Shown in pieces: positions 1 through 64,000 of a stretch of DNA of 64,000 nt. The notes beneath the pieces were generated by a model. That model saw nothing but the letters and a program-made list of their open reading frames with translations. It had not been told where the DNA came from and made no database searches. The translations under genes and the position numbers were made by a program. This DNA comes from Methylobacterium sp. (GTDB lineage: Bacteria; Pseudomonadota; Alphaproteobacteria; Rhizobiales; Beijerinckiaceae), in the NCBI GenBank assembly GCA_020252645.1, contig JADCCN010000002.1:248001-312000 (forward strand). The letters are read 5' to 3'. Positions within the stretch are counted from its first letter, which is position 1; every line of letters begins with the position of its first letter.

Positions 1-904
1 GCCCGATGAGAAGCGCCTTCTGCTCGCCCGTGGAGCAGAAGGCGGCTTCCTCGCCTTTCGGGCCATGCGACACCAAAAGATCGCTCGCCTGCGGCCCGAT
101 CAGCGGGCGCCCGGCCTGCCGGTCGCGCCAGCGATTGTCACGCAAGGCGGCACGGAACCAATCCTCGACCGCGCCGGCCTTCTCGCGCGCGAGGCGCTCC
201 TCCACATCGCCTTCAAGGCGGAGGAGCGCGAAAGGGAAAGGCGCGATAGCCGCCGCATCGGCGCGGCCCATCGCATCGAGGCGGATCACGGTTTCCCGCC
301 GCGCGGCCGCAAGCGCGGTGCCGATTTCCGCGATTTGGCGCTCGATGGCATCGAGCCATTGCGCATCGGCGTGCTCATCCTCGAGCAGGCGGTTGCGATG
401 GCGCAGCGCGTTCTCATAGGCGCTCGCGCGGCTCGCATGGTCGGGGTCGATCGCGAGCACGAGGCGATCGAGAAAACGCCGCCGATCCCCCGCCGAGCCC
501 CGGAACAGGCCATCCTGATCGGGCGTGAGCCAGAGCAGCCCGAGATGATCGAGAAAGCGGCTGGCGCCGGCCACCGGCTCGCGATCGATGCGACAGATCC
601 GCCCGGGCTCGCCCGGCTGCATCGCCGTGCCGAGCGCGACATCGCCCAGCCGACCTTGCCCCTCGGCATGGATGGCGAAAGCGCCCGAGCCAGATTTCCG
701 CGCCATGCTGGCGAGTTGTGCCCGGCGCAATCCACGGCCCGGACCGAGCAGCGACAGGGCCTCGAGGATATTGGTCTTGCCCGCGCCATTGGGCCCCGCC
801 AAAGCCACGAGCCGCGCGGGCGCGGCAAAATCGAGGCCGGCATAGCAGCGGAAATCCGTGAGGCGCAGGCGGCGGATGAGCGGGCCCGGCTTGCGGCCGG
901 GCAT
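1..904 (-). CDS. recF: RecF, DNA replication and repair ATPase (3' end outside window)
   Basis: SMC-like ATPase that loads RecA at gapped DNA in the RecFOR pathway. After the start the protein reads RRLRLTDFRCY, then the Walker A segment LAGPNGAGKTNILEAL, then GPGRGLRRAQL, which is the RecF N-terminal signature. Roughly 300 residues are visible and the C-terminal part runs off the left edge. The ATG at 904 places the LTDFR motif at the usual distance from the start. An in-frame GTG at 931 overlaps the dnaN stop as GTGA and would add nine residues. It lies directly downstream of dnaN, in the classical dnaA-dnaN-recF order. Confidence 0.95.
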   Translation of the reverse strand, partial: MPGRKPGPLIRRLRLTDFRCYAGLDFAAPARLVALAGPNGAGKTNILEALSLLGPGRGLRRAQLASMARKSGSGAFAIHAEGQGRLGDVALGTAMQPGEPGRICRIDREPVAGASRFLDHLGLLWLTPDQDGLFRGSAGDRRRFLDRLVLAIDPDHASRASAYENALRHRNRLLEDEHADAQWLDAIERQIAEIGTALAAARRETVIRLDAMGRADAAAIAPFPFALLRLEGDVEERLAREKAGAVEDWFRAALRDNRWRDRQAGRPLIGPQASDLLVSHGPKGEEAAFCSTGEQKALLIG

Positions 905-927
905 CTCGGCGCGAAAAGCGGGCGCGC

Positions 928-2034
928 TCACACGCGCATGGGCATCAGCACATAGAGGCTGGCCGCGCCCTCCCGATCCTGGATCAAGGTCGGCGAGCCG
1001 GAATCGAACAGCTTCACCAGAGCGGTGTCGCCTTCGAGCTGGCTCACGATATCAAGGAGATAGCGTGCATTGAAACCGATCTCGAGCGGGGTCGCCTCGT
1101 AATCGACCACGAGCTCTTCCGTCGCCTGCCCCGCATCCGGGTTATGAACCGAAAGTGTCAGCCTGCCATCGCCAAGCGCGAATTTCACCGCGCGACCGCG
1201 CTCGCTGGAGATGGTGGAGACGCGATCCACCGAGCGCGCGAATTCTTCGCGCTCCACGATCATCAGCTTGTCGTTCCGCTGCGGAATGACACGCTGGTAA
1301 TCCGGGAAGGTGCCGTCGATCAGCTTCGAGGTGAGCACGATCGCGCCGGTGCTGACGCGGATCTTCACGCTGGAGAGTTCCACCGTCACGGCTTCGCTGG
1401 CTTCCGAGACAAGCTTCAGCAGTTCCGACACGGTCTTGCGCGGCACGATCACCCCGGGCATGCCCGAGGCGCCGGCCGGCGCGGCAACATCCGCCAAGGC
1501 GAGACGATGGCCGTCGGTCGCAACCGCGCGCAGCTTGCCGTCGATGACATGCAGATAGATGCCGTTGAGGTAATAGCGGGTTTCCTCGGTCGAGATGGCG
1601 AATTGCGTCTTCTCGATGAGCAGGCGCAGATCGGCCGCCGCCACATCGAATCCATGGCTCATCTCCCCCGGCGCAAGATCGGGGAAATCGCTTTCCGGCA
1701 GGGTCTGCAGGCTGAAGCGCGAACGCCCCGAGCGCAAGGTCACCTGGCTGGCCTGCCCATCCTGTTCGAGGCTGACCTGCGCGCCATCGGCCAGCTTGCG
1801 CACGATGTCATGGAGCACATGCGCCGGCACGGAGGTGGTGCCTTCCTGCGTCACATTCGCCGCGATGGTTTCAACGATATCGTTATCGAGATCGGTGGCC
1901 TTCAGGGCAAGCTGGCCATCCGAGGCACGCAGCAGCACATTGGCCAGAATCGGGATGGTGTTCCGCCGCTCCACGACGCGGTGGACATGTCCGAGGGCCT
2001 TGAGCAACGCAGCCTGTTCAACCGTAACCTTCAT
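928..2034 (-). CDS. dnaN: DNA polymerase III beta sliding clamp
   Basis: Ring-shaped processivity clamp for the replicative polymerase. The sequence carries the alphaproteobacterial N-terminus MKVTVEQAALLKAL and RVVERRNTIPILANVLL, and ends in LYVLMPMRV, the conserved C-terminal hydrophobic tail. The start is placed at the MKVT methionine (2034), giving 368 residues, close to the usual 370. An upstream in-frame ATG at 2058 would add eight residues not seen in the family. About 150 bp separate it from dnaA, and recF follows immediately. Confidence 0.96.
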   Translation of the reverse strand: MKVTVEQAALLKALGHVHRVVERRNTIPILANVLLRASDGQLALKATDLDNDIVETIAANVTQEGTTSVPAHVLHDIVRKLADGAQVSLEQDGQASQVTLRSGRSRFSLQTLPESDFPDLAPGEMSHGFDVAAADLRLLIEKTQFAISTEETRYYLNGIYLHVIDGKLRAVATDGHRLALADVAAPAGASGMPGVIVPRKTVSELLKLVSEASEAVTVELSSVKIRVSTGAIVLTSKLIDGTFPDYQRVIPQRNDKLMIVEREEFARSVDRVSTISSERGRAVKFALGDGRLTLSVHNPDAGQATEELVVDYEATPLEIGFNARYLLDIVSQLEGDTALVKLFDSGSPTLIQDREGAASLYVLMPMRV

Positions 2035-2185
2035 CGCAAACATATCCGTCGGGTTCATCGTCCGGACGAATCGCCGCCATGCGGTTCACCCGACTGTCGA
2101 GACTTCGAAAAAACGATGGACGGTTGGCGCCAAAAGCGCAAGCGCGGGCGATGTGTGCCCGCACGGCTTCCCCAGCAAAAGCGGG

Positions 2186-3682
2186 TTATTCCTGCAGCAT
2201 GCGCTTGAGATGATCGATCTCGGTCGCGAGCTCCTGATCCTTCATCACCATGCCCTCGATCTTGCGCACGGCATGCAGGACCGTGGTGTGATCGCGCCCG
2301 CCGAAGCGCCGGCCGATCTCCGGCAGCGAGCGCAGCGTGAGCGATTTCGCCAGATACATCGCGATCTGGCGCGGGCGCACCACGGTCGCCGTGCGGCGGG
2401 ACGAGAGGATATCCGCGCGGCTCACATTGTAGTGATTGGCGACGAGGCGCTGGATGTCCTCGATCTTCACGCGTTTCGGCTCGCGATGGCGCACGAGATC
2501 GCGAATCGCCTCATCGGCGGTCGCGACATCCAGCATGCCGCCGGTGAGAGTCGCGCGGGCCAGAAGCCGGTTCACCGCACCTTCGAGATCGCGCCCGTTG
2601 GTGGTGATGAGGCGGGCGACATGGGCCACGACCTCCGGCAATACCTCGAAACCCGGGTGCAGGTGCTTCGCGGCGGCAATGCGCGCATCGAGAATATTCA
2701 TGCGCAAGGCTTCATCCAGCGCGCCGATCTCCACGACAAGCCCGCCCGCAAGGCGCGATTGCACGCGCTCCTCCAGGCCTTCGAGATCGGTCGGCGGGCG
2801 ATCCGCGGCCACGACGACCTGCTTGCCGCTGTCGATCAAGGCGTTGAGCGTGTGGCAGAATTCCTGCTGGCTCTTGGGGCCGTGCAGGAACTGCGCATCG
2901 TCGATCACCAGCACGTCGATGCCGCGCAGCTGTTCCTTGAAGGCCAGGGCCGTCTGCGCCTTCAGCGAGGCGGCAAAGCCATACATGAAGCGCTCGGCCG
3001 TAAGATAGAGCACGCGACGCCCCGAGGCCTCGATGGCCTGCGCCGCGCCTTGCAGCAGATGCGTTTTTCCCAGGCCCACATTGGCATGCAAGAAGAGCGG
3101 GTTGAACACCGGAATCTCGGTGGCTTTCGCCTGCACGATCTGCATCGCGGCGGCATGCGCCATGATGTTCGAACGGCCGACCTGGAAACTGGAAAGCACA
3201 AGACGGCGATCCAGCGGCGAGCCCACCTGGTTGTCGGATTCAGGCGCGACCGGCACCTCCTCGCGGCGTGGCATGGCCGTGGCCGGCCTCGGCTGCGGCT
3301 CGGCGGCCGGCTTGCGCGCCGCCGGCGCAGGGGTCGCCATGTCCTGGCGGCCGGTGCCCGACGCGCTGCCGGTGGCCCGCATCACGATGGAGATGCGGGC
3401 AATGCCCGGCATTTCCTGCGCGACATGCGAGGCAATGCGCTCGAGGTAATGCTGCTGGATCCAGTTCTTCAGGAACTTGGTCGGAACCGAAAGCTGAAGC
3501 TGGTCGGCCGAGCCTCCCGCAAGCTCAAGGCACTTGAACCAGCTGGCGAAGACATCTTCGCCAAGTTCCGCCCGCAGGCGGCGCTGGACGCGATCCCAGC
3601 CGAGGGCAAGCGCAGACAGCGCGCTCGCCGGAGCAGGCAATGCATCCCGGTCGCGACGTCCGTCTTCCGTTGGCTTGAACAT
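2186..3682 (-). CDS. dnaA: Chromosomal replication initiator protein DnaA
   Basis: AAA+ initiator that binds DnaA boxes and opens oriC. At 498 residues it shows the four-domain plan: an N-terminal DnaB-interaction domain (to about residue 90), a Pro/Ala-rich linker (about 105-150), Walker A GLGKTHLL (203-210) with Walker [11 protein letters not shown] (about 257-266), and a C-terminal DnaA-box-binding domain containing [16 protein letters not shown]. The signature VGRSN..A.AAA lies just ahead of the ATPase core. It is the first gene of dnaA-dnaN-recF and is separated from rpsT by a 730-bp spacer. Confidence 0.97.
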
Positions 3683-4381
3683 GGTATTCTCCGCTGCTTT
3701 TTCGCAGGGTTATCAGAAAGACGAACCCGAGTATCCGGTCTTCAGCAGAAAACCGGGGGGTTTCACGATTTTTTGATAGAAGTGAAGCGCCTTCGGGCCT
3801 CGGAAATGCGTCAAGGGAAAGAAGAGCTATCGGGATAGGCTTGGGATAACCCAACCCACGTTCCGAACAGGACCATCAATCGGCTTGCCACAGACTTTCC
3901 CCCGGCCGCAATTCTTTGCGCCCTTCGCCGGCCATTGTTAGGATTTGTTCCCCAAAACGCAACACCAGCCCGGCGTTAAGGTTTGATTAACCGGCTCAGC
4001 GGCGGCTTGGCAAGCGTCTTTCGGCAGGCTGGCGGGTGCATCAATCGACCTGCATGAGCGGCTGCCGCACGGGGCCGCTTTAGCCCCACGACAAGTGCTT
4101 GATTCCTGCCTTTGAATCGCCCGATTAACCATGAACCATATGTTTCATTTCGATGTCGAAATATTATTGTCCCGCAGTTCCCCGGTTGCAGGCTTCCGGC
4201 ATGCGGTAATTGGTCTTGCCCTTTAACCCATTGTAAGAACAATTCTTTTCATGCGCGGCCGGCAGATGGATGAAACCGGGCGAGGTCGAGCCCATGCGAA
4301 GGCAAGAGCGGAAAGGCCGGAAAAATGGGGAGGGGAGCTTAGTATTCAATCTCAGCTTGCAGGCAAGCGCGAAACAGCAAA
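3683..4381. other. dnaA-rpsT intergenic region, no gene seen
   Basis: About 700 bp without a credible coding region. Short reading frames here lack family resemblance and ribosome-binding sites. It should contain the dnaA promoter. I looked for clustered DnaA boxes (TTATCCACA-like) and found none convincing, so I do not call oriC here. A locally AT-rich stretch lies near 4130-4175. In several alphaproteobacteria oriC is not at dnaA, so this absence is not surprising. Confidence 0.5.
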
Positions 4382-4405
4382 AAGCGCGCTCCGGAGAACG
4401 CGCTT
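4382..4405 (-). terminator. Rho-independent terminator of rpsT
   Basis: Read on the minus strand this is a 7-bp stem AAGCGCG / CGCGCTT with a 10-nt loop, followed by a run of T. It starts about 25 nt after the rpsT stop codon, the expected position. Confidence 0.75.
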
Positions 4406-4429
4406 CAAAGGCAGGAATGCAAGGAATGA

Positions 4430-4696
4430 TCAGGCTTCGAGAGCCTTGATCCGCTTCGAGAGGCGCGAGATCTTCCGGGCCGCCATATTCTTGTGAACGA
4501 TACCCTTCTGGGCGGCCTTCATCAGTTGCGATTGAGCGGCCACGAGCGCCTCGAGAGCCACATTGGCATCCGCCCCGCTGATTGCTTCCTCGGCCTTGCG
4601 GATCGCGGTGCGCATGCGGGTGCGGCGCGACTTGTTGACTTCAGTGCGACGAAGCGCCTGACGCGCCGCCTTCTTGGCCGACTTGGTATTCGCCAT
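4430..4696 (-). CDS. rpsT: 30S ribosomal protein S20
   Basis: Small 16S rRNA-binding ribosomal protein of 88 residues. It starts [18 protein letters not shown] and contains [19 protein letters not shown] and a C-terminal [18 protein letters not shown], all typical of S20. The reading frame is open well upstream, but only the ATG at 4696 gives the family N-terminus and length. Its position near dnaA is common in Rhizobiales. A hairpin terminator follows. Confidence 0.97.
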
Positions 4697-4897
4697 GGAT
4701 GCTCGGTCTCCGGACTCGTGAGGCGCGGTGCTGGCCACGCCGAAAAAACACCGCCCCAACCTGGACGGGGAGGCCGCTGCCTCGACGTTTCGGAAGGAAC
4801 GAAAAAAGGTCGCGCGCGCAGAAAACTCTTCCGCGAAGGAGCGCTGCCTTGCCATGATCGCCGCAATGGGTCAACCGGAATCCTCTGCCTTGCCCGA

Positions 4898-5707
4898 TCA
4901 GAAGCCGAGAGCGCCCCGGATCAGCGCCGCGAAGGGATGGGCAGGGTCCAGCAGCAGCCGGAGCGCCATGGCGAGCGAAACGAGAATGACCAGCGGCCGG
5001 ATGAGCCGCGCGCCGTGTTTCAGGCCGGCCCGCGCACCAATATGGGCCCCGGCGGCGGCGGCCACGCCCATGGCGAGGCCCGGCACGATGAGCACATGCC
5101 CCGCCGAAAGGAAAAAGCCGAGGGCCCCGAGATTGCTCGCCGCATTCATGAGCTTTGTATGCGCCGTCGCCTTGAGCAGCGGGAAGCCACAGAGGAGGAT
5201 GAGCCCGATGAGATAGAAGGTGCCTGCGCCGGGACCGAACACGCCATCATAGATGCCGATTGTCACGCCGACCGAGCTTGCAAAGGCCAGGGGCGAAAGA
5301 CGGGGTTTCGCATCGCCATCGCCGAATTTCGGGGTCAGCAGCATATAGATGGCGATGGCGATCAGGATGAAGGGGATGATCATGCGCAGCACACCGACAG
5401 GGGCGAGCGTCGCCAGGGCGGCACCGAACACGCCTCCGGCGAAGGCTGCCCCGGCCAGCGGCAGCACGAGGCGCTTTTCAATCGTGCCGGCGCGCAGGAA
5501 GGCCGCGGTGGAAGAGAGCACGCCGAACGTGCCCTGCAGCTTGTTCGTGGCAATGGCCTGAACCGGCGGCACGCCCGCAATGAGAAGCGCGGGCACGGTG
5601 ATCAGCCCACCCCCGCCTGCGATGGCATCGACGAAACCGGCCGCGAAAGCCACGGCGGAGAGAAGCGCGAGGACCTCGAGCGCCAGGCCGGGATCGGGCA
5701 CCGTCAC
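4898..5707 (-). CDS. TSUP (TauE/SafE) family membrane transporter
   Basis: Predicted inner-membrane exporter or importer of sulfur-containing or small organic anions, 269 residues. It shows the family duplication: an N-terminal [18 protein letters not shown] motif with TNKLQGTFG, and a second-half copy [19 protein letters not shown] followed by [11 protein letters not shown]. About eight hydrophobic segments are visible. The start is a GTG at 5707 that overlaps the stop of the upstream hydratase gene (GTGA), so the two are translationally coupled. The substrate cannot be told from sequence. Confidence 0.85.
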
Positions 5708-6492
5708 TCCTTGTGGAATAGGGCTTTGCGCTTCTCGATGAAGGCGGCCATGCCTTCCTTCTGCGCTGGCGTGCCAAAAAGCGGCTGGAAGAGCCGGCGT
5801 TCCATATGGATGCCCTCGGCGAGCGTGCTTTCGAAGGCGGCGTTCACGGCTTCCTTGTTGAGCATCGCCACATAAGGCGCGAAATCGGCGATGGTCGCCG
5901 CTGCGGCCAGCGCCTCCTCCAGCAGCTTCTCGACCGGCACGATACGCGAGACGAGGCCGGAACGCTCGGCTTCCGCCGCATCCATCATGCGGCCGGTGAG
6001 GCAGAGATCCATCGCCTTTGCCTTGCCGACGGCCCGCGTCAGCCGCTGCGAACCACCGAAGCCGGGCATGACACCCAGCTTGATCTCGGGCTGGCCGAAT
6101 TTCGCGTTCTCGCCGGCAATGATGAAATCGCACATCATGGCGAGTTCGCAGCCGCCGCCCAGCGCGAAGCCGGCCACCGCCGCGATGACGGGTTTGCGCA
6201 CCTTCGCGAGACGATCCGGCGAGGCACCAAAATCCGCAAGATAGGTTTCGGGATAGGTATGGTTCGCCATCTCGCGGATATCGGCACCCGCCGCGAAGGC
6301 CTTCTCGTTGCCGGTGATGACCAATGCCCCAATGGCGGGATCGCGCTCGAAACCCTCGAGCGCGCAGGCGAGATCCGCAAGAAGCTGGCGGTTGATGGCG
6401 TTCAGCGCCTGCGGGCGGTTGAAGCGGATGAGGCCCACCCGGCCCTGCGTTTCGACAAGGATGGTTTCGTAAGGCTTCGGCTCGGCGGACAT
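5704..6492 (-). CDS. Enoyl-CoA hydratase (crotonase family)
   Basis: Hydrates trans-2-enoyl-CoA in fatty-acid beta-oxidation, 262 residues, the usual length. Crotonase signatures are [15 protein letters not shown] (oxyanion hole), [19 protein letters not shown] and [20 protein letters not shown], with both catalytic glutamates (in GGCE and PEIKLG) present, arguing for a true hydratase rather than an isomerase. It overlaps the downstream TSUP gene by 4 nt. The mutM gene upstream is on the same strand. Confidence 0.92.
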
Positions 6493-6567
6493 GGCGGCTC
6501 CCTTGGTCGAATTCTTCTGCCCTTTCGGGATAGCGCGGGCTTTGGCCGCTGGCCAGAGGGGGTTGAT

Positions 6568-7431
6568 TCAGGTCTGGCAAGTCCCACAGAAGAAGGTGGA
6601 GCGGCCGGATTGCACCTGCCGCTCGATTGCGCCGCCGCAGCCCGGCGTCGGGCAGGCCTCGCCTTCTCGGCCATAGACGCGAAAATTGTGCTGGAAATAG
6701 CCGAGCGAGCCATCCTCGTGGCGGAAATCACGGAGGGTTGAGCCGCCGGCGGCAATCGCCTCCTCCAGCACGGCGCGGATTTCGCTCACGAGGCGGCTGG
6801 CCTCCTTCGGCTTCAGGCTCCGTGCGGCGCGATAAGGCGAGAGGCCGGAGCGATTGAGCGCCTCACAGACATAGATGTTGCCGAGGCCCGCGACCTTCTT
6901 CTGGTCGAGGAGCGCGGATTTCAGCGGCAAGGCGCGCCCCTCGAACACCTTCAGGAGGTGTTCGGAATGGAAGGCGTTGCCGAGCGGCTCCGGCCCCAGT
7001 TCCGCGATGAAGGGATCGGCTTCGAGCCCGTTCGTGGGCGCGAGCCGCATGAAGCCGAAACGGCGCACATCATTATAGATCACGCGCGCGCCACCCGAGA
7101 GCTGAAACATCACATGATCATGCGCCGCGAGCCGGCCATGCTCGTGATGGAATTCGCCGGGTTGCTGGCGCCCCCCGCCGGCCTCGATCAGCACGCGGCC
7201 GCTCATGCCAAGATGGAGGATCAGCGTCTCGCCGGTGGCAAGCGGCAGCAGCAGGTATTTCGCGCGCCGCCCCAGGGGACCGATGATCGTGCCGGTGATG
7301 CGCTCGGCGAAGCGATCCGGCAGGGGAAACCGCAAATCCGCCCTGCGCAGTTCCACCGTATCAATGCGGCGCCCTTCCAGCACGGGCGCGAGGCCGCGAC
7401 GGACCGTTTCGACCTCCGGCAATTCGGGCAT
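6568..7431 (-). CDS. mutM: Formamidopyrimidine-DNA glycosylase (Fpg/MutM)
   Basis: Bifunctional base-excision enzyme that removes 8-oxoguanine and formamidopyrimidines and nicks the abasic site. The ATG at 7431 exposes the catalytic N-terminus [14 protein letters not shown] (Pro2 and Glu3 after Met removal). Further signatures are LGMSGR, a helix-two-turn-helix region [18 protein letters not shown], and a C-terminal zinc finger with four cysteines (CPTPGC and CGTC). Length is 287 residues. A longer upstream extension of the frame overlaps the divergent ubiE promoter region and is not coding. Confidence 0.96.
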
Positions 7432-7570
7432 GGGCTTGTCGGCTCCTATTGGTGCTCCAGCGCGTTTGATCGAACGCCATAGCGCGGCGCGGAAAGCTCC
7501 GCTATGGCTTTGCCCCGCGATGGGCGCGCGGCATGTCACCCCGGACCCATTCTCGCGCGAGGACAGGACC

Positions 7571-8332
7571 ATGAGCCAGCAGGCCAGCGAAACCACGAAT
7601 TTCGGCTTCACCAGCGTGCCGCTCGGCGAAAAGCAGGCGAAGGTGGATGATGTGTTCCACAAGGTCGCCTCGCGCTACGACCTCATGAACGACCTGATGT
7701 CCGCCGGCCTGCATCGGGCCTGGAAGGCGACGCTGATCGCCATGCTGCGCCCGCCGAAAACCGCGCCGTTCAGGCATCTCGATGTCGCGGGCGGCACGGG
7801 GGATGTCGCCTTCCGCATCCTCGATGCGGGCGGGCCGGCGACGTCCGTGACCGTTTTCGATATCAACGCCTCCATGCTGGGCGTGGGTGAGGAGCGCGCG
7901 GCGAAGGGCGGCTATGCCGATCGCTGCGCCTTTGCGGAAGGCAATGCCGAGGCTCTGCCCTTCGAGGATCGCAGCTTTGACGGCTACACGATTGCGTTCG
8001 GCATTCGGAACGTGCCGCGCATCGAGGTGGCGCTGAACGAGGCCTATCGCGTGCTCAAGCGCGGCGGGCGTTTCCTCTGCCTCGAATTCGCGCCGGTGGA
8101 GATGCCGGTGCTCGACCGGATCTATGACGCCTATTCCTTCAATGTCATCCCGCCGCTCGGGCAACTGGTGACGGGCGATGGCGAGCCCTATCGCTATCTC
8201 GTGGAATCGATCCGCCAGTTTCCGCGGCCCGATGCCTTCTCGGAGATGATCCGCGAGGCGGGTTTCGCGCGCGTCTCGCATCGTTCGCTCACAGGCGGCA
8301 TCGCGAACATCCATTCCGGCTGGAAGCTCTGA
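7571..8332 (+). CDS. ubiE: Ubiquinone/menaquinone C-methyltransferase UbiE
   Basis: SAM-dependent methyltransferase of quinone biosynthesis, 253 residues. Motifs: [20 protein letters not shown] near the N-terminus, SAM motif [16 protein letters not shown], the segment [13 protein letters not shown], and the family signature [21 protein letters not shown]. The ATG at 7571 follows GAGGACAGGACC, an acceptable ribosome-binding region. It is 8 bp from ubiB, so the two probably form a quinone operon, divergent from mutM. Confidence 0.95.
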
Positions 8333-8340
8333 GAAGAAAC

Positions 8341-9885
8341 GTGTTCGGAGTTTTCGGTCATCTCCTGCATCTCGCGCGTGTCGGTTATGTGCTGACGCGC
8401 GAAGGCGTGCTGGCTCTGGTGCCGCCCGAGCGCGTGCCGGCACTCGCCCGCCCCGGTCTCTGGGTCGCGCGGTTGCTCGCGCGGCGTGCGGATGCGGGCC
8501 GCGCCGAGCGCATCATGGCCGCGCTCACGCGCCTCGGCCCATCCTACGTGAAGCTCGGGCAGTTTCTCGCCACACGCCCGGATATCGTGGGTGTCTCGCT
8601 CGCGCGGGATCTCGAAGGCCTGCAGGACCGCATGCCCGCCTTCCCGCAGGCGATCGCGGAGGCCGAGATCGAGGCCGCCCTCGGCAAGCCGGTTTGCGCA
8701 AGCTTCACGCGCCTCGGCCCGGCGGTCGCGGCCGCCTCCATCGCGCAGGTGCATGAGGGCGAGATCCGGCTGGAGGATGGCTCGCTGCGCCGCGTGGCGG
8801 TGAAGGTTCTGCGCCCCGGCATCCCCGCGCTGTTTCAGCGCGACATCGCCGCGCAGGCCTTCGTCGCGCGGCTGATCGAGCGCCTCGTGCCCTCCGCGCG
8901 CCGCCTTAAGCCGCATGATGTGGTGCTGACGCTGAAGCGCACGGTCGAGCTCGAGATGGATCTCCGCTTCGAGGCCGCAGCACTCTCCGAGATGGCCGAG
9001 GCCACCGCGCATGATCCAGAATTCTCGGTGCCGCGCGTGGATTGGGCGAATTCCGCCCGCACCGTCCTCACGATGGACTGGATCGACGGCATCAAGCTCA
9101 CGGATATCAGGGCCATCGAGGCGGCGGGGATCGACCGGGTCGATCTTGCGCGCATCGTGATGCAGAATTTCCTGAGGCATGCTCTGCGCGACGGCTTTTT
9201 TCATGCCGACATGCATCAGGGCAACCTTTTCGCGACGCGCGACGGCAAGCTGGTCGCGGTCGATCTCGGCATCATGGGCCGCCTCGGCCAGAACGAGCGG
9301 CGCTTCCTCGCCGAAATCCTGTTCGGCTTCATCACGCGCGATTACCGGCGCATCGCGGAAGTGCATTTCGAAGCGGGTTATGTGCCGCGTCACCATTCGG
9401 TCGAGGCCTTCGCACAGGCCCTGCGTGCCGTGGGCGAGAAGATCCATGGCCGCAACGCGGCGGAAATCTCCATGGCGGAGCTTCTGAGCCTGCTCTTCGA
9501 AATCACCGGCCTGTTCGACATGGCCACACGTACGGAACTCGTGCTGCTCCAGAAAACGCTGGTGGTGGTTGAGGGCGTGTCGCGTTCACTTGATCCCTCT
9601 TTCAACATGTGGACCACGGCCGAGCCGGTGATCCGCGACTGGATCGAGCGACATCTCGGGCCCGTCGCGCGCATCGAGGCCCTTGCGCGCGATGCAGGGG
9701 CGATCCTGCAATCGGCGCGCCGCCTGCCGGACCTCGCGGAACGGGCAGAGCGCCTGCTCATTGCGCTGGAAACACCGCGCGAGAGGCCGCTCGCGCGCGC
9801 GCCGCTGATGCTGCCGCTGACCATCGCCGCCTGGACCGGCGCGCTGGCGCTGCTTGCCATCGCGCTGGCGCTGTTTTCGGTCTAG
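8341..9885 (+). CDS. ubiB: UbiB, ABC1/ADCK-type atypical kinase for ubiquinone biosynthesis
   Basis: Membrane-anchored protein-kinase-like ATPase needed for coenzyme Q biosynthesis, 514 residues from a GTG start. Hallmarks are the KxGQ motif YVKLGQFLATRPD, the alanine-rich loop VAAASIAQVHEG, the catalytic segment FFHADMHQGNLF and VDLGIMGRLG. The C-terminus carries a hydrophobic hairpin that should anchor it. It follows ubiE after 8 bp. A palindromic repeat begins at its stop codon and may end transcription. Confidence 0.93.
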   Translation: MFGVFGHLLHLARVGYVLTREGVLALVPPERVPALARPGLWVARLLARRADAGRAERIMAALTRLGPSYVKLGQFLATRPDIVGVSLARDLEGLQDRMPAFPQAIAEAEIEAALGKPVCASFTRLGPAVAAASIAQVHEGEIRLEDGSLRRVAVKVLRPGIPALFQRDIAAQAFVARLIERLVPSARRLKPHDVVLTLKRTVELEMDLRFEAAALSEMAEATAHDPEFSVPRVDWANSARTVLTMDWIDGIKLTDIRAIEAAGIDRVDLARIVMQNFLRHALRDGFFHADMHQGNLFATRDGKLVAVDLGIMGRLGQNERRFLAEILFGFITRDYRRIAEVHFEAGYVPRHHSVEAFAQALRAVGEKIHGRNAAEISMAELLSLLFEITGLFDMATRTELVLLQKTLVVVEGVSRSLDPSFNMWTTAEPVIRDWIERHLGPVARIEALARDAGAILQSARRLPDLAERAERLLIALETPRERPLARAPLMLPLTIAAWTGALALLAIALALFSV

Positions 9886-9987
9886 AGCATGCTGTGAAAA
9901 AGTGGAATCCGGTTTTTCACAAAAAAGCATGCGATAATAATAAGATAATAGCATGATGTGCTTCCGTCTGAACACATCATGCTCTAG
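9884..9987. repeat. Intergenic palindromic repeat family A, copy 1
   Basis: A unit of about 104 bp with two hairpins. The first pairs TGTGAAAAA with TTTTTCACA around GTGGAATCCGG. The second pairs AGCATGATGTG with CACATCATGCT around a 12-nt loop. An AT-rich linker GATAATAATAAGATAA separates them. Near-identical copies lie at about 13271-13378, 45098-45205 and 50333-50437, two in each orientation. Here it sits between ubiB and coaBC and overlaps the last bases of ubiB. Confidence 0.9.
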
Positions 9988-10008
9988 TCTCGCCTTGGAG
10001 GCCTGAGC

Positions 10009-11223
10009 ATGTTGAGTGGCAAGCGCGTTCTTCTGATCGTCGGCGGCGGCATCGCGGCCTGCAAGACCCCCGAGCTGGTGCGCCTCATCAGGAAGGCGGG
10101 CGGCCATGTCCGTGTCATCCTCACCAAGGCCGGCGCGGAATTCGTGACGCCGCTGACGCTCGCGAGCCTGACGGGCGAGAAGGTGCACGACGCCCTGTTC
10201 TCGCTGACGGACGAGATCGAGATGGGGCATATCGAGCTTTCCCGCTCGGCCGATCTCGTGGTGGTGGCCCCGGCGACCGCCGACCTCATGGCGAAGGCGG
10301 CCCATGGCCTCGCGAATGATCTCGCCTCCACCGCGCTGCTCGCCACCGACAAAGCGGTGCTGATGGCCCCAGCCATGAATGTGAGGATGTGGCTCAACCC
10401 GGCGACCCGGCGCAATCTCGCGACCTTGAGCGCCGACGGCATCTCTTTCATCGGCCCCGACGAGGGCGAGATGGCCTGCGGGGAATATGGTCCGGGCCGC
10501 ATGGCCGAGCCCGCGGCGATTTTGGCGGCCATCGAAGCGCATTTCGCGCGAGAGGTCGCCCCGAAACCGCTCGCGGGCAAGCACGTGCTGATCACCGCCG
10601 GGCCGACCCATGAGCCGATCGACCCGGTGCGCTATATTGCCAATCGCTCCAGCGGCAAGCAGGGCTATGCGCTGGCCGAAGCCGCGCGGGAGGCCGGCGC
10701 GCGCGTCACCCTCGTCTCCGGCCCGGTGACGCTTCCCGAGCCAGCCGGCATCCGCACCATTCGTGTGGAAACCGCCCGCGAAATGGATGAAGCGGTGGAA
10801 CAGGCGCTTCCGGCCGATCTCGCGATCTTCGCGGCGGCGGTCGCGGATTGGCGGGTGGCAGACGAATTGAGCGAGAAGCGCAAGAAGGATGGCAACGCCA
10901 TTCCGCCGCTTCAGTTGACCGAGAACCCGGATATCCTCGCGCGGATCTCTCGCCACGCTGCCAGGCGCCCGCGCCTTGTCGTGGGCTTCGCGGCGGAAAC
11001 CGAGAAAGTGCTTGAGCACGCGCAGGCCAAGTTCGCCCGAAAAGGCTGCGATCTTCTGGTGGCGAATGATGTCTCCCCTGCTTCCGGCGTGATGGGGGGG
11101 GATCGCAACCGCGTGCATCTCGTCTCGCCGGAGGGCGTCGAGAGCCTGCCGGAAATGGGCAAGGGCGAGGTCGCGACGGCGCTCATCGCGCGTTTCGCGG
11201 AAAAGCTTGCGCGGCGCGGTTGA
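10009..11223 (+). CDS. coaBC: Bifunctional phosphopantothenoylcysteine decarboxylase / phosphopantothenate-cysteine ligase
   Basis: Carries out two steps of coenzyme A biosynthesis, 404 residues. The N-terminal CoaC flavoprotein half has GGGIAACKTPELVR, the catalytic His in EMGHIELSRSAD, the APAMNVRMW motif and the catalytic Cys in GEMACGEYGPGRM. The CoaB half has VLITAGPTHEPIDPVRYI, NRSSGKQGYALAEAA and KKDGNAIPPLQLTENPDIL. The next gene is dut, the same pairing found in many proteobacteria. The spacer to dut is unusual (see the repeat at 11223-11273). Confidence 0.96.
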   Translation: MLSGKRVLLIVGGGIAACKTPELVRLIRKAGGHVRVILTKAGAEFVTPLTLASLTGEKVHDALFSLTDEIEMGHIELSRSADLVVVAPATADLMAKAAHGLANDLASTALLATDKAVLMAPAMNVRMWLNPATRRNLATLSADGISFIGPDEGEMACGEYGPGRMAEPAAILAAIEAHFAREVAPKPLAGKHVLITAGPTHEPIDPVRYIANRSSGKQGYALAEAAREAGARVTLVSGPVTLPEPAGIRTIRVETAREMDEAVEQALPADLAIFAAAVADWRVADELSEKRKKDGNAIPPLQLTENPDILARISRHAARRPRLVVGFAAETEKVLEHAQAKFARKGCDLLVANDVSPASGVMGGDRNRVHLVSPEGVESLPEMGKGEVATALIARFAEKLARRG

Positions 11224-11273
11224 AGGGGAGGCGCCCATGAAGGGGAAACGCGCATGAGGGAGAAGCACCCATG
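11223..11273 (+). repeat. Three tandem 17-nt ribosome-binding/start units with two six-codon mini-ORFs
   Basis: Three imperfect 17-nt units run from coaBC to dut, each a purine-rich stretch followed by ATG: 11223-11239, 11240-11256 and 11257-11273. Units 1 and 2 match at 14 of 17 positions. The first two ATGs open frames of six codons (MKGKRA and MREKHP). Each frame ends in a TGA overlapping the next ATG as ATGA, and the last ATG is the dut start. The layout would let ribosomes relay from coaBC to dut. Confidence 0.7.
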
Positions 11274-11726
11274 AACATGCTCACGCTGGCGATCACCCGG
11301 CTTCCCCATGCGGAAGGCCTGCCCTTTCCGGCCTATCAGAGTGCGGAGGCCGCTGGCTTCGATCTCGCCGCAGCCTTGGCCGAGGATGAGCCGGTTATTC
11401 TTCCGCCCGGCGGGCGTGCGCTCATCCCCACGGGCCTCGTTTTCGAATTGCCGTCCGGCACGGAAGCGCAGGTGCGGCCACGCTCGGGCCTGGCGCTTTC
11501 CGCGGGCATCACCGTGCTCAACAGCCCCGGCACGATCGACAGCGATTATCGCGGCGAGGTGAAGGTGATCCTCGTCAATCTCGGGCAGGAGGCCTTCACG
11601 GTGAAGCGCGGCATGCGCATCGCCCAATGTGTGGTCGCACCGGTGACGCAGTTGCGGATCGTGCCGGCGCTGGAAATCCGCGAGACCGGGCGCGGCGGCG
11701 GCGGATTCGGTTCCACCGGGGTCTGA
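11271..11726 (+). CDS. dut: dUTP pyrophosphatase
   Basis: Homotrimeric dUTPase that hydrolyses dUTP to dUMP and PPi, keeping uracil out of DNA, 151 residues. All five family motifs are present: AGFDLAA, PRSGLAL, the uracil-binding [23 protein letters not shown], and the glycine-rich C-terminal arm [10 protein letters not shown]. The start at 11271 overlaps the stop of a preceding mini-ORF. An internal ATG two codons later is an alternative. Confidence 0.96.
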
Positions 11727-11748
11727 TTTCCGTTTCGACCGTGTTCTT

Positions 11749-11763
11749 GAGGGAAATTCCCTC
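11749..11763. promoter_or_regulatory. Perfect 15-bp palindrome between dut and cysK
   Basis: GAGGGAA-A-TTCCCTC, about 86 bp upstream of the cysK start and 22 bp after the dut stop. It could be an operator for cysK or a short hairpin ending dut. There is no T-run after it, so an operator is slightly preferred. I do not recognise the regulator. Confidence 0.35.
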
Positions 11764-11849
11764 CATCTGCGCGCAAAATAGCAAAACCGCTCGCGTTGCG
11801 AGGTTTCTCTTCCATGCCTAGTTTTGGCGCAGAAAGAGGAGAATTTTCC

Positions 11850-12809
11850 ATGGCGACGAGCAAGCCTGGCCGCGGCCGCATCTACCAGGGCATCACCGAG
11901 ACGATCGGCGATACGCCGCTGGTGGAACTTTCCCGGCTCGCGAAGAACCAGGGCGTGGAGGCGCGCCTTGTCGCGAAGCTTGAATTCTTCAACCCCATCG
12001 CATCGGTGAAGGATCGCATCGGCGTCTCGATGATCGAGGCCTTGGAGGCCGAGGGCCGCATCGCCCCGGGCCAGTCCGTTCTCATCGAGCCGACCTCCGG
12101 CAATACCGGGATCGCGCTCGCCTTCGTTGCAGCCTCGAAGGGCTATCGCCTGATCCTCACCATGCCGGAGACCATGTCAGTCGAGCGGCGCAAGATGCTG
12201 GCCTATCTCGGCGCGGAACTGGTGCTCACCGAGGGCGCCAAGGGCATGAAGGGTGCCATCGCCAGGGCCGAGGAGCTTGTGGCGGAAATCCCCGGTGCAA
12301 TCATCCCGCAGCAGTTCAGGAATCCGGCGAACCCGGCGATCCATCGCCGCACGACCGCCGAGGAGATCTGGAACGATACCAATGGCGAGATCGATCTCTT
12401 CGTCGCGGGCGTGGGCACGGGCGGCACGATCACCGGTGTCGGGCAGGTGCTGAAACCCCGCAAGCCGGGGCTCAAAGTGGTGGCTGTGGAGCCGGTCGAG
12501 AGCCCGGTCCTCTCCGGGGGGCCGCCCGGCCCGCACAAGATACAGGGCATTGGCGCGGGTTTCGTGCCGGATATCCTCGATACCGGCATCATCGACGAGA
12601 TCATCAAGGTGGATAGCGCAACCGCGATCTCCACCGCGCGTCTTCTGGCGCGGATCGAGGGCGTGCCGGGCGGCATCTCCTCCGGCGCGGCGACGGCGGC
12701 GGCGATCGAACTCGGCAAGCGGCCGGAAAATGCGGGCAAGACCATCGTGTTCATCATCCCATCTTTCGCCGAGCGCTATATTTCGAGCTTGCTCTTCGAG
12801 GGGCTGTGA
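11850..12809 (+). CDS. cysK: Cysteine synthase A (O-acetylserine sulfhydrylase)
   Basis: PLP enzyme making cysteine from O-acetylserine and sulfide, 319 residues. The PLP lysine lies in [11 protein letters not shown], the substrate loop is [15 protein letters not shown], and the PLP-phosphate-binding loop is [15 protein letters not shown]. The ATG at 11850 is preceded by AGAGGAG with a spacing of 8 nt. An upstream in-frame start at 11796 lacks this and adds a sequence foreign to the family. A stable hairpin follows the gene. Confidence 0.95.
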
Positions 12810-12831
12810 GGCCGCGCGGCGGAAATTTTCA

Positions 12832-12864
12832 CGCGCCGCCTCGCCCTGCGTTGCAGGCGGCGCG
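12832..12864 (+). terminator. Hairpin downstream of cysK
   Basis: Nine-base arms CGCGCCGCC and GGCGGCGCG with a 15-nt loop, 23 bp after the cysK stop. No clear T-run follows, so termination is likely but not certain. It also insulates the tRNA gene downstream. Confidence 0.4.
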
Positions 12865-12890
12865 TTGATCCGCTAAACGGAAATTGCGCT

Positions 12891-12967
12891 GCACCCGTAG
12901 CTCAGCTGGATAGAGTGTTGGATTCCGAATCCAAAGGTCACAGGTTCGAATCCTGTCGGGTGCGCCA
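12891..12967 (+). tRNA. tRNA-Arg (anticodon CCG)
   Basis: A 77-nt cloverleaf: acceptor arms GCACCCG / CGGGTGC, D-arm TAGCTCAGCTGGATAGAG, anticodon stem TTGGA / TCCAA around loop TTCCGAA (anticodon CCG), T-arm with GGTTCGAATCC, discriminator G and an encoded CCA. Recombinase debris directly beyond its 3' end suggests it has been an integration site. Confidence 0.95.
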
Positions 12968-13147
12968 TTTCCGGTCAAAACCGGGAAGAATTGCACGGCC
13001 AGAAGCGTGGCTTCTTGCGGCGATGTCGAGTTGTTGCCGCCGGCCGTGGATCTGGACCTTCTTGCCCTCGACGATGACCGCAACGATCAGCGTTGCAATG
13101 TGGTTGCGGCGAAGGTTCGTATCGGCGTTTTCAAGCTTCTCCGACAC
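12968..13147 (-). pseudogene. C-terminal remnant of a site-specific recombinase next to tRNA-Arg
   Basis: On the minus strand the frame reads RRNHIATLIVAVIVEGKKVQ, then IHGRRQQLDIAARS, and ends [16 protein letters not shown], where the last residues are read from the tRNA 3' end. The pattern (short helices, a beta-hairpin with IHGRR, then a F.R.WR tail running into a tRNA) resembles the C-terminus of large serine recombinases of alphaproteobacterial elements. No N-terminal catalytic domain remains: a palindromic repeat lies upstream. Family assignment is by recall only. Confidence 0.4.
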
Positions 13148-13168
13148 GAGACAACCGCGCCGGAACCA

Positions 13169-13210
13169 TAGAGCGGTTGCCGATCTGACTCGATCAGATC
13201 GGCCGCTCTA
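13169..13210. repeat. Palindromic repeat family B, copy 1
   Basis: Nested inverted repeats: outer arms TAGAGCGG / CCGCTCTA and inner arms CCGATCTGA / TCAGATCGG. Related GATC-rich palindromes lie at 18178-18240 and 50182-50243. This copy directly precedes family A sequence. Confidence 0.75.
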
Positions 13211-13228
13211 AGCTCTTGATTTACCGCA

Positions 13229-13378
13229 TTTTGTTACGCAAAACCGATACCCACTTTTGCGAGAGCATGCTCTAGAGCACGATGTGTTCAGACGGAAGCA
13301 CATCATGCTCTTATCTTGTTGTTGTCGCATGCTTTTTTGTGAAAAACCGGATTCCACTTTTGCGAGAGCATGCTCTAG
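13229..13378. repeat. Palindromic repeat family A, copy 2 (one full unit after a partial one)
   Basis: A partial unit (13229-13270, containing GTTACGCAAAACCG and ending AGCATGCTCTAG) abuts a full inverted unit (about 13271-13378) with the same two hairpins and AT-rich linker as the copy at 9884. The array sits between the recombinase remnant and an IS3 fragment, in a stretch without intact genes. Confidence 0.85.
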
Positions 13379-13385
13379 CCCGGCT

Positions 13386-13526
13386 TTCAAAGCGAAAGTG
13401 GGACTTGCAGCGATCAGGCGCGAGAAGACGCTGGCCGAACTGGCCGAGCAATATGACGTGCATGCCAACCAGATCACATCCTGGCGCAAGCAGCTTCTTG
13501 AAGGGGCTGCCGGGGTCTTCGGCGAG
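13386..13526 (+). pseudogene. IS3-family transposase OrfA fragment
   Basis: About 47 residues of an OrfA helix-turn-helix segment: FKAKVGLAAIRREKTLAELA, then EQYDVHANQITSWRKQLL and EGAAGVFG. This is the recognition core of IS3-group OrfA, without its own start or the downstream leucine zipper and OrfB. One end abuts palindromic repeat A and the other runs into a truncated AbrB-type gene on the opposite strand. It is a relic insertion. Confidence 0.75.
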
Positions 13527-13667
13527 TTCCGGCACGGGCATCGCCATCACGCCCTTTTCCTTGGGGATGAACACGAATTCCTGCCCGGCCTTCCAGGCCT
13601 GCTGGTCGCGCACTTCCATGGGAATGCTGATCTGGAACTTCGCCGCGAGCTTCGCGCGCGCACTCAT
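13524..13667 (-). pseudogene. AbrB/SpoVT-type antitoxin, 3' end destroyed by the IS3 fragment
   Basis: The frame starts MSARAKLAAKFQISIPMEVR, then DQQAWKAGQEFVFIPKEKG and MAMPVPEL, the swapped-hairpin AbrB/MazE DNA-binding fold of short VapB-like antitoxins. After about 48 residues it runs into IS3 sequence and loses its natural C-terminus. No PIN-domain toxin partner is left. It is probably a broken toxin-antitoxin locus. Confidence 0.6.
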
Positions 13668-13787
13668 TCCGGTGTTTTCCCCATCGATCCTCGTCGAGGA
13701 TGGATGGCACCGGGTGAGCCGCCTTCAAGGCCCCGCGTGAAAGCCGGCTTTGTCCAGAGGCTTCCAGCTCCTCACGCCGCCATGCCT

Positions 13788-14639
13788 TCAATAGGCCATC
13801 AGGAGCGGTCTGCAGGCCGATTGCGTGAGATCGACGGTGACGCCGCCGAACAGGAATTCCCGCAGGCGGGAATGACCGAAGCCGCCCATCACGATGAGAT
13901 CCGCCCCGGTATTCGCGGCATGCTGATCGAGCACGCGGCCGACCGGCTGCCCGCCCGCCTGCGCCTCGACCAGCCGTGCCTCGATGCCCTTGCGCGCAAG
14001 ATGATGCGCCAGTTCGGCACCCGGCAGGATCTTGTCCAGCGGCTTCTCGCCGAGGACAATCACGATATCGGCATGCGTGATGCCCGGAAACAGGTCGATC
14101 GCATCCGAGACCGCGCGGGCTGCATGCTGGGACCCGTCCCAAGCGATCATGATCCGCTCGAAACTCGTCGCCGGCTTGCATTTGGGCGATGCCACGAGCA
14201 CGGGATGGCCCGAGCGGAACAACGCTTCCTCCAGAACAAGCCCCTTGAGATCGAGCGTCGCGTTCGGCTGATCCACCACGATCAGATCGCTGGCGCGCGC
14301 GCTGCGAACCGCCCGGGCGGCGGCTTCATCCACCAGCGCCTGATCCACCAGGACATGCCCGGCCAGACCCTGAGCCTTGATCTTCTGGTTGGCTTCGGCG
14401 GCGACAGTCTCCGCAACGGACAAGGTGCGCTTGTTGATGTCGGTGATCATCGGCGCGACATAGGAAGACCCCATCAGCGAGAAGGGGACATGAGCCTTCG
14501 GCGCGATGACCGTCACGCCCAGATAGGCTCCGGCCACTTCCGCAAGCCCGGCGGCCAACGGCAAGGCCGCCGATTGGGCCTCCTCCGAAACCTGGAGAAT
14601 ACAACTGATGGAAGACAGAGAGCGCTTTTGCGCAGTCAT
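13788..14639 (-). CDS. Universal stress protein, tandem UspA domains
   Basis: Cytoplasmic stress protein of 283 residues with two UspA-like halves. The second half carries IMIAWDGSQHAARAVSDAI and the nucleotide-loop motif ADLIVMGGFGHSRLREFLFGG (given here as one continuous stretch near the C-terminus); the first half is degenerate. AGGAGG lies 7 nt before the ATG at 14639, while a tandem ATG at 14642 is only 4 nt from it. An FNR/FixK-like box about 60 nt upstream suggests induction at low oxygen. It stands alone. Confidence 0.88.
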   Translation of the reverse strand: MTAQKRSLSSISCILQVSEEAQSAALPLAAGLAEVAGAYLGVTVIAPKAHVPFSLMGSSYVAPMITDINKRTLSVAETVAAEANQKIKAQGLAGHVLVDQALVDEAAARAVRSARASDLIVVDQPNATLDLKGLVLEEALFRSGHPVLVASPKCKPATSFERIMIAWDGSQHAARAVSDAIDLFPGITHADIVIVLGEKPLDKILPGAELAHHLARKGIEARLVEAQAGGQPVGRVLDQHAANTGADLIVMGGFGHSRLREFLFGGVTVDLTQSACRPLLMAY

Positions 14640-14694
14640 CATTCAACCTCCTGCTTTGACCGCGCAAAAGTGCAAGATTGCCGGGAATCCGGCC

Positions 14695-14708
14695 ATGATC
14701 CAAGTCAA
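14695..14708 (-). promoter_or_regulatory. FNR/FixK-like box upstream of the universal stress protein
   Basis: Minus strand TTGAC-TTGG-ATCAT, close to the FNR/Anr/FixK consensus TTGAT-N4-ATCAA (8 of 10 arm positions). Its centre is about 60 nt before the start codon. A class II site centred at -41.5 would put the transcript start near 14660, leaving a leader of about 20 nt that contains AGGAGG. Confidence 0.55.
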
Positions 14709-15230
14709 AGGCGGCATCATCCGAAGACAAGGCACATGGCCGGGCGCTGTCCGACAAACCCAGAAAATCTCGGAATGTCCCCTGCCCCGACGTGGATCAG
14801 GCCGCGCAAAATTGGCGCCACTCGGTGAACGCGGCGCGTTAACCCTCGGCACTCCGCGTGGCTTGTTGGGAAGGTGAGGTTTGACAGTCTCCCGCTCGAA
14901 ATCTGTCAGATCGTAGCGGCCTATCGCGAAGCTCCAGAAAAGGAGATTGAATCACGATCGCAGCCCTGAGGGAATCCCACGTGGCCGTTTATGGGCTCAC
15001 GGCTTGGCAGATGGCTTGGCCCGGATCGGTATGAACAGGCAAATCTGACGCGATATCATATCCTTACGCACCAATCGCCAGCCCATGAGGAGCCCCGTCG
15101 CGAACAAGACGGGCTCAAGTTGTTGATCAGCGCCGCCCAAGTCCGTAATCTTGCTGGCAAGAGGAACGATTGCTGCAAATTTGAGCATATCGTCGAGAAC
15201 AGCGAATCTGCGGTTTCAGGAGAAATGAAT
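14709..15230. other. Intergenic region upstream of the porin-SDR pair
   Basis: About 520 bp without a convincing gene: the open frame read through here into the porin has no family match before its signal peptide. It holds an inverted repeat TGACAG-N15-CTGTCA at 14882-14908, overlapping a TTGACA that could be a -35 element. This could be an operator for the downstream pair. Confidence 0.4.
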
Positions 15231-16985
15231 ATGCAGGCACGCGCAAGGATCGGCAGTTCTCATTCGCCGGTTCGGTGGCTCTTGCTGACATTGATCTGCT
15301 TTTTCATCGTCAACGCCCGGACATCAAATCCGGCCCATGCGCAGTCGCCGGCCGGCTTCGACGATATCGGTCGATTGGAAAGCGTGGTTGTCAAACTCGA
15401 AAACCCATCGCCGGACGAAGCATTGAACCGCCGTTTGATCGATCGCATCCGCGTGGGGCTGGGAATTTTCCCAGGGGATATGTTTTCCCGCACGACCGCG
15501 GAGTTCAATCTTGCGCGCGCGCGAAGGGGCGCACCCATCACCAGAACCAATATCGTCGCAATGCCGGGGCCGACCGGTGGAATTTCGGTCACAATTCTCG
15601 CGACCATCGGCCCCTCCGAAGTCGAAGGGCGCGGGGCGCTCATCAGTGGAAAGGCGAGCGACCTTCCGGTTTTCTATGACAGGAACGGGACTTTCTTACG
15701 GATGCGCCTTGAGGGCATCAGCATGTACTACGGCAATAACCATGCCTGGTATGGCAATCCCGGGCCGCTGCTCGCGGGCAATCCTTTGGTGCGTGGAAAA
15801 AGCGCCGGTCGCGGATATAGCCATTGGGCGGAAGGGTTCGTGCATGCCGGGCTCTACGGCATCACGCCACTCGGTGACAATATCAGCGTTTATGGCGGCT
15901 TAAGCGGCATTTACAGCGGTTCGGTCGGGCAGGAACTGTTCACGGACAAGACACGCAGCTATTTCGGCGTTGAAGATGCGTTTATCGGTATTGTCGGCGG
16001 AACAACGTCGTCGGACGGCAATCGCTTTGTCTTCAACGCGTCAGCGGGGAGGCAGCGCTTTGGAGTTGGTGATGGGTTCCTGATCGCGAACACGGCGTCG
16101 AATGGCGGCAATCGCGGTGCATTGCAATCCAATCCTCGGTGGGCAGCGGACGGGCTCGCGCTCCTTCAGGCCCGATATAACAACACCAAGATGGAGGCTT
16201 TCTACATCGACCCGGATGAGTTGCCGGAGGTCGATTCAAGAACCAAGTTGATCGGTGTCAATCTGGAAACCCGCCTGCCGGGCGGGTTCGATATCGGGGC
16301 AATGTATCTCTATGTGCCGCAATCGAAATTCAATTATTACACAGCCTCGGATGTTTTCAGCCGGCAAGGGCTGCAGGTCTACAATGCCCGAATGCGTTGG
16401 CAGCCAAACCCGGCTGGTGCGGGTCTTTTTCTCGCGGGCGAAGCAGGCTTGCAGCGCAACGATCGCTTCGACATGCGCGCTTATGCCTGGACCGCCGAGC
16501 TGGGCTACAGCTTCGCCGCCACCCTGCCGTGGTCGCCGACGATTTCGTATCGATACGCTTCGTTCTCAGGGGACGACCCATCGACCAAAAGGTTCGAGCG
16601 TTGGGACCCTCTGTTGTCGGGCGATAACGGCGAGCGTTGGGTTCAGGGTATCAATCACTTCAAGATTTTCCAGAACAGCAATCTTTCGACGCATCGCATC
16701 CAGATGCGGCTTCGCCCGTTTCAATCGATCGAACTTGTGCCGCAGTTTTGGCTTTTCACGGCAGATCGGACAACAAATCTGGGAGGAAACCCGGCTTTCT
16801 CGTTTGTTCAGGGACGGTATCTCGGTGCAGAAACCAACCTCACTGTGAAATGGTTCATATCGCCCAAACTGATGCTGCAGGGGCATGTGGCAGCAACTTT
16901 CCCGAGCACAACCGTCAGGAAGACCATCGGAGCTTCCCCCGATCCCTGGATCAGCACGATGGTTTTCCTGAGAGCCAGCTTTTGA
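15231..16985 (+). CDS. Outer-membrane beta-barrel porin, alginate-export (AlgE-like) family
   Basis: Predicted outer-membrane channel of 584 residues. A signal peptide (hydrophobic WLLLTLICFFIVNA, cleavage after PAHA) is followed by a periplasmic segment and many alternating aromatic strands, such as SMYYGNNHAWYGNPG, FVHAGLYGITPLGDN and FDIGAMYLYVPQSKFNYY, ending in the typical terminal strand MVFLRASF with a final Phe. The ATG at 15231 has AGGAG 8 nt upstream. The ATG at 15225 is too close to it. Substrate unknown; it probably forms an operon with the following dehydrogenase. Confidence 0.75.
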   Translation: MQARARIGSSHSPVRWLLLTLICFFIVNARTSNPAHAQSPAGFDDIGRLESVVVKLENPSPDEALNRRLIDRIRVGLGIFPGDMFSRTTAEFNLARARRGAPITRTNIVAMPGPTGGISVTILATIGPSEVEGRGALISGKASDLPVFYDRNGTFLRMRLEGISMYYGNNHAWYGNPGPLLAGNPLVRGKSAGRGYSHWAEGFVHAGLYGITPLGDNISVYGGLSGIYSGSVGQELFTDKTRSYFGVEDAFIGIVGGTTSSDGNRFVFNASAGRQRFGVGDGFLIANTASNGGNRGALQSNPRWAADGLALLQARYNNTKMEAFYIDPDELPEVDSRTKLIGVNLETRLPGGFDIGAMYLYVPQSKFNYYTASDVFSRQGLQVYNARMRWQPNPAGAGLFLAGEAGLQRNDRFDMRAYAWTAELGYSFAATLPWSPTISYRYASFSGDDPSTKRFERWDPLLSGDNGERWVQGINHFKIFQNSNLSTHRIQMRLRPFQSIELVPQFWLFTADRTTNLGGNPAFSFVQGRYLGAETNLTVKWFISPKLMLQGHVAATFPSTTVRKTIGASPDPWISTMVFLRASF

Positions 16986-17016
16986 GCGGCCAACCCAAAC
17001 AAGGAGTTTATGAGCG

Positions 17017-18024
17017 ATGGAACGCAGAGATATGATCAAGGGCATGGCGCTGGCGGCCGGGTCGGCCGCAACGCTTGCCGGAGGGCAGGTCGCCACCAGT
17101 TCAACGGCGGCCGCCCAGGCAAGGGGCGTCGGCGTCAAGGATATACCGCCCACGGATCCTGACTATTTCATCGCCGATCGGTTCAAGGGCAAGACCCTGA
17201 TCATCACAGGCTGCGCGCGCGGCATGGGCGCTGCGGCTGCGGCACGCGCCGCCAAGGAAGGCGCCAGTATTGTCGGCGTTGACTGGATTCAGGATCTGGG
17301 CGCCGCCACGATCGAGCGGATCAAGAGCTCTGGCGGCAAGGCGGTCTTTGTTCCTGGTGATGTTTCCGATGCGAGCGTCTGCGAGCGGATGGTCAAGACT
17401 GCGGTTGATACCTTCGGGCGTCTTGATCTGGCACTCAACAATGCCGGCGTCATGGATGGCGTATTCTCGGGGGATACCCCTGACTATGCCAAACAGCGTG
17501 AGCTGATTTTCGCACCTGTTCATGAAGCAAGCGACGCGTACTGGGATAACGTGCTTCGCGTCAATGCGACGGGCGTGTTCCGATCCATGCGCGCCGAACT
17601 CAAGCAGATGGTAGCCCAAGGCGCGGGCGGCGCCATCGTAAATGTCGGTTCCATTGCGGGCATGACCGGGCTTGCCGGAAACCCCGCCTATGTCGCGAGC
17701 AAGCATGCCGTCAATGGACTGACCAAGAATGCCGCCGTTGATTATGCGCCCTATGGCATTCGCATCAACTCGGTCAATATGGCTGCAACCGATACGCCGA
17801 TGGTTGCGCGCGCCGGCGTTCTTGTCATGGAAGCCGCAAAGGCGTCTGCCGGCCCCGGAATGGGGCGTGTCAAGATCGACAGCTTGCTCTCATATGCCGA
17901 TTCGAAAAAGCGTCCTGCGACGGTCGCCGAGCAGGTCTCAATGATGCTCTTCCTGCTATCCGGAGAGGCCTCCAACTTCACGGGAGGCATCTATGCCACG
18001 GATGGCGGGTGGACAGCATATTGA
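17017..18024 (+). CDS. Short-chain dehydrogenase/reductase with a twin-arginine leader
   Basis: NAD(P)-dependent oxidoreductase of the classical SDR fold, 335 residues. The cofactor motif is TGCARGMG, the NNAG motif follows in [13 protein letters not shown], and the catalytic Ser-Tyr-Lys is present ([10 protein letters not shown] then AYVASKHAV). The C-terminus is ATDGGWTAY. Unusually, about 37 residues precede the SDR fold: [20 protein letters not shown] then an Ala-rich stretch and AAAQA, a Tat-type signal. It follows the porin after 31 bp, with a purine-rich ribosome-binding site. Confidence 0.85.
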
Positions 18025-18177
18025 TCGGGAGAACTGCCCTGGCTCAACCCCGATCACGCCCGCAAGGCATTTACGGAAAATGCGGTGGCCTGCACCGGCT
18101 TCGGCCGCCGCAGCCCCAGAGCATTTTCAAGCGGAGCATGTCCTTGCGAAGGCGGGGATGGGAACCGGTTCGCGCCA

Positions 18178-18240
18178 GGAAAATGCGATCAAGATAAAGA
18201 GAGAAGCATATTCCGATCTGATCGAATGAGATCGGATGCT
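18178..18240. repeat. Palindromic repeat family B, copy 2
   Basis: Starts GAAAATGCGATCAAGATAAA, then the inverted repeat AGCAT...CCGATCT / AGATCGG-ATGCT (18205-18240). The leading AAAATGCGATC block is shared with the copy at 50182. It lies between the convergent SDR and amidase genes. Confidence 0.7.
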
Positions 18241-18246
18241 CCAGGG

Positions 18247-19188
18247 TCAGGCGAGAAGGCGCTTTTCGATGATGCAATGGATGCCCTTCGAGCCATTCAC
18301 GGTCTGGGTAACGCGAAGGTCGGCGGCAAGCGAGCAGAGGGTATAGGCATCCTCGCGGGAGAGCCCGCGCTTTTCGCCAAGCAGCACGATCATGTCACGA
18401 AGCGCCATCTCGGCGCAGCGGTCGAGATCGGGGTCCATACCCATGGTGATGTGATGCGTCGGCGTTTCGGCACGGGGGTAGCCGAAATTCAGGTCCTTCC
18501 GCAGGGTGAAGCGGAAAGTGCCCTGGAGCGCGGTTTCAATCGCCGTCACGCAGACCTCGCCATCGCCCTGCGCGCCGTGGCCATCGCCGCAGGAGAAGCG
18601 CCCGCCCGCGACGAAACACGGGAGGTAGATCGTCGCGCCGGCCATCAGCTCCTTGTTGTCGAGATTGCCGCCGAAAGCGCGCGGCACGAGCGAGGTCACG
18701 CGCCCCCAGGCTGGCGGCGGGGCCGTGCCCATCACGCCGAAAAACGGCTTCAGTTCCAAGTTGATGCCGAAGGGGAGTTTTGCCATGCGCGCATGGAGAT
18801 CCATCGGAATGTGCAGGATGCGCGTCTCGTGGAAATCCGATTGCAAGGTGCCCGCAAGCGGCCGGATGACATTGTAGCCCCAGTTGGTGCGCGGGGTGAC
18901 CTCCAGGATATCGACCTGAAGCACATCGCCCGGTTCCGCCCCTTCCACCGCCACCGGGCCGGTGAGGATGTGGCCGGGAAGCTGCTTCGGCGCGCGGGCA
19001 TGGATATCGGCGATTTCGGGCAGCACGTCGAGGCCCGTGCCCGGCTCAGGCTGCATCTCCGGCGGGCCGGTCACGGTGTCGATCGTCACCGTGTCGGCGC
19101 TCGCGACCGTCAGAACCGGCGGCAAGGCGGCATCGAAGAAGCCCCAGTGGCAGGTCTCGGCGCTCGCCTTGAGGTGATGATGGGGCAT
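18247..19188 (-). CDS. Acetamidase/formamidase family protein (FmdA/AmdA)
   Basis: Cytosolic amide hydrolase family, 313 residues. Recognisable segments are EPGDVLQVDILEVTPRTNWG, FHETRILHIPMD, the metal/active-site region LPCFVAGGRFSCGDGHGAQG, and TAIETALQGTFRF. The family hydrolyses short aliphatic amides to acid and ammonia. It lies just downstream, on the same strand, of the amino-acid-type ABC operon and its deacylase, so it may finish breakdown of an imported amide. Exact substrate unknown. Confidence 0.85.
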   Translation of the reverse strand: MPHHHLKASAETCHWGFFDAALPPVLTVASADTVTIDTVTGPPEMQPEPGTGLDVLPEIADIHARAPKQLPGHILTGPVAVEGAEPGDVLQVDILEVTPRTNWGYNVIRPLAGTLQSDFHETRILHIPMDLHARMAKLPFGINLELKPFFGVMGTAPPPAWGRVTSLVPRAFGGNLDNKELMAGATIYLPCFVAGGRFSCGDGHGAQGDGEVCVTAIETALQGTFRFTLRKDLNFGYPRAETPTHHITMGMDPDLDRCAEMALRDMIVLLGEKRGLSREDAYTLCSLAADLRVTQTVNGSKGIHCIIEKRLLA

Positions 19189-19226
19189 GGTTCTCTCCCA
19201 GGGTCAGGATCGCGGATCGGTTCGCG

Positions 19227-19396
19227 GTGGTTGCGCCTCATCATGTCAGGTGTGCCGAACACAACGAGACCCGCGCCAAGCACGTTAACCGGATCGGGGA
19301 TTTCTCCAAAGACGAGAAAGCCCGCGAACGTGGCGAGAAGCGTCGGCATGAAAGCGGGCGGCGCCCGGTTCGACCAGCGCCAGGTCGCCTCGCCGG
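19227..19396 (-). pseudogene. Fragment of an EamA/DMT-type membrane transporter
   Basis: On the minus strand the frame reads [21 protein letters not shown], then MPTLLATFAGFLVFGEIPDP and VNVLGAGLVVFGTPDMMRRN: the last two helices of an EamA transporter with its FGE-(x)n-GAGLVVFG pattern. Nothing precedes it but the ABC ATPase stop, so only the 3' tail of a lost gene survives, squeezed between the amidase and the ABC operon. Confidence 0.5.
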
Positions 19397-20194
19397 TCAG
19401 CGTCGCGTATTCTGCAGGAAGGCCGCGAGGCGCGGGCTTTTCGGCTGCGCGAACAACTCCGCCGGGTGGCCGTCCTCTTCGATCAGCCCCTGATGGAGGA
19501 AGACCGCGCGGTTCGAGACATCCCGCGCGAAGCTCATTTCATGCGTGACGACGATCATGGTGCGGCCTTCCTCCGCGAGGCCGCGCATGACGCGCAGCAC
19601 CTCGCCCACGAGTTCCGGGTCGAGTGCCGAGGTCGGCTCGTCGAAGAGCATCACCTTCGGCTCGATGGCGAGAGCGCGGGCGATCGCCACGCGCTGCTGC
19701 TCGCCTCCGGAGAGAAAGGCCGGATAGGCATCCTTGCGATGCGCCACGCCCACGCGCTCGAGATAATGCTCCGCGCGGGCCACTGCCTCGGCGCGCGACA
19801 GGCCCTGCACCTGGATCGGCGCCTCGATGACATTTTCGAGCGCGGTCATATGCGCCCAGAGATTGAATTGTTGGAACACCATTGCCACACCGCTCCGCAG
19901 GCGCCGAAGCTGGGCGGCATCGGCTGCCTCGAGGTCGCCATCGCGGCCGGGAACAAGGCGCAGCTTTTCGCCTGCAAATTCGATCTCGCCGGCCGTTGGC
20001 CGTTCGAGCAGGTTGAGGCAGCGCAGGAACGTGCTCTTGCCGGAGCCCGAGGCGCCGATCATCGAGATCACATCGCCGAGCCTGGCCTCGATGGTGAGGC
20101 CCTTGAGCACCTCGACAGCACCGAAGCGCTTGCGGATTCCGTGGGCGGAAAGAGCTGTGGCAGCCGGCCGGGCAGAAACGACAGACGACATCAT
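19397..20194 (-). CDS. Polar amino acid-type ABC transporter ATP-binding protein
   Basis: ATPase of a HisP/GlnQ-type importer, 265 residues. Walker A is [18 protein letters not shown], the Q-loop is [14 protein letters not shown], the signature is [16 protein letters not shown], Walker B is [14 protein letters not shown] and the H-loop is [12 protein letters not shown]. It starts at an ATG overlapping the deacylase stop (ATGA at 20191-20194). It ends the transport operon. Confidence 0.93.
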
Positions 20195-21306
20195 GGGCTC
20201 AACAGCTTTCCGGTACGAAAGGGAACTTTGCCGGCAATCTTGCCAAGGCGCTTGCCGGCATGGGCGAAGCGGTCGCCCGCGCGGGCGAAGAGGCGCCCCT
20301 CGGTGGTGGCGCGCACCGGCACGACATCGCCGCCCGTCGGATCGATGATCTCGACCACGATATCGCCCGTGCGAATCCAGTCCCCCACCTGCCGGTGATA
20401 GACGATGAGGCCGGAGACCGGCGCAAGGAGCGCTTCCGTGCCTTCGAGCGGGGTAGGCTCGCAGAGCGCCGGCGGCAGAGCCTGCGCTTCCTGCGCGAGG
20501 TGTCCGCGCGCCGCGAGGAACCCTATGATCGCCTCGGCGTCGGAAGCCGCGAGCGAATGGCCGACATCGGCCTCGCCTCGCAGTTCCACGGTGCAGGCGA
20601 TGGATGCCTCGGGGATGGGTGCATTCGGGAAATGGCGGGCAAGATCCACCCAGAGGCGGGAGATTGCCTCGTCGAAGGGATAATCGCCGGATTCCGTGCT
20701 CGTCAGCACGGCCCGCGCTCCGAGCAGCCGCGAGAGCGGCGCAAAGGCCTCGACCTGCGAGGGGAGCGTGTAGAGATGCATCTCCGCCTCGCCATCGCAA
20801 TGCAGATCGAGCACCGTATCCGCGTCGATCGCCAGCGAGAGAAGCTTGCGCTTGAGGTGTTCGGCCGGGCGGATGCAGACAACCTCGGCGATCGCGACAT
20901 GCAGGGCGGCGCGGATCAGCGCCCGGTTCTGCTGGCCATCATTGGTCAGCCCGCGCTCCACGCGCTCGGCCACCGCCTCCAGAAGATAGGGGAAGTTGCG
21001 GTTGAAATTCACGCCATCGCCCAGGGCGAAGCGGCCTTGATGGCTGCCCAGAAGGTGCTGCGCGAAGCCCAGCGGGTTGGCCGCCGGCACAAGTATGATC
21101 TCGCCTCGGATGGTGCCTTCGGCTTCGAGCGCCGCCAGTCTCTCGCGCAGGTGATGCGCGGCGAGCAGGCCAGGCGCCTCGTTTGCGTGCAGGCCGGCCT
21201 GGATATAGGCCTTCGGGCCCGATCCGGCCTCGCCGTAATGGAGGGCGCTAAGCTCCACGCGCGTACCGGGCGTATTGCCCTGGATGGCGATGCATTCGGT
21301 GCGCAT
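20191..21306 (-). CDS. Succinylglutamate desuccinylase/aspartoacylase-like M14 family hydrolase
   Basis: Zinc-dependent amidohydrolase of 371 residues. Zinc ligands are expected in GLHANEAPG (HxxE) and [14 protein letters not shown]. Other conserved pieces are [25 protein letters not shown] and [14 protein letters not shown]. The C-terminal third (from about residue 285) is a biotinyl/lipoyl-like beta barrel: [20 protein letters not shown]. The gene lies inside the ABC operon between a permease and the ATPase, implying that it deacylates the imported N-acyl amino acid. Confidence 0.85.
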
Positions 21307-21307
21307 G

Positions 21308-22012
21308 TCAGGCCACTCCGGCGGCGGTTGGTCGCAGATGCCGGAGATACCGGCGCTCGACGAGCTTGAAGAGCCCCGCCAGGCTGAAGGTGAGAACGAA
21401 GTAGATCAGGGCCGCCACGCCGAAGGATTCCGTTGCCGAAAGGTGGTTGTAATAGACATCCCGCGCGACACGGGTGATCTCGACCAGCGTCACCGTGCTG
21501 GCAATCGCGGTCGCGTGCATCATCATCACGACCTCGTTGCCGTATTGCGGCAAGGCGCGTCGCAGCGCGCCCGGCAGCAGGATCCGCCGGTAGATCGCGC
21601 CTTCGGTCATGCCGAGGCTGCGCGCGGCTTCGAGTTCGCCGGCCGGGGTGGCACGCAGCGCGCCGGCAAAAATCTCGGTCGTGTAAGCGGTGGTGTTCAG
21701 CGTGAAGACCAGCCAGGCACAGAACCACGGGTTCTTGAACGCGACCCAGGCGAAGCTCTCGCGGAAGGCTTCGAATTGCGCAAGCCCATGATAAACCATG
21801 AACATCTGCACCAGAAGCGGCGTGCCGCGCATGACATAGGTGAAGAGCCAGACGGGACCCGAGATCAAGCGATGCGGCGAAACGCGTGCCACCGCCAGCG
21901 GCACGGAGAGGACGAAGCCGCTCGCGCAGGCGATCACCAGCAGCAGCAGCGTGACCTGCAGGCCCTTCAGGAACTGGGGCCAGGTTTCAGCGATGATGCT
22001 CCAGTCGATCAT
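21308..22012 (-). CDS. Polar amino acid ABC transporter permease (HisM-type)
   Basis: Inner-membrane permease, 234 residues and about five transmembrane segments. The HisQM-family signature FTYVMRGTPLLVQMFMVY lies after the second helix, and the ATPase-contact (EAA) loop is GELEAARSLGMTEGAIYRRI. It overlaps the next permease start by 4 nt and abuts the deacylase gene. Confidence 0.92.
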   Translation of the reverse strand: MIDWSIIAETWPQFLKGLQVTLLLLVIACASGFVLSVPLAVARVSPHRLISGPVWLFTYVMRGTPLLVQMFMVYHGLAQFEAFRESFAWVAFKNPWFCAWLVFTLNTTAYTTEIFAGALRATPAGELEAARSLGMTEGAIYRRILLPGALRRALPQYGNEVVMMMHATAIASTVTLVEITRVARDVYYNHLSATESFGVAALIYFVLTFSLAGLFKLVERRYLRHLRPTAAGVA

Positions 22013-22698
22013 CGAAAATCGACCTTTCGCACACCATGGGAATAGCGCCGCTCGAGATAGCCCAGGGCGAGGATCGAGATCGTCGTCAGCGCGAGATAGA
22101 TCAGCGCGATCGTCGCATAGAAGGTGAAAGGCTTTCGGGTCGCCGCTGCCGCGAGGTTCGCGCGATGCACCATGTCATCAAGGCCGATGATGGAGACGAG
22201 CGCGCTGGCCTTGAGCATCACCAGCCAGGAATTCGTGAAGCCCGGCAGGGCGTGGCGCACCATCTGCGGCAGCGTGATGCGGCGCAGAACCTGCCCGCGC
22301 GTCATGCCGAAAGCCTGAGCTGCCTCGATCTGTCCCAGTGGAATGGCGAGGATCGCGCCGCGGAAGGTTTCCGTGAGGAAGGCGCCGAAGATGAAGCCCA
22401 TCACCAGCGTGCCGGCGGCGAAGGGGTTGATGTCGATATAGCCCCAGCCCATGCGCTCCACGAGGGAGTTGAGCGCGATCTGTCCGCCATAGAAGAGCAG
22501 CAGCATCAGGACGAGTTCCGGCACGCCGCGAATGAGCGTGGTGTAGGTCTGCGCCATGCCACGCGCGAGGGGAGAATCGGAAAGCTTCGCAGCCGCGCCG
22601 ATGATGCCGAAGAGGCAGGCGATGGCGAGCGAGGTGGCGGCGACGCTCAGGGTCGAGCCCAGCCCACCGAGGATCGCGGGGAGATAACCGTGCAGCAT
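22009..22698 (-). CDS. Polar amino acid ABC transporter permease (HisQ-type)
   Basis: Second permease subunit, 229 residues. It has YTTLIRGVPELVLMLLLFYG and the EAA loop GQIEAAQAFGMTRGQVLRRI. It is the first permease gene after the binding-protein gene and a strong hairpin. Confidence 0.92.
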   Translation of the reverse strand: MLHGYLPAILGGLGSTLSVAATSLAIACLFGIIGAAAKLSDSPLARGMAQTYTTLIRGVPELVLMLLLFYGGQIALNSLVERMGWGYIDINPFAAGTLVMGFIFGAFLTETFRGAILAIPLGQIEAAQAFGMTRGQVLRRITLPQMVRHALPGFTNSWLVMLKASALVSIIGLDDMVHRANLAAAATRKPFTFYATIALIYLALTTISILALGYLERRYSHGVRKVDFR

Positions 22699-22729
22699 GG
22701 CGCCGGGCCCGGATGCGAGGAACGGAAAA

Positions 22730-22756
22730 GCCCGGCGCTTGCAGCCCGCGCCGGGC
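22730..22756 (-). terminator. Hairpin between binding-protein gene and permeases (partial terminator)
   Basis: Perfect 9-bp arms GCCCGGCGC / GCGCCGGGC around a 9-nt loop, followed on the minus strand by TTTTCC. It begins 15 nt after the binding-protein stop. It may end part of the transcripts or protect the 3' end, giving more binding protein than permease. Similar hairpins follow the other binding-protein genes that head transport operons here. Confidence 0.7.
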
Positions 22757-22770
22757 CGGGGGAGAGGCGA

Positions 22771-23535
22771 TCAGGCACCGCCGGAAATGTCGAAGTCGAA
22801 ATATTTGTCCGCGAGCTTCTTGTAGGTGCCGTTTGCGCGGATGGCCTTCAGCGCCGCATTCAGGCGATCACGCAGGGCTGCGTCATCCTTGCGGATCGCA
22901 ATGCCGACGCCACCGCCGGTCGCGCCGACCTGCACCGGAGCACCAACCTGCTGGAAGTTCGCGCCTTCCGGCTTCTTCAGAAATGCCTCGCCCGAAACGA
23001 CGGATGAACCGAAGCCGATATCGCCACGACCGGCGGCGAGTTCGAGATAGACCTCGGTCTCCTTGGCGACGAGCAGCACTTCGCTGTCCTTGAAATTGTC
23101 CTGCACGAATTTCGCGCGCGGCGAATTGCGCAGCACGATGATCTTCTTGCCTTTCAGCGAAGCCGGAGTTGCCTCGCTGAAGGCGCCCTTCCTGGCCACC
23201 CAGCGCGACGGCACGTCATAATAGGCGTCGGTGAAATCCACCGCCTTCCTGCGCTCCTCGGTGATGGTCATCGAGGCGACGATCATGTCGAATTTCCTGG
23301 CATTCAGCGCCGGGATCATGCCGTCCCATTCCTGCTGCACGAGCGTGCAGGGGACCTTCATCTCGGCGCAGAGCGCATTGGCGATGTCGATATCGAAACC
23401 CGAGAGCTTTCCATCCGGCGCAATCTGCGAGAAGGGCGGATAATTCCCCTCAACACCCACGCGCAGGGCATTTTGAGCAAAGGCGGGGGTCATGAGACCC
23501 AATGCGATGGCCGCAGCCGAAACAAACCTGCGCAT
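22771..23535 (-). CDS. Polar amino acid ABC transporter periplasmic binding protein
   Basis: SBP_bac_3 family receptor, 254 residues. The signal peptide is MRRFVSAAAIALGLMTPAFA. The mature protein starts with LRVGVEGNYPPFSQIAPDG, then GFDIDIANALCAEMKVPC, WDGMIPALNARKFDMIVASM and FTDAYYDVPSRWVARK. It heads the operon (binding protein, two permeases, deacylase, ATPase) and diverges from an RpiR regulator, which likely controls it. Confidence 0.93.
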   Translation of the reverse strand: MRRFVSAAAIALGLMTPAFAQNALRVGVEGNYPPFSQIAPDGKLSGFDIDIANALCAEMKVPCTLVQQEWDGMIPALNARKFDMIVASMTITEERRKAVDFTDAYYDVPSRWVARKGAFSEATPASLKGKKIIVLRNSPRAKFVQDNFKDSEVLLVAKETEVYLELAAGRGDIGFGSSVVSGEAFLKKPEGANFQQVGAPVQVGATGGGVGIAIRKDDAALRDRLNAALKAIRANGTYKKLADKYFDFDISGGA

Positions 23536-23607
23536 ATCAACGATCCTTCCCTTTTGATTGACGCCGGATCATGCAAGCATGAACAACTGTTTTCAAAAGT
23601 GCAAGAG

Positions 23608-24507
23608 ATGAAAAAAATGCCATCACCGAAAGCGCGTCCGCTGGCCTCCTTCACCGGCACGGCTTTGGGCAGGAGGGTCGAGCATCTGCACCGCAACGGC
23701 TCGGCCTCGCAGAGGCAACTGGCTGATTTCATCCTGCGGAATCCGATCCGCGTCTCCGCCATGACGATCGAGGATCTCGCCCGCGCCACGGGCATTTCGG
23801 CACCAACGATCAGCCGTTTCGCGCGCGAATTGGGTTTCGGGGGCTTTGGCGAGATGCGAAACGGGGTCGCCGGTCTCGTGCAGATCCTGATGGATCCGGT
23901 GGCGAAGCTGCGCGAACAGATGCAGGTCGAGCCGGGAGGCGGCCGCAGCCTCGAACTGCTCGCGCTTGCGGCCCGACAGGTCGAACGGGTGGATGCATCC
24001 GCCAGCGCTGCGACAATCGAACATGTCGCGCAAGGCCTGCGCCGGGCCCGGCATGTGCACGTGATGGGGTTCGGGCTCTCGGCTCATGTCTCGGCCCTGC
24101 TGGTGCTCGGTCTGCAGCCCTTCCTCGCCTCGGTGACGGCCGTGGTGGAATATGGCGGAACGGAAGTCGCCGCCGGCCGCCTCATGACCATCGGGCCGGA
24201 AGACCTGCTCATCGCGATCACTTTCCCGCGCTATGCCAGCGACGTGGTGAGGCTCGCCCATTACGCGAAGGATCGCGGTGCGGGGATCGTCGCGCTCACG
24301 GACAGCCCGGCCTCGCCGCTGATGCCCATCGCGGATGAGGTGCTGCTCGCGCCTTCCGAGCATCCGGTGCTGTCGTGCAGCATGGTAGCGGCGATTTCGC
24401 TCGCGGAAACACTGGTGGCCGCCGTCATGCTCTCCGATCCGGAGAATGTGGAGAAGGCCGCGCGCCTCACCCAGGCGATCGGCAGCTATCTCCTGAAGGA
24501 TGGCTGA
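23608..24507 (+). CDS. RpiR-family transcriptional regulator
   Basis: DNA-binding regulator of 299 residues. The N-terminal helix-turn-helix (IEDLARATGISAPTISRFAR) precedes a SIS sugar-isomerase-like domain (HVHVMGFGLSAHVSALLV, then LIAITFPRYASDVVRLA and VALTDSPASPL). The ATG at 23608 is chosen because the frame upstream runs into the divergent binding-protein gene; its ribosome-binding site is weak. It probably controls the divergent amino-acid-type ABC operon across the 72-bp spacer. Confidence 0.88.
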   Translation: MKKMPSPKARPLASFTGTALGRRVEHLHRNGSASQRQLADFILRNPIRVSAMTIEDLARATGISAPTISRFARELGFGGFGEMRNGVAGLVQILMDPVAKLREQMQVEPGGGRSLELLALAARQVERVDASASAATIEHVAQGLRRARHVHVMGFGLSAHVSALLVLGLQPFLASVTAVVEYGGTEVAAGRLMTIGPEDLLIAITFPRYASDVVRLAHYAKDRGAGIVALTDSPASPLMPIADEVLLAPSEHPVLSCSMVAAISLAETLVAAVMLSDPENVEKAARLTQAIGSYLLKDG

Positions 24508-24555
24508 CGCCCTTCACGAAAAAACCACGCCTCCCCGGCACGAGATGCCGAGCGC

Positions 24556-25854
24556 TCAACTGCCCTGATAGCCGAACTGGCGGGGCAGCCAGAGCACCGT
24601 TTCGGGGAAGAGGATCATCACCAGCAGCGTGGCGATGAGAGCCGCGACCCATGGCCAGATGGCGTCGATGATCGTCTTCAGCGGAATGCCCGTGATGGCA
24701 TTCAGCACGAAGAGCACCACGCCATAGGGGGGCGTGATGAGCCCGATCATGCAATTGACAACCGCCACCACGCCGAAATGCACGAAATCGATGCCGAGCG
24801 CTTTCACGGTGGGCAGGAAGACCGGAAGGATCACGAGAATGATCGTCGCGGCATCGAGGAAACAGCCGAGAACCAGGAACAGCACGTTGAGCATCAGCAT
24901 GAAAGCGAGCGGCGAAATCTCGACGCCCCTCATCAGCTCCGACACTTGCGCCGGAATGTTCTCGCTCGCGACGATGTAGTTGAAGATCAGCGCCGAGCCG
25001 ATGATAAGGCCGACGGAGGCGCTGGAACGCACGCTGTCATGCATCACCGCGCGCATGGTCGCGAAATTCAGCGCCCGGTAGAACAGGGCCGCGACAAGAA
25101 ATGCATAGGCCGCCGCGATCGCCGCCGCCTCGGTGGGAGTGGTGGCACCACCATAAATTCCGCCCAGCAGGATGATCGGCATCAGCAGCGCCGGGAAGGC
25201 CCGGAAGGTGATCCGGGGAATTTCCCGCAAGGGCACAGGCTCTTCGAGCGGCACGTTCAGCCGATGCGCCATGTAGGAATTCAGCGCCATCATCACCGCC
25301 GTCATCATCAGGCCGGGGATGACGCCACCGAGGAAGAGATAGCCGATCGAGGCATCCGAGACGATGGAATAGAGCACCATCGGGATCGAGGGCGGGATGA
25401 TCGGGCCGATCACCGAGGTCGCCGCCGTGATCGCCGCCGCATAGCCCAGGGGGTAGCGGTTGTCCTTGATCATCATGGCGATCTGCATCTTGCCGGTGCC
25501 GACGATATCGGCGACCGCCGAGCCGGACATGCCCGCGAAGATGAGGCTCAGCACCACATTCACGTGGCCGAGGCCACCGCGCAGGCGCCCGACCAGCGCA
25601 AGGCAGAAGGCGGTGAGGCGATCCGAGATCGAGCCGGCATTCATGAAGTTCGCGGCCACGATGAAAAGCGGGATTGCGAGGATCACGAAGCTGTCATAGA
25701 GGCCCTGGATGATCTGCTCCGCGGCAAGACCCAGATCCTGCCCCTTCACCGCGAGATAGACGATGGCCGAGATGATCATCGCATAGGGGATCGGCGCGCC
25801 GATCGTCGCGAGCAGGATCAGGACGGAAAGGCAGCTGAGAAGCGGGAAGCTCAT
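24556..25854 (-). CDS. TRAP transporter large permease (DctM), system 1
   Basis: Twelve-helix inner-membrane subunit of a tripartite sodium-coupled carboxylate importer, 432 residues. Typical segments are FVILAIPLFIVAANFMNAG, IFAGMSGSAVADIVGTGKMQ, TSVIGPIIPPSIPMVLYS, GGIYGGATTPTEAAAIAA and CMIGLITPPYGVVLFV. The start overlaps the end of the small permease by 4 nt. It is last in its operon. Confidence 0.94.
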   Translation of the reverse strand: MSFPLLSCLSVLILLATIGAPIPYAMIISAIVYLAVKGQDLGLAAEQIIQGLYDSFVILAIPLFIVAANFMNAGSISDRLTAFCLALVGRLRGGLGHVNVVLSLIFAGMSGSAVADIVGTGKMQIAMMIKDNRYPLGYAAAITAATSVIGPIIPPSIPMVLYSIVSDASIGYLFLGGVIPGLMMTAVMMALNSYMAHRLNVPLEEPVPLREIPRITFRAFPALLMPIILLGGIYGGATTPTEAAAIAAAYAFLVAALFYRALNFATMRAVMHDSVRSSASVGLIIGSALIFNYIVASENIPAQVSELMRGVEISPLAFMLMLNVLFLVLGCFLDAATIILVILPVFLPTVKALGIDFVHFGVVAVVNCMIGLITPPYGVVLFVLNAITGIPLKTIIDAIWPWVAALIATLLVMILFPETVLWLPRQFGYQGS

Positions 25855-26366
25855 TGAACGTGATGCCCGTCCTGCGCCTCACGGCCATCAAGCACATTGG
25901 GATCTGCCCCGCGCATGAGCAGGGAAGCGCGCCAGAAATAGCGCAGCACCATCATCACCGCGAAAACGCCGTAGATCGAGAATACGATATCGAGGCGGAT
26001 GCCCAGAACCGCGCTGCGCTTGATCTGGTAGAAATCGATGTAGCTCCAGGTCGCGGGCAGGGCCGCGAGGAAGCCCCCGCCGATCGCAACGGCCGATATG
26101 ATCGCGAAAATCCGGCGCGTGCGGGCGCGCACGGAATCGTAGAGGATGTCAAAGCGGACATGGTCCTTCTCGGTCAGCACGAAGGCGCCACCCCAGAAGA
26201 CCAGCCAGAGCCAGAGCGTGAGGCATGCTTCCAGTGTCCAGGAGACGGGCGCGTTGAAGATGTAGCGTGCGACGATCTGGATGAGGAAGACCACGAAAAC
26301 CCCGCCCAGCATGAGGGCCGCGATATCCATCGCGGCCGTCCGGGCGAATTTCACCAGTCGGGACAT
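25851..26366 (-). CDS. TRAP transporter small permease (DctQ), system 1
   Basis: Four-helix partner of DctM, 171 residues from the ATG at 26366. It contains the family segment ARYIFNAPVSWTLEACLTLW and LVFWGGAFVLTEKDHVRFD. An upstream in-frame start at 26420 would reach into the binding-protein gene and the hairpin and is less likely. Confidence 0.9.
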   Translation of the reverse strand: MSRLVKFARTAAMDIAALMLGGVFVVFLIQIVARYIFNAPVSWTLEACLTLWLWLVFWGGAFVLTEKDHVRFDILYDSVRARTRRIFAIISAVAIGGGFLAALPATWSYIDFYQIKRSAVLGIRLDIVFSIYGVFAVMMVLRYFWRASLLMRGADPNVLDGREAQDGHHVQ

Positions 26367-26390
26367 CCTGGCCCCCCAAGAAAGGCGGTT

Positions 26391-26408
26391 GGCCGGCCGA
26401 AGCCGGCC
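26391..26408 (-). terminator. UUCG-capped hairpin after the TRAP-1 binding-protein gene
   Basis: On the minus strand GGCCGGC-TTCG-GCCGGCC, a 7-bp GC stem closed by a TTCG tetraloop, 9 bp after the dctP-1 stop and 24 bp before the small permease start. There is no T-run, so mRNA stabilisation is more likely than termination. Confidence 0.55.
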
Positions 26409-26416
26409 TCCCGTTG

Positions 26417-27424
26417 TCACTTCACGGCATTGATCTTGTCGATCATGCCTGCCGGCCAGTCCTTCGCGAACTTGGAAGCGAGATAATCGGCCTGCACCTT
26501 CTTGCGGAAGGCGTCGAGATCCGGCGTATAGACCTTGAGACCCCGCTCCTTGAAGAAGCTCTCGAGTTCGGATTCGAGCGCGAGCTGCTTCTTGCGGCCG
26601 CTTTCGGCAGCATCATCCGCCGCCTTCTGGACAATGGCCTGCTGGGCCGGGGTGAAGCGATCCCAGACACGCTTTGAAAGCGCGATGTAGTTCTGGTCCA
26701 CGAGGTGGCTCGTGAGCACGATCTGCTTCGTCACCTCGAAGAACTTGGAATCGCGCACGGTCGGCAGCGGGTTGTCCTGCCCATCCACCGCGCCGCTCTG
26801 CAACGCCGTGTAGATTTCGGTGAAGGCCAGCGGAACCGGGTTCGCACCGAGCGCCTGGCCGAGGAAGAGCCAGGCTTCCGTATTCGGCATGCGCAGCTTG
26901 ATGCCGGCCATGTCGGCCGGGGTTTTGATCTCCTTGTCGGTGCGCAGGTTCACCTGGCGGCGCCCGAGATACATGACCGAGAGAAGTTTCACGCCGAGAC
27001 GATCCTCGGTGGTTTTCTTGAGGTCGTTCATGAGGGGGTCGGCGAAGACCTTCTTCTGGTGGTCGGCATCGCGCAGCAGGTAGCCGGCGGTGAAAATCGA
27101 CCAGCCGGGGATCAAAGTCGCCAGTTCCTGCGGCGAGGTGATCGACATTTCGAGGTTGCCGCGGGCAATCGCCTCAAGCTCGGTGCCCTGCTTGAAGAGC
27201 GTGGCGTTCCAGTGCGGCTGCAGCGTCGCGAAATCCTTCACGGCGGGGCCGAAGATTTCGGTCATCGCCACGGCGCGCTGGTCCGTCGGTGTCATGGGTG
27301 CCGAAAGGCGCAGGGTCACGCCTTGTGCCAGTGCCGGCGTCATGCCGGTGCCGAAGGCGGCGCCGGCCGCGCCGGCCAGCGCGGCATTCCGCAACAGGGT
27401 GCGGCGATCGAGTTTCATCGTCAT
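26417..27424 (-). CDS. TRAP transporter periplasmic binding protein (DctP), system 1
   Basis: Periplasmic receptor, 335 residues with a twin-arginine-type leader (LDRRTLLRNAALAGAAGAAF, cleaved after PALA). DctP segments include NLEMSITSPQELATLIPGW, the carboxylate-binding-arginine region GIKLRMPNTEAWLFLGQALG, TEIYTALQSGAVDGQDNPL and LVDQNYIALSKRVWDRF. GGGAGG precedes the start at 27424. It is first in its operon, 140 bp downstream of the dehydratase genes. Confidence 0.93.
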   Translation of the reverse strand: MTMKLDRRTLLRNAALAGAAGAAFGTGMTPALAQGVTLRLSAPMTPTDQRAVAMTEIFGPAVKDFATLQPHWNATLFKQGTELEAIARGNLEMSITSPQELATLIPGWSIFTAGYLLRDADHQKKVFADPLMNDLKKTTEDRLGVKLLSVMYLGRRQVNLRTDKEIKTPADMAGIKLRMPNTEAWLFLGQALGANPVPLAFTEIYTALQSGAVDGQDNPLPTVRDSKFFEVTKQIVLTSHLVDQNYIALSKRVWDRFTPAQQAIVQKAADDAAESGRKKQLALESELESFFKERGLKVYTPDLDAFRKKVQADYLASKFAKDWPAGMIDKINAVK

Positions 27425-27564
27425 GCGTTCCTCCCGGTTCGAATTCTTGAAGGCCGCTCTCGCCGGCGGCTCGCCCTTATCCTGACAGCCCGGCCTTGAA
27501 GCGCAAGGCCTGCCTTGGGATGATCAGAATTGTACGATGTGGTTAGTTTGTCAAATGTCCATTG

Positions 27565-28770
27565 TCATTCTGCGACGGAACGGCGCGCAGCCGCATCGGG
27601 ACGGCGCGCGAGATCCGGCAGGAGCGCGATTCCATGCCCGGGCCTGGTGAAATCGACCGTCACTTTCCCGTCCTTGACGATCGGCAACCCGGTCGCGAGT
27701 TCGTTGTACCAGCCCGTATAGAAGGCGCGCACGCTTTCCTGGATGAGCGCATTGCGCGCATGAAGCGAGAAATGGCAGGAGGCCGCATAGACCACCGGGC
27801 CCGTGCAATCATGCGGCGCGACCGGCGTATGCCACGCCTCGGCCATGCCGGCGATCTTCCTCGCCTCCGAAACACCGCCACACCAGGAGAGATCGAGCAT
27901 CACCACCCCCGCCGCCCCCGTCTCGAGGTATTCCCGGAAGGCGTGGGTGTAGGACAAGGTCTCCGAGGCGCAGACCCACGCCTTGGAATGGGCGGCATAT
28001 TCGCCAAGGTCGCGGATATTGTCGAGCCGGAACGGGTCTTCGTGCCAGTAGGTGTCGAATTCCGCAAGGCGCTCCGCGAGCTTCTTGGCCATCGGCAAGG
28101 ACCAGAGCGAGTGGAATTCCACCATGATGTCCATCCGGTCGCCCACGGCGTTGCGGATGAGGCGGAAGGGTTCCAGCGCGCGGTTCAGCTCCTCTGCGGT
28201 GATGTCCCACCCGCCGGTGCGCTCGGCCGCGATGTCGAAGGGCCAGATCTTCATGCCGGTGATGCCCTGCTCGAGCAGGGAATGCGCGAGCTCATCTGCC
28301 CGGTTCAGGAAGGCGTCGAGATCCTCGTAGGGCCCGCCCTGCGCGCCGACATGCCAGTTCGCCACGGATTGGGCGCGCGCATCACGGATGTATTTGTAGC
28401 CCGCACAGGTGTTGTAGACGCGGATGGAATCGCGGCTGCGCCCGCCGAGCATGTCGCAGAGCGGCTTGCCATGCGCCTTGCCGAAAAGGTCCCACAAAGC
28501 AATGTCGATCGCGGAATTGCCGCGCGTCTCGGCACCGGCCGAGCGCCAGCCGAGATAATAGCCGGCGAGCTCCGCATTGATGCGCTCGATCTGGAGGGGG
28601 TCCTTGCCGAGGATCTTCGGCGCGACCGTCTCATGCAGATAGGCCTCGACGGCCTTGGGCCCGAGAAAGGTCTCGCCGAGGCCGACCAGCCCCTCATCGG
28701 TGTGCAGCAGCACGAAGATGATGTTGCCGAACTCCTCGATGCGCAAAGTTTCGAGCGCGGTGATCTTCAT
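27565..28770 (-). CDS. Mandelate racemase/enolase-superfamily dehydratase 1
   Basis: Mg-dependent sugar-acid dehydratase or related enzyme, 401 residues. Order: the capping domain start MKITALETLRIEEFGNIIF, HTDEGLVGLGETF, the barrel lysine region GITGMKIWPFD, metal-ligand candidates in IMVEFHSLW, WHEDPF and CASETL, and a general base His in PVAPHDCTGPV. GxK-IWP rather than KxK points to a divergent subgroup. It starts 4 nt after the upstream paralogue stop. Substrate not assignable. Confidence 0.88.
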   Translation of the reverse strand: MKITALETLRIEEFGNIIFVLLHTDEGLVGLGETFLGPKAVEAYLHETVAPKILGKDPLQIERINAELAGYYLGWRSAGAETRGNSAIDIALWDLFGKAHGKPLCDMLGGRSRDSIRVYNTCAGYKYIRDARAQSVANWHVGAQGGPYEDLDAFLNRADELAHSLLEQGITGMKIWPFDIAAERTGGWDITAEELNRALEPFRLIRNAVGDRMDIMVEFHSLWSLPMAKKLAERLAEFDTYWHEDPFRLDNIRDLGEYAAHSKAWVCASETLSYTHAFREYLETGAAGVVMLDLSWCGGVSEARKIAGMAEAWHTPVAPHDCTGPVVYAASCHFSLHARNALIQESVRAFYTGWYNELATGLPIVKDGKVTVDFTRPGHGIALLPDLARRPDAAARRSVAE

Positions 28771-28774
28771 GAAT

Positions 28775-29896
28775 TCAATCCGAGAGCGGGCGTGAGAAAT
28801 GGCGGAAGGCATCCGCCGAGGGTTCGCTGGAGGCGCCGGGCTGCTGCGGCTTGAGGAAATGCCCGTCTTTCACTTCAGCGGGTTCGAGGAAGGCATCCTT
28901 GATCCAGGGGATATATTCGAGAACCGGCACCGCCTCATGCCAGTAGGCGAGGTGCACATGCACCTGGCTCATCTCGCCGGCATGCGGGGCGACCGGCAGG
29001 CGATGCGCGAGGGCGAGATCGGCGACCTGAATGGTCTCCGTGATGCCGGCGAGGCGTGTCACATCCGGCTGCACCCAATGCAGCGCGCCGGCCTGCACGA
29101 AGGCGCGGAAGGCATCGAGCGTGTAGAGCTGCTCACCCAAGGCCACGGGAATGGAGGTGGCACGCGCGAGTTCCGCATGGGAGCCGACATCATCATACCA
29201 GAGCGGCTCCTCGAACCAGAAGATATCGAGCGGCTCTGCCTTGGCGCAGAAACGCTTGCAGGCGGGCAGGTCCCATTTGCCATTGCCGTCGATGGCCAGC
29301 GTGATGTTCGGGCCGATGGCCGCGCGGATCGCTTCGAGCCGGGCAATATCCGCCATCGGATCGGCATGGCCGACCTTCACCTTGATGCGCTTGAAGCCAT
29401 CGACCTCGATGGCGCGCTTCGCGCCATCGATGATGGTCGGAACGCTGAGCGAGAGCCAGCCGATATCGGTGTTGTAGGCTTCGAGCCGGGGCTTGCTCGC
29501 CCCGCCGAGCAGGTGCCAGAGCGGTTGGCCCGCCTTCTTGGCCTTGAGATCCCAGAGCGCGACATCCACCGCTGCCAGCGCGAGATGCGTGATTCCCGCG
29601 CGCCCCACCCATTGCAGAGGCGGATAGCGCAGCAACTTCAGCCAAAGCCGGGAGATTTCGCTCGCATCCTCGCCGATGAGCAGCGGCGCATAGCAATCGC
29701 GGATGCAGGATGTGATGAGCCGATCGGACGACAGATGGGCATGGGTGCCGGCATAGCCGAAGCCCGAAAGGCCATCCTCGGTCTTGATGCGGCAGCCGAC
29801 CACGCCCCAATGGCTGACCTGATGGGTCGAATCACAGATCGAGCCCCCGGTCACCGGAATATGGAGGATGAACGGTTCGACGGAATGAATGCGCAT
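28775..29896 (-). CDS. Mandelate racemase/enolase-superfamily dehydratase 2
   Basis: Second enolase-superfamily enzyme, 373 residues. It shows the mandelate-racemase subgroup residues: KxK in [12 protein letters not shown], metal ligands in [17 protein letters not shown] and ALGEQLY, and the histidine in [19 protein letters not shown]. It is more canonical than the neighbouring paralogue. AGGGGGCG lies upstream of the ATG at 29896. It sits between the TRAP-2 receptor gene and dehydratase 1 in one transcription unit. Confidence 0.9.
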
Positions 29897-29920
29897 GAAT
29901 CGCCCCCTTTTTGAAGGGAA

Positions 29921-29944
29921 GCCCCGCGCACTCATGCGCGGAGC
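29921..29944 (-). terminator. Hairpin after the TRAP-2 binding-protein gene
   Basis: Nine-base arms with one mismatch (GCCCCGCGC / GCGCGGAGC) and a 6-nt loop, about 29 nt beyond the dctP-2 stop. No T-run. Probably an mRNA-processing or stabilising stem between receptor and dehydratase genes. Confidence 0.45.
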
Positions 29945-29972
29945 CCCGTTTTCTGCAGGCTGGAGGATAGCC

Positions 29973-30980
29973 TCAGTTGGTGCCGCGGATCTTGGCGAGC
30001 GCCGCGTTCATCCTGTCCACGGTCTCGGCACCCACCACGGGCTTCGCACGCTCGTAAACCGGCTTCACGGCTTCACGCATGCGGGCCTGCTGCTCCGGCG
30101 CGATCAGGTTGATGCGCATGCCCTGCTTCTGCAGATTGGCGAGCGATTGCTCTCCCAGCGCGCGCGAGATCTTGCGCTGCTCCTGCTGGCCATCGGCGGC
30201 GCAGTCGAAGAGCGCCTTCTGCTCCTCGCCCGAGAGGCGATCGAACAGCGTCTTCGAATAGAGCACCATAAAGGGCGTATAGGCATGGCGCGTGACCGAG
30301 AGGTAGCGCTGAACCTCGTAGAATTTCGAGGTATCGATGGTGACAAACGGGTTTTCCTGCCCATCGATCGCCTTGGTTTCCAGTGCCGCGAACACCTCCT
30401 GGAAGGCCATGGGGATGGCGTTCGCGCCCACGGTCTTGAAGGTGTCGAGGAAGATGTTGTTCTGCATCACGCGAACCTTGAGGCCCGAGAAATCCTCGGG
30501 CTTCTCGACCGGCTTCTTCGAGTTGGTGAGGTTGCGGAAGCCGTTCTCCCAATAGGAGAGGTTCACAAGGCCCACGCCCGGCATCTTGTCGGAAATATAC
30601 TTGCCGAGTTCGCCGTCGAGAATGCCATCGGCTTCCTTTTCATTGGCGAAGAGGAATGGCAGGTCGAACACGCCGAGATCGGGCAGGATGCCGATCAGCG
30701 GCGAGGTCGAGGTCACCACCATTTCCTGCGTGCCCGAGCGCAGGGCCTGCGTCGCCTGCAGGTCACCGCCCAGTGCACCGCCCCAGAAGGCCTGCAGCTT
30801 CATCTTGCCGCCGGACTTCCTGGCCAGGCACTCGGTCATCACCTTGATGCCGTTGCCGACCGGGTGCTCCGCATTCACGCCGTTCGAGACACGGATGGTC
30901 CGTTCGGCGAACTGAGCCTGGGCGGCACCCGTCATCAGGGCGAGCGCCCCGACCGCCGCAAGGAGTGTCTTCTTGATCAT
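29973..30980 (-). CDS. TRAP transporter periplasmic binding protein (DctP), system 2
   Basis: Receptor of 335 residues with a Sec signal ([20 protein letters not shown], cleaved after AQA). DctP features are [52 protein letters not shown]-like spacing, [18 protein letters not shown] and [17 protein letters not shown]. It lies after the large permease (42-bp gap) rather than before the permeases, an order seen in sugar-acid TRAP loci. Confidence 0.93.
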
Positions 30981-31021
30981 GGTCGTCCTCCCTTGAATTC
31001 GCGGATCTTCGAGCCCGCGGG

Positions 31022-32362
31022 TTAGTAGCCCAGCAACATCTGGACAAATTGCGTGAAGTCGATGCGCCCCTGCAGAAGCCGGAAGGGCGCCATCACAAGC
31101 GGCGGCCAGAGCACGAGCAGGAACAGCACGATGCTCTGCGCGATCAGGAACGGGTTGATCCCGCGGATGACATCCGTCATCGAGACCCTGGCCACGCTGG
31201 CCACCACGTTGAGCACGATGCCGACCGGCGGCGTGATCAGCCCGATCGCGTTGTTCATGATGAAGAGCACACCGAAATAGATCGGATCAATACCCGCCTG
31301 CTTCACGATCGGCATCAGCACCGGCGTGAGGATCAGCACGGTGGGCGCGAAATCGAGCGCCGTGCCCACCACCAGCACCAGCACCATCAGGATGATGAGC
31401 AGGAGCGTCTTGTTATCGGTGAAGGCCTCGAGGAACTTGCCGATCTCGCCGGGAATGTTTGCCGCCGTGATGAGCCAGGAGGAGATCAGCGCCGCGGCCA
31501 CAAGGAACATGATGATGCTGGTCATCTTCGCCGCGGCCAGGAACAGCCCGTAGAGCTGGCTGGGCTTCAATTCCTTGTAAACGAACATGCCAACGAACAG
31601 CGCGTAGACGGTTGCCACCACGGCCGCCTCGGTCGGCGTTGCGAAGCCGAAGCGTATCGAGCCGAGGATGAAGACCGGCATGGCCAGAGCCCAGGCGCCG
31701 TCCCTCGTCGCCTGCCAGCGCTCGCCCCAGCTGCGCCTGGGATAGGCCTTGAGCGTCTCCTTGCGGGCCGTCCACCACCAGGCAAAGACGAGGCTCACGC
31801 CCATCAGGATGCCGGGGAACACGCCCGCAAGAAAGAGCTGGGGGATCGACACATTCGCCGCGACGCCGAAGATCACGAAGCCGATCGAAGGCGGAATGAC
31901 CGGCGCGATGATGCCGCCCGAGGCGATGAGCCCGGCCGAGCGCGGCACGTTGTAGCCCGCATCGCGCATCATCGGGATGAGGATCGCGGCCAGCGCCGCC
32001 GTATCCGCCGCGGCCGAGCCCGAAAGCGAGGCCATGATGACGGCCGCGATGATCGCCACATAGCCGAGGCCGCCATGGCGATGACCGATCAGCGCCAGCG
32101 CGAAATTCACGATGCGCTTCGAAAGGCCGCCGGCATTCATCAGCTCGCCGGCCAGCATGAAGAAGGGAATCGCGAGCAGGATGAAGCTGTCCGAGCCGTC
32201 GAGCATCTTCTGCGCGATCACCTGCGCATCGAAGGCCGGATAGATGCCTATGGCGACCATCCAGCCCATCAGGGCCACGCCGCAGACCATCAGCGCGAAG
32301 GCGCAGGGCATGCCGAGCGCCATGGCTCCGCAAAGCGAGATGAGGAAGACGAGAACGGTCAT
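31022..32362 (-). CDS. TRAP transporter large permease (DctM), system 2
   Basis: Twelve-helix subunit, 446 residues: FILLAIPFFMLAGELMNAGG, ASLSGSAAADTAALAAILIP, GGIIAPVIPPSIGFVIFG, RFGFATPTEAAVVATVYAL and NNAIGLITPPVGIVLNVVA. It overlaps the small permease stop by 4 nt. Confidence 0.94.
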   Translation of the reverse strand: MTVLVFLISLCGAMALGMPCAFALMVCGVALMGWMVAIGIYPAFDAQVIAQKMLDGSDSFILLAIPFFMLAGELMNAGGLSKRIVNFALALIGHRHGGLGYVAIIAAVIMASLSGSAAADTAALAAILIPMMRDAGYNVPRSAGLIASGGIIAPVIPPSIGFVIFGVAANVSIPQLFLAGVFPGILMGVSLVFAWWWTARKETLKAYPRRSWGERWQATRDGAWALAMPVFILGSIRFGFATPTEAAVVATVYALFVGMFVYKELKPSQLYGLFLAAAKMTSIIMFLVAAALISSWLITAANIPGEIGKFLEAFTDNKTLLLIILMVLVLVVGTALDFAPTVLILTPVLMPIVKQAGIDPIYFGVLFIMNNAIGLITPPVGIVLNVVASVARVSMTDVIRGINPFLIAQSIVLFLLVLWPPLVMAPFRLLQGRIDFTQFVQMLLGY

Positions 32363-32904
32363 TCGAGGCGGCCCTTGATGGAATGGGCGGCAGCTTCGTC
32401 ACTCATTTCGCCGGCAAAATGTTCGAGTTCGCCCGGCTTGAGTCGGCCGGTCAGAGCGCGGATGAGACGCGCCGCGACCATCGCGCCGATACCGATGGAG
32501 GTAAAGAGCCCGACACCGAATACCCAGAGCATGTTGATGCCGGTGACCGGCGCGATGTTGGTATAGTTCAGCGGCGCCTGCTTCCAGCTGCCCCAGAAGA
32601 ACAGCACGCAGCAGCCCAGCACCAGAATGTCGCTCAGGACCATGCAGACCCAGCGCCCGCGCGGGCCCAGCACCCGCACCAGCGCATCGACGCCCAGATG
32701 CGCATGCTCGCGCATCACCACCACCGCGCCGATGAAAGTGAGCCAGACGAAGAAGAACCGGCTCATTTCCTCCGAGAAGGTGAGGCCGCTATCCGCGAAC
32801 CAGCGCAGCATCACATTGCCGAAGACCATCACGACCATGCCGGCCAGCAGGAAGACGAGAAGGGCCTCCAGAGCCCGGAAAAACAGCTTTTCGAGCCGAA
32901 TCAT
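32359..32904 (-). CDS. TRAP transporter small permease (DctQ), system 2
   Basis: Four-helix partner, 181 residues, with MLRWFADSGLTFSEEMSRFF, FVWLTFIGAVVVMREHAHLG and VDALVRVLGPRGRW. It overlaps the regulator stop (ATGA, 32901-32904), so regulator and transporter are co-translated. Confidence 0.9.
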   Translation of the reverse strand: MIRLEKLFFRALEALLVFLLAGMVVMVFGNVMLRWFADSGLTFSEEMSRFFFVWLTFIGAVVVMREHAHLGVDALVRVLGPRGRWVCMVLSDILVLGCCVLFFWGSWKQAPLNYTNIAPVTGINMLWVFGVGLFTSIGIGAMVAARLIRALTGRLKPGELEHFAGEMSDEAAAHSIKGRLE

Positions 32905-33629
32905 GCGCGTAACCCCACTACAAAGGTCGGGTCAACCGGGCCGCCCCGGTCGATATCCTCGCGCGCCCCGAGGATGAGACGCCGCATCGAAAGCCGGCCC
33001 CCCTCCGGATCTCGGGCTGCGATGGCATCCGCCACGGCGCGGTGCAGCGGCAGCGAGGCCGCCGCGCCATCGCGATTGCGCACCGAAAGGCGGATCGACA
33101 CCTTCAGGATCGCCGTGATGAGCGGGGAAAGCGCGGCGAAGAACTGGTTGTGGGCGGCCGCCAGAATACTCGTGTGGAAATCGATATCGGCCACGAAATA
33201 GCGGCCCCGCCCATCCACCGCCGCCGCCATTTCGACATAGGCAGCCTCGATGCGCGCGAGGTCCTCGGCTGTGGCGCGGCGCGCCGCGAATTCGCATCCC
33301 GCGGGCTCGAAGGTCAGGCGCAGGTCGATCATGTCGCGCAGGAGTGCGTCATCCACGCCGGCCGCGAAGCGCCAGTCGATCACATCGGGATCGTAGAGGT
33401 TCCAGCTCGATTTCGGCTGGACACGCGTGCCGACCCGTGGCCCCGTGGTGAGAAGCCCCTTCGCCACGAGCGTCTTCACGGCTTCGCGCACCACGGTGCG
33501 GCTCACGCCAAGCTCCGAGCAGAGAGCCGGCTCGATGGGCAGGGTGGTCCCGGGCGGATAGGTTCCGCCCGTGATCCATCCGGCAATCGCCGCCACGCAA
33601 TCCGCGTGAATGCTGGTGACTTTTCGCAT
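32901..33629 (-). CDS. GntR/FadR-subfamily transcriptional regulator
   Basis: Winged-helix repressor with an FCD ligand domain, 242 residues. N-terminal DNA-binding residues are GGTYPPGTTLPIEPALCSEL, GVSRTVVREAVKTLVAKGLL and GPRVGTRVQP. The FCD domain (about 85-230) has the metal ligands typical of the family in DLRLTFEPAG, DIDFHTSIL and LPLHRAVADAI. It is the first gene of the TRAP-2/dehydratase operon. A perfect palindrome overlaps its start region, so autoregulation is likely. Sugar acids are the usual ligands of this group. Confidence 0.92.
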   Translation of the reverse strand: MRKVTSIHADCVAAIAGWITGGTYPPGTTLPIEPALCSELGVSRTVVREAVKTLVAKGLLTTGPRVGTRVQPKSSWNLYDPDVIDWRFAAGVDDALLRDMIDLRLTFEPAGCEFAARRATAEDLARIEAAYVEMAAAVDGRGRYFVADIDFHTSILAAAHNQFFAALSPLITAILKVSIRLSVRNRDGAAASLPLHRAVADAIAARDPEGGRLSMRRLILGAREDIDRGGPVDPTFVVGLRA

Positions 33630-33635
33630 GTCAAT

Positions 33636-33652
33636 GATCGTATGATACGATC
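33636..33652. promoter_or_regulatory. Operator-like 17-bp palindrome for the FadR-type regulator
   Basis: GATCGTATGATACGATC is a perfect palindrome around a central G, 7-23 nt upstream of the regulator start. FadR-subfamily operators commonly have GTAT/ATAC half-sites, so this fits autorepression by blocking transcription or translation. A second palindrome, CACGAATTCGTG (33731-33742), lies further upstream and may belong to the promoter or to the end of dctM-3. Confidence 0.75.
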
Positions 33653-33749
33653 TAAAAGCGCGTCAAGCCTGATTCATGGGCATGAAAGCGACTGTTCCCA
33701 CCGGCTCTGGCCGGCAGAACGAAGAAATATCACGAATTCGTGAATTCGC

Positions 33750-35195
33750 TCAGGAAAGAATGCGAACCAGCCAGAGCGCCAGGGCCGGGAATGCGAGAAC
33801 AAGGCCCAGTCGCAGGATATCCGCTGCGAGAAACGGCAGAACGCCACGATAGGTCACGACGAGCGGCACATCCTTCGCGATCTGATGGATCACGAACACA
33901 TTGAGCCCGATGGGCGGGGCCGTGAGGCCGATCCCCACGACGATCAGCACGAGAATGCCGAACCAGATCGCCACATCATCCGGGAACATGCCGAAATCGA
34001 GCCCCTGGATGATGGGGAAGAACACGGGCAGCGTGAGCAGGATCATGGCGAGTTCGTCCATCACCGCGCCGAGCAGGATGTAGAAGGCGAGCATCGCGAT
34101 CAGGACGAGATAGGGGGAATAGCCGAGCCCGCCAACCCATTCCGCAGCGACGGTCGGCAGGCGCGAGAGCGCGAGGAAGGCGCCGAAGACCTCCGCCCCG
34201 AGCAGGATGATGAAGATCATCCCGGAGGTCACGGCCATCTGCCGCAGGGCCTCGCGGATATCGGCGAGCGAGAGGCTGCGCTGCATCAGGCCCGCGACCA
34301 GCATCGCGATCGTGCCGACGGCCGCGCCCTCCGTGGGGGTGAAGACGCCGCCATAAATGCCGCCCACCACGATCAGCGCGATGGTGAGCGCCGGCACGAT
34401 GGTGATTTCCGCAAAGGCAATCGTGAGCGCAATCAGCAGCCCCACCACGATCAGCGTGGCCGGGAGCGCGGCCGTGAGGCCGAAATAGAGCACGAGCCCG
34501 GCAAGCCCCGCGCCCAGGAGGCGCAGGAAGGCCGGGCGCCGCGCCGGTGGCAAGGCATCCCGCGCGGGCGCGGCCGGCGCGAGTTCCGGGTTCCGCCGCA
34601 CCGTGATTGCGATGACGACACAGTAGAAGAAAGCCGCCAGCAGGCCGGGAATCAGCGCCGCCTGGAAAAGCTTTGCGATGTTCTGCTCGGTGGTGATCGC
34701 GTAGACCACGAGGATCACCGATGGCGGAATGAGGATACCCAAAGTGCCGCCCACGGCAATCGTGCCGGTCGCAAACCCGCCATCATAACGGCAGCGCCGC
34801 AGTTCCGGCAGGGCCGCACGGCCGAAGGTGGCAGTAGTCGCCACGGAGGAGCCGCAGATCGCGCCGAAGGCGGTGCAGGCACCGATCACGGCCATGGCGA
34901 GGCCACCCCGCCTTTGCCCGAAGCCGCGTTCGGCCGCCCTGAACAGCGCGCGCGCAATGCCGGCCCGCTCGGCCAGCGCCCCCATGAGGATGAAGAGCGG
35001 GATGACCGAAAGCGTGTAGTTCGAGAACTGGTGATAGGTGTTGGTCTTCATATAGGCAAGGAACGGCCCGATGCCGTTCAGCGCCGAATAGCCGATCCCG
35101 CCAACCACGAGCATCGACAGGCCGATCGGCATCCGCAGGGCCATCAGGGCCAGCATCGCGGCAAAGCCGGAAATCGCGATCTCAAGGCTGGTCAC
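33750..35195 (-). CDS. TRAP transporter large permease (DctM), system 3
   Basis: Large permease of 481 residues, longer than the usual 430 through an Ala/Pro-rich insert (about 208-225, APAAPARDALPPARRPAF) and an extra hydrophobic pair. It keeps LSVIPLFILMGALAERAG, GAICGSSVATTATFGRAAL, TLGILIPPSVILVVYAITTE, GGIYGGVFTPTEGAAVG and GIGLTAPPIGLNVFVI. It overlaps the small permease by 4 nt. Confidence 0.92.
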   Translation of the reverse strand: MTSLEIAISGFAAMLALMALRMPIGLSMLVVGGIGYSALNGIGPFLAYMKTNTYHQFSNYTLSVIPLFILMGALAERAGIARALFRAAERGFGQRRGGLAMAVIGACTAFGAICGSSVATTATFGRAALPELRRCRYDGGFATGTIAVGGTLGILIPPSVILVVYAITTEQNIAKLFQAALIPGLLAAFFYCVVIAITVRRNPELAPAAPARDALPPARRPAFLRLLGAGLAGLVLYFGLTAALPATLIVVGLLIALTIAFAEITIVPALTIALIVVGGIYGGVFTPTEGAAVGTIAMLVAGLMQRSLSLADIREALRQMAVTSGMIFIILLGAEVFGAFLALSRLPTVAAEWVGGLGYSPYLVLIAMLAFYILLGAVMDELAMILLTLPVFFPIIQGLDFGMFPDDVAIWFGILVLIVVGIGLTAPPIGLNVFVIHQIAKDVPLVVTYRGVLPFLAADILRLGLVLAFPALALWLVRILS

Positions 35196-35704
35196 GCGCC
35201 TCTCCGCAGCAGGCGACCGGCCGAAACCAGCGCGGAGAGAACGAGAAGCACCGCAAGCACCGCGCAGAGGAAGATGGCCGGCCAGACCAGCAATTGCAGC
35301 TGCATGGTCGTCTCGCGGTTCTTCAGCGCCTCCATCGCTCCCGTGAAAAGCCCATGCGCCATGAGCATCCCGATGCCCGCATAGACGAGATCCCAGAGGG
35401 CATCGAGCAGGGCGCGCCCTCGCGCGGGCAAGCGGGTTGTCAGGCTGTCGACCATGATGTTCCCGCGCTGCACCTGGGTATAGGGCAGGCAGCAGAAGAC
35501 CGCGAGCGCGGTCGCCATCTTCACGAACTCGAAATCACCCTCGATCGGGCTGGAGAAAAGCCAGCGGCCGAGCACGCTGACCGTGACGAGCAGCGCGACG
35601 CCCAGCGCCAGCACGCCCCCGCCGATCGCCACCCAGCCAATGGCGCGGTCCAGCACGGGCTGGGCCTGCCAGAGCGTTCCGGGCTCGGTCGGATCATCGG
35701 ACAT
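35192..35704 (-). CDS. TRAP transporter small permease (DctQ), system 3
   Basis: Small permease, 170 residues from the ATG at 35704. Segments: LGRWLFSSPIEGDFEFVKM, AVFCCLPYTQVQRGNIMVD. A longer upstream frame (to 35797) crosses a terminator-like hairpin and is rejected. Confidence 0.88.
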   Translation of the reverse strand: MSDDPTEPGTLWQAQPVLDRAIGWVAIGGGVLALGVALLVTVSVLGRWLFSSPIEGDFEFVKMATALAVFCCLPYTQVQRGNIMVDSLTTRLPARGRALLDALWDLVYAGIGMLMAHGLFTGAMEALKNRETTMQLQLLVWPAIFLCAVLAVLLVLSALVSAGRLLRRGA

Positions 35705-35749
35705 GGAAACGCTCGGCCATCGGGAAGCGGCGGCTTCAAAAGCAGAAAA

Positions 35750-35776
35750 GCCCGGCAGGCACAAGGGCTGCCGGGC
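35750..35776 (-). terminator. Hairpin after the TRAP-3 binding-protein gene
   Basis: Perfect 9-bp arms GCCCGGCAG / CTGCCGGGC with a 9-nt loop and TTTTCTGC after it on the minus strand, 27 nt beyond the dctP-3 stop and 45 nt before the small permease. Arm sequence and layout closely match the hairpin at 22730-22756. Confidence 0.7.
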
Positions 35777-35803
35777 CATGATCTTGTGTATCTGCAAAGA
35801 TCA

Positions 35804-36850
35804 TCAGGCTGTTTTCTCGTATTTTGCAATCAGCGACTTCACCTCCGCGATCAGGGCGGCGCCATCGATGTTCCTCGACTTCATCTGCTCGATCCAGGCC
35901 GCGTGAACCGGCTCGGTGGCCTTGATCCACCTGTCCTTTTCCTCTTCGGAGATGACGGTGATGGTGTTGCCGCGGCTGCGGACGACAGCGGAGACGGTCT
36001 TGGCCTCGCTGTCCCACATGTTGCCCGCCATGTCGGCGAAGACCATGCCGAGATTCTTGTCGAGGACCGCGCGAAGTTCGGCCGAAAGGCTGTCGTATTT
36101 CGCGCGGTTCATCGCGAGGAAGAAGGTCGCGGTGTAGAGCGTTGGCGAGCCCGGAATCTCGGTGTGGAAGCGGGTAAGCTCGTGCACTTTCACCGCCGGC
36201 ACGACCTCCCACGGGATGACCGCGCCATCGATGACCTTCTGCGCCAGGCTCTCGGGCACCTGCGGAACCGGCATGCCGACCGAGGTCGCGCCCAGAGCCT
36301 TCAGCGCCTCGCCCGCGAGGCGGGTGGGGTTGCGCAGCTTCAGGCCTTTCAGGTCATCCATGGTGCGGACCTGCCTGTTGGCATGGATCACCCCGGCATC
36401 ATGCGCCCAGAAGGCGAGAAGCTTCACTTCCCTGGTTTCCTCCATCAGGTGCTTGCCGGTGAATTCGTTGGCGGCGCGTGCATTCACGATGGCGCGGTTC
36501 GCGGCGATGAAAGGCAGCTCGAACACTTCCGTCCGCGGGAAGCGACCCGGCGTGTTGCCCGGCAGGGTCCAGACGATGTCGGCCACGCCGTCGCGCGCCT
36601 GGTCGAAGAGCTGGGGCGGCGTGCCGCCGAGTTGCATGCTGGGGAAGATGTCGATCTTCAGCTGACCCTGGCTGTCGGCTTCCACCTTCTTCGCCCATGG
36701 CGCCAGCAGCTTGCTGTGCGCATTCGACAGCGGCGGCAGAAAATGATGCATGCGCAAGGTGATGGCCTGCGCGCGGGCCGAAGTGACGATGGCCGGGCTG
36801 GCGATCAGGGTCGCCGCGCCGAGGCTGAAACCGCGCCGAGTGAGCTTCAT
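35804..36850 (-). CDS. TRAP transporter periplasmic binding protein (DctP), system 3
   Basis: Receptor of 348 residues with a twin-arginine leader (MKLTRRGFSLGAATLIASPA, cleaved near ARA). Segments: LRMHHFLPPLSNAHSKLLAP, FPSMQLGGTPPQLFDQARDG, FELPFIAANRAIVNARAA, GLKLRNPTRLAGEALKALG. GGGAGG lies 7 nt before the ATG at 36850. First gene of the TRAP-3 operon, divergent from the isomerase gene. Confidence 0.93.
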   Translation of the reverse strand: MKLTRRGFSLGAATLIASPAIVTSARAQAITLRMHHFLPPLSNAHSKLLAPWAKKVEADSQGQLKIDIFPSMQLGGTPPQLFDQARDGVADIVWTLPGNTPGRFPRTEVFELPFIAANRAIVNARAANEFTGKHLMEETREVKLLAFWAHDAGVIHANRQVRTMDDLKGLKLRNPTRLAGEALKALGATSVGMPVPQVPESLAQKVIDGAVIPWEVVPAVKVHELTRFHTEIPGSPTLYTATFFLAMNRAKYDSLSAELRAVLDKNLGMVFADMAGNMWDSEAKTVSAVVRSRGNTITVISEEEKDRWIKATEPVHAAWIEQMKSRNIDGAALIAEVKSLIAKYEKTA

Positions 36851-37013
36851 GGACGATCCTCCCAAGTTCGGCCCTCTTCATCATTCGCTTTTCGGGGCCG
36901 GGTCGAGTGAGGTATAGGGCGTGGGAAAGCAACGCGCCAGTGCGTGCGGGCGAAGAACTTGCCTTGTGGCGAATGAGATGCGCGATGAATTGCAGGATTG
37001 CAAAGGTGGCTCG

Positions 37014-37649
37014 ATGCGGCTTCATGGCTATTTCCGCTCGTCGGCAGCATTCCGGGTGCGAATCGCGCTCAATCTCAAGGGCTTGAGCGCCGAGCATGTG
37101 TTCCATCACCTGCGCCGCAACGAGCAGAACGCGCCGGAATTCCTCAATCTCAATCCGCAGGGCCTGGTGCCGGCCTTCGAGCTTGATGACGGAACCGTGC
37201 TCACGCAGTCGCTGGCTGTCATCGAGTGGCTCGACGAGACCTTCCCCGATCCGCCGCTGCGGCCGGGCAATGCAACCCGCCGGGCCCGTATTCTGGCCTT
37301 CGCGCTGGCCATTGCCTGCGACATCCACCCGGTGCAGAACCTGAAGGTGCTGAACCGGTTGCGCAGCCTGGGGCAGGATGATCCGGGCGTCGAGGCTTGG
37401 GCCGCCTGGGTCAATCGCGAGGGGCTCGCGGCCTGCGAAACGCTGGCGCGGGCGCAAGCCGGGCCGTTCGTCTTCGGCGATCGGCCGACCCTCGCGGATA
37501 TCTGCCTCGTGCCGCAACTGGGCAATGCGCGGCGCTTCAAGGTGGATGTGAGCGCCTATCCGCGTCTGCTCGAGGCGGAGGCCGCCGCATTGGCGCTGCC
37601 GGCCTTCGCGCGTGCCGCGCCGCAGAACCAGCCGGATTTCGAAGCCTGA
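37014..37649 (+). CDS. maiA: Maleylacetoacetate isomerase-like zeta-class glutathione transferase
   Basis: GSH-dependent isomerase family of tyrosine/aromatic breakdown, 211 residues. The N-terminal thioredoxin-like half begins LHGYFRSSAAFRVRIALNLK; the zeta motif SSCxxRVRIAL is present with Ala in place of Cys. GSH-binding residues are in PQGLVPAFELDDG and LTQSLAVIEWLDE, and the helical half has CDIHPVQNLKVLNRL and FGDRPTLADICLVPQ. No other aromatic-degradation genes are nearby, so a different isomerase substrate is possible. Confidence 0.82.
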   Translation: MRLHGYFRSSAAFRVRIALNLKGLSAEHVFHHLRRNEQNAPEFLNLNPQGLVPAFELDDGTVLTQSLAVIEWLDETFPDPPLRPGNATRRARILAFALAIACDIHPVQNLKVLNRLRSLGQDDPGVEAWAAWVNREGLAACETLARAQAGPFVFGDRPTLADICLVPQLGNARRFKVDVSAYPRLLEAEAAALALPAFARAAPQNQPDFEA

Positions 37650-37782
37650 GGCGCCCCCTCGAGGCGCGAGACACCAATTGACAAGCCCCGGCGAGGGGAA
37701 TCTCATGGCTGATCAGGGCGGTGATCGGGGGCCTTCGGCGGAAGGGCGTTGAGCCGCCTCCAACAACAGGGGAGACCATCTC

Positions 37783-39390
37783 ATGCGGATGAACAGGCGG
37801 CTTGCAATGGCGGCCGGCGCGGCATTGTTCGCGACCACGGCAATCGGTTCGATCACTCCGTCCTTCGCGCAGACCCCGCGCGACACGGTGGTGATGGCAA
37901 AGCTGATCGACGACATCATCTCGCTCGATCCGGCGGAAGTGTTTGAATTCTCCGGCTCGGAAGTCACGGGCAACATTTATGACCGGCTCGTGAACTATGA
38001 TGTGAACGACCCCTCCAGGATCATCGGCCAGCTCGCGGAAAGCTGGAGCGCCTCGGCCGACGGGATGACCTATACCTTCAAGCTCAGGCCCAACCTGAAA
38101 TTCCATTCGGGCAACCCGATCACCTCGGCCGATGTGGTCTATTCCTTCCAGCGCGCGGTGACGCTGAACAAGTCGCCGGGCTTCATCATCACGCAGTTCG
38201 GCATCAACAAGGACAATGTGCTGGATGTCGTGAAGGCGGTGGACCCGCAGACGGTGACCATCACCGTCAACAAGCCCTACGCGACCTCGTTCTTCCTCAA
38301 TTGCATGACCTCGGATGTCGCGGGGATTGTCGATTCCAAGCTCGTTCAGGCCAATGTGAAGGACAATGATTTCGGCAACGAGTGGATGAAGCGCAACTCG
38401 GCAGGCTCGGGTGCCTATATCCTGCGCGGCTGGCGCGCCAACGAGCAATATGCGCTCGAGGCCAACCCGAACTGGATCGGCGGCGCACCGAAAACCCGCC
38501 GCGTCATCGTGCGGCACGTGCCGGAACTCGCGTCCCAGCGCCTGCTGCTCGAGAAGGGTGATGTGGATTTCGCCCGCAACCTCCTGAAGGACCAGCTGAC
38601 GCCGGTATCCCAGAACAAGGACCTGAAAATCGATCAGGGCGACAAGGGTTACATTCTCTATCTCGGCCTGAACACCAAGAACCCGAACCTCGCCAAGCCC
38701 GAGGTGCGCGAAGCCCTGAAATGGCTGACCGATTACGAGGCCATCGAGCGGAACATCACGCAGGGCACCTACGCCACGCATCAGAGCTTCCTGCCGAAGG
38801 GCTTCCTGGGGGCCATCTCCGACAAGCCCTACAGATATGATGTCGCGAAGGCCAAAGCCCTGCTCGAAAAGGCCGGGCTGAAGGATGGCTTCACGGTGAC
38901 GATGGATGTGCGCAACGTGTCGCCCTTCACCGACATCGCGCAGGCGCTGCAGGCGCAATGGGCGGCGGCCGGCATCAAGCTGGAACTCCTGCCGGGCGAG
39001 GGCCGCGCGACGCTGACGAAGTATCGCGCCCGGACGCACGACATCTTCATCGGCCAGTGGGGCCCGGATTACCTCGACCCCCACACCAATGCCGAGACCT
39101 TCGCCATCAACGAGAGCAATGCGGATGATGCGCGCTCCAAGACGCTGGCGTGGCGCAATGCCTGGGACATCCCCGAGATGACCAAGAAGACGCTGGCCAA
39201 CGTGCTCGAGCGCGACACCGAAAAGCGCAAGGCGGTCTACGAGGAACTCCAGCGCGAGCACCAGAAGACCTCGCCCTTCGTCATCATCTCGCAGCAGATC
39301 GAGGTGACGGCGTCGCGCAAGAACGTCACCGGCTTCCGCATCGGCCCCTCTTCCAGCGGCAACTACTACTGGAACATCGTGAAAGGCTGA
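37783..39390 (+). CDS. Peptide/nickel-type ABC transporter binding protein (SBP family 5)
   Basis: Periplasmic receptor of 535 residues. Signal peptide to SFAQ (residues 1-30), then DDIISLDPAEVFEFSGSEVT, NIYDRLVNYD, LAESWSASADGMTYTFKLRP, KFHSGNPITSADVVYSFQRA and EVREALKWLTDYEAIERNI, all family 5 landmarks. It leads a complete DppA/B/C/D/F-type operon. A hairpin follows before the permease. Ligand class (peptide, glutathione or other) cannot be settled. Confidence 0.92.
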   Translation: MRMNRRLAMAAGAALFATTAIGSITPSFAQTPRDTVVMAKLIDDIISLDPAEVFEFSGSEVTGNIYDRLVNYDVNDPSRIIGQLAESWSASADGMTYTFKLRPNLKFHSGNPITSADVVYSFQRAVTLNKSPGFIITQFGINKDNVLDVVKAVDPQTVTITVNKPYATSFFLNCMTSDVAGIVDSKLVQANVKDNDFGNEWMKRNSAGSGAYILRGWRANEQYALEANPNWIGGAPKTRRVIVRHVPELASQRLLLEKGDVDFARNLLKDQLTPVSQNKDLKIDQGDKGYILYLGLNTKNPNLAKPEVREALKWLTDYEAIERNITQGTYATHQSFLPKGFLGAISDKPYRYDVAKAKALLEKAGLKDGFTVTMDVRNVSPFTDIAQALQAQWAAAGIKLELLPGEGRATLTKYRARTHDIFIGQWGPDYLDPHTNAETFAINESNADDARSKTLAWRNAWDIPEMTKKTLANVLERDTEKRKAVYEELQREHQKTSPFVIISQQIEVTASRKNVTGFRIGPSSSGNYYWNIVKG

Positions 39391-39398
39391 GGCCAATC

Positions 39399-39427
39399 CG
39401 GAGCGGCATCCTTGCGATACCGCTCCG
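39399..39427 (+). terminator. Hairpin between the family 5 binding-protein gene and its permease
   Basis: Eight-base perfect arms CGGAGCGG / CCGCTCCG with a 13-nt loop, 8 nt after the stop codon, followed by TTCTTG. Fits the pattern of a stem after each operon-leading binding-protein gene in this window. Confidence 0.55.
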
Positions 39428-39460
39428 TTCTTGCGCGTAATTCATGGGGATCACCACGGT

Positions 39461-40489
39461 ATGGCGAGCAAGCAGGCCCTGAGCCTCGCAGGAACGGTCG
39501 GGCGTGAACTCTCGACGGTCGCCATCACGCTTCTTGGCCTGCTCGCGGTCACCTTCTTCATCGCCCGCGTGATGCCGGTGGACCCGGTGCTGGCGGTGGT
39601 GGGGGATCGCGCTCCGGCGGATGTCTATGAACGGGCGCGCCTGGAATTGGGCCTCGACAAGCCGCTGATCGTGCAGTTCGGGATATACCTGCAGAAGGTG
39701 TTTTCGGGCGATTTCGGCAAATCCGTCCTCACCTCCAACCCGGTGATCGAGGATATCGGGCGCGTCTTTCCGGCAACGCTCGAACTCGCGACGCTTGGCA
39801 CCCTGATCGGCATCACGCTCGGCATTCCGCTGGGTGTTCTGGCCGCGACGAAGCAGGGCCGCTGGCCGGATCATCTCGCCCGTTTCATCGGGCTCTTCGG
39901 CTATTCCGTGCCGATCTTCTGGCTGGGCCTGATGGGCCTGCTTCTCTTCTACGCAAAGCTTGGCTGGGTTTCGGGGCCCGGGCGGATCGGGGTCAGCTAC
40001 CAGGATTTCATCGAGCCGATCACCGGCGTTCTGCTGCTGGATTGCGCGCTGCAGGGCGATTGGGAGGCCTTCCGCAACGCCGCCTCGCATCTCGTGCTGC
40101 CTTCGGCCTGCCTCGGGCTGTTCTCGACCGCCTATATCAGCCGCATGACGCGCTCCTTCATGATCCAGGAATTGCAGCAGCAATACATCATCACCGCGCG
40201 GGTGAAGGGCATGTCGGAAACGCGGGTGATCTGGCGGCATGGCCTCAGGAACGCCATGGTGCCGCTGCTGACCGTCATTGCGCTTTCCTATGTGAACCTG
40301 CTGGAAGGCTCGGTTCTCACCGAGACGGTCTTTGCCTGGCCGGGGCTCGGACGATACATCACCAATTCCTTGCTGAGCGCGGATATGAACGCGGTGCTGG
40401 GCGGCACCATTGTCGTCGGCGCGGTCTTTGTCGGCATCAACCTGCTGACAGACCTCCTGGCGCGCATCCTCGACCCGCGAGCGCGGTGA
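39461..40489 (+). CDS. Peptide-type ABC transporter permease (DppB-like)
   Basis: Inner-membrane subunit, 342 residues from the ATG at 39461. FFIARVMPVDPVLAVVGDRA and ELGLDKPLIVQFGIYL near the N-terminus, GIPLGVLAATKQGRWPDHLA, the EAA loop YIITARVKGMSETRVIWRHG, and TVFAWPGLGRYITNSLLSAD at the end are typical. A 10-bp gap leads to DppC. Confidence 0.93.
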   Translation: MASKQALSLAGTVGRELSTVAITLLGLLAVTFFIARVMPVDPVLAVVGDRAPADVYERARLELGLDKPLIVQFGIYLQKVFSGDFGKSVLTSNPVIEDIGRVFPATLELATLGTLIGITLGIPLGVLAATKQGRWPDHLARFIGLFGYSVPIFWLGLMGLLLFYAKLGWVSGPGRIGVSYQDFIEPITGVLLLDCALQGDWEAFRNAASHLVLPSACLGLFSTAYISRMTRSFMIQELQQQYIITARVKGMSETRVIWRHGLRNAMVPLLTVIALSYVNLLEGSVLTETVFAWPGLGRYITNSLLSADMNAVLGGTIVVGAVFVGINLLTDLLARILDPRAR

Positions 40490-40499
40490 GGAGCGTGGC

Positions 40500-41390
40500 A
40501 TGAGCGGCCTTTACGCCTATCTCACCTCCGAAGCGCCGGTCTCGCGCGGGCAGGCGCGGCTCGCGCAGGCCTATCGGCGCTGGCTCGCGCTGAAGGCCAA
40601 TCCGCTGGCGCTGACCGGCCTTGCGATCGTGATCATCCTGCTGCTGGTCGCGGCGCTGGCGCCATGGATCGCGACGCATGATCCGCTCGCGCAGAACCTC
40701 GACCAGCGCCTGCTCGCGCCCTCGGCGAAAAACTGGTTCGGCACGGATTCCCTGGGGCGGGACATCTTCTCGCGCATCGTGCACGGCACACGCGTCACGC
40801 TCGTCATCGTGCTGCTGGTGGTGATCTCGGTGGGGCCGATCGGCCTGCTGATCGGCACGGTCGCCGGCTATTTCGGCGGCTGGACCGACCGCGTGCTGAT
40901 GCGCATCACCGATATCTTCCTCGCCTTCCCGCGCCTGGTGCTGGCCTTGGCCTTCGTCGCGGTGCTCGGCCCGGGCATCGAGAATGCCTGCATCGCCATC
41001 GCGCTCACGGCCTGGCCTCCTTACGCGCGCGTCGCCCGCGCCGAGACGATGGTGGTCCGGAATTCCGATTACATCGCCGCCGTGCGGCTGCAGGGCGCCT
41101 CGAATACCCGCATCGTGCTCAAACACATCATGCCGGTCTGCATCCCCTCGCTCATCGTGCGCACCACGCTCGACATGGCGGGCATCATCCTCACGGCAGC
41201 CGGCCTCGGCTTCCTGGGCCTTGGCGCGCAGCCGCCCATGCCGGAATGGGGCGCGATGATTGCCAATGGCCGCGAATACATCTTCGACCAATGGTGGGTC
41301 GCGACCTTCCCCGGCCTCGCGATCTGCCTTGTGGCGCTGGGCTTCAATCTGCTGGGCGACGGCCTGCGCGACGTGCTGGATGCCCGCTGA
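40500..41390 (+). CDS. Peptide-type ABC transporter permease (DppC-like)
   Basis: Second permease, 296 residues. Signature pieces: NWFGTDSLGRDIFSRIVHGT, ITDIFLAFPRLVLALAFVA, the EAA loop SDYIAAVRLQGASNTRIVLK, and AAGLGFLGLGAQPPMPEWG. Its stop codon TGA overlaps the next ATG (TGATG). Confidence 0.93.
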   Translation: MSGLYAYLTSEAPVSRGQARLAQAYRRWLALKANPLALTGLAIVIILLLVAALAPWIATHDPLAQNLDQRLLAPSAKNWFGTDSLGRDIFSRIVHGTRVTLVIVLLVVISVGPIGLLIGTVAGYFGGWTDRVLMRITDIFLAFPRLVLALAFVAVLGPGIENACIAIALTAWPPYARVARAETMVVRNSDYIAAVRLQGASNTRIVLKHIMPVCIPSLIVRTTLDMAGIILTAAGLGFLGLGAQPPMPEWGAMIANGREYIFDQWWVATFPGLAICLVALGFNLLGDGLRDVLDAR

Positions 41391-42244
41391 TGCATGCTGA
41401 AACACCTCTCCTCGCGGTCGAGAACCTGCGGGTGCGCTTTCATACGCCGACGCGCCTCGTGGAGGCCGTGCGCGGCCTCTCCTTCACGCTGGGGCGCGAG
41501 AAACTCGCGATCGTGGGCGAATCCGGCTCCGGCAAATCCATGACCGGCCGCGCGATCCTTGATCTCGTGCCCTGGCCGGGCGAGGTGACCGCCGACCGCA
41601 TGGAATTTCGCGGGCAGGACATGATGAGCCTCGACAGGCATGGCCGTCGCGCCATCCGAGGCAAGCGCATCTCCATGGTGATGCAGGACCCGAAATTCTC
41701 GCTGAACCCGGTGATGACCGTGGGCCAGCAGATCGGCGAGGCCTATCGCGTGCATACGAAAGCGAGCCGCGCCGAGGCTCGCGAACGCGCGCTCGCCATG
41801 CTCGAAGCCGTTCAGATCCGCGAGCCCTCGCGCGTCCATGATCTTTATCCGCATGAGGTTTCCGGCGGCATGGGCCAGCGCGTGATGATCGCGATGATGC
41901 TGATCGGCGAGCCGGATATCCTGATCGCGGACGAGCCCACCTCCGCGCTCGATGTCACGGTTCAGGCGCAGGTGCTCGATATTCTCGATCGGCTCGTGAC
42001 GGATCGCGGCATGGGCCTGATTTTCATCAGCCATGATCTGCCGCTGGTCGCCTCGTTCTGCGACCGGGTGGTGGTGATGTATGCGGGCCGCGTGATGGAA
42101 ACGCTCGATGCCGGGGCGCTTTCGAAAGGCAGGCACCCCTATACCCGAGGCCTGCTCGGCTGCCTGCCCGATCTCGACCACCCGAAGGATCGCCTCGCCA
42201 CGCTGAAGCGCGACCCCGCCTGGGCGAATGGGGCCGGGACATGA
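41390..42244 (+). CDS. Peptide-type ABC transporter ATPase (DppD-like)
   Basis: ATPase of 284 residues. Walker [18 protein letters not shown]-loop [17 protein letters not shown], signature [15 protein letters not shown], Walker [18 protein letters not shown]-loop [12 protein letters not shown], and the oligopeptide-family tail [20 protein letters not shown]. The start is set by the TGATG overlap with DppC. The next gene overlaps by 4 nt. Confidence 0.93.
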
Positions 42245-42999
42245 GCGACGCCATCACGGTCTTTGGCCTTGATGTCAGTTTCGGCGCCTCGCATGTCGTG
42301 AAGGATGTCGGCTTCACGGTGGGCAAGGGCGAAAGCTACGGCATCGTGGGCGAATCGGGTTCGGGCAAATCCACCATCCTGCGCGCGCTTTCCGGGCTGA
42401 ACCGTGAGTGGAGCGGCAGCATCACCATTGCCGGCGAGCCGCAGCAGGCCAAACGCCCGCCCGCCTTCTACCGGCAGGTGCAGATGGTCTTCCAGGATCC
42501 CTTTGCTTCGCTCCATCCGCGCATGACCGTGGATGCGACGCTCGCCGAGCCGGTGGCGATCCACGGTCTCGGCGATGCCGACAAGCGAATCAATCGCGCA
42601 TTGGCGGATGTGGGCCTCGATGGCGGCTTCCGCTTTCGCTATCCGCACCAGCTTTCGGGCGGCCAGCGCCAGCGGGTGGCGATTGCCCGGGCGCTCATTC
42701 TCGAACCCGCGATCCTGCTGCTGGATGAGCCCACCTCCGCGCTTGATGTCTCCATTCAGGCGGAAGTTCTGAACCTTCTAACGGAGTTGAAGGCCGCGCG
42801 CGGGCTGACTCTCGTGCTGGTCAGCCATAATCTCGCGGTTGTCGGTCATCTCTGCGGCCGCGTGGCCGTGATGAAGGAAGGGCGGATCGTGGAGGAGGCC
42901 ACACTCGATGCCATTCGTTCCGGTGACATCCATCAAGCCTATACGCGCGATCTTCTCGCGGCCTCGCGCCGTGCGCATGGCGCGATCACCACCGCCTGA
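42241..42999 (+). CDS. Peptide-type ABC transporter ATPase (DppF-like)
   Basis: Second ATPase, 252 residues. [73 protein letters not shown] and LVSHNLAVVGHLCGRVAVM are all present. It closes the five-gene operon. Confidence 0.93.
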   Translation: MSDAITVFGLDVSFGASHVVKDVGFTVGKGESYGIVGESGSGKSTILRALSGLNREWSGSITIAGEPQQAKRPPAFYRQVQMVFQDPFASLHPRMTVDATLAEPVAIHGLGDADKRINRALADVGLDGGFRFRYPHQLSGGQRQRVAIARALILEPAILLLDEPTSALDVSIQAEVLNLLTELKAARGLTLVLVSHNLAVVGHLCGRVAVMKEGRIVEEATLDAIRSGDIHQAYTRDLLAASRRAHGAITTA

Positions 43000-43112
43000 T
43001 CCGCTGGGGCGTTTGATCCGCCACAACAAACGCGGCCCGGAATTCGACTAGCTTAGAGCGGTTCTAAAAATGTCTCGGCTCCCGTGAGGACCGGCGGCAG
43101 GAGGTTGATTTC

Positions 43113-45020
43113 GTGTCGAACAAGGCTGCGCCCGATTCCGTCCACCAGCATGCGGCTTTCGAGCGTCTTGCCATCCTGCGGATCGGCATCGCGATCGCGG
43201 CGGCGGCCGCTGTGTGGTTCCGGCTCTGGGAGCCCTTTCCGGCCTTCAGCATCATCGGCGCGCTGGGCCTGGCCCTCGCCGCCTGGCCCATCTTCCGCGA
43301 GGCCTTCGCCAATCTGCTGGCTCGGCGCATGACCATGGAATTGTCGATGACCATCGCAATCGTCGCGGCGGCGGCGATTTCCGAGTGGTTCACGGCGCTG
43401 GTGGTGACTCTTTTCGTGCTGCTGGCGGAAGAACTGGAGCACATGACGATCGCGCGCGGGCGCATGGCCATCCTCGATCTCGTGAATTTCGTGCCGCGTG
43501 AGGCGCGCGTTCGGCGCAAGGGCGAGGTGGTGACGCTTCCGCTGTCAGAGATCGTGCCCGGCGACATCGTGGTGGTCGGCCCCGGCGAGAAGGTGCCGGT
43601 CGATGGCGAGGTGGTGTCCGGGCATTCCTATGTCGACCAGTCGCGCCTCACGGGTGAATCCATGCCTGCGGCGAAGGAGGTGGGCGCGACCGTCTTTGCC
43701 GGCTCCATCAACCAGTTGGGCCTTCTGGAAATCGGCACGCGGCAGGTCGGCCCGGATACGAGCTATGGCAGGATCATCCAGGCGGTGGAAGCGGCGGAGC
43801 ATACGCGCGCGCCCGTGCAGAAGCTGGCCGACCAGCTTGCCGGCTATCTTGTCTATGTCGCGCTTGTCTGCGCGGCGCTGACCTTCCTCATCACGCGCGA
43901 TATTCGCGATACGATCTCGGTGATCATCGTGGCCGGGGCATGCGGCATCGCGGCGGGCACGCCGCTCGCCATTCTGGGCGGCATCGGAAGAGCCGCGCGA
44001 CTGGGCTCGATCATCAAGGGCGGCATCCATCTCGAAACGCTCGGCAAGGTCGACACGATCATCTTCGACAAGACCGGCACGCTGACGATCGGCGAACCCG
44101 TGGTGACCCGCCTCGATGCAGCGGCGGGAAGCGATGAAACCGAACTGCTCCGCCTGGCGGCCATCGCGGAGTTCCATTCGGAGCATCCGCTCGCACGTGC
44201 CGTCATCCGTGAGGCCGAGGCGCGGGGCATCGCCGTGACTGAACCGGATGATTTCCGCTACACCGTCGCGCGCGGCATCAACGCGACCCATGCCGGTCGC
44301 CTGATCCTCGTGGGCAATCGCAAGCTGCTTGCAGAAGCGGGGGTGGAGGTGCCGGCGGATGGCGGTTCGCAGGAGGGCTCGGAGATTCTCGTTGCCGCCG
44401 ATGGCCGCTACATGGGCGCGGTCACGGTCGCCGATCCCCTTCGGCCGGAAGCCGTGCATGCAGTCGCGCGTCTCAATGATCTCGGCCTGCGCACGGTGCT
44501 GCTCACGGGAGATGTCGCGCGCGTTGGCCAGAAGGTGGGCGCGCGGCTGGGCATCGCGGAAGTGAAATCGGACCTGATGCCCGAGGACAAGCACCGTCTC
44601 GTGCGCGCCATGACCGCCCGGAAGCGGGTCGTCGCGATGATCGGGGATGGTGTCAATGATGCGCCGGCCCTGACGGCGGCCAGCGTCGGCGTCGCCATGG
44701 GTTCGGGCACGGATATCGCGCAGGAAAGCGCGGATATCGTGCTGATCGGCAATGATCTCAACAAGCTGGTCGAAACGGTTCTGATCGCACGGCAGACCCG
44801 CCGGATCATCTGGCAGAATTTCACCGGCACGCTGGTCATCGATGCCGTGGGTATCGGGCTTGCCGCTTTCGGCCTGCTGAACCCGCTTATGGCGGCGGCG
44901 ATCCATGTCGGCTCCGAACTGGCCTTCATCCTCAATTCCGCCCGGCTGCTGGCCTTGAAGGCGCAGCCATCCGAAAAGAAGCCCGAGGAGAAGCAGCATC
45001 TCGCACCTGCCTCCTCGTGA
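43113..45020 (+). CDS. Heavy-metal-type P-type ATPase (P1B-like) with an atypical membrane metal motif
   Basis: Inner-membrane cation pump, 635 residues from a GTG start. Core motifs are complete: LTGES (179-183), DKTGTLT with phosphorylated Asp319, HSEHPLA (355-361) and GDGVNDAPAL. There is no N-terminal HMA domain, only HQH at 11-13. In the helix before Asp319, where P1B pumps carry CPC, SPC or TPC, this protein reads VAGACGIAAGTPLA: the proline is absent and only Cys277 remains. Substrate therefore uncertain. It stands alone after the peptide operon. Confidence 0.88.
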   Translation: MSNKAAPDSVHQHAAFERLAILRIGIAIAAAAAVWFRLWEPFPAFSIIGALGLALAAWPIFREAFANLLARRMTMELSMTIAIVAAAAISEWFTALVVTLFVLLAEELEHMTIARGRMAILDLVNFVPREARVRRKGEVVTLPLSEIVPGDIVVVGPGEKVPVDGEVVSGHSYVDQSRLTGESMPAAKEVGATVFAGSINQLGLLEIGTRQVGPDTSYGRIIQAVEAAEHTRAPVQKLADQLAGYLVYVALVCAALTFLITRDIRDTISVIIVAGACGIAAGTPLAILGGIGRAARLGSIIKGGIHLETLGKVDTIIFDKTGTLTIGEPVVTRLDAAAGSDETELLRLAAIAEFHSEHPLARAVIREAEARGIAVTEPDDFRYTVARGINATHAGRLILVGNRKLLAEAGVEVPADGGSQEGSEILVAADGRYMGAVTVADPLRPEAVHAVARLNDLGLRTVLLTGDVARVGQKVGARLGIAEVKSDLMPEDKHRLVRAMTARKRVVAMIGDGVNDAPALTAASVGVAMGSGTDIAQESADIVLIGNDLNKLVETVLIARQTRRIIWQNFTGTLVIDAVGIGLAAFGLLNPLMAAAIHVGSELAFILNSARLLALKAQPSEKKPEEKQHLAPASS

Positions 45021-45097
45021 GGCCGGCAAGCGCGCGAATGGGGCGGACGATCCGCGAACCGCCCAACCGCAGACCGTTGGAACGCGATTAAAGGCTG

Positions 45098-45205
45098 CTA
45101 GAGCATGATATGTTCAGACGGAAGCACATCATGGTCTTATCTTATTATTATCGCATGCTTTTTTGTGAAAAACTGGATACCGGTTTTGCGTAACAACATG
45201 CTCTC
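45098..45205. repeat. Palindromic repeat family A, copy 3
   Basis: Inverted relative to the 9884 copy: GAGCATGATATGTTCAGACG, then CATCATG, the linker TTATCTTATTATTATCGCATG, and TTTTTTGTGAAAAACTGGAT. It ends with CGGTTTTGCGTAACAACATG, like the partial unit at 13229. It lies between the P-type ATPase and the oxyanion operon. Confidence 0.85.
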
Positions 45206-45479
45206 GGCCGGGTCCCGGCACCCATGATGTCCCGTCATGCGACATTGCCGCTTTTCTGCACGCCTCTGGAAAAAGTCCTGCAGATGCATGCCTCCGATCC
45301 TGTATTTAAATGCATTAATATGCATGAATTACGCTTCTTGAAATCAACGGCAAGAATTCCATATCTGAGTCTGGAATTCCGGCTCACCAGGAACCCTTTC
45401 TTCGCGCGAAAACTCAGGAACCTGCGCGGGATCGGGTTCGAACTTTGACGAGGCTGGAAGCGCAATCCGGGAGGAATTC
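45206..45479 (+). other. Leader and presumed promoter region of the oxyanion-uptake operon
   Basis: About 270 bp, more AT-rich than its flanks near 45300-45360. It must hold the operon promoter. I saw no convincing ModE-type or molybdenum-cofactor riboswitch structure. GGGAGGAATTC just before 45480 is the ribosome-binding site of the first gene. Confidence 0.4.
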
Positions 45480-46322
45480 ATGCTGAACCGCCGTTTGACC
45501 CTTGGCTTCGCCGCAGCCCTGTTGCTCGCCGGGCCCGCCTTGGCGCAGGCACCCGCGCCCTCGGGGCGCTTCATCACGGTGTCGTCCACCACCTCGACCA
45601 CCGATTCCGGCCTCTTCACGCATCTCCTGCCGATCTTCCAGGCGAAGACGGGCATCGAGGTGCGCGTCGTGAGCCAGGGCACGGGGCAGGCGCTGGATAC
45701 CGGCCGGCGCGGCGACGCGGATGTGGTGTTTGTTCATGCCCGGGCGCAGGAGCTGAAATTCGTGGAAGACGGCTTCGGCCTCGAGCGCAAGCCGGTGATG
45801 TACAATGATTTCGTGCTCATCGGCCCCAAGGCTGACCCCGCCGGCATCAAGGGCGGCAAGGATATCGTGGCGGCGCTGAAGGCCTTGCAGGCCAAAGGCT
45901 CGCTCTTCATCTCGCGCGGCGACAAATCCGGCACGCATGCGGCGGAACTCAACCTCTGGAAGGCCGCCGAAATCGACATCGAGAAAGTGAAGGGCCCGTG
46001 GTATCGCGAGATCGGGCAGGGCATGGGTGCCGCGCTCAACATGGCCTCCGCCCAGAATGGCTATGTGCTCTCGGATCGCGCGACCTGGCTCAATTTCAGG
46101 AACCGGGGTGATCTCGACATCGTGGTCGAAGGCGATCGCCGCCTCTTCAACCAGTATGGCGTGATCCTCGTGAACCCCGCGAAGCACCCGCATGTGAAGA
46201 AGGCCGACGGCCAGGCCTTCATCGATTGGCTCGTCTCGCCGGAAGGGCAGAAGGCGATCGCGGATTACAAGATCGGCGGGCAATCGCTGTTCTTCCCCAA
46301 CGCCACCCAGCCGGGGGCGTAA
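45480..46322 (+). CDS. TupA-like tungstate/oxyanion ABC transporter binding protein
   Basis: Periplasmic receptor, 280 residues, signal peptide to ALAQ (residue 23). Start of the mature fold: ITVSSTTSTTDSGLFTHLLP, the TupA-type TTSTxxSGL anion-binding motif. Then GTGQALDTGRRGDADVVFVH, NDFVLIGPKADPAGIKGG, FISRGDKSGTHAAELNLW and GMGAALNMASAQNGYVLSDR. All fit the tungstate receptor family. No TupB or TupC follows; the next genes encode two more receptors and a FecCD-type transporter, one base downstream. Confidence 0.85.
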   Translation: MLNRRLTLGFAAALLLAGPALAQAPAPSGRFITVSSTTSTTDSGLFTHLLPIFQAKTGIEVRVVSQGTGQALDTGRRGDADVVFVHARAQELKFVEDGFGLERKPVMYNDFVLIGPKADPAGIKGGKDIVAALKALQAKGSLFISRGDKSGTHAAELNLWKAAEIDIEKVKGPWYREIGQGMGAALNMASAQNGYVLSDRATWLNFRNRGDLDIVVEGDRRLFNQYGVILVNPAKHPHVKKADGQAFIDWLVSPEGQKAIADYKIGGQSLFFPNATQPGA

Positions 46323-46323
46323 G

Positions 46324-47136
46324 ATGCTCCGGATCGCATTGGCCCTGATGGTTGCAACCCTTTCCATGGCTTCTGCCCATGCGACCGATACGGTTCTGCT
46401 GCATGCCGCCGGCTCCCTTCGCGGTGCGCTGACGGAGATCAGCCAGGCCTTCCAGCAGCAGCACGGAACGGCAGTGACGCAGCGTTATGCGCCGTCGGGC
46501 CTGTTGCGCGATGCCATTCAGGGGGGTGAGAAATCGGAGGTTTTCGCGTCCGCGAACATGAGCCATCCGCAATCGCTGGCGAAGGCCGGCAAGGCGGGGC
46601 CTGTCGTCCTCTTCGCCCGGAACGAGCTTTGCGCCTTCATCCGGCCTGGGTTGTCCATCACCACGAGCAACCTTCTCGACCGCATGCTCGATCCGGCGAT
46701 CAAGCTCGGCACATCCACGCCGAAGGCCGACCCTGCGGGCGATTACGCCTTTCAGGTCTTCGCCAGGGCTGACGCCATCAGGGCCGGAAGCAAGGCCGCG
46801 CTGGAAGCGAAGGCCCTCCAGCTGACCGGCGGCCCGACAAGCCGCCAGCCGCAAGCGGGGCGCAACCTCTATGGCGATTTGCTCGCGGAAGGGGCGGCCG
46901 ATATCTTCCTCGCCTATTGCACGAATGAGGGGCCGATCAGCAAGGAGCAGCCCGCCATTGGGATGGTCCGTTTGCCGGAAACCCTTGCCGTGGGAGCCGA
47001 TTACGGGCTTGCGCTCGTCAACGGAGCTTCGATAAAGGCTGCCGGCCTCGTTATGTTCATCCTCTCGCCGGATGGGCAGCGCCTGCTGGCGAAGCATGGA
47101 TTTACAGCACCGGGTCTTCCCAGGGAGAACCCATGA
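46324..47136 (+). CDS. ModA-like molybdate-type extracellular binding protein
   Basis: Second receptor, 270 residues, signal peptide to AHA. The mature start VLLHAAGSLRGALTEISQAF is the ModA AASL-type anion-binding loop (AGSL here), followed by APSGLLRDAIQGGEKSEVFA and ADIFLAYCTNEGPI. More divergent than standard ModA. Starts one base after the TupA-like stop and overlaps the next gene by 4 nt. No ModB/ModC partner nearby. Confidence 0.8.
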   Translation: MLRIALALMVATLSMASAHATDTVLLHAAGSLRGALTEISQAFQQQHGTAVTQRYAPSGLLRDAIQGGEKSEVFASANMSHPQSLAKAGKAGPVVLFARNELCAFIRPGLSITTSNLLDRMLDPAIKLGTSTPKADPAGDYAFQVFARADAIRAGSKAALEAKALQLTGGPTSRQPQAGRNLYGDLLAEGAADIFLAYCTNEGPISKEQPAIGMVRLPETLAVGADYGLALVNGASIKAAGLVMFILSPDGQRLLAKHGFTAPGLPRENP

Positions 47137-48158
47137 GCCTCAACCGTCGCACCCTTCTCGCGGCCTCTGCGATACTTGCTATGCCCCATGTCGCGCGGGC
47201 CGCGACGGTGACGGATGGCGCCGGGCGCGTGGTGAACGTGCCCGCACGCATGGAACGGGTTTTCCCCGCTGGCCCTCCGGCCGCGATCCAGCATTACACG
47301 CTCCAGCCGCGCTCGCTTCTCGGCTGGCCACGGGCCAACCGGTCGGCGGAACTGCCTTTTCTTGACCCGGAAATCGGCGCGCGGCCGGAAATCGGTCGTC
47401 TCACGGGGCGCGGAAACACCACCAATCTCGAAACCTTGCTGGCGCTGAAGCCCGATCTCATTCTCGATATCGGCTCGGTCGCGCGCACTTTCGTCGAGGT
47501 GGCGGATCGCGTGGCCGCTCAGACCGGCATTCCCTATGCCCTGCTCGATGGCCGTTTTGACAAACTCGTCGAAAGCTATCGCCTGCATGGCCGGCTGACT
47601 GGCGAAACGCAGCGCGCGGAGGAACTCGCGCGCATTTGCGATGACGTGATCCGCACCTGCCGCGCGCGCATCGCCACCGTGCCGGTGGAGAAGCGCCCGC
47701 GCGTCTATTACGCGCGCGGCCCGCGCGGGCTCGATACCGGGCTCGGCGGCTCCATCAATGTCGAGACAATCGAGTTCATGGGTGCGGCGAATGTCGCGGG
47801 TGGCGTGCGCGGCGGGCTCGCAACGGTTTCGCTGGAACAGGTGCTGGTCTGGAATCCCGAGGTGATCATCACCATCGACCAGGATTTCGCCGCCAATGTG
47901 CGGAATGATCCGTCATGGGCGGCTGTTGCCGCTGTGCGCGAGGGCCGGGTGCATCTCTCGCCGAAACTGCCCTTCGGCTGGGTGGATTTTCCCCCGGCGG
48001 TGAACCGCATGCCTGGCCTGTGGTGGTTGGGGAAGATCCTCTATCCCGCGCTTTTTCCGGAGGATCTCACCGCGATCACGCGGGATTTCTACGGCCGCTT
48101 CTACCATCGCGTGCCGGATGATGCGCAGATCGCGGCCGTTCTCGCTGGGCGCGGATAA
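47133..48158 (+). CDS. FecB/BtuF-class (MolA-like) binding protein
   Basis: Helical-backbone class III receptor, 341 residues with a Tat-type leader (MSLNRRTLLAASAILAMPHV, cleaved after ARA). It contains VTDGAGRVVNVPARMERVFP, NLETLLALKPDLILDIGSVA, SINVETIEFMGAANVAGG and TVSLEQVLVWNPEVIITIDQ, the family landmarks. MolA-type members bind molybdate or tungstate; other members bind siderophores or cobalamin. Context favours oxyanion. Confidence 0.85.
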   Translation: MSLNRRTLLAASAILAMPHVARAATVTDGAGRVVNVPARMERVFPAGPPAAIQHYTLQPRSLLGWPRANRSAELPFLDPEIGARPEIGRLTGRGNTTNLETLLALKPDLILDIGSVARTFVEVADRVAAQTGIPYALLDGRFDKLVESYRLHGRLTGETQRAEELARICDDVIRTCRARIATVPVEKRPRVYYARGPRGLDTGLGGSINVETIEFMGAANVAGGVRGGLATVSLEQVLVWNPEVIITIDQDFAANVRNDPSWAAVAAVREGRVHLSPKLPFGWVDFPPAVNRMPGLWWLGKILYPALFPEDLTAITRDFYGRFYHRVPDDAQIAAVLAGRG

Positions 48159-49207
48159 TGAGCGAAGCCGGGACCGTGATGCCGGCGCGACGCTCGCAGG
48201 CTGACCTTGTCTCCGGCCTCGGCCTTGCCTTGCTGATGCTGGGTTTCGGCGTGGTGCTCGCGTTTTCGGTCGGCCGGTTTCCGGTTGGGATGGGTGATCT
48301 TCTCGCTGCACTCTGGTCGCGGATCTCCGGGCAGCCCTCGGGCCTGCCTGCGGCGACCGAAGCGGTGATCTTCAACATTCGCGGCCCGCGCGTGCTTGCG
48401 GCCATCCTCTGCGGCGCGGCTCTGGCCGCGGCGGGCGCGGCCTTTCAGGGGCTTTTCCGCAATCCCCTCGTCTCGCCGGATATCCTCGGCGCCTCCTCGG
48501 GCGCGGCGCTCGGCGCGGTGATCGGGATTTTCTTCTCGCTCGGCATTTTCGGCATTCAGGCGCTGGCCTTCGCGGGCGGGCTCCTCGCGGTGGCACTGGT
48601 CTACATGATCGGCTCGGCCATCCGGGGGAGCGATACGGTGCTGGTTCTGGTGCTGACCGGCGTGGTGATCGGCGCGCTTCTGGGTGCGGGCGTGGGGCTG
48701 ATGAAATATCTCGCGGACCCCTATAACCAGCTCCCCGCCATGACCTTCTGGCTGCTGGGTTCGCTCTCCGGCACGGATAAGCATGACCTCCTCCCCTTGT
48801 TCGGGCCGGTTCTGGCGGGAACCCTGGTGCTCTTTGCCTTGCGCTGGCGGATGAACGTAATGTCCCTGCCCGAGGAGGAAGCCCGCGCGCTCGGCCTCTC
48901 GACCGGGCTCATCCGCCTTGCGATTGTTGCGGCAGCAACGCTCGTGACCGCCGCGAGCGTGGCGGCAGCGGGCGTGATCGGCTGGGTGGGGCTCATCGTG
49001 CCGCATCTCGCGCGGTTTCTCGTAGGGCCGGATTTCGGTCGGCTCATCCCCACGGCCGCGATCTTGGGCGGGGGTTACCTGCTGGTGATCGACACGCTGG
49101 CCCGCTCTGCGGCTTCGGTGGAAATCCCGCTGGGCATCCTCACGGCGCTCATCGGCACGCCGTTCTTCATCCTGCTGCTGATGCGTGCGCGGAAGAGCTG
49201 GTCATGA
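48158..49207 (+). CDS. FecCD/BtuC-family (MolB-like) ABC transporter permease
   Basis: Ten-helix permease, 349 residues: FNIRGPRVLAAILCGAALAA, AGAAFQGLFRNPLVSPDILG, LTGVVIGALLGAGVGLMKYL, EARALGLSTGLIRLAI and GVIGWVGLIVPHLARFLVGP are standard. It overlaps the receptor stop by one base and the ATPase start by 4 nt. The only permease gene of this operon. Confidence 0.92.
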   Translation: MSEAGTVMPARRSQADLVSGLGLALLMLGFGVVLAFSVGRFPVGMGDLLAALWSRISGQPSGLPAATEAVIFNIRGPRVLAAILCGAALAAAGAAFQGLFRNPLVSPDILGASSGAALGAVIGIFFSLGIFGIQALAFAGGLLAVALVYMIGSAIRGSDTVLVLVLTGVVIGALLGAGVGLMKYLADPYNQLPAMTFWLLGSLSGTDKHDLLPLFGPVLAGTLVLFALRWRMNVMSLPEEEARALGLSTGLIRLAIVAAATLVTAASVAAAGVIGWVGLIVPHLARFLVGPDFGRLIPTAAILGGGYLLVIDTLARSAASVEIPLGILTALIGTPFFILLLMRARKSWS

Positions 49208-49971
49208 TCCTCGCGGGCGAAAACCTCGCCTTCGGCTATCCCGGTCGCCGCGTGGGGCAGGATGTCTCGCTCGGCGTTCATGCTGGCGAGGTGCTGGCAC
49301 TGCTTGGCCCCAATGGCGGCGGCAAGACGACGCTTCTGAAGACGCTGATCGGCCTCCAGAAACCGCAGGGTGGCCGCGTGTTCCTCGAGGGCAGGCCGCT
49401 CACGGATTTCCCGGTGAGCGAACGCGCACGGCGTATCGGCTACGTGCCGCAGGCCCATGCCGGCGCTTTCGCCTTCTCCGTGCGCGATGTGGTGCTGATG
49501 GGGAGAACCGCGCATCAGGGCCTGTTCGCGAGCCCTTCGGAGGCGGATCGCGCCTTGGCCCAGGCGAAACTTGCGGAACTCGGCATCGCGCATCTTGGCG
49601 AGCAGCCCTATACCATGATCTCGGGCGGGGAGCGGCAGCTCGTGCTGATCGCCCGCGCGCTGGCGCAGGAGCCGCGCGTGATCGTGCTCGACGAGCCAAC
49701 GGCCAGTCTCGATTTCGGCAATCAGGGCAAGGTCTTGCGGCAGATCGCTGATCTGAGGTCTCGCGGCCTCGCGGTGCTCTTCACCACGCATGATCCGAAC
49801 CACGCCCTGCGCCATGCCGATCGCGTGGCGCTTCTTGCGCGCGGCACGCTTCTGGCGAAAGGCCCGCCGGCAGACATGCTGACCGGCCCCCGCCTCGCGG
49901 AACTCTATGGGGCGAAAATCCACACGCTGCACGGCCGGAAACCGGGAGACACAGCTTTCCTGCCATCTTGA
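49204..49971 (+). CDS. FecE/BtuD-family (MolC-like) ABC transporter ATPase
   Basis: ATPase of 255 residues. Walker A GPNGGGKTTLLKTLIGLQ, Q-loop GYVPQAHAGAFAFSVRDVVL, signature ISGGERQLVLIARALAQE, Walker B VIVLDEPTASLDFGNQ, H-loop FTTHDPNHALRHADRVAL. Last gene of the five-gene operon. Confidence 0.93.
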   Translation: MILAGENLAFGYPGRRVGQDVSLGVHAGEVLALLGPNGGGKTTLLKTLIGLQKPQGGRVFLEGRPLTDFPVSERARRIGYVPQAHAGAFAFSVRDVVLMGRTAHQGLFASPSEADRALAQAKLAELGIAHLGEQPYTMISGGERQLVLIARALAQEPRVIVLDEPTASLDFGNQGKVLRQIADLRSRGLAVLFTTHDPNHALRHADRVALLARGTLLAKGPPADMLTGPRLAELYGAKIHTLHGRKPGDTAFLPS

Positions 49972-50181
49972 TCCGGCCAAGGCACAAGGCCAGAATCGAG
50001 CGCCTTTGCCGGTGTCGGTCGGGCGCCCTCGTTCCGACCGCTCCGGTCGTCTGTCGGCCGCTTGGAAACCCGACATCATGGCTGTCCAGGACAGGCAAGA
50101 CCATCCGCCATGGATCAATGCAAAGGACGCACGAAATCCGCCGGCGCGCCTCCCGGAGGACAGGAGGCGTATGGACAGAAA
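49972..50181. other. Intergenic stretch after the oxyanion operon
   Basis: Together with the two repeats that follow, this is a 956-bp region without an intact gene between the operon and the protease gene. I see no gene, tRNA or clear terminator in the first 210 bp. Confidence 0.4.
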
Positions 50182-50243
50182 ATGCGATCCATAACAAGAA
50201 CAGAGAGCGGTCGATCTCATTCATTCAGATCGAATTTCGCTCT
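50182..50243. repeat. Palindromic repeat family B, copy 3
   Basis: AAAATGCGATCCATAACAAG, then outer arms AGAGCG / CGCTCT around an inner GATC palindrome (CGATCTCATTCATTCAGATCG). The leading block matches the copy at 18178. About 90 bp later comes a family A copy, the same B-then-A order as at 13169-13378. Confidence 0.7.
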
Positions 50244-50332
50244 GAGGCCCTGCCATGAGCATTCGAGCATAGCCGCTGCACGGGCCTTTCGCCTGGCTTC
50301 GCTCGGATTGCTCGTCCGAAGGGAGAAACGAA

Positions 50333-50437
50333 TAGAGCATGCTGTGAAAAAGTGGAATCCGGTTTTTCACAAAAAGCATGCGATAATAATAAGATAAGAG
50401 CATGATGTGCTTCCGTCTGAACACATCATGCTCTAGC
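50333..50437. repeat. Palindromic repeat family A, copy 4
   Basis: Same orientation as the copy at 9884 and nearly identical over 105 bp, including both hairpins and the AT-rich linker. It borders a truncated integrase-like remnant. Confidence 0.9.
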
Positions 50438-50602
50438 CCGAGCTTGCGCCAAGACCGTTACGCTGACGGAGGGTTCGTCTGTCAGGTCAATCTTGAAGCC
50501 GCGCCCTGCCGCTTTGGCGCGAACGGCCTGCGGGATTCGCTGGACGAAATGCCGATTTTCGGTCCCGGACCGCTTCACGGGAGAGACAAGCCAGAAGAGC
50601 AT
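50438..50602 (-). pseudogene. N-terminal remnant of a tyrosine-recombinase-like gene
   Basis: Minus-strand frame: VSPVKRSGTENRHFVQRIPQ, AVRAKAAGRGFKIDL, TDEPSVSVTVLAQ. The pattern (basic start, then F.QRIP..VRAK..G) resembles the N-terminus of integrases with a DUF6538-like domain. It stops at repeat A after about 55 residues. Assignment is by recall and uncertain. It lies just outside the proposed left end of the island. Confidence 0.35.
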
Positions 50603-50688
50603 TGTAGCGCAGCTTTGTAGCACAGTCGCGCTCGCGCAACACTCTGATAGGGCTTAAGCTTTTGGCGCATGGAGCGAACCCAAAAGAA

Positions 50689-50703
50689 TGGTGCCAGGAG
50701 AGG
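50689..50703. repeat. Proposed distal attachment site (copy of the tRNA-Leu 3' end)
   Basis: TGGTGCCAGGAGAGG matches the complement of the tRNA-Leu 3' end at 59390-59405 (TGGTGCCCAGGAGAGG) except for one missing C, in the same orientation. It coincides with the change to more AT-rich DNA and lies about 70 bp outside a motif repeated near the integrase. Confidence 0.6.
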
Positions 50704-50773
50704 CATCATAAATCGATCTTTAATATCTGATATTATTATATTATTCTGTTTTAGTTTTGTCACAAGGCCAACG

Positions 50774-50787
50774 CTGAGGCCAACATT
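50774..50787. repeat. Candidate integrase arm-type site, left
   Basis: CTGAGGCCAACATT, 13 of 14 identical and in the same orientation as 59255-59268 beside the integrase start. About 70 bp inside the proposed left attachment site. Confidence 0.5.
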
Positions 50788-50927
50788 TTGGTGGCCCTGC
50801 AGGGCGTTACGCCTAGTAGCGGTAGGGCTACGAAAAAAATTTTCGTCGCCCCTGTCGCCCATAGGGCTATTTCCAGCCTCGCCATTCGAGTGTTAACTTT
50901 TCGTCCAACTATTGGGCGGGGTTCGAC

Positions 50928-52418
50928 ATGCGTATTCTGGCTTTGCTCCTCAGCATTATGTTCGCGGCGTGCTTGCCTGCACGCAGTCAGGCTCCAGACA
51001 ATCGCCTTCTGGAGTTTTACGCTTCGCTTGATCCTGACATTCGGGTCAATCTTCAGCGCGCCCTGATGTGGGCGGATGCTTATGTTGGCATCGCCGATGG
51101 TTCCTTTGATCGACGCTCTATTGAGGCGGTTCGCACCTTCCAAAGAAACCTGAATCAAGCGCCTACCGGAATGTTGACCGGTGAACAGGTCAAAGAACTG
51201 GCACAGCGCGCCAATCGCATCGAGGCTGCCTTTAACTACCGGCTCCACCACGACAGCGCGACAGGCGTGACCGTTGGGCTTCCGATGACGTTCGTAGACA
51301 AGTCCGCCCCCACACGGCGCGGCACGCAGTTTACCTCCCAGAACGGCGAAGTTGACCTAACCACCATTCGCATTCCGTTGGCAGAGCGCACCTTGTCGGA
51401 TCTCTACAGGCTCCACACGACAAGGTCGGGGCGGAAGGTCAGCTATTCGGTCTTCCGGGGTGATTGGTTTGTTGTGACCGGAGTTGAAGCGAACAAGCAT
51501 TTCTATATCCGTGCCCATGCTTGGGGCGACGACATTCGCGGCTTTGCCATCAGCTATCCAGAAGAACACGCGAAGGTTTTCGGGCGGCTTTCAACCGTCA
51601 TGTCGAGCGATTTCAAGCCGGATTCGTCGGCGCAGTCGGTGGCGCAGGCTCGCATGAACTGGGGTAACTTCTCCAATCGGTTTGCAACCGCCCAGCCCCA
51701 ACGCCCGGCTCCAGCACCCGGAATTGTCGCTGCTGCACCGCCGACCCCTCAGCCGCCTTCTCCGCCCGTTGGTGGCCCAAGTGAGCCTGCAAAAGGCGGT
51801 GTTTCCACCGGCACGGGCTTCCTTGTGTCGAGCCAAGGGCATTTCCTCACCAATGCCCATGTTGTCGAGCAATGCCGTCAGGTCGGTGTGGGTGTTTTTG
51901 GAAACGCGACGGTGGTGGATCGAGACAAGACCAATGACCTGGCCTTGTTGAAAGTCGATGCGGTCGTGAAGGGAAAGCCTCTCACTTTCTCGCAGATTGG
52001 CCCCCGCTTGGGTGAAGAGGTGATGGCTTTGGGTTATCCGCTGCCATCACTTCTGCAGAATGGCTTGAACGTCACGAAGGGCGATGTGTCGTCGCTGGCA
52101 GGGATTGGCGGAGATTCCCGCTTCCTCCAGTTTACCGCTGCCATTCAGCCGGGAAATTCGGGCGGGCCGCTGGTCAATCGACGCGGTGCCGTCCTCGGCG
52201 TTGTGACTTCCAAATTGAACGCCATCAGGGTTGCTTCAGCCGTTGGCGACATTCCGCAGTCTATCAATTTCGCCATCCGTCCGGAGTTGGCGGAGCTGTA
52301 TCTTCGTCGGCATGGAATCGCGATTGCGCGGGCTCCGGATGCCGAAAAGCCAATGGAAGCGCATGAACTCGTTGCGGCCATTCAGGATGCTGTCAGCCTC
52401 GTTATCTGCACCCAATAG
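50928..52418 (+). CDS. Secreted trypsin-like serine protease with a peptidoglycan-binding-like domain
   Basis: Exported protein of 496 residues. Signal peptide about 1-22 (MRILALLLSIMFAACLPARS); a Cys at 15 gives only a poor lipobox. A PG_binding_1-like segment (about 55-95) contains SFDRRSIEAVRTFQRNLNQ. A middle domain of unknown type (105-240) is followed by a Pro-rich linker (256-288). The trypsin-like domain has the triad His311 (LTNAHVV), Asp337 (TNDLALLKV) and Ser411 (QPGNSGGPLV). DegP-like but without PDZ. Cargo gene of the element, possibly cell-envelope directed. Confidence 0.85.
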   Translation: MRILALLLSIMFAACLPARSQAPDNRLLEFYASLDPDIRVNLQRALMWADAYVGIADGSFDRRSIEAVRTFQRNLNQAPTGMLTGEQVKELAQRANRIEAAFNYRLHHDSATGVTVGLPMTFVDKSAPTRRGTQFTSQNGEVDLTTIRIPLAERTLSDLYRLHTTRSGRKVSYSVFRGDWFVVTGVEANKHFYIRAHAWGDDIRGFAISYPEEHAKVFGRLSTVMSSDFKPDSSAQSVAQARMNWGNFSNRFATAQPQRPAPAPGIVAAAPPTPQPPSPPVGGPSEPAKGGVSTGTGFLVSSQGHFLTNAHVVEQCRQVGVGVFGNATVVDRDKTNDLALLKVDAVVKGKPLTFSQIGPRLGEEVMALGYPLPSLLQNGLNVTKGDVSSLAGIGGDSRFLQFTAAIQPGNSGGPLVNRRGAVLGVVTSKLNAIRVASAVGDIPQSINFAIRPELAELYLRRHGIAIARAPDAEKPMEAHELVAAIQDAVSLVICTQ

Positions 52419-52426
52419 ACAAAGGC

Positions 52427-52837
52427 CTAGCCTGTCGAGGTTGAAACCGCAGGCTCTTGCCGCGCGATAACGCGGCATGCGTCACGAAGCGTTACTTCTT
52501 GGTTGGGGTAACGCCTGATGGCTGCATCGAATGCAGCACGGCCAACGCTGATGGAATCGCAATGGGCAATGACAGCGATGATCCGGCCTTTCTCGTCCCA
52601 AGCCTCAACGCGAACGTTGCTATCCACCCGCCCGAAGGCGAGGCAATGCTTTCGGTTGTAGATGCTGATTTTGCCCCGCGTGAAGCCGTAGCTTGTGGCA
52701 TTCTCGCGATCCCGCGCTAGTGCCTCCAGATCCCAAAGCAGGGCAGCGATGGCCGCGCGCGCATCGCCATCGAACTCGGTTAGAACGGCATCTATTTCCG
52801 CTTGGCGAGCAACTTCCGCTTGTGCTTTCGAATCCAT
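52427..52837 (-). CDS. Small conserved hypothetical protein of the element
   Basis: 136 residues, family not recognised. It begins MDSKAQAEVARQAEIDAVL, with a predicted helix DARAAIAALLWDLEALARD and a more beta-rich middle FTRGKISIYNRKHCLAFGRV. GGAGAGG lies 6 nt before the ATG at 52837, which favours this start over upstream ones. It converges on the protease gene with 8 bp between stops. Confidence 0.6.
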   Translation of the reverse strand: MDSKAQAEVARQAEIDAVLTEFDGDARAAIAALLWDLEALARDRENATSYGFTRGKISIYNRKHCLAFGRVDSNVRVEAWDEKGRIIAVIAHCDSISVGRAAFDAAIRRYPNQEVTLRDACRVIARQEPAVSTSTG

Positions 52838-53166
52838 GACTGACCTCTCCAAGAAAGAACAGACACAGAACATTGACGAAGGCAAGCGGCGGAAAGGCGC
52901 GCTGGATTTTGCGAGCACGCTTCCCCCCCCTCAGCCTGCTGAACGACCTTGAAGATATGCGCTTACGTGCCCTCGCGCACACTCATCACGCATATCGTGC
53001 AGACTAGGCTAGCATCGGGCCGAATTTAACGCGGATCATTTCCGGGCCGTTAGAGAAGCAGTAATGCGTGCACATCGCTTTCATAGTTGGTGATTTACAG
53101 AATCAAGAACATCAATGTTGATGGGGCGGTGGCAAAGCTACACAATCTTTCTCCAGGCTCGGTCCT
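52838..53166. other. Spacer upstream of the GHKL-STAS-membrane cassette
   Basis: 329 bp between divergent genes, expected to hold both promoters. It contains a run of eight C (52923-52930). Short plus-strand frames here lack ribosome-binding sites. The last 100 bp are AT-rich. Confidence 0.4.
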
Positions 53167-54360
53167 ATGAAATTACTGAAACCGTGGGTTCGCGCTCACC
53201 ACATCCGAAAAACAATCCAAGCGACCCGGCGTGCTGCTGCCGCTAATCAACGGCGAATTCTTCTGTCTATCTCCGAGGGCATGAAAAAGGATCCTCAACA
53301 CGGGACCGTAGAAACTCTTGGCCCAGAAGGATTTGCGACGAGAAGGCAAGTCGGCCGCATTAGCCAGGTTCCTTCAGTCCTATCATTTCGATCAAATTAT
53401 GAGGTAACGGCAAAATTCGTAAATGAGCTCGCAAACGGGATTAATCGCAGTCTCGACCGCCCTGCTCCCAATCCCAACAGGCACCAGCGCCGGGCGCAGC
53501 TGAGGAATCCGTCGCCAATGGGGAGTTACTGGGATTTCTCAACCGTAAATGAGATTTCCATCCTGCCCGCTTTGATGATTGCGGCTCAATACGACAGAGC
53601 CAGAATTTTGCGACCCACCTGGCGCCCAAAAGCCATCAATGTGCATCGTTGGGAACCGCAAGTTCGACGATTTTTGGAGGAAGTCGGCTTTCTGGAACTG
53701 TGCGGAGTGCGCGATAAAACCGAGGAAATGCTTCACTACTCGGACGTATCTCTTTTGCGCTTCCGACGCGGTGAAACGGTCGATGGTCAAGCGGTCGGGG
53801 AGTATTTTGCGCAGCTCGGTATCGATCTCGGCACCGAAAATCCGATGCTCTATGATGCAATTACGGAAGCGATTACGAACGTCATCAACCACGCATATGG
53901 GAAAGAGGAACTAAACCCCGCCCAGACCGTTAAGGCATGGTGGCTTTGTGCAATGCTGAAAACTGGGCAAGCTCACAAGGAGCTTTCGATTGTCGTTTAT
54001 GATCAAGGAGCGTCCATCCCTCGAACTTTGCCTTACTCCACAAAGTACGAGTCGATCAAAAAGTCGCTGCTAGATCTGTTCGGTATTGATTTCGATTCCG
54101 ACGACCCGACCAACGACGCGAAGGCAATTTCATGTGCGATGCGTCCAGGGGCCAGCGCGACTGGTGAGAGTCACCGAGGACGAGGCTTGGCGCAAATTGT
54201 CGAGGTGCTTGACCTTTCCCTAGGAGGACATCTCAGCATATATAGCAGGCAAGGTTCAGTGGAGGCCACAAAGTCCCCCGGTGGGTCCGTGGAGATATCC
54301 CCTGTTAACCGCGCGATGGCAATAATTGGGACGGCGATTGTCTGGCATCTCGTCCTTTGA
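53167..54360 (+). CDS. GHKL (histidine-kinase-like) ATPase, first gene of a three-gene cassette
   Basis: 397 residues, soluble. The C-terminal half is a HATPase_c/GHKL fold: N-box EAITNVINHAYGKE (E234, N238), G1 box VVYDQGASIP (D279, G281), a long ATP lid (about 282-333), G2 box ESHRGRGLAQIVEVL (338-340), and a last strand GTAIVWHLVL. No dimerisation His, transmembrane helix or receiver domain is seen. The N-terminal 130 residues are basic; 130-180 could be a small STAS-like or linker domain (FLEEVGFLELCGV). The stop is 10 bp from the STAS-like gene. It may phosphorylate that partner, as SpoIIAB/RsbW-type kinases do. Confidence 0.8.
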   Translation: MKLLKPWVRAHHIRKTIQATRRAAAANQRRILLSISEGMKKDPQHGTVETLGPEGFATRRQVGRISQVPSVLSFRSNYEVTAKFVNELANGINRSLDRPAPNPNRHQRRAQLRNPSPMGSYWDFSTVNEISILPALMIAAQYDRARILRPTWRPKAINVHRWEPQVRRFLEEVGFLELCGVRDKTEEMLHYSDVSLLRFRRGETVDGQAVGEYFAQLGIDLGTENPMLYDAITEAITNVINHAYGKEELNPAQTVKAWWLCAMLKTGQAHKELSIVVYDQGASIPRTLPYSTKYESIKKSLLDLFGIDFDSDDPTNDAKAISCAMRPGASATGESHRGRGLAQIVEVLDLSLGGHLSIYSRQGSVEATKSPGGSVEISPVNRAMAIIGTAIVWHLVL

Positions 54361-54370
54361 GGGTTCCGTT

Positions 54371-54724
54371 ATGGCAACGGTGATCAACATTGCGAAGGAT
54401 TTTTCTCCCTTTCCTGGCGGACGGGAACGGAGCGATGGACCGCATACCGGTCAAGCTTTTCGCGAGGACTTTTTGGCTCCGGCGCTTGAAAAGGGGCATG
54501 TGACGCTCGTTCTCGATGGAGTGATGGGACTGCCTTCGTCGTTTTTCGAGGAGGCATTGGGCGGGCTGGTGCGAACCCGTTTCACCCTTAGGCAGCTGAG
54601 AGAGCTTCTTACAATTGAAGCCAAGACAGCGAGGATGTCGCTGTACCCAGCTCGGGGCTGGGATTTCATTGAGCGGGCTGCGATGCACCCTCCTTCACCG
54701 GGGCCCCTCAAAAAATCAGCCTAA
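54371..54724 (+). CDS. STAS-like protein (DUF4325 type), second gene of the cassette
   Basis: 117 residues. It carries the DUF4325 pattern: FSPFPGGRERSDGPHTGQAF, REDFLAPALEKGHVTLVLDG, VMGLPSSFFEEALGGLVRTR. Strand-then-SSF-helix is the layout of anti-sigma-factor antagonists, where a Ser at this point is phosphorylated by a GHKL kinase; here Ser56 and Ser57 are candidates. It lies 10 bp after the GHKL gene and 16 bp before the membrane-protein gene. A longer upstream frame overlaps the GHKL gene and is not used. Confidence 0.8.
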   Translation: MATVINIAKDFSPFPGGRERSDGPHTGQAFREDFLAPALEKGHVTLVLDGVMGLPSSFFEEALGGLVRTRFTLRQLRELLTIEAKTARMSLYPARGWDFIERAAMHPPSPGPLKKSA

Positions 54725-54740
54725 TTGGGTAGGTGCCCCG

Positions 54741-55235
54741 ATGTCGGCCGTATTGAGTTTCATTCTAGGCGCTCTCACGACCGCATTTCTGCGCGGCTGG
54801 CAGTACAAACATGAACATTGGATTGGTCGAGCAAGCAGTCTCGTAAAGCTGGCAGCTGAGATAGCTGACCAAGCAGCAAAATACTGGTGCGGCGCACATT
54901 CTACCGAAGCCAAAGATGTAACCGAAAATCGAGTGCTAGAGACTGCAATCCTTGGCAAGCTGATCCAATTGGACGGGCTTTTCAAAGGTGTAGAACGCCA
55001 CCTAGAGCCCAACGAAGCGACGGCGATAAAGGATGCGCTGACAGAATTTCACGACGCCACGAGCGGGGGTGATTTTGGCGCACTCGAAAAGATCAACTTT
55101 CAATCTGGCTATGAAAGGGCGCGACGAATACACGCTGCTGTGGCGGACTTAGTTTGCGTCACTCATTCGGCGGTTGACGAAGCAATGCGACATAACTTTT
55201 GGGGAAGGGCTTTTTGGCGTACCAATCGCCGGTAA
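54741..55235 (+). CDS. Membrane-anchored helical protein, third gene of the cassette
   Basis: 164 residues, no family recognised. One N-terminal hydrophobic segment MSAVLSFILGALTTAFLRGW, then a basic and aromatic stretch (QYKHEHWIGRA), then a long, mostly helical cytoplasmic part (SLVKLAAEIADQAAKYW; LETAILGKLIQLDGLFKGVE; GYERARRIHAAVADLV). With the GHKL and STAS-like proteins it could be the membrane output or sensor. No nuclease or pore signature is visible. Confidence 0.65.
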   Translation: MSAVLSFILGALTTAFLRGWQYKHEHWIGRASSLVKLAAEIADQAAKYWCGAHSTEAKDVTENRVLETAILGKLIQLDGLFKGVERHLEPNEATAIKDALTEFHDATSGGDFGALEKINFQSGYERARRIHAAVADLVCVTHSAVDEAMRHNFWGRAFWRTNRR

Positions 55236-55417
55236 GCATCGGAATTTCAACACTGTTTTCTCCCTGACAAACAGGGATGCGCTCCCGCTATCCTCCCAAG
55301 ATATATATGCTCACCCGTGAACAGGGGTAGGCAACGGGCTTTGGTCCTTGAAATCGCCGATAGAAAACGGGCAATAGCGGCACTGGCAGGCTTCAGACTC
55401 TACAACGTGCCCCCTTT

Positions 55418-55909
55418 TCAGGGGGTGGTGTGCCCCCTGTTTGGCGTGTCGGGATATTCCTTGTGCTGCTTTTGCCATTCGTGGGTAGGGTGGTTGCCCC
55501 TGAAATCCGGAAGCCATGTCAGGCGATATTTCGACGGCATGTTGAGTCTCCCGAAACTCCGACCGCCCCGCACCATAACCCTCACAAACCCTGCCTCTTC
55601 CAATTCTCGAATGGCGTTGGTGATCCCGTTCTTTGCGACGCCATATTCGATGAATTGCTCATAGGTCACGATAAGTGCGCCGTTCTCGCGTCCGGCATGG
55701 GCCATATGCTCCAGTTGCAATCGGGTTAGGCAAAGCATAGCGGCGCGTGAGAGCCCAACATAGGCCCGGCTTTCCATCATTTCCCGCGACATCCATCCCC
55801 AAGCCTGATCCTTGGGTGGCCCAAGCATCTCCCGAAAACGGGCATCGGCAACCGCACTTGTCGAGCGTCCCTTGGCATCGTGCCGGTTACCGGTGTGGCG
55901 CACGCTCAT
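55418..55909 (-). CDS. Winged-helix-like conserved protein of the element
   Basis: 163 residues from the ATG at 55909, preceded by GGGAGGG at 7 nt. Central part: SRAAMLCLTRLQLEHMAHAG, RENGALIVTYEQFIEYGVAK, NGITNAIRELEEAGFVRVMV, then PSKYRLTWLP. This looks like a winged helix used by element replication or regulatory proteins of alphaproteobacteria. A CCCCC-TTTTCA-GGGGG stem (55411-55426) overlaps its stop and faces the cassette. Confidence 0.6.
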   Translation of the reverse strand: MSVRHTGNRHDAKGRSTSAVADARFREMLGPPKDQAWGWMSREMMESRAYVGLSRAAMLCLTRLQLEHMAHAGRENGALIVTYEQFIEYGVAKNGITNAIRELEEAGFVRVMVRGGRSFGRLNMPSKYRLTWLPDFRGNHPTHEWQKQHKEYPDTPNRGHTTP

Positions 55910-56017
55910 CGGCAAGCCCTCCCAAACGAGTCAGGAAAGGCCAGGATGGCCAAGGCCCGATCTAAAGTAGGCTGACATAGGAAAACCGCGCGCGGCCATC
56001 CTAGGCCTGTTTCTGAG

Positions 56018-56287
56018 TCAGGAAGCGCCATTGCCGGCCTCCCCAATCAAGCCGTGCTCGCACGCGATGCGATAAGCCTCGGTCATCTCATCGAGCAGGG
56101 GCGCGAGCGCGTTTATGGGGATTGCAAAACTCTTGTCGCCATAGCCGATGGAAACCCAAGCGCCTGAGTTTGGGGCCAATACGCGCGCATGCGCGCGCGT
56201 GTTAGTGGCACCTGTTCCTGTCCTGTTGGCAGGAGTGGGGAAAGGGGCGGTTTCCCGCCCCCCGTTGGTGTTGTCGCTGTCCATCAT
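56018..56287 (-). CDS. Small hypothetical protein of the element
   Basis: 89 residues, not recognised. A low-complexity N-terminus (Asn/Thr/Pro-rich) precedes a compact part WVSIGYGDKSFAIPINALAP, LLDEMTEAYRIACEHGL. It overlaps the upstream gene by 4 nt (ATGA). Confidence 0.5.
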   Translation of the reverse strand: MMDSDNTNGGRETAPFPTPANRTGTGATNTRAHARVLAPNSGAWVSIGYGDKSFAIPINALAPLLDEMTEAYRIACEHGLIGEAGNGAS

Positions 56288-56580
56288 GCCGCTGCCTTCG
56301 TTTCAATGATGCGGCAGGGCGTGCGGAGCACGTAGCGCCCATGCGTGCCTTTGAATGGGCCGCTGTTCGGAATATCCAGCGTTTCAATATTCAGCCCCTC
56401 GCGGCGAAGGATCATCACGTAGTGCGACCATCGCGGAGCGGGCCGCTCGATGGGCGTCACGCCACGCGCCCCGGCTTCGATGAGCCGCGCGAGCGTCCAA
56501 GCGTAGCGGCCTTCAAAGGTGCGGGTGATTGCCCCGCGCTCGGTTTCGATTTCAACAGTGATGCGCACAATGTCAGCCAT
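56284..56580 (-). CDS. Winged-helix-domain protein of the element
   Basis: 98 residues from the ATG at 56580. It starts MADIVRITVEIETERGAI, then FEGRYAWTLARLIEAGARGV, PIERPAPRWSHYVMILRREG, LNIETLDIPNSGPFKGTHGR, YVLRTPCRI: a small winged-helix pattern seen in alphaproteobacterial elements. The start overlaps the end of the next upstream gene by 8 nt. Confidence 0.6.
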   Translation of the reverse strand: MADIVRITVEIETERGAITRTFEGRYAWTLARLIEAGARGVTPIERPAPRWSHYVMILRREGLNIETLDIPNSGPFKGTHGRYVLRTPCRIIETKAAA

Positions 56581-56794
56581 GTTCGGCCTCCATGCGAAAG
56601 CCCGCGTGTTCCGCGACAAGCCGGGCAATTGAGGGGGAAAGGGCAAAGCGGTGCGAGAGAATCCGCACCACGCGAGGTTCGGGCGTCCGTGAGTTTCTGG
56701 ACGCTATGGCGTTGGCCCAATCGAAGAGAGGCAAGGGAGAAGGCGCACCTTCCCTGTTGCGGCGCGAGGCCGCCCTATGCGATAATTTTGGCAT
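56573..56794 (-). CDS. Small conserved hypothetical protein of the element
   Basis: 73 residues: LPLFDWANAIASRNSRTPEP, RVVRILSHRFALSPSIARLV, AEHAGF. A helical pattern that recurs beside winged-helix and AlpA genes in such elements; function unknown. It overlaps its downstream neighbour, supporting a real coupled gene. Confidence 0.55.
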   Translation of the reverse strand: MPKLSHRAASRRNREGAPSPLPLFDWANAIASRNSRTPEPRVVRILSHRFALSPSIARLVAEHAGFRMEAEHG

Positions 56795-56857
56795 TGGTTT
56801 TCTCCGTGATTGCCAATCAAGGCCCGGGGCGCTGCAATCGCCGCCGGGCCATATGCA

Positions 56858-57061
56858 TCATGCGGCCTTCTGGCGGGTGTTACATGGGCCGCAAAGGCTT
56901 TCGATGTATCGCCGGATCTCGCTTTCGCGGATGAAGGTGCGGCGGCCATTCTTCACGATGGCCAGCCTGCCGGCTTTAACTTCCTCATACGCTTTGGTGG
57001 ATTTCATTCCGGCCATGCTGATGGCCTCGGAAAACGGAACAAGACGATCGATTTGCTTCAT
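56858..57061 (-). CDS. AlpA/excisionase-like helix-turn-helix protein
   Basis: 67 residues: RLVPFSEAISMAGMKSTKAY, EEVKAGRLAIVKNGRRTFIR, ESEIRRYIESL. This is the MerR/Xis-like fold of AlpA proteins, with the wing KNGRRTFI. Such proteins usually control or assist excision of P4-type elements. It lies between the small genes and the integrase block. Confidence 0.8.
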   Translation of the reverse strand: MKQIDRLVPFSEAISMAGMKSTKAYEEVKAGRLAIVKNGRRTFIRESEIRRYIESLCGPCNTRQKAA

Positions 57062-57158
57062 TCGATTGGGCTCCAGCGTCGCCGAACGATAACGAACGGC
57101 TTGGAGCGAACATCAGCGATTGAATTGGTGTTGCGCACGTTTTTTCGTGTGCATCAGG

Positions 57159-57992
57159 TCAAGTTTTTTGGCGTTTCAGTCTGTGGCCTTTCGCATCGAA
57201 AATGCGTGCTTCATCTCGGCAGAGTTGCTCAAAGTCGTCACCCTTGAACCAACGCAGCACAGTGCTAGGGGCAAGGCCCATCTCCTGTGCAACTGCGCGA
57301 ATAGACAAAGGCTGTCCCATTGCAATCATTTGGCCGCCCTTATGGACGGCCATTCGCTTGTCGGAGGCTATACCGAATCTTTCCTGTGCCAAATTATCGT
57401 GACCAATCGTCCAAAAATAAATCATTGCCAAGAAATCAGCGCTAACACTTTTGATATTTCCAATGTATTGTCTGGCTATTATTGCGATGAGGAATTCAAC
57501 AAACGATCTAGATGCTATCTCTTTTCTTCTGACGCTCTTATTTGAGCGCAGGAATTTTGATTGATATTCAATTATCGCTAGGCAGGCTTCTGAAATTGCG
57601 GACTCTTCGCCTCGTTGAATGTCTATGATCGAAACATGCTCCAGACCAATTAAGGCCATATCCTGTTGGAAAAGCGTGCCGCAGTCTTCTGTTACGGTTT
57701 CATCAAAGATTGGGAAAAATCTTGGGTTATCGCGGCGCGTTTGGACGTATTTGCGCGGCGTAGGATTCAACGCGAAGTCTCTTTGGAGCCGCTGCTTCTT
57801 TGTCTTTGAAGGGTAGCTACCGACCAAAATTCCGGCAATCAGAGCGTCTCTTTCATCCTCAAACACCTCTGCGTATCGGTGGCTTGGGATCTCTATGGAG
57901 AATAGTCCTTTTTCGTTCCGTTTCGGTCGAAAACTCTCCGCTCCGCTATATGCGTCGACAATCGTACGCGATATTCCTTTGCGACGCGCCAA
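57159..57992 (-). CDS. Uncharacterised protein with C-terminal helix-turn-helix, coupled to the integrase
   Basis: 277 residues, family not recognised. Polar N-terminal part, a central helical region (SFVEFLIAIIARQYIGNIKS; ADFLAMIYFWTIGHDN), and a C-terminal HTH: SIRAVAQEMGLAPSTVLRWF at about 230-250. Its start is only 2 nt after the integrase stop, so the two are probably co-translated. Base composition is lower in GC than the integrase. It may be an element regulator or accessory cargo. Confidence 0.65.
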   Translation of the reverse strand: MARRKGISRTIVDAYSGAESFRPKRNEKGLFSIEIPSHRYAEVFEDERDALIAGILVGSYPSKTKKQRLQRDFALNPTPRKYVQTRRDNPRFFPIFDETVTEDCGTLFQQDMALIGLEHVSIIDIQRGEESAISEACLAIIEYQSKFLRSNKSVRRKEIASRSFVEFLIAIIARQYIGNIKSVSADFLAMIYFWTIGHDNLAQERFGIASDKRMAVHKGGQMIAMGQPLSIRAVAQEMGLAPSTVLRWFKGDDFEQLCRDEARIFDAKGHRLKRQKT

Positions 57993-57994
57993 AC

Positions 57995-59224
57995 TCAGAC
58001 CCTCCCAAACGCCACAACCTTCGCGCCATCGCGCATCGTATCAATGCGATTGGCCCACCATGCCGCCATGCGCACGCGCTCGTCCCAATGGTCGCTGCGC
58101 TGATAGGAGCGGCGCACCGCATTCGGCTCCTGATGCGCAAGCGCGCGCTCGATGGCATCGGCAGAGAACCTGTTGCTCTCATTCAGCATGGTTGAAGCGG
58201 TGGCACGGAAGCCGTGCGAGGTCATTTCATCCGGGCCATAGCCCATGCGGCGAAGTGCGGTGTTGAGGGTGTTTTCGGAAATCGGCCGCTTCACGCTGAC
58301 GGTGCCGGGGAACACCAAGGCCTGATTGCCGGAAATGGGCAGCAGACTTTCCAGAATGGCGATGGCTTGTGGGGGCAGGGGAACGCGGTGCTCGCGGCGC
58401 ATCTTCATCCGCGCGGCGGGAATGGTCCAAACGCCGGCCTCCAGATCAAACTCACGCCATTCAGCTTGGCGCAATTCGCCGGGGCGGGGAAAAAGCAGGG
58501 CCATCAGCTTTAACGCCGCGACGGTGGTTGCCTGCCCCTGAAAGCAATCGATGGCGCGCAACAAGGCTCCAAAGGCCTTTGGCTCCAGAATGGCCGCGCG
58601 GTGTTTCACCTTGGGCTTGGCGAGTGCGCCACGCAGGGCAAAGGTCGGATCGTTCGCGGCACGACCGGTGGCGATGGCGAAGCGAAACACTTCCCCGATG
58701 CCAGCGCGCAAGCGCGAAGCGGTTTCCAGATGCCCCTTGTCTTCCACCTTCTGGAGAATGCGCAGGATCTCAGCCGATGAGATTTCCGTGACCGGCCTTT
58801 TGCCAAAGGCATCGCCGGCAAGGCTGTAGAGCCATTCCCGCTTGCCGATGGTGTTGGATGCCTTGCCCTCGCGGCGCTTCTTGTCGAGCAATTCCGCCGC
58901 GATGACGGCGAAGGTGTTGGCTTCGCTGTTGGCCTTCTCCAGCGCCTTGTTGGCCTTGTCGGTGCGAAAGTGCTCCACCGGGTCATGCCCCGCGAGCAAG
59001 AGCCGCTTGGCCTCGTCGCGCTTTTCGCGCGCTTCCGCGAGCGTCACGGTGGGGTATGGGCCGATGGAATACTTCTTCTGCTTTCCGGCTGCATCCCGAT
59101 AGGCGAGGCACCAAAGCTTCGATCCGTTCGGCTTGATCCAGAGTTGAAGTCCCCCGCCATCAGACAGCTTGCGAAGCGTTTCGCCTGCTTTGGCTTGGCG
59201 GATAGTCAGGTCGGAAAGCGACAT
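57995..59224 (-). CDS. P4-type tyrosine integrase
   Basis: Site-specific recombinase of 409 residues. The N-terminal arm-binding DUF4102-type domain has KLSDGGGLQLWIKPNGSKLW and YSIGPYPTVTLAEAREKRDE. Catalytic residues are visible: Arg247 in FPRPGELR, His337 and Arg340 in SHGFRATA, His364 in ALAHQEP and Tyr374 in RRSYQRSDHWDERVR. The ATG at 59224 gives the family N-terminus MSLSDLTIRQAKAG. It starts about 165 bp from the tRNA-Leu 3' end, the target of this class. Confidence 0.95.
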   Translation of the reverse strand: MSLSDLTIRQAKAGETLRKLSDGGGLQLWIKPNGSKLWCLAYRDAAGKQKKYSIGPYPTVTLAEAREKRDEAKRLLLAGHDPVEHFRTDKANKALEKANSEANTFAVIAAELLDKKRREGKASNTIGKREWLYSLAGDAFGKRPVTEISSAEILRILQKVEDKGHLETASRLRAGIGEVFRFAIATGRAANDPTFALRGALAKPKVKHRAAILEPKAFGALLRAIDCFQGQATTVAALKLMALLFPRPGELRQAEWREFDLEAGVWTIPAARMKMRREHRVPLPPQAIAILESLLPISGNQALVFPGTVSVKRPISENTLNTALRRMGYGPDEMTSHGFRATASTMLNESNRFSADAIERALAHQEPNAVRRSYQRSDHWDERVRMAAWWANRIDTMRDGAKVVAFGRV

Positions 59225-59254
59225 GGTGTTGGCCCCGGTGGCGTCCACAAAGGA

Positions 59255-59268
59255 CTGAGGCCAGCATT
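59255..59268. repeat. Candidate integrase arm-type site, right
   Basis: CTGAGGCCAGCATT, 31 bp upstream of the integrase start and about 120 bp inside the tRNA end; partner of 50774-50787. Confidence 0.5.
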
Positions 59269-59331
59269 GGGGCCAACAAATCGCGCGGGTGTCAACGAAG
59301 GCTCCCGGCCAATTACGGGCGATTCACAGCA

Positions 59332-59358
59332 AAAAACCGGCCTTTTGAGCCGGTTTTT
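59332..59358 (-). terminator. Strong hairpin terminator between integrase and tRNA-Leu
   Basis: Ten-base arms AAAAACCGGC / GCCGGTTTTT with a 7-nt loop. On the minus strand GCCGG is followed by six T, 30 nt beyond the tRNA-Leu 3' end, so it should stop tRNA transcription from entering the element. It may also act on the other strand. Confidence 0.85.
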
Positions 59359-59389
59359 GGTCATTCACGAATGTTCGCGAAGGGGTGTG

Positions 59390-59405
59390 TGGTGCCCAGG
59401 AGAGG
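59390..59405. repeat. Attachment site at the tRNA-Leu 3' end
   Basis: TGGTGCCCAGGAGAGG, the complement of the tRNA 3' terminus; an imperfect direct repeat lies at 50689-50703. Confidence 0.6.
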
Positions 59406-59474
59406 ACTCGAACCTCCACGGTGTTACCCACTGGTACCTGAAACCAGCGCGTCTACCAATTCCGCCACCTGGGC
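59390..59474 (-). tRNA. tRNA-Leu (anticodon CAG)
   Basis: An 85-nt class II tRNA: acceptor GCCCAGG / CCTGGGC, D-arm GGCGGAATTGGTAGACGC, anticodon stem CTGGT / ACCAG with loop TTCAGGT (CAG), variable arm GTGGGTAACACC, T-arm GGTTCGAGTCC, discriminator A and CCA encoded. Its 3' end is the integration target of the neighbouring element. Confidence 0.95.
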
Positions 59475-59593
59475 CTCGGGCGAGCTTCTGATCGGTCGGC
59501 GGACAATTGTCAATATTCGAAAGCAGGCCTTGTCGAACCTTGCGGGCCGCCCGAGTTGAAAAGGTGTCTTCAACCCCCGCGCGAGGCGACACC

Positions 59594-59968
59594 ATGAACC
59601 CCGGATCGCGTTTGAACACCCCGCGAGGCTTCCTGCCGCGTCAACCGCTGTTCCGCCTGCTCGCGGTCAACGGCCTCGCCGGTGCCGGCCTCGGCATCCT
59701 CTTCGTGATCGGCATCCTGGCCCTGGATATCGCCGGAATCCGGTCGCTCCTCACAAGCACCGGCGAATGGGTGATCGGGCTCGCGCTCCTTACCATGGGC
59801 TCGATGACCACGTTCGCCTCCGTGGCGATGGGCGGGGCCATCATGCTGATGCGCAGCCCCCCGGATGCCGGAACGGGCGGGCCGGTGGGCGGCCACGGCG
59901 CGCTGGTGCCGGTGCGCGTGCGGCGCCATGCGCGCGTTTCTGCGCCCCCGCGCCTCTGGCCCGATTGA
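59594..59968 (+). CDS. Small hypothetical membrane protein
   Basis: 124 residues with two hydrophobic segments (LLAVNGLAGAGLGILFVIGI and LLTMGSMTTFASVAMGGAIM) joined by a short loop, and a basic, Pro-rich tail. No family recognised. The ATG at 59594 is chosen because the longer frame upstream enters the tRNA spacer. Confidence 0.6.
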   Translation: MNPGSRLNTPRGFLPRQPLFRLLAVNGLAGAGLGILFVIGILALDIAGIRSLLTSTGEWVIGLALLTMGSMTTFASVAMGGAIMLMRSPPDAGTGGPVGGHGALVPVRVRRHARVSAPPRLWPD

Positions 59969-60025
59969 TTGCACCATGCGAATTGACTAGACCGGTCGCA
60001 TTCTCTCAACGGTCGGGGTTCGCAC

Positions 60026-60988
60026 ATGGCGCGGCTGGTCACGATTTTCGGAGGCTCGGGCTTCCTGGGGCGGCATCTCACGCAGGCTCTCGCGAAGCGC
60101 AGCTGGCGGGTGCGCGCCGCCGTGCGCCGGCCGGATCTCGCGGGCCATCTCCAGCCGCTGGGCATGGTGGGGCAGATCCATGCGGTGCAGGCGAATCTGC
60201 GCTATCCGGATTCGGTGGCGCGGGCGGTGGATGGCGCCGATGCGGTGGTGAACCTCGTCGGCATCCTGCATGAGGGCGGCCGCCAGACCTTCTCGGCCGT
60301 GCAGGCGCAGGGTCCGCGCATCGTGGCGGAAGCCGCCGCAAAGGCGGGCGTCGAGAGCCTCGTGCAGGTCTCGGCGATCGGGGCCGATCCGAATTCCCCG
60401 GCGGATTATGCCCGCTCCAAGGCGGCCGGCGAGGCGGCGACGCTCGCCGCTTTCCCCACGGCCGTCATCATGCGGCCCTCGATCGTGTTCGGGCCGGAAG
60501 ACCAGTTCTTCAATCGCTTCGCGGATATGGCGCGGTTCCTGCCGTTCCTGCCGCTGATCGGCGGCGGGGAGACGAAATTCCAGCCGGTTTACGTGGGCGA
60601 TGTCGCCGAGGCGATTGCGCGCGCGCTCGAAGGTGCAGCAAAGCCTGGCACGACCTATGAACTGGGCGGCCCGGAAGTGAAGAGCTTCAAGGCGCTGCTT
60701 GAATATATTCTCGCGGTCACCGGCCGCTCGCGCCCGCTTGTGCCCCTGCCTTTCCCCATCGCCCGGCTGCAGGCCAGCGTGATGGAACTGCTGCCCTCGC
60801 CGATGCTGACGGTCGATCAGGTTCGGATGCTCGAGACCGATAATGTGGTCAGCGCGCAGGCCATCGCGGCCAGGCGCACGCTCGCGGGTCTCGGCGTGAC
60901 GCCGACGACGATCGAAGCGGTTGTGCCGAGCTATCTCTACCGCTTCCGCAAGCACGGCCAGTTCGAGCGCGCCGAAATCGCGCGCTGA
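60026..60988 (+). CDS. NDUFA9-like atypical SDR (complex I-associated) protein
   Basis: NAD(P)-binding extended-SDR protein, 320 residues. Rossmann start VTIFGGSGFLGRHLTQALAK; AVVNLVGILHEGGRQTFSAV; the active-site-like stretch LVQVSAIGADPNSPADYARS-K without a catalytic YxxxK dehydrogenase context; FGPEDQFFNRFADMARFLPF. This is the family of the complex I accessory subunit NDUFA9, common in alphaproteobacteria. Likely role: complex I assembly or quinone-related function. Confidence 0.85.
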   Translation: MARLVTIFGGSGFLGRHLTQALAKRSWRVRAAVRRPDLAGHLQPLGMVGQIHAVQANLRYPDSVARAVDGADAVVNLVGILHEGGRQTFSAVQAQGPRIVAEAAAKAGVESLVQVSAIGADPNSPADYARSKAAGEAATLAAFPTAVIMRPSIVFGPEDQFFNRFADMARFLPFLPLIGGGETKFQPVYVGDVAEAIARALEGAAKPGTTYELGGPEVKSFKALLEYILAVTGRSRPLVPLPFPIARLQASVMELLPSPMLTVDQVRMLETDNVVSAQAIAARRTLAGLGVTPTTIEAVVPSYLYRFRKHGQFERAEIAR

Positions 60989-60996
60989 ACCAGGGC

Positions 60997-61995
60997 TCAG
61001 CCGCCGGGCAGCACCAGCACCCGATCCGGCGGCATGTGCCCGTCGGTGAAGGTCTTGATGTTGATGATGACCTTCTCGCCCATCTCGTTGCGGCTTTCCA
61101 CCGTGGACGAGCTCATATGGGGCAGAAGGAGCACCTTCCCGCCATTGGCCAGCGCCACGAGACGCGGATTGACCGCCGGCTCATGCTCGAACACATCCAG
61201 AGCGGCGCCGGCGAGGCTGCCCTGCTCCAGGCAATCGATCAGGCCTTCGGTATCTACGACGCCGCCGCGCGCGGTATTGATCAGGAAGGCATCCTCCTTC
61301 ATCAGCTTCAGGCGGCGGGCCGAGAGCAGGTGGAAGGTCGCGGGCGTGTGCGGACAATGCACCGAGACGATATCCATCCGCGCGAGCATGCGGTCGAGCG
61401 AATCCCAGTAGGTCGCCTGCACCTCTTCCTCGATGCGCTTCGCGGCGGGGCGGCGATTGTGATAATGCACCTGCAACCCGAAGGCGCGGGCGCGACGCGC
61501 CACCGCGAGCCCGATGCGGCCCATGCCGATGATGCCGAGCCGCTTGCCATGGATGCGGCGACCGAGCATCCAGCCCGGCGACCAGCCCTGCCATTGGCCG
61601 GCCGGAATGACCTTCGCGCCCTCCACGAGACGGCGGGAGACGGCGACCATCATCGCCATCGTGAAATCGGCCATGTCCTCGGTCAGCACGCCCGGCGTGT
61701 TGGTCACGGTGATGCCGCGCTTCATGGCGGCCGGCACGTCGATGTTGTCCGTGCCATTGCCGAAATTGGCGATGAGGCGCAGTTGCGGGCCAGCCCTGGC
61801 GATGAGCTCGGCATCAATCCGGTCGGTGATGGTCGGAACCAGCACTTCCGCCCGCGCCATCCGCGCGGCGAGGCCCTCGGCATCGAGGGCGGCGTCGGTC
61901 TCGTTGCGCTCGAGCCGGAACAATTCGGCCATGCGCGCCTCGATTCCCTCGGGGAGACGGCGCGTGAGCACGACGAGCGGTTTGTTTTTCGGCAT
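60997..61995 (-). CDS. D-isomer-specific 2-hydroxyacid dehydrogenase
   Basis: NAD(P)H-dependent reductase of glyoxylate/hydroxypyruvate type, 332 residues. Landmarks: RLIANFGNGTDNIDVPAAMK, NTPGVLTEDMADFTMAMM, nucleotide motif GKRLGIIGMGRIGLAVARRA, VSVHCPHTPATFHLLSA, catalytic Arg in NTARGGVVDTE, Glu in FEHEPAVNPRL, His in LLLPHMSSST. Start at 61995 after a GGGAG motif; an upstream start would add 33 residues. Convergent with the NDUFA9-like gene. Confidence 0.92.
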   Translation of the reverse strand: MPKNKPLVVLTRRLPEGIEARMAELFRLERNETDAALDAEGLAARMARAEVLVPTITDRIDAELIARAGPQLRLIANFGNGTDNIDVPAAMKRGITVTNTPGVLTEDMADFTMAMMVAVSRRLVEGAKVIPAGQWQGWSPGWMLGRRIHGKRLGIIGMGRIGLAVARRARAFGLQVHYHNRRPAAKRIEEEVQATYWDSLDRMLARMDIVSVHCPHTPATFHLLSARRLKLMKEDAFLINTARGGVVDTEGLIDCLEQGSLAGAALDVFEHEPAVNPRLVALANGGKVLLLPHMSSSTVESRNEMGEKVIINIKTFTDGHMPPDRVLVLPGG

Positions 61996-62222
61996 GAAAC
62001 GGCTCCCTCCCGCTTCGTGGTCAGGGGGCGATGCAAGCTTGCGGGGCATCACCATCTTGGGGAGCTTGCCCGCTCCCGCCCTAGCCTTTGGCACAATCCG
62101 CGCGCGCTTTCCACCATCGGGCTCGCAACCGGCACATGCTGAAAGCGAAGCGCCGGACCGGCCTCGTAAACGCCACGTTAATCGGGTTCACGGCAAATGA
62201 AATTCCGCATCCGAGGTTGATA

Positions 62223-62798
62223 ATGTTCCGTTCCAGCCTAGAACGCGGCAAAGGTGGTGCCAAAGCGGCCCGTATGGCCCGCCTAGCCGTGGTTTCCGCG
62301 TTTTTGTTTGCCCCATTCGCCGCCATGGCGGACGAGGTGACCGGCACCACCAACCGCAATATCGGCCCGGTGACCAAGCAGCCCATTCCGCGATTCGTGA
62401 GCCTGAAACCCTCCGACACACCCATGCGCGAGGGCCCGAGCAAGGATCATCGCATTCGCTGGATTTTCAAGCGCGAGGGCCTGCCGGTGGAGGTGATCGC
62501 CGAACATGAGCAATGGCGTCGCGTGCGCGATTCGGAATCGACCGAGGGCTGGGTGTATTTCGGCCGTCTCTCCAACCGCCGCACGGTGATCGTGCTGGCT
62601 GGCAAGGACCGGCCCGAGCGCGACCTCTTCGCCCGCGAAAGCGAAACCAGCGCCATCATTGCCAGGCTGCAACCCGGCGTCATCGCCAATGTCGAGAGCT
62701 GTTCGACCGATTGGTGCGAAGTGACGGTGGAAGGCTTCAAAGGCTTTGTGAAGAAGAACGCCATCTGGGGCGTCTACCCGGAAGAGCAGGTGAAATAG
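62223..62798 (+). CDS. Periplasmic SH3-domain protein
   Basis: 191 residues with an N-terminal signal (MARLAVVSAFLFAPFAAMA, residues 18-36) and two bacterial SH3-like repeats: FVSLKPSDTPMREGPSKDHR and the conserved WRRVRDSESTEGWVYFGRL, then IARLQPGVIANVESCSTDWC, EVTVEGFKGFVKKNAIWGVY. GAGG precedes the ATG at 62223. Such proteins bind cell-wall peptides or partners; exact role unknown. Confidence 0.8.
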   Translation: MFRSSLERGKGGAKAARMARLAVVSAFLFAPFAAMADEVTGTTNRNIGPVTKQPIPRFVSLKPSDTPMREGPSKDHRIRWIFKREGLPVEVIAEHEQWRRVRDSESTEGWVYFGRLSNRRTVIVLAGKDRPERDLFARESETSAIIARLQPGVIANVESCSTDWCEVTVEGFKGFVKKNAIWGVYPEEQVK

Positions 62799-62804
62799 GG
62801 CGCG

Positions 62805-63302
62805 TCAGGCCCCTGTCTTCCGCAGCCGGACAACGACTTCCACGCGCGCGATCTCCATGCCTTCCGGCGGCTTCGGGAGGTTCGAGACCGAGAGATCATG
62901 GCCGGGAATGTCCACGAGCCCCTCTTCACCCTCGATGAAGAAATGGTGGTGGTCGGTCACGTTGGTGTCGAAATAGCTCTTCGTGCCGTCCATCGCGATC
63001 TGGCGCAGCAGGCCGACATGGCAGAACTGGTTCAGCGTATTGTAGATGGTGGCGAGCGAGACCGGCACGCGGGCGCGCTGGGCTTCCTCGAAGAGCGTCT
63101 CGGCCGTGAGGTGGCGATCGCCGCGGGCGAAGAGCAGCCAGCCCAGAGCCACGCGCTGGCGTGTCGGGCGCAGGCCCACGGCGCGCAGGCGGTTTTTCAG
63201 ATCGTGCACGGGGCAGCCGGCAAGGCTCGCCGGCGCACGATTGGCCATCGCGCCGAGGGCGGGGGAAGCCAGACCGGAGCTCTTGGAAACAATGTGATCC
63301 AT
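62805..63302 (-). CDS. irr: Iron response regulator Irr (Fur family)
   Basis: Heme-responsive transcription factor of rhizobial iron control, 165 residues. Winged helix LRAVGLRPTRQRVALGWLLF, LTAETLFEEAQRARVPVSLA, TIYNTLNQFCHVGLLRQI; then TKSYFDTNVTDHHHFFIEGE with the Irr histidine-rich heme site. A Cys-Pro (AGCPVHDL) near the N-terminus is a heme regulatory motif, as in the Bradyrhizobium form that is degraded on heme binding. It is divergent from fabA, an arrangement typical of Rhizobiales. Confidence 0.93.
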   Translation of the reverse strand: MDHIVSKSSGLASPALGAMANRAPASLAGCPVHDLKNRLRAVGLRPTRQRVALGWLLFARGDRHLTAETLFEEAQRARVPVSLATIYNTLNQFCHVGLLRQIAMDGTKSYFDTNVTDHHHFFIEGEEGLVDIPGHDLSVSNLPKPPEGMEIARVEVVVRLRKTGA

Positions 63303-63477
63303 GCGCCTTAACTAGCCCTCCGCTGCCTGCGAGACAAGATCGTTGCGAGCCTGTTGCATCTTGGCCCGAAAAGGCTGCAAAAATCCTTGATCTCGTGCAA
63401 ATTCCGTTATGGCTTCCCGCGCGCTTGGTCTAAACGGGCGTCGAGCGTCCGCTCGCTTGCGCGCGGGCGCAAAAAAG

Positions 63478-63520
63478 ACTTGGAACATGAAAAAACTTGG
63501 AACATGAAAAAACTTGGAAA
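63478..63520. repeat. 17-bp tandem repeat between irr and fabA
   Basis: Two perfect units ACTTGGAACATGAAAAA (63478-63494 and 63495-63511) and a partial third (ACTTGGAAA), ending 15 bp before the fabA start. It could be a slippage product or a set of direct-repeat binding sites in the fabA leader. Confidence 0.75.
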
Positions 63521-63534
63521 AGGATCAGGGGACG

Positions 63535-64000
63535 ATGGGTGCGGATGGGACGGCGCGGCGGTCGAGCTTCACGTATGAGGACCTGCTGGCCTGCGGACGC
63601 GGCGAATTGTTCGGCATGGGCAACGCGCAACTGCCTTCGCCGCCGATGCTGATGTTCGACCGCATCACCGAGATCTCCGAGGATGGCGGCCCGAACGGCA
63701 AGGGCTGCGTGCGCGCCGAACTCGATGTGCACCCCGACCTCTGGTTCTTCCCCTGCCATTTCAAGGGCGATCCGGTCATGCCGGGATGCCTTGGGCTGGA
63801 TGCGCTCTGGCAGCTCACGGGCTTCTTCCTCGGCTGGCTCGGCCTGCCGGGCAAGGGCCGCGCCTTGGGCGTGGGCGAGGTGAAATTCGCCGACCAGGTG
63901 CTGCCGAGCGTCAAGAAAGTGGTCTACGGCGTCGATGTGAAGCGCGTCTTCAAGGGCAGGCTGGTGCTCGGCATTGCCGATGGCTGGCTCGAAGCCGATG
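63535..64000 (+). CDS. fabA: 3-hydroxydecanoyl-ACP dehydratase FabA (3' end outside window)
   Basis: Dehydratase/isomerase introducing the cis double bond in anaerobic-type unsaturated fatty acid synthesis. Visible: [37 protein letters not shown], and the active site [20 protein letters not shown] with its His and Asp, then [20 protein letters not shown]. About 155 of the usual 170 residues are in the window. fabB and an enoyl reductase gene commonly follow in this order of bacteria. Confidence 0.95.

Follow-up and report, generated by a model that had tools for sequence, protein, structure and literature searches.

A conserved kinase, STAS and membrane protein gene trio, borne on a Methylobacterium mobile element, as a probable variant of described kinase-STAS switches

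The described system closest to the locus studied here is VapKSC from Escherichia (PMC13373217, EMBO J 2026). According to that paper, the kinase probably phosphorylates VapS, upon which the VapC nuclease would be released, and the operon gave about 2-log protection against one phage. Activation of VapK by single-stranded DNA is proposed there from a model and mutants. The paper also describes CapK/CapS, in which an HTH-STAS-GHKL kinase is paired with a STAS substrate that has a conserved serine; through a winged-helix domain CapS binds DNA, and it acts as the repressor of a downstream operon. For comparison, the published VapKSC proteins were represented by three loci from Pseudomonadota genomes (L175, L176 and L178), each of which encodes a kinase, a DUF4325 protein and a PIN protein; in L176 the PIN match does not reach Pfam's cut-off. 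Three viral contigs (L210-L212) also encode STAS proteins 61-68% identical to that of L176.

Genes of the trio and their described relatives

The window (the whole stretch of 64,000 nucleotides that was analyzed) contains three consecutive ORFs on the + strand. These encode a GHKL kinase-like protein of 397 aa (53167..54360), a STAS-like (DUF4325) protein of 117 aa (54371..54724) and a third protein of 164 aa (54741..55235), with gaps of 10 bp between kinase and STAS genes and 16 bp between STAS and third genes. An ORF check of the window reproduced the three frames and both gaps described in the first-pass annotation. The STAS-like protein matches Pfam family DUF4325 (PF14213) with an E value of 6.9e-8, above the cut-off. 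Kinase matches to HATPase_c (E 1.2e-4) and HATPase_c_2 (E 6.4e-4) are both below Pfam's cut-offs, and no Pfam family matched the third protein. In PHROGs, the kinase and the STAS-like protein fall in families of unknown function, and no family was found for the third protein. A PADLOC (2023) search with the three window proteins gave no match to any system model; when 70 family kinases were searched in the same way, two matched DrmA (best E 4.1e-5).

The kinase comprises an N-terminal extension and a probable STAS-like domain (residues about 70-190), followed by the GHKL domain (about 193-397). The GHKL boxes are intact (E234, N238 and H242; D279 and G281; R337-G-x-G340) and are conserved in the family, so that the ATP-binding residues, whose loss would have counted against the first-pass reading, are in place. 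Sequence matches were weak, the best being SpoIIAB (E 0.036) and RsbW (E 0.5), and the predicted fold also matched SpoIIAB best. In the STAS-like protein, Ser57 is present in 129 of 129 family members and Ser56 in 121, with Ala, Val or Pro at the latter position in the other eight. Ser56 aligns with a Ser of the L178 STAS protein and corresponds in position to the serine that is phosphorylated in SpoIIAA. At the level of sequence, both the partner-switching logic assigned to this kinase and STAS pair and the choice of Ser56 or Ser57 as the candidate phosphorylation site thus hold up.

The trio resembles VapKSC in several respects. Gene order is the same (kinase, STAS, third gene), and both occur in phage or immune contexts. 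Trio kinases are clearly homologous to those of L175, L176 and L178, which stand in for the published sequences: hhalign of A7 against the VapK-like A8 gave a match over residues 117-397 (98.7%, E 1.9e-16). The STAS proteins of these three loci are also DUF4325 proteins, with homology to the trio STAS that is weaker than that between the kinases. The trio likewise has a putative STAS substrate with a conserved Ser/Thr, provided by Ser57 (129/129) and Ser56 (121/129). A GHKL kinase with an N-terminal STAS-like domain is common to both on the basis of the hhalign match; in the trio kinases this domain is seen indirectly, since Pfam found no STAS domain in any of 67. Phe124 is a candidate equivalent of the VapK single-stranded-DNA residue; 95 of 125 kinases have Phe at this position and 25 have Leu. 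The main difference is in the third gene, where a membrane-anchored helical bundle without a PIN match takes the place of VapC. No PIN domain was matched in 104 third proteins, and the model of the third protein is all-helical with a membrane segment, so the trio was not classed as VapKSC proper.

CapK/CapS (PMC13373217) shares with the trio a GHKL kinase and a STAS protein with a conserved serine. Assignment to that system was rejected because the trio STAS protein, at 117 aa and with DUF4325 as its only match above cut-off, has no winged-helix domain of the kind reported there. The pairs SpoIIAB-SpoIIAA and RsbW-RsbV are similar in kinase fold and ATP-binding boxes, and their STAS proteins likewise have serines in the corresponding loop. 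The trio differs from them in its extra N-terminal kinase region, its membrane protein as third member and the absence of a visible sigma factor. None was found among the 10 element ORFs scanned, as the first-pass annotation had also noted, and classification as a sigma-factor partner switch was set aside for want of a cognate sigma gene nearby; a distant one is possible.

No named system of exactly the trio composition was found in PADLOC or in the literature searched, so the novelty claimed for the trio stands in that respect. It does not stand for the switch logic, which is already described for a sibling system in PMC13373217. Because VapKSC has the same logic, what is new is that a membrane protein occupies the third position, and we class the trio as a kinase-STAS switch variant with a membrane-anchored third protein.

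Conservation of the trio

When the kinase was used in tblastn, relatives were found on three plasmids (Novosphingobium, Vibrio and Acinetobacter) and in one phage (Marinobacter AS1). In 397 same-order genomes, leaving the window itself aside, the search gave a single clear relative (G135) and a partial match (G185). Gene order is kinase, STAS, small protein in all three plasmids, in phage AS1 and in G135; the third ORF of the Novosphingobium plasmid is present but unannotated. With a STAS alignment as query, STAS relatives were found encoded on 346 stretches from the genome collection and on 135 from the viral one. A set of 165 loci was assembled from the best 80 of the 346, the best 80 of the 135, the window, the three plasmids and the phage, after removal of duplicates of the window (L001) and of L028 (L005). 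Note that redundant loci remain among the 165. The kinase lies directly upstream of STAS in 157 of these, and in three of the other eight the STAS gene begins at the first base of the contig. An ORF follows STAS directly in 161; the remaining four contigs end 42 to 441 bp past the STAS gene. By phmmer (E<1e-3), 155 of the 161 third proteins are linked as one group, and the six outside it include that of the Acinetobacter plasmid.

For conservation counts, 36 of the 165 loci were removed (kinase at least 80% identical to one already kept, no kinase or no third ORF), which gave the set of 129. Leaving out the four third proteins outside the homology group gave 125, and the alignments for folding and profiles were built from 67 kinase and 101 third-protein sequences. 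The kinase profile matched in 14 of 398 genomes of the phylum at E<=1e-3. At the nine matches with E<=1e-20, STAS was adjacent in all nine and the third gene was detected by profile in seven. At the expected place G460 encodes a 150-aa ORF that begins with a hydrophobic N-terminal segment, and in G485, the remaining genome, no third gene was found. The third-protein profile was run on two genome samples and matched in 13 genomes of each (of 398 and 357, respectively). At 18 distinct loci with E<=1e-8 the STAS gene adjoins in every case; 15 of them also have the kinase, which is partial at one locus, undetected at another and unjudgeable at the last (contig end). Seven weaker matches (E 8.4e-5 to 7.8e-4) had neither STAS nor kinase nearby. 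A STAS gene always beside the third gene, with a kinase that is sometimes partial or missing, is the pattern that toxin-antitoxin logic predicts. The trio is a conserved unit, found repeatedly in bacteria and on their plasmids and phages, and the co-occurrence proposed as a check on the first-pass reading is borne out by these counts (157 and 161 of 165; 18 of 18).

The domain DUF4325 is itself more widely distributed than the trio, being found in 29 of 398 genomes at 31 places that include loci with a PIN protein as third member and long single proteins that end in the domain. Proteins of the latter kind, of about 330-350 aa, were seen at L170, L172, L173, L179, L181 and L184 and represent an architecture separate from the trio.

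The third protein and a candidate phospho-switch

An N-terminal segment with mean hydropathy of at least 1.3 is present in 132 of 161 third proteins. Among 629 control ORFs, taken from the same loci and similar in length, 104 have one; at a threshold of 1.6 the counts are 95 for third proteins and 74 for controls. These comparisons carry a small bias towards the trio, in that controls were read from the first start codon of each ORF and third genes from the start nearest the STAS stop. Several of the 29 third proteins that have no clear segment at 1.3 are just under the threshold. In all 108 non-redundant third proteins that have a segment of at least 1.3 (the other 21 of the 129 were left out), Lys/Arg are more numerous in the 15 residues after the segment than before it. 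By the positive-inside rule this excess indicates that the bundle should face the cytoplasm, and the membrane-anchored third member of the first-pass annotation agrees with it. The window protein is accordingly predicted to have one N-terminal membrane helix followed by a cytoplasm-facing helical bundle, and is a candidate effector.

By analogy with VapKSC, the most likely reading of the trio is a three-gene phospho-switch: phosphorylation of the STAS protein by the kinase would free the membrane protein for phage defense or exclusion. We put this at slightly under an even chance. At rest, the STAS protein would bind the cytoplasmic bundle of the third protein and hold it inactive. An infection or damage signal, possibly single-stranded DNA as proposed for VapK, would then trigger the GHKL kinase to phosphorylate Ser57 or Ser56, as homology and conservation suggest. 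The STAS-third complex would dissociate, and the freed protein may act at the inner membrane, for example by oligomerizing and harming it or by blocking phage DNA entry, with abortive infection or phage exclusion as the presumed outcome. This model draws on gene order, the linked third-protein family, kinase motifs, the invariant serine, the predicted SpoIIAB-like fold, cytoplasm-facing topology, mobile carriage and kinase homology to loci of VapKSC composition. Several findings count against it: the 29 of 161 third proteins with no clear segment and the six outside the group, the strong kinase locus in G485 where a third gene was not seen, the weak sequence matches to SpoIIAB and RsbW, the replacement of Ser56 in eight of 129, the negative PADLOC search and the closer agreement of third-protein distances with kinase than with STAS distances. 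No controlled evidence was found for defense islands around trio loci.

The membrane protein might instead be the input, sensing a membrane event (phage adsorption, injection or depolarization) and controlling the kinase, with STAS as the relay to some target encoded at another place in the genome. Distances between third proteins correlate more closely with kinase distances (partial r 0.52, STAS held constant) than with STAS distances (0.23, kinase held constant; n=125). This does not favor contact with STAS only, with the reservation that the STAS protein is short and highly conserved, and it leaves room for a sensor of the kinase. The bundle model also resembles chemoreceptor and histidine kinase sensor domains among many helical bundles, within the tool's warning range. 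The bundle should be cytoplasmic, however, unlike periplasmic sensors, and at the 18 strong loci it is STAS that always accompanies the third gene whereas the kinase is partial in one and undetected in another. The third gene is moreover the effector in the sibling VapKSC (PMC13373217), and we consider the input role unlikely.

A non-killing prophage exclusion or lysogeny module, in which the membrane protein blocks DNA entry by superinfecting phage and the kinase and STAS set its activity, appears somewhat less likely still. It would fit the 80 of 165 loci on viral contigs (a number fixed by choice of collection) and the Cro/CI-type regulator that adjoins the AS1 locus. Against this, 80 loci are on genome contigs and three on plasmids, the 10 window-element ORFs scanned include no virion gene, and there is no known phage phenotype. 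Highly improbable, in our estimate, is a classic sigma-factor partner switch of the SpoIIAB/RsbW type with an accessory membrane protein. The best kinase matches are SpoIIAB and RsbW, weak by sequence, but the steady neighbor is the membrane protein and the 10 scanned element ORFs lack a sigma factor. At other loci a sigma-70 domain occurs in at least one of 140 immediate neighbors (best 25 of 134 families).

Returning to release of the membrane protein by STAS phosphorylation, a broader form of this model is tentative and was given somewhat lower confidence. The trio would be a widespread unnamed immunity system borne on prophages, plasmids and islands, in which a GHKL kinase that senses infection or damage phosphorylates a STAS antitoxin and so releases a toxin acting on the membrane, and the kinase-STAS switch would be a general chassis for unrelated effectors (PIN nuclease or membrane protein). 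If the mechanism holds, STAS serine phosphorylation would extend from the single described nuclease case to a general way of setting off proteins of cell suicide or exclusion, and a role would be suggested for some members of DUF4325, which Pfam names as a domain of unknown function. Since the family is large (346 genome and 135 viral stretches), natural variants are at hand for probing the kinase signal and the action of the membrane protein.

In two of six near-identical viral loci (L163 and L166), the third gene is frame-broken just after the membrane segment by a difference in homopolymer length; it is intact in the other four (L160, L162, L164 and L167). Kinase and STAS frames are intact in all six. 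The break could reflect phase variation, loss or sequencing error; it would be tolerable if the third protein were a costly effector, with sequencing error as the alternative.

The element that carries the trio

The trio is flanked on one side by a serine-protease gene and on the other by a leftward block of small genes that ends in an integrase beside tRNA-Leu (cag). The tyrosine integrase is encoded at 57995..59221 (- strand; the start was placed at 59221, and the ORF can be extended to 59248). A small excisionase-like HTH_17 protein is encoded at 56858..57061 (- strand), where the match to NCBIfam excise (E 0.033) is below cut-off. The tRNA gene (59390..59474, - strand) is the insertion site, and attR (59390..59405, + strand; TGGTGCCCAGGAGAGG) lies within its 3' end. 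With attL at 50689..50703 (+ strand; TGGTGCCAGGAGAGG), the element measures about 8.7 kb (50689-59389). The att repeat is imperfect between the two window ends, and the same-genus genome G754 has a single intact copy. In that genome, the sequences matching window positions 50475-50703 and 59390-60900 lie side by side on a single contig, with a slight overlap, as expected of an empty site. No virion gene was found among the 10 element ORFs scanned; the ORF at 52427-52918 (- strand) was outside the scan. Integrase, excisionase-like gene, att sites, empty site and absence of virion genes from the scanned ORFs together uphold the description of the trio as cargo of an integrated mobile element.

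The same element encodes a trypsin-like serine protease with a peptidoglycan-binding domain (50928..52418, + strand), a relative of which was found in a same-genus genome (G757:C157) at 69% DNA identity. Window positions 50333-50437 hold one copy of a dispersed repeat, about 105 bp long, that is predicted to form two strong hairpins (z of the folding -7.8) and for which no Rfam match was obtained. It looks like a REP/BIME-type element, and 17 further near-full-length copies (96-99% identical) are present in the same genome and 15 in G754.
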